10,508 bases of DNA from Candidatus Aerophobota bacterium (GTDB taxonomy: Bacteria; Aerophobota; Aerophobia; Aerophobales; JAGGXI01): NCBI GenBank assembly GCA_021163155.1, contig JAGGXI010000117.1:1-10508 (forward strand), read 5' to 3'. This document shows positions 1-10,508 of the stretch, piece by piece. The notes under the pieces are model-generated. The model was not told where the DNA came from. It did not search any database and saw only the letters and a program-made list of their open reading frames with translations. Position numbers and translations under genes: made by a program. The number at the start of each line of letters is the position of its first letter. Position 1 is the stretch's first letter.

Positions 1-33
1 CTCTAATCCTCTAATCCTCTAATCCTCTTTTTT

Positions 34-80
34 GCTTTTTACGTCTCACCTTTTACGTTTTACGTCTCACTGTTTTTTCC
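34..80. repeat. 47-bp module, copy 1
   Basis: This T-rich module starts GCTTTTTACGTCTCACC and ends CACTGTTTTTTCC. It is identical to 122-168. Inside it, TTTTACGTCTCAC occurs twice around one extra CTTTTACG, so the module is itself repetitive. Together with the neighbouring octamers it forms a higher-order unit of roughly 85 bp. Confidence 0.9.
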
Positions 81-121
81 CTCTAATCCTCTAATCCTCT
101 AATCCTCTAATCCTTCTTTTT

Positions 122-168
122 GCTTTTTACGTCTCACCTTTTACGTTTTACGTCTCACTGTTTTTTCC
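122..168. repeat. 47-bp module, copy 2
   Basis: This is an exact second copy of 34-80, also flanked by CTCTAATC octamers on both sides. The preceding T-run is one base shorter than in copy 1. The octamer block before this copy has four units instead of three, as expected of a variable-number repeat that grows by unequal exchange or slippage. Confidence 0.9.
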
Positions 169-209
169 CTCTAATCCTCTAATCCTCTAATCCTTTAATC
201 CTGCTTTTA

Positions 210-233
210 CGCAGGCTAAAGCCTGCGGCTACC
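210..233. repeat. REP-like palindrome CGCAGGCT-AA-AGCCTGCG plus GGCTACC tail
   Basis: A perfect 8-bp stem (CGCAGGCT/AGCCTGCG) with a 2-nt centre is followed by GGCTACC. The same palindrome-plus-tail, in inverse orientation and with centre TC, occurs at 2777-2800. A related tail (GCGGCTACCG) occurs at 2881-2890. The reuse of one stem and tail at separate intergenic sites marks a dispersed REP-type family. It lies just downstream of lysC, but no U-run follows on the minus strand, so I do not call it an intrinsic terminator. Confidence 0.8.
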
Positions 234-248
234 GGTATCTTTTTCCCT

Positions 249-761
249 CTAATCCTCTAATCCCTTGCTTAATTCAAACTCAAATTCTTTATGGATGGTT
301 CTTATTGCTCTCTTCCCATCTTCTCTCTTTACAATACAAGAAATTCTTATCTCTGACGTATTTATCATCTTAATATTTATTTTTTCTCTACCCAGACAGG
401 CAAACATACGGCCTGCTACTCCAGGGTGGGACCGCATTCCTGCTCCTACTAAAGATACTTTAGCTACATTAGAGTCATAGTCCACATTTCCACTCTTTAA
501 TTCTTGTTTTATTTTTCCCATAATCTTTTTTGTCTCTTTTAAATCTTCTTCTCCAATAGTAAAGGAGATATCATTTTTTTTCTCTTCTGCACTACTTTGG
601 ATAATCATATCTACATTAATATTAGCTTTACCCAGAGTAGTGAAAATAAGTCCTGCTACTCCCGGCTTATCGGGAACATTTTTTATAGTTACTCTTGATT
701 GATCTTCGTCAAGAGCAGTTCCTGATAGAACAAGAGATTCCATAGGTTCCTCTTTAAGCAA
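249..761 (-). CDS. lysC: Aspartate kinase, C-terminal regulatory part (tandem ACT domains)
   Basis: This 170-residue frame is the allosteric half of aspartokinase, which binds lysine and/or threonine to control the first step of the aspartate pathway. The first ACT domain spans roughly residues 22-95, with [10 protein letters not shown] and the effector-loop region [15 protein letters not shown]. The second spans about 100-165, with [16 protein letters not shown] and [17 protein letters not shown]. The first codon used here is TTG (759-761). It overlaps the stop of the catalytic frame by 8 bp, and an AGGAGG lies 9 nt upstream, so independent coupled initiation is possible. An ATG six codons further in is an alternative. 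The catalytic part (241 aa) plus this part (170 aa) equals an ordinary full-length enzyme of about 400-410 aa, and the sequence is continuous across a +1 shift. A frameshift in a once single gene, or a base-call error, is therefore equally possible. The last four residues (GLED) are encoded by the octamer repeat. Confidence 0.88.
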
Positions 762-1479
762 TTATTGTTCCCTCCTTTTCAGTAAAACTCGAGCGAATAT
801 GCAAGGTTATCTTATACTTTTTAGCTAATTCTATTGCTCGCAGATGAATAACTTTAGCTCCTAAACTGGCTAATTCTAAAGTATCTTCATAAGAGATATG
901 TTTAAGTTTTCTTGCTTCGGGAACTATGCGAGGGTCAGCAGTATATATTCCCTCTACATCAGTATAGATTTCACATAAATCTGCTTTGAGAGCAGCAGCT
1001 AAAGCAACTGCTGTAGTATCAGAGCCACCTCTTCCTAATGTAGTGATATTATTATGAAGTGTAATCCCCTGGAAACCAGCGACTACCACAATCATCCCCC
1101 TTTTTAACTCTTTTAATATATTTTTAATCTCTATTTTCTGAATACGAGCTTTGGTATAGACTTCACTTGTAATTATTCCTCCTTGTGCTCCATTAAAGGC
1201 GATCGCCTCCTCTCCTATAGAGTGAAGAGCTATACTTAACAAAGAAGAGGAGATGGTTTCTCCACTGGATAGAAGCATGTCTCTCTCTCTTTTTGGGGGG
1301 TCGGGATTTAGTTTGAAAGCAAGTTCCAACAATTTGTCAGTAGTATCACCCATTGCAGAAACTACTATCACAAGGTCATTACCTTCATTTTTAATTTTAG
1401 ATATTCTTTTAGCTATGTGTTCAATTTTTTCAACTGAACTGACAGAGCTTCCCCCATATTTCTGAACAATTAAAGACAC
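754..1479 (-). CDS. lysC: Aspartate kinase, N-terminal catalytic part
   Basis: Aspartokinase phosphorylates L-aspartate with ATP to give 4-phospho-L-aspartate, the cytosolic entry step to lysine/diaminopimelate, threonine and methionine. This 241-residue frame holds the whole amino-acid-kinase domain: KYGGSSV (7-13), [11 protein letters not shown] (40-50), [13 protein letters not shown] (69-81), GFQGIT (135-140), [19 protein letters not shown] (146-164), [18 protein letters not shown] (170-187) and [21 protein letters not shown] (202-222). It ends at the interdomain linker ([15 protein letters not shown]), exactly where the ACT domains should begin; these follow in the +1 frame. The start is GTG, five bases after a full AGGAGGT ribosome-binding site. 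The gene lies 63 bp downstream of the nicotinate phosphoribosyltransferase gene with no clear promoter between, so co-transcription is likely. Whether the protein ends here, as a separate subunit, or continues through a sequencing error cannot be decided from the sequence. Confidence 0.93.
762..776 (-). promoter_or_regulatory. Internal Shine-Dalgarno for the ACT frame
   Basis: On the minus strand AGGAGG (771-776) is followed by nine bases and then TTG, the possible start of the ACT frame. The same bases encode Lys-Glu-Gly in the catalytic frame, so the match could be accidental. If used, it would give a coupled second subunit, similar in effect to the separate small subunit that Bacillus-type aspartokinases make from an internal in-frame start. 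Confidence 0.4.
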
Positions 1480-1534
1480 TGATTACCTCCTCTCTCTTTT
1501 CCCCCATTTCCCTATTTGACCTATTTAACTATTT

Positions 1535-1554
1535 TCACTCATTCACTCATTCAC
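1535..1554. repeat. Octamer tandem repeat (TCACTCAT)2.5 over a stop codon
   Basis: TCACTCAT occurs twice in tandem followed by TCAC. On the minus strand it reads as GTGAATGA units. It covers the last codons (Val-Asn-Glu) and the TGA stop of the nicotinate phosphoribosyltransferase gene and runs into the intergenic gap. The period is eight, as in the unrelated CTCTAATC array at the end of lysC. Confidence 0.8.
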
Positions 1555-2694
1555 TAATTGTTCAAGGACATACTTCCTGATATTTTGTGGTGAGGGGAGT
1601 TCCATTATTATTTTTCCTTCTTTAATTAAAGGTTTTAATAAAGGAGAGAATTTTCCTCCACAAGAGCACTCTTTTGGACTCTCTTTTGCTGGAAGTACTT
1701 GAGTGGAAAAACAGGAAGGACATCGCCATACCCACTTTTTCCCTGAGTATTTTCCCTTTTTAGCGAAAGGTTTTTTCTCTACTTCTACTATATCCAGAGA
1801 AAAATCTATTACCGGTGAATTACTTATCCAGGTTCCTACCCCAAAAGCATCAGCCAGAGGAGATAGAAAACGAATTTCTTCTTCGTTCATTCCACCGGAA
1901 ACAAAAATTTTTACTTCTTTAAATCCCCGTAAGTCTAATTCCCACCTGACTTCTTTTAAAATCTCTAAGAAATTTCCTCTTCTTGAGCGGGGAGTATCTA
2001 ATCTGATAGCAGAAAGATTTTTCCCCATGCTTTCAGCCACTTTAATGGCTACAACCTTTTCATCTCCAAGAGTATCTATCAAAGCTACTCTTTTTACTTT
2101 AGGCTCAATAACTTCATCAAAGAGTTGAGTTGCTTTTAAGGTGTCTCCTACAAGTAAAATAAGGGCATGCGGAATAGTCCCCACAGGTTCTTCGCCCAGT
2201 TCCTCTGCGGTTTTACTTACAGCTATTCCATCACATCCTCCTATAAAGGAAGCTCTGCCTATCATAGGAGCTATTCCTGGATGCATCCTTCTTGCTCCAA
2301 AATGGTATATAGGTTTCCCCGAGGCGGCTTTTTTACAGCGAGCCGAACGTGTTGCTATTCCCGAAGCCTGGCAAAGCAATCCTAAGAGAGGGGTCTCGTA
2401 TTTAGCAAACTCACTATAACTACCTTCTATAACCATAACCGGCTCAAAAGGGTGAAATATAGTACCTTCAGGCATACTCCAGGCTTTGATATTTAAATCT
2501 TCAAGAAGATACGTCGCTTCATCCACACCTGCTAAAACTGCCCAGTCATAATTAAAGGGAAATTTTTTTGCTATTATTTCTACAACTACCTCTTTGTCTA
2601 TATTTTTTTCTTTAATTATCTTTACCGTTCTCTCAAAATAGACATCTGTAATTTTTCCCTCTTTAATATCTCCTGGGTTAGAAAGATGAAACAT
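1543..2694 (-). CDS. pncB: Nicotinate phosphoribosyltransferase with C-terminal zinc ribbon
   Basis: This cytosolic enzyme of NAD salvage joins nicotinate and PRPP to give nicotinate mononucleotide and pyrophosphate, coupled to ATP hydrolysis in this family. The 383-residue protein has the N-terminal domain with SNPGDIKEGKITDVYFERT (5-23), the core motif HFGARRMHPG (131-140), GTIPHAL with the likely phospho-accepting His176, RLDTPRSRRGN (231-241), and the phosphate-binding loops VSGGMN (265-270) and GVGTW (285-289). A C-terminal module holds four cysteines, Cys325, Cys328, Cys343 and Cys345 (C-x2-C-x14-C-x-C). This resembles the zinc-knuckle domain reported for the Thermoplasma acidophilum enzyme, so the protein belongs to the short, archaeal/bacterial branch, not the longer E. 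coli PncB type. The ATG start is preceded by AAAGGA at good spacing and by a strong promoter. lysC follows 63 bp downstream. The symbol pncB is given by function. Its stop codon lies in an octamer repeat. Confidence 0.93.
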   Translation of the reverse strand: MFHLSNPGDIKEGKITDVYFERTVKIIKEKNIDKEVVVEIIAKKFPFNYDWAVLAGVDEATYLLEDLNIKAWSMPEGTIFHPFEPVMVIEGSYSEFAKYETPLLGLLCQASGIATRSARCKKAASGKPIYHFGARRMHPGIAPMIGRASFIGGCDGIAVSKTAEELGEEPVGTIPHALILLVGDTLKATQLFDEVIEPKVKRVALIDTLGDEKVVAIKVAESMGKNLSAIRLDTPRSRRGNFLEILKEVRWELDLRGFKEVKIFVSGGMNEEEIRFLSPLADAFGVGTWISNSPVIDFSLDIVEVEKKPFAKKGKYSGKKWVWRCPSCFSTQVLPAKESPKECSCGGKFSPLLKPLIKEGKIIMELPSPQNIRKYVLEQLVNE

Positions 2695-2725
2695 ATAATT
2701 TTCCTTTCTCTAAAAATGTTTAGTA

Positions 2726-2756
2726 TATATAATACATACATTCTATTTTTGTCAAC
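2726..2756. repeat. 31-bp direct repeat, copy 1
   Basis: All 31 bases match 2942-2972 exactly, in the same orientation, 216 bp apart. This copy contains the promoter of the nicotinate phosphoribosyltransferase gene. A match this long cannot be chance, so one copy was duplicated from the other. Confidence 0.95.
2727..2755 (-). promoter_or_regulatory. Sigma-70-type promoter of pncB (and probably lysC)
   Basis: On the minus strand TTGACA (2750-2755) is followed by a 17-bp spacer and TTATAT (2727-2732). The -35 is perfect, the spacing is ideal and the -10 is reasonable. Transcription would start near 2720, leaving a leader of about 25 nt that includes the AAAGGA ribosome-binding site before the ATG at 2694. 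Confidence 0.75.
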
Positions 2757-2776
2757 CAAGTTTTGCAGGAAATAAT

Positions 2777-2889
2777 GGTAGCCGCAGGCTTCAGCCTGCG
2801 TTATTGTTCTCATGTAATAATCTTTCTTTACGCAACCTAAACCCCATTAGATGTTACTACTATTTAGCAGGGTAAAGGTTGCGGCTACC
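2777..2889. repeat. REPIN-like inverted pair of REP palindromes
   Basis: The 113-bp block starts GGTAGCCGCA and ends TGCGGCTACC, giving 10-bp terminal inverted repeats. The left half is GGTAGC followed by the palindrome CGCAGGCT-TC-AGCCTGCG (2783-2800). The right half is a larger stem, CGCAACCT (2831-2838) with AGGTTGCG (2876-2883), extended inward by ACCC/GGGT, ending in GGCTACC. The left half is the same palindrome as at 210-233. Two REP units facing each other form a REPIN, a short non-autonomous element mobilised in other bacteria by RAYT transposases. No RAYT gene is in the window. Confidence 0.7.
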
Positions 2890-2941
2890 GTCCCTCCCCA
2901 GGCCAAGTACTCTAACAGTTTGCCGAATCTGGGTTTAATAT

Positions 2942-2972
2942 TATATAATACATACATTCTATTTTTGTCAAC
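2942..2972. repeat. 31-bp direct repeat, copy 2
   Basis: This is an exact second copy of 2726-2756. With copy 1 it brackets a 185-bp spacer containing the REPIN-like block. At 31 bp it is much longer than normal insertion target duplications, so segmental duplication is the more likely origin. Confidence 0.95.
2943..2971 (-). promoter_or_regulatory. Duplicate promoter upstream of the REPIN-like block
   Basis: The duplicated sequence holds TTGACA (2966-2971), 17 bp, and TTATAT (2943-2948) on the minus strand, identical to the pncB promoter. There is no reading frame of substance between it and pncB. It would produce either a pncB transcript with a structured leader of about 240 nt or a separate short RNA through the palindromes at 2777-2889. 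Confidence 0.55.
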
Positions 2973-2980
2973 TAAACTAA

Positions 2981-3002
2981 GGGAACGGTCGCGATCTCTC
3001 CC
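2981..3002. repeat. Imperfect 22-bp palindrome at the end of the importer operon
   Basis: The sequence GGGAACGGTCGCGATCTCTCCC is mostly symmetrical around TCGCGA, with GGGA/TCCC at its ends. It touches the stop codon of the last importer gene, where a transcription end is expected. No T-run follows on the minus strand, so termination is only a possibility. It may instead be a decayed copy of another dispersed palindrome. Confidence 0.4.
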
Positions 3003-3973
3003 TACCTAAGAAGATGGCAAGCAACAAAATGTCCTTTTTTTGCTTCTACTAATTTAGGTTCAACCTCAGAACATATCTTCATAACCTTAAAACACCTTGG
3101 GTGGAATCTACACCCTTTAGGCGGATTTGCTGGACTTGGCACATCGCCCTGTAAGAGGATACGCTCCTTCTTATAATCAGGATTTGGAACAGGCACAGCA
3201 GATATCAATGCCTGTGTGTAAGGATGTAAAGGATTACTAAAAAGCTCGTTTTTATCCGCAATTTCTACTATCTTTCCAAGATACATAACTGCAACCCTGT
3301 CGCTTATATACTTTATAACACTAAGGTCGTGAGCAATAAAAAGATAGGTTAAATTAAGCTCATTTTGTATGTCTTTTAAAAGATTTATGATTTGAGACCG
3401 TATAGATACATCCAGGGCAGAGACTGCTTCATCACACATTATTATCTTGGGCTCCAATGCAAGTGCCCTTGCTATACCTATCCTTTGTCTCTGTCCGCCG
3501 CTGAATTCATGAGGAAATCTATCCATATACTCATAAGAAACACCAACTCTTTCTAAAAGTTCTCCTACCCTTTTATATCTTCCTTGCTTATTTAACATAT
3601 TATGACTCAACATACCTTCAGCTATTATATCTTTTATCTTCATCCTTGGGTCGAGGGAACTGTATGGGTCCTGGAATATGATTTGCATATTTTTTCTTTC
3701 TCTTCTAATGCCACGCTTACTTATTTTTGTTATTTTTTTATTATCAAATATCACCTCTCCTTTAGTAGGCTCTTCCAGTCTCAATATAGCAAGAGCGATT
3801 GTTGTCTTACCACAACCCGATTCTCCAACCAAGCCTAACGTTTCTCCTTCATACACATCAAACGATACATCATCTACTGCCTTTACCCAACCAACAACTC
3901 GCCTAAAAACACCCTTTTTTATCGGAAAATACTTAAATAGATGTCTTACTTGTAATAGTGGATTAGTAGTCAT
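3002..3973 (-). CDS. Peptide-type ABC importer ATP-binding protein, second ATPase (OppF/DppF)
   Basis: This cytoplasmic ATPase pairs with the product of the gene just upstream to power the importer. The 323-residue protein has Walker A GESGCGKT (50-57), Q-loop Gln101 in IIFQDPYSSLDP, the signature FSGGQRQR (157-164), Walker B IIMCDE (177-182; Glu182 catalytic) and switch His215. The C-terminal oligopeptide-transporter domain includes NPLHPYTQALISAVP (247-261) and cysteines 288, 294, 301 and 319. These match the four-cysteine cluster that binds [4Fe-4S] in a DppD homologue. The F-type assignment rests on the DPYSSLDPRM motif and the last position in the operon. The ATG follows AGGAG by six bases, one base after the stop of the preceding gene, so translation is coupled. 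This is the last gene of the operon. Confidence 0.95.
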   Translation of the reverse strand: MTTNPLLQVRHLFKYFPIKKGVFRRVVGWVKAVDDVSFDVYEGETLGLVGESGCGKTTIALAILRLEEPTKGEVIFDNKKITKISKRGIRRERKNMQIIFQDPYSSLDPRMKIKDIIAEGMLSHNMLNKQGRYKRVGELLERVGVSYEYMDRFPHEFSGGQRQRIGIARALALEPKIIMCDEAVSALDVSIRSQIINLLKDIQNELNLTYLFIAHDLSVIKYISDRVAVMYLGKIVEIADKNELFSNPLHPYTQALISAVPVPNPDYKKERILLQGDVPSPANPPKGCRFHPRCFKVMKICSEVEPKLVEAKKGHFVACHLLR

Positions 3974-3974
3974 T

Positions 3975-4991
3975 TCACACTCCTACAAGAAACCCTTTCC
4001 TCATCTCTTTTTTTACCTTGTCTATATGCCAGCATCTTACCATATGTCCTTCTTCTATTTTAATTAAAAGAGGCTCTTTTTTTCTGCATTTATCAGTTGC
4101 GAATTTGCATCTTGGATTAAATTTACAACCCTCTGGAAATTTTAAAGGATCGGGAACGGTTCCTGATATAGCATTAAGCTTTTTCATCTCTACATCGAGT
4201 CTGGGAATAGAGGTTAACAGACCAAAGGTATATGGATGCAAAGGAGTATGAAAGATTGTTTTTTTATCCGTATATTCAACAATCTTACCCGCATACATAA
4301 CGGCTACTTTATCTGCTATTTCTGCAATAACACTCAAATCATGGGTTATCATTATCAAAGAAGCATTGAATTCTTGCAGAAGTGATTTCATCAAATCCAA
4401 TATCTGCGCCTGAATCGTAACGTCCAAAGATGTCGTAGGTTCATCAGCGATGAGTAATGCAGGGTCACAAGCCATTGCCATTGATATCATCGCTCTTTGC
4501 CTCATTCCACCGCTTAACTGATGGGGATATTCATTTACTCTTTGTTCTGGTATAGGCATACTCACCTTTTTCAACAGTTTTACGGATCTTCTCATCGCTT
4601 CTTCTTTACTGATATCAAAATGCATCATCAGAGCTTCTGATATCTGATATCCAATCGTGAGAACAGGGTTTAAAGCAGTCATAGGCTCCTGGAATATCAT
4701 CGCTATCTCTTTTCCCCTTATTTTTCTCATTTCTTCATTATTTTTTTTCAGCAGATTTTCATCTTTGAAAAGTATTTTTCCTCCAATTGTTTTCCCTGGA
4801 TAATCAAGCAATCTCATTATGGAGAATGCTGTAACGCTCTTACCACAACCAGATTCTCCAACCAAACCTAATGTTTCTCTCTTATAAACCTCGAAATCTA
4901 CTCCATCAACTGCTTTTACCACTCCGTTTTCTGTAAAAAAATATGTCTTCAGGCCCTCAATTTTCAACAAAGGTTTCTTATCGTTCACCAT
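3975..4991 (-). CDS. Peptide-type ABC importer ATP-binding protein, first ATPase (OppD/DppD)
   Basis: This is the first of the two cytoplasmic ATPases of the importer. Its 338 residues include Walker A GESGCGKS (45-52), Q-loop Gln101 in MIFQEPMTALNP, the signature LSGGMRQR (159-166), Walker B LLIADEP (179-185; Glu184 catalytic) and switch His217 in ITHDLSV. The C-terminal family domain has TPLHPYTFGLL (249-259) and four cysteines at 289, 295, 302 and 320. Their spacing is the same as in the partner ATPase and suits an iron-sulfur cluster. FQEPMTALNP and LSGGMRQR are typical of OppD/DppD members. The ATG overlaps the stop codon of the preceding permease gene by one base (TAATG) with a GAGGTG ribosome-binding site upstream, so the two are translationally coupled. 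A short tail after the cysteine cluster (321-338) appears specific to this protein. Confidence 0.95.
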   Translation of the reverse strand: MVNDKKPLLKIEGLKTYFFTENGVVKAVDGVDFEVYKRETLGLVGESGCGKSVTAFSIMRLLDYPGKTIGGKILFKDENLLKKNNEEMRKIRGKEIAMIFQEPMTALNPVLTIGYQISEALMMHFDISKEEAMRRSVKLLKKVSMPIPEQRVNEYPHQLSGGMRQRAMISMAMACDPALLIADEPTTSLDVTIQAQILDLMKSLLQEFNASLIMITHDLSVIAEIADKVAVMYAGKIVEYTDKKTIFHTPLHPYTFGLLTSIPRLDVEMKKLNAISGTVPDPLKFPEGCKFNPRCKFATDKCRKKEPLLIKIEEGHMVRCWHIDKVKKEMRKGFLVGV

Positions 4992-5926
4992 TATAATTCA
5001 CCTCTTAACCTTGGGTCAAGTATATCTCTAAGGGCATCACCTATAAGGTTCCAGGCCAGAACGAAGAGAATAATAAATATCCCGGGGTAAAATACCGAAT
5101 ACCAATACTGCCCAGCATGACCAGGGGCACCAACAATCCAGTTCCTCGCAAAACTAACCATCTGTCCCCAATCAGCGTATCCCAGAGGGGCGCCTACCCC
5201 TAAAAAGCTTAACGTAGCCGCAGTTACAACCATAGTGCCAATATTCATAGATGCCTGTATCAACACAGGGAATATTGTATTGGGCAATAGATGTCTCCAT
5301 ATTATTTTGCCATCTCTAACACCAAGAGCCTTAGCCGCCATCACGTAGGTTTCCTCTTTTGCAGAGAGTATACTTCCCCTTATCACTCTTGCATATCCCA
5401 TCCATCCAAAGGCTATCAAGGCTATCATTACTTTATTCAGACCTCTTCCAAGTATAGTGGTAAGAACCATTGCAGCAACTAAAAAAGGAAATGATAAGAA
5501 TATATCCGTTATCCTCATCAATACTTCATCCACCCATCTACCAAAATATGCTGCAATAGAACCTATAAAGAGTCCTATAAGCATAGCAGAAAAAACCGTT
5601 GTTATACCTATTTTAAATGCAGTTCGTGTACCCCATATCAAGCCGTAAAATATATCATATCCACCCTGGGCAGTTCCGCAAATTGCCTTATCGTATTTTA
5701 CCTCTTTACCTATATATTTATACATATCTTTTATATTATCTGACATGGGGAAGCCAGGAGGTTGAGGATTTACATCCCACGACATCCTTGGTATTTGATA
5801 TGGATCATCCGAAAGAGGAGGGGCAAGTACTGGAGCAAATATAGCTATAATGATGAAGAAAACTAAGAGAATTATTCCAAGGAGTGAGGTGGCATTGCTG
5901 AATAATTTTCTTAAGGTTCTATTCAT
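4991..5926 (-). CDS. Peptide-type ABC importer permease, second subunit (OppC/DppC)
   Basis: This inner-membrane permease forms the translocation channel with the OppB-type subunit. In its 311 residues an N-terminal membrane helix (about 14-32) is followed by an extracytoplasmic segment (about 35-95) longer than in compact DppC proteins. Several more helices follow, at roughly 105-128, 145-162, 166-185, 222-245 and 278-296. The cytoplasmic coupling (EAA) loop is AAKALGVRDGKIIWRHLLPN (197-216), which docks on an ATPase. The protein ends with the family tail GDALRDILDPRLRGEL. The usual GTDxxGRD motif before the second helix reads CGTAQGGYD here. The ATG lies 8 bp after the preceding stop, and the end overlaps the next start by one base. 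The substrate cannot be told from this subunit. Confidence 0.95.
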   Translation of the reverse strand: MNRTLRKLFSNATSLLGIILLVFFIIIAIFAPVLAPPLSDDPYQIPRMSWDVNPQPPGFPMSDNIKDMYKYIGKEVKYDKAICGTAQGGYDIFYGLIWGTRTAFKIGITTVFSAMLIGLFIGSIAAYFGRWVDEVLMRITDIFLSFPFLVAAMVLTTILGRGLNKVMIALIAFGWMGYARVIRGSILSAKEETYVMAAKALGVRDGKIIWRHLLPNTIFPVLIQASMNIGTMVVTAATLSFLGVGAPLGYADWGQMVSFARNWIVGAPGHAGQYWYSVFYPGIFIILFVLAWNLIGDALRDILDPRLRGEL

Positions 5927-5934
5927 TTATTTCA

Positions 5935-6972
5935 TCACTCCAATCTTACACGTGGGTCTATGAAGGCATAGGATACATCTACCACCAGATTACCCACCAC
6001 CATAATTAAAGCAAATAATAGGGCAAACCCGATAACTGACCCATAGTCCAACTGTTGTGCTGCTGTAGCAGCCCAGAAGCCTAACCCTGGATAAGTAAAT
6101 ACCGTTTCTGCTACCACTACTCCTCCAAGCATTCCTATAATTAACATACCTGCAATCGTTACAACAGGTATTAGTGCATTTCTCTCTGCATGTTTATGTA
6201 TCACGGTATGTTCATCCACTCCTTTAGCTCTTGCCGTTCTTATATAGTCCTTTCTCAAAGTATCCAACATACTTGAACGTGCTATACGAAGTAAAAACGC
6301 CCAGTAAACATAGGATAAAGTTATTATGGGGGCGCACAGATGCCTTAAGGCATCCACAAATATAGGAATATTGCCATTTAATAAGGCATCTATGGTCACA
6401 AGATGGGTATAACTATGAAAGTTAGTACCGGTGTAAACTATATCCTGTGCCCAGGTGCTTAATCTACCAGGTGGCAGCCACCCTAATATTCCATAAAACA
6501 CAAACAAAACTAATAAACCAAATATAAATGTAGGTAGAGACCATCCTACTATTGCAGTTACTCTAATAGATTGGTCTATAATATCATTGTGATGAACAGC
6601 AGAGATCACTCCTAACCATATTCCCACTAATATTACAGGAACAATTGAGTATATCACAAGTTCAAGTGTAGCCGGAAATCTCTGGCAGATTGCATCCCAA
6701 ACAGGCTGGTTAGCTGCTTGTGACCATCCAAGGTCAAACTTAGCTATCCTTTTGACCCATTGGATATATCCTAAAGGAAATGGGTCATTCAAATGATATT
6801 TTTCTATTATTCTTTCAGCTGCCTGAGGATTCTTAAGGGTAGAAGGGTCGTTGACATAGGTTGCCAACCTTTCCATTGGACTTAAGAGGGAGAACATACA
6901 AAAGATAAGAAAAGTTACCCCAATAAGTATTATAGGAAGCAACAGAAGGCGTCTTATTATATAGGCTATCAC
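5935..6972 (-). CDS. Peptide-type ABC importer permease, first subunit (OppB/DppB)
   Basis: This is the first inner-membrane permease of the importer, 345 residues long. The N-terminal helix MIAYIIRRLLLLPIILIGVTFLIF is typical of OppB/DppB. An extracytoplasmic region (about 30-100) contains the family features FPLGYIQWVKRIAKFDLGWS (65-84). Helices follow at about 105-125, 137-163, 213-230, 266-290 and 313-333. The EAA coupling loop is IRTARAKGVDEHTVIHKHAE (244-263), followed by RNALIPV. The end, VVDVSYAFIDPRVRLE, matches the family. The start codon is GTG, seven bases after AAGGA. An intergenic gap of 74 bp with a strong hairpin separates it from the binding-protein gene, while the downstream permease gene follows after only 8 bp. 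Confidence 0.95.
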   Translation of the reverse strand: MIAYIIRRLLLLPIILIGVTFLIFCMFSLLSPMERLATYVNDPSTLKNPQAAERIIEKYHLNDPFPLGYIQWVKRIAKFDLGWSQAANQPVWDAICQRFPATLELVIYSIVPVILVGIWLGVISAVHHNDIIDQSIRVTAIVGWSLPTFIFGLLVLFVFYGILGWLPPGRLSTWAQDIVYTGTNFHSYTHLVTIDALLNGNIPIFVDALRHLCAPIITLSYVYWAFLLRIARSSMLDTLRKDYIRTARAKGVDEHTVIHKHAERNALIPVVTIAGMLIIGMLGGVVVAETVFTYPGLGFWAATAAQQLDYGSVIGFALLFALIMVVGNLVVDVSYAFIDPRVRLE

Positions 6973-6995
6973 TTATTTTTCCTTAAAATAGACCA

Positions 6996-7020
6996 GGGCG
7001 GGGCTTATAATCCCCCACCC
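6996..7020 (-). promoter_or_regulatory. Strong GC hairpin between binding-protein and permease genes
   Basis: On the minus strand GGGTGGGG (7013-7020) pairs with CCCCGCCC (6996-7003) over all eight positions, seven GC pairs and one U-G wobble, around the 9-nt loop GATTATAAG. It is followed by TGGTCTATTTTAAGG, which is only moderately U-rich. It would fold in the operon mRNA just after the binding-protein stop. Such hairpins commonly cause partial termination or protect the upstream mRNA from 3' decay, giving more binding protein than permease. Confidence 0.7.
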
Positions 7021-7046
7021 CAGTATTTCTTATCCAGTTATCCTAT

Positions 7047-8897
7047 TTACTCACTCTTTGAGAGCGAATAAAAATCTGCTCCTGCAGGCTCTCCTGGCAT
7101 TATAGCGTTGTAATACCAACCTTTAACCCAATCTCTCTCAACATGATGCCCTATTGGCTGATACAAATACAGAGATATAGCCTGATCGTGTGCTATCTTC
7201 ACCAGTTCTTTGTAGAGTTTTGCTCTCTCTTCTGGATCTGTTGACTTAATTGCCTTATCTATTAAGGGGTCTATATTTTTCTTAGCAAATTCTCCATACG
7301 CTTTACCAAAGTAAGCACTGTACGTACCAGAGCTTCCAATGTAAGTTGGAATCCAGTTGTGTGGATCTGGATAGTCTGCAAGCCAACCGATGGTGTAGAA
7401 AGGTAGTTTCTCTGAAAGGAACTGTTTTAGGTAAGATGACCATTGTACACCAACCGGTGTTAACTTGAATTTCAGATTTATCAATCTTGCATACGCTGCT
7501 ATCATATCGCATGCCGCTTTACGTACATCATTCCCCGCGTTGTAGAAGATGTTAAATTTGCAGCCTTTCTCCCATAATTTTCCATCCCATGCCTTTTTGA
7601 ACTCCTCTGTGGCTTTGGATAAGTTGAAATTATAAAATAGTGAAGGATCATCTGAGTATCCTAATAGACCTTTCACTAATGGACCTGGATTTCTTATAGC
7701 TCTTCCTTTTTGTATCTTGTCTATGAATAGTTCGTAAGGGAAAAGATAGGAGAATCCTTTTCTTACATGAATATCGGAGAAAAAATCAGATGGTATACCT
7801 TCCCCATCCAATTTTCCACTACCTATGTTAGGATTTCCTTCTGCGTTTATGATCCATGGAAACATACTGACAGCATTTTGTAACGTTGGAAGGTCTTCTA
7901 CAACCCTTACACCTTCCATTCCTGTAACCTCATCCATATATTGATTTGGAACGTATACTATATCTGCATCACCGGTCTGGAGCATCAACTTTCTGGTAGT
8001 CCATTCGTTAACATACTTTATTACAACATTTTTGATCTTTGCTGGACCCTGCCAGTAATCATTGAATCTCTCAAGCATTATGACTTCTTCTGGTATCCAT
8101 TTCTTTAGCATGAAAGCACCAGTACCATTTGCAGTAGCATAGAGAGGGTCTTCTTCGCATTTAGGGTCATGATACTTCCACCAGGTATCTGCCTTACCAT
8201 CCCAGGCACCCTGGGCTATAGACCATTTTTTGTCTATTATTGAACCCCAGGAACCGCCATGGGAAATGATGTTCAGAAAAGGAGCGTAAGGTTGCGCTAA
8301 GTGGAAGATTACCTTATCACCATCAACTTCTACTGTCTTATCTACATAATCAGTGTAGACCTTTGTCATTGCATCTTTATACTCTGGCTTAAGTTCGTCC
8401 CCATCAAACATATCTCCGTAATTTTCAACCCCAGTAACCTTAGTAGCTACTTCTTCTATACTGCCTACACCACATAGTGGTTCGAGGAGCATCCATACTG
8501 GCCCACCAGAGCGGTCAAATATCATACCTCTTTCAAAGCTATATTCAACATCTTCTGGCGTAAGGATATCTCCATTTTGAAACTTGACTCCTTTCCTTAT
8601 AGGGAAAATATAAGTCAAACCGTTGTCCTTAATGAGGCCATTCTTTGCTGAGGGCACCTCAGTTGCCAACATCGGAACAAATTCCGAAAGGCTTTCACCC
8701 TTATAGGCTATTAAACAATCATAGGTATGATAGATAACCTCTCCACTGGCAGTATCGTAACTCCAGTGTGGGTCCATCGTCTCAGGTCCACCTATGGTTG
8801 CCTCAACGATGGTATCAGGGTTTTTAACAGCCCCAAAGGCAAAGGATGTGCTCACCAGGAGAGCTAACAACATTATACCAAAAATCTTAAATTTCAT
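7047..8897 (-). CDS. Periplasmic solute-binding protein of a peptide-type ABC importer (SBP_bac_5)
   Basis: This secreted binding protein captures the substrate and delivers it to the permeases encoded downstream. The 616-residue precursor starts with a classic signal peptide: a basic MKFK, a hydrophobic core IFGIMLLALLVSTSFA, and cleavage probably around residues 20-23. There is no lipobox cysteine, so it should be free in the periplasm, which suggests a diderm cell. Family 5 features include GGPETMDPHWSYD (36-48), the conserved FPIRKGVKFQNGDILTPEDVEYSFERGM region (about 97-124), LKKWIPEEVIMLERFNDYWQGPAKIKNVVIKYV (around 264-296), and GWLADYPDPHNWIPTY in the C-terminal half. At 616 aa it is longer than typical OppA or DppA (about 510-545 aa), with inserts in the first lobe. 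The ligand could be oligopeptides, but the family also takes nickel chelates and oligosaccharides. The start ATG has AGGAGG six bases upstream. It is the first gene of the operon. Confidence 0.94.
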   Translation of the reverse strand: MKFKIFGIMLLALLVSTSFAFGAVKNPDTIVEATIGGPETMDPHWSYDTASGEVIYHTYDCLIAYKGESLSEFVPMLATEVPSAKNGLIKDNGLTYIFPIRKGVKFQNGDILTPEDVEYSFERGMIFDRSGGPVWMLLEPLCGVGSIEEVATKVTGVENYGDMFDGDELKPEYKDAMTKVYTDYVDKTVEVDGDKVIFHLAQPYAPFLNIISHGGSWGSIIDKKWSIAQGAWDGKADTWWKYHDPKCEEDPLYATANGTGAFMLKKWIPEEVIMLERFNDYWQGPAKIKNVVIKYVNEWTTRKLMLQTGDADIVYVPNQYMDEVTGMEGVRVVEDLPTLQNAVSMFPWIINAEGNPNIGSGKLDGEGIPSDFFSDIHVRKGFSYLFPYELFIDKIQKGRAIRNPGPLVKGLLGYSDDPSLFYNFNLSKATEEFKKAWDGKLWEKGCKFNIFYNAGNDVRKAACDMIAAYARLINLKFKLTPVGVQWSSYLKQFLSEKLPFYTIGWLADYPDPHNWIPTYIGSSGTYSAYFGKAYGEFAKKNIDPLIDKAIKSTDPEERAKLYKELVKIAHDQAISLYLYQPIGHHVERDWVKGWYYNAIMPGEPAGADFYSLSKSE

Positions 8898-8922
8898 CTA
8901 ACTCCTCCTTCACTATTAAATT

Positions 8923-8938
8923 TTATCTCATTAGATAA
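8923..8938. promoter_or_regulatory. Short inverted repeat before the binding-protein gene
   Basis: TTATCT-CATT-AGATAA is a perfect 6-bp inverted repeat about 26-41 bp before the ATG at 8897. On the minus strand it partly overlaps TAAAAT, a possible -10 box with only a weak -35. It could be an operator or a small 5' leader hairpin. With one copy and a simple A/T-rich sequence it may also be chance. Confidence 0.35.
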
Positions 8939-8989
8939 GCTTCTCTTTCTAACAAGATTTTCTTTTTTTCTGTTTTTCACCCCCTGGTG

Positions 8990-8995
8990 TATAAT
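8990..8995 (+). promoter_or_regulatory. TATAAT -10 box near the left end of the IS110 element
   Basis: A perfect -10 hexamer lies about 155 bp upstream of the transposase ATG. The position where a -35 is expected (around 8967-8972) reads TTTCTG and is not a match. In IS110-group elements the -35 is typically provided by the right end after circularisation, so this half-promoter fits that arrangement. That reading is inference. Confidence 0.45.
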
Positions 8996-8998
8996 AGA

Positions 8999-9149
8999 TT
9001 TTGGTACCCCACTAAATCTTTATTAAACAAAGTAGGGCGGCAGACATTATACAATCTGCCTATTCACCTTTATCATTGCATAATATTTGATATTATAGAT
9101 AAAAATTATCCCTTGCCGAAAAGGCAAAATATTAACTTAGGAGTTTACG
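8999..9149 (+). ncRNA. Candidate IS110 bridge RNA (seekRNA) in the left-end leader
   Basis: The stretch between the TATAAT box and the transposase start has no coding frame of interest but several stem-loops on the plus strand. These are GGCAGA/TCTGCC (9039-9044 with 9055-9060, 10-nt loop), TAATAT/ATATTA (9081-9086 with 9090-9095, 3-nt loop) and TTGCC/GGCAA (9113-9117 with 9123-9127, loop GAAAA). IS110-group elements encode, in exactly this location, a bridge RNA of about 150-200 nt with two internal loops that specify target and donor DNA. Position, length and hairpins agree with that. The guide loops cannot be assigned without the right end and an empty site. The 3' end of the RNA may enter the transposase start region. 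Confidence 0.5.
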
Positions 9150-10508
9150 ATGAAGACAAAAAACTCTCCCACTTTAGTAATAGGCATAGATGTCCATAAG
9201 AAAAGACATTATGCCCGGGTAAAAATTTTAGGGACCCGGGAGGTCATTTCTCCTGTTTTAAAGATCTATAACTCTAAGAAGGGTTTAGACTTCCTCTTAG
9301 AAAAAGTTAAATATCTTATGAAAGAGCATGAAGCTAAAGATACTATCTTTGCCTTGGAACCTACAGGCGTTTACTGGAAGCCTTTAGGCTATGCTCTGTA
9401 TGATAAAGGTCATAATGTCCATTTAGTTAATCCGGTTCAGGTTCATTACAAAAGAAAAGAAGAGGATCCCGCTGCTAACAAGAACGATAAAATAGATCCG
9501 GGACTTATCTGTGATCTTGTTTGTGATGGTAAATCCAATCCCGCCAGGTTTATGTTGGGGATTTTCCGTGTGCTCCGAAAGACGGTTCGCAATCGAAGAG
9601 ATCTTGTCTTAGAGCTTTCCTCCAAAAAGATAAAGCTAAAAACCATCGTTTACGAGCTGTGTCCAGAATTAGTGGATGCTTTTACTGATATAACAGGTAG
9701 ACTCTCTATGGCCATCTTAAGATTTTTCCCCAGTTTAGATCTTCTTGAATCTACCTCTTTAGAGAAACTTTCCTCTGTATTTAGAATCTATGGAACTAAT
9801 AATACTAAGATCACTCCTAAGAAGTTGCTCTCTCAAATTCAACTTTCCTTAGGTATTAAGAATGATAATCAAGCTCACGTTAAGCAAATTCAAATGATCT
9901 TAGAGCAAATTGAGCTTTTAAAAAGACAGATCTCTATCTTAGAGAAGGACATTAATAATTATCTCAAAGAGCTAGGTCAGACTCTCACTACTATTAAAGG
10001 TATCGGACCTATATTAGCATCTGAGGTAATAGCTGAAGTAGGCGATGTCAATACATTTTCTAATGGACGTCAATTGGTTAAATTAGCAGGTTTGGATACA
10101 GTGGAAAATAGTTCAGGACAAACTCGCAAGAAACGCTACATCAGTAAAAAGGGTATTAGCTCTTTAAGAACAACCTCTATTTTATCTGCCTTTAGCTTGA
10201 TAAGAAGCTGCCCACCCTTTACTGATTATTTTCTTTACGAGACTAAAGTATTAGGTAAAAAACCTATGCAAGCAGTAATAGCTGTAGCGGATAAATTCCT
10301 AAGAATCTGTTTTTATATGTTAAAGAACAAAACCTCCTTTGACCCTAAAAAGGTAGGCACCGGTAATCTTAAAACCAAGGCCAAAGCCCTGAATCAGCCC
10401 CTCAAGGTATCTCTCGACTCTAAGAAGATGGTTAACTTAGATATTAATTTATTCGAGGTCTTTAGAAAAAGCCCCAAAGTGATTTTATTTGATGAAGAGG
10501 ATCCTACC
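9150..10508 (+). CDS. IS110-family transposase/recombinase, 3' end beyond the window
   Basis: This RNA-guided DNA recombinase moves the element. The N-terminal RuvC-like DEDD domain shows Asp14 (IGIDVHKKRH), Glu70 (FALEPTGVYW), and Asp113 and Asp116 (KNDKID). A central predominantly helical, coiled-coil-prone part (about 140-275, with LEQIELLKRQISILEKDINN at 251-270) leads to the C-terminal Transposase_20 domain. That domain has the helix-hairpin-helix-like TIKGIGPILASEVIAEVGD (281-299), FSNGRQLVKLAGLDTVENSSGQ (303-324) with the likely catalytic Ser322 of the Ser-Gly motif, and KRYISKKGISSLR (328-340). The ATG has TTAGGAG upstream, and an in-frame TAG four codons before it excludes an earlier start. 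The frame is open for all 453 codons to the window edge. This is longer than many family members (about 320-400 aa) because of a lysine-rich tail from about residue 395. The Ala that usually follows the last Asp is Pro here (DP instead of DA). No stop or frameshift is seen, so the protein may be active. Confidence 0.93.
   Translation, partial: MKTKNSPTLVIGIDVHKKRHYARVKILGTREVISPVLKIYNSKKGLDFLLEKVKYLMKEHEAKDTIFALEPTGVYWKPLGYALYDKGHNVHLVNPVQVHYKRKEEDPAANKNDKIDPGLICDLVCDGKSNPARFMLGIFRVLRKTVRNRRDLVLELSSKKIKLKTIVYELCPELVDAFTDITGRLSMAILRFFPSLDLLESTSLEKLSSVFRIYGTNNTKITPKKLLSQIQLSLGIKNDNQAHVKQIQMILEQIELLKRQISILEKDINNYLKELGQTLTTIKGIGPILASEVIAEVGDVNTFSNGRQLVKLAGLDTVENSSGQTRKKRYISKKGISSLRTTSILSAFSLIRSCPPFTDYFLYETKVLGKKPMQAVIAVADKFLRICFYMLKNKTSFDPKKVGTGNLKTKAKALNQPLKVSLDSKKMVNLDINLFEVFRKSPKVILFDEEDPT

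What the first reader, a model, noticed from the sequence alone, without database searches (positions are those of the whole stretch)
8985..9149. Putative bridge RNA and half-promoter in the IS110 left end
The 150-odd bases before an intact-looking DEDD/Ser transposase contain three plus-strand hairpins and a TATAAT box without a -35. In characterised IS110-group elements (IS621 type) this region encodes the bridge RNA that programs target and donor choice, and the promoter is rebuilt in the excised circle. Here the location, size and folding potential agree, so this element could be a new programmable recombinase with its own guide RNA. The hairpins and TATAAT are seen; the RNA and its role are inferred from family knowledge.
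Basis: partly seen in the sequence, partly recalled or inferred. Interest (0 to 1): 0.72.

Follow-up and report, generated by a model that had tools for sequence, protein, structure and literature searches.

The report
IS110 element with probable guide-RNA leader
This is an ordinary-sized jumping gene of the IS110 family, from a poorly known bacterial lineage, whose ends rebuild a promoter when it circularises and whose conserved leader very probably makes the family's guide RNA; it is a divergent new member of a known kind, and its guide positions could not be proven.

Summary
The finding holds in outline. The TATAAT box is real, and it is half a promoter. The right end, on an overlapping contig of the same genome, carries TTGACT; joining the ends around a CT core gives TTGACT-17 bp-TATAAT, and none of seven chromosomal left flanks supplies a -35. 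The element is 1,682 bp, with a 476-aa DEDD/Ser recombinase (IS621-like, E 2.6e-12), a 164-nt 5' non-coding region and only 85 nt at 3': the IS110-type layout. The genome holds at least seven leader copies, all flanked by CACC(T/C)C|CT, the antisense of GGAGGTG. The leader is under constraint (92% identity, gaps excluded, to a relative in another family, against 79% for the adjacent coding DNA), with two compensatory base-pair changes. It is therefore very probably the bridge RNA gene. Weak points: folding is not better than shuffled sequence, and guide complementarity is only suggestive (two matches at p about 0.06; the IS621 guide order is not recovered). A by-product: about 30%-identical relatives with 3' non-coding regions have the same end motif (AG|CTTACTATA) at the opposite end, so the recombinase gene seems flipped relative to its ends. 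New member of a known kind.

The parts
8973..8983 (+). Left half of the target site (TTTTTCACCCC here; TCACCTC consensus in the other copies)
   Evidence: Left flanks of seven copies compared
8984..8985 (+). Core dinucleotide CT, left end of the element
   Evidence: Inferred from shared left-end and right-end sequence in several copies and from the 17-bp junction promoter
8986..8997 (+). Left terminal (right donor) sequence GGTGTATAATAG; imperfect 7/8 subterminal inverted repeat TATAATAG with TATAAAAG of the right end
8990..8995 (+). -10 box TATAAT; pairs with TTGACT of the right end over a 17-bp spacer in the joined circle
8986..9149 (+). 164-nt 5' non-coding region, probable bridge RNA gene (RNA start expected near 8997-9003)
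   Evidence: Conservation above coding DNA; multicopy leader; IS110 layout
8996..9019 (+). Hairpin H1 (AGATTT/AAATCT), 5' stem-loop
9039..9060 (+). Hairpin H2 (GGCAGA/TCTGCC); C-G to T-A compensatory change in copy C84
9046..9053 (+). Candidate donor guide ATTATACA, complementary to TGTATAAT of the left end (weak)
   Evidence: p about 0.06-0.08 Watson-Crick, not significant with wobble
9063..9071 (+). Candidate left-target guide TTCACCT(TT), matches the target left half TTCACCT(CC) (weak)
   Evidence: p about 0.04-0.07 Watson-Crick
9080..9096 (+). Hairpin H3 (ATAATAT/ATATTAT); A-T to G-C compensatory change in copy C84
9113..9127 (+). Hairpin H4 (TTGCC/GGCAA); on the - strand it looks like an intrinsic terminator
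9150..10508 (+). IS110-family DEDD/Ser recombinase, cut by the contig end at 453 aa; 476 aa with contig C8
   Evidence: Pfam PF01548 and PF02371, NCBIfam NF033542, IS621 8wt6, continuation

Best explanation
The leader is the 5' non-coding region of an active or recently active IS110-group insertion sequence. SHOWN: the element's left end, a right end, a CT core consistent with both, at least seven leader copies in one genome, a recurrent target (T)CAC-C(T/C)C|CT, and a complete sigma-70-type promoter only when right and left ends are joined. INFERRED from the family: the excised circle transcribes the leader and the recombinase from that promoter; the leader RNA folds into stem-loops whose internal loops pair with the target (CACCTC|CT|TTC) and with the element's own junction (TATAGTAAG|CT|GGTGTATAAT); and the DEDD/Ser recombinase exchanges strands at CT, inserting the element at GGAGGTG-like sites upstream of genes. 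Once inserted the promoter is split and expression falls. Which loop carries which guide is unresolved; TTCACCT (9063-9069) is the best target-guide candidate and ATTATACA (9046-9053) the best donor-guide candidate.
For: Recombinase: Pfam IS110 DEDD (9.3e-21) and Transposase_20 (1.2e-20); NCBIfam 'IS110 family RNA-guided transposase' 1.4e-66; IS621 structure 8wt6 E 2.6e-12 over both domains; D14, E70, D113, D116 invariant in an alignment with relatives and an SSG where IS621 has S241-G242. Ends: junction TTGACT-17-TATAAT, p 0.02 for a 5/6 -35 at 16-18 bp by shuffling, no such -35 in seven flanks. Layout 5' NCR 164 nt, 3' NCR 85 nt. Multicopy leader with a shared target flank. Leader 92% (gaps excluded) against CDS 79% identity to G009, with a net 2-nt length change that breaks any leader reading frame. 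Two compensatory pairs. Best Watson-Crick guide matches lie on the + strand, not the - strand. Papers: NCR upstream of tnp and junction promoter in IS110 types (PMC11187229), bridge RNA in the long left end (PMC11208160).
Against: RNA folding is not better than shuffled sequence (z -0.54 and -1.6). No Rfam match at gathering threshold. Guide matches are individually p about 0.06, and the ordered four-guide test fails (p 0.92) although the same test recovers the standard order in the control element G185 (p 0.005). In G009 the proposed target guide changes to TTGACCCG and fits its single flank poorly. No expression data. Right flanks rest on one full and two sister right ends.
Confidence: 0.8

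Rival explanations
1. The leader is only the terminal DNA that the recombinase binds, plus a 5' untranslated region that regulates transposase translation; the guide RNA is elsewhere or absent.
For: Weak folding and non-significant guide matches; the first ~22 nt of the left end recur without the leader at G000:C97:1837 and nearly so at G001:C43.
Against: The whole 164 nt, not only the terminus, is conserved above coding DNA; the only other non-coding stretch is 85 nt; compensatory pairs; family precedent that the long NCR makes the guide RNA.
Confidence: 0.12
2. The guide RNA is made from the leader but on the minus strand, divergent from the recombinase, because the element's ends are mirrored relative to its nearest 3'-NCR relatives.
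For: End-motif polarity is reversed relative to G276, G359 and G102; a promoter-like site on - at 9119-9092; one 11-nt wobble match to the target on - (p 0.005 with wobble).
Against: Watson-Crick matches favour +; the rebuilt junction promoter points into +; the 11-nt match is largely U.G wobble and lies in a strong hairpin; a terminator-like site on - lies at 9129-9111.
Confidence: 0.06
3. The hairpins and TATAAT are chance features of an AT-rich leader of a dead element.
For: Folding z-scores near zero; the window contig ends inside the gene.
Against: Open 476-aa frame, near-identical copies at several sites, conserved leader, junction promoter.
Confidence: 0.02

Closest known systems
IS621 and the IS110 group (bridge RNA in the left end; PMC11208160, PMC11208158)
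   Same: DEDD/Ser recombinase, long left and short right non-coding ends, CT core, promoter rebuilt at the RE-LE junction, short subterminal inverted repeat
   Different: Recombinase 476 aa against about 326 and very divergent; target CACCTC|CT|TTC; guide order of IS621 not recovered in the leader
ISEc21 (IS110 type with upstream NCR and 74-nt seekRNA; PMC11187229)
   Same: Upstream NCR, junction promoter, linear target
   Different: Different target; the short processed RNA is not shown here
IS1111-like relatives in G359, G276, G102 (27-30% identity, multicopy in G359 and G276)
   Same: End motif CTTACTATA (CTTGCTATA in G102) next to the core and, in the CT frame, a similar C-rich left target (CCCCC|CT in G359, CCTC|CT in G276)
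   Different: The NCR of G359 and G276 is downstream of the recombinase (about 340 and 230 nt) and the shared end motif lies upstream of the gene, so the gene is in the opposite orientation relative to the ends
G185 element (28% identity, 5' NCR about 320 nt)
   Same: 5' NCR, junction promoter TTGACA-17-TATGAT, inserts at antisense Shine-Dalgarno sequence CT|CCTTT next to start codons
   Different: Its leader carries an ordered set of guide matches (p 0.005), unlike the window's

Membership tests
IS110 family | N-terminal RuvC-like DEDD domain and C-terminal Tnp (Transposase_20) domain with catalytic Ser | tested here: met
IS110 group (IS621 type) | Longer non-coding region upstream of the recombinase | tested here: met
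   164 nt upstream against 85 nt downstream
IS110 group (IS621 type) | Short or no subterminal inverted repeat | tested here: met
   Only an imperfect 7/8 repeat TATAATAG/TATAAAAG seen by eye in the end sequences
IS110 group (IS621 type) | Promoter formed across the joined ends | tested here: met
   TTGACT-17-TATAAT
IS110 group (IS621 type) | Core dinucleotide shared by donor and target, no longer target duplication | tested here: inconclusive
   CT at both ends; the exact frame rests on homology to G359 and the promoter spacing; no empty site was compared
IS110 group (IS621 type) | Leader RNA with target- and donor-binding loops complementary to both strands of target and donor | tested here: inconclusive
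IS110 group (IS621 type) | Leader is transcribed and bound by the recombinase | not testable with these tools
   No RNA or protein data available
IS1111 group | Longer NCR downstream of the recombinase and long subterminal inverted repeats (7-17 bp) | tested here: not met
   Only 85 nt downstream

The most novel reading that the evidence does not exclude
The window element and its 3'-NCR relatives share the same terminal motif and a similar C-rich (anti-Shine-Dalgarno-like) target when read in the frame where the core is CT, with the non-coding region at the same end, but the recombinase gene points the opposite way. This would mean that the IS110/IS1111 split reflects flips of the recombinase and guide-RNA transcription direction between fixed ends, rather than the guide RNA moving from one end to the other, and would also explain why the reported order of top- and bottom-strand guides is reversed between the two groups.
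Probability: 0.3. Interest if true: 0.55.

Novelty: new member of a known kind. Interest (0 to 1): 0.36.

Why it matters
Bridge-RNA recombinases are programmable DNA-rearrangement tools, and divergent members from uncultured lineages widen the set. This one is on a long branch, its closest relatives outside its phylum being about 30% identical, and it uses an SD-like target that recurs upstream of genes. If the mirrored-ends reading is right, it bears on how the two bridge-RNA groups arose.

Tried and rejected
(1) Close homologues by protein in genome contigs and viral contigs: none confirmed; with a motif-forced alignment (a conservatively altered second row used only to steer which peptides are scanned) only 22-34% relatives. 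(2) A leader DNA pattern in viral contigs: nothing. (3) Alternative core at the first CT of CACCTCCT: gives a 9-nt perfect match of TTCACCTTT to the target, but a 20-bp promoter spacer and a CC core in the window copy; rejected in favour of the second CT. (4) Ordered four-guide fit: failed for the window. (5) Minus-strand guide RNA: no Watson-Crick support. (6) Leader as a short protein (ORF 8987-9199): the net 2-nt length change in G009 breaks the frame. (7) Rfam: no match at gathering threshold; matches below it are chance-level. (8) Target-like sites genome-wide: 37 against 32 control matches at two mismatches, so no enrichment. (9) Recombinase tree: the window row is on a long branch in an unresolved comb, so no nested placement is claimed.

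Full report
What the window is. The window is the whole of contig C88 of a 1.83-Mb, 119-contig genome. Its phylum holds only 17 genomes in the collection, all of the same order. The recombinase frame starts at 9150 and runs off the contig end. Contig C8 overlaps the last 71 bases exactly and carries the frame to a stop, giving 476 aa, then 85 nt, then a right end. Joined, the element is 1,682 bp; C8 may belong to this copy or to a near-identical one.

The protein. It matches both IS110 Pfam domains, the NCBIfam 'IS110 family RNA-guided transposase' model at 1.4e-66 and the solved IS621 recombinase at 2.6e-12, with both domains aligned. D14, E70, D113 and D116 are invariant in an alignment with five relatives, and the SSG at 321-323 falls on the S241-G242 loop that is catalytic in IS621. 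In a tree of 32 relatives it stands alone on a long branch, with about 30% identity to the nearest.

Ends and target. The left end recurs in the same genome at the ends of contigs C25, C55, C56, C66 and C97 at 99% and inside C84 at 93%. Every copy reads ...TCACCTCCTGGTGTATAATAG, with CACCCCCT in the window; upstream of that the flanks differ. Three right ends, one of this element and two of a sister with the same last bases, read CACTTGACTTTTATAGTAAGCT and then diverge. CT is shared by both ends, and placing it at the second CT of CACCTCCT gives a 17-bp junction promoter; the target is then TTTTCACCTC|CT|TTC, the antisense of a strong Shine-Dalgarno-like GAAAGGAGGTGA. No empty site could be compared. 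All seven insertions lie 12-139 bp upstream of a gene that reads away from the element, most of which look like secreted solute-binding proteins; only C66 sits in a true Shine-Dalgarno position.

The half-promoter. Joining right and left ends around CT gives TTGACTTTTATAGTAAGCTGGTGTATAAT: TTGACT, 17 bp, TATAAT. Shuffling the right end gives a -35 that good, at 16-18 bp, in 2% of trials. None of the seven chromosomal flanks offers a hexamer above 4/6 at that distance. This is the arrangement described for IS110 and IS1111 circles (PMC11187229).

The leader. It is 164 nt. Comparison says more. The copy in G009, another family of the same order, keeps 92% of the leader (gaps excluded) but only 79% of the adjacent coding DNA. 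In copy C84 one pair of H2 and one of H3 change on both sides and stay paired; 24 of 500 shuffles do as well, so this is modest support. The largest difference between G000 and G009 is at TTCACC---TTT, which is also the best match to the target.

Guides. Watson-Crick runs of 7 (TTCACCT with the left target) and 8 (ATTATACA with the left end) are the best on the + strand, p about 0.06 each; the - strand has none as long. A test that asks for four guides in the IS621 order, each ending at the core, fails for the window (p 0.92) but succeeds for G185, another 5'-NCR element in a closed genome (p 0.005); G359 and G276 lie in between at 0.19 and 0.12. So the guide role is inferred from the family, not shown.

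Mirrored ends. Relatives in closed genomes gave ends by comparing four copies each. G276 and G359 have short left ends beginning AG|CTTACTATA and 3' non-coding regions of about 230 and 340 nt; G102 has AG|CTTGCTATA upstream of its gene. The window's RIGHT end is the reverse complement of that motif (TATAGTAAG|CT). In the CT frame these have donor left half ...ATAGYAAG|CT, the left target is C-rich (CACCTC, CCTC, CCCCC), and the non-coding region lies at the same end, but the recombinase gene points the other way in the window. G185, with a 5' NCR, has CATAGTTGAT|CT in the window's orientation. [quoted passage not shown] a flip of transcription direction between fixed ends would account for both. 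This rests on few elements and is offered as a lead.

Verdict. Nothing departs from the known family strongly enough to call it a new kind.

Noticed in passing
L119, L131, L134, L137 (G276) and L121, L132, L135, L138 (G185): Two IS110-family elements in closed genomes insert at Shine-Dalgarno sequences just before start codons: G276 in sense (AG|GAGG then ATG), G185 in antisense (CT|CCTTT). SD targeting may be a recurring strategy in this clade.
   Followed up: partly
G000:C84:26143-26263 and G000:C39:508-553: Leader copies without a recombinase: C84 keeps about 120 nt of the leader (93%), C39 a 46-nt decayed piece next to an IS3-like transposase gene; remnants or non-autonomous derivatives.
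   Followed up: partly
G000:C97:1837-1861 and G001:C43:819-837: Isolated ~20-nt copies of the left end (CCTGGTGTATAATAGATTT) with no leader after them, the second preceded by an extra partial copy; unexplained.
   Followed up: no
window 9129-9092, - strand: Terminator-like hairpin (9129-9111) overlapping a promoter-like TCGGCA-16-TATAAT (9119-9092) that points out of the element toward the left-flank gene.
   Followed up: no
window 8931-8972: Short repeat (CATTAGATAAGCTTCTCTTTCTAACAAG...) shared at 83-85% with contigs C65, C9 and C83, possibly a terminator or the end of another IS, directly left of the insertion.
   Followed up: no
L072 (G000:C83), - strand about 2266-2577: Decayed sister IS110 gene (MKIPTNIMAVGIDPAKQVHQ...) whose 3' end is related to that of the window's element.
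   Followed up: partly
window 249-1479, - strand: Aspartate-kinase-like protein split in two ORFs (catalytic part 754-1479, ACT part 249-761), overlapping by a few bases; either separate subunits or a frameshift. Assignment by eye, not searched.
   Followed up: no
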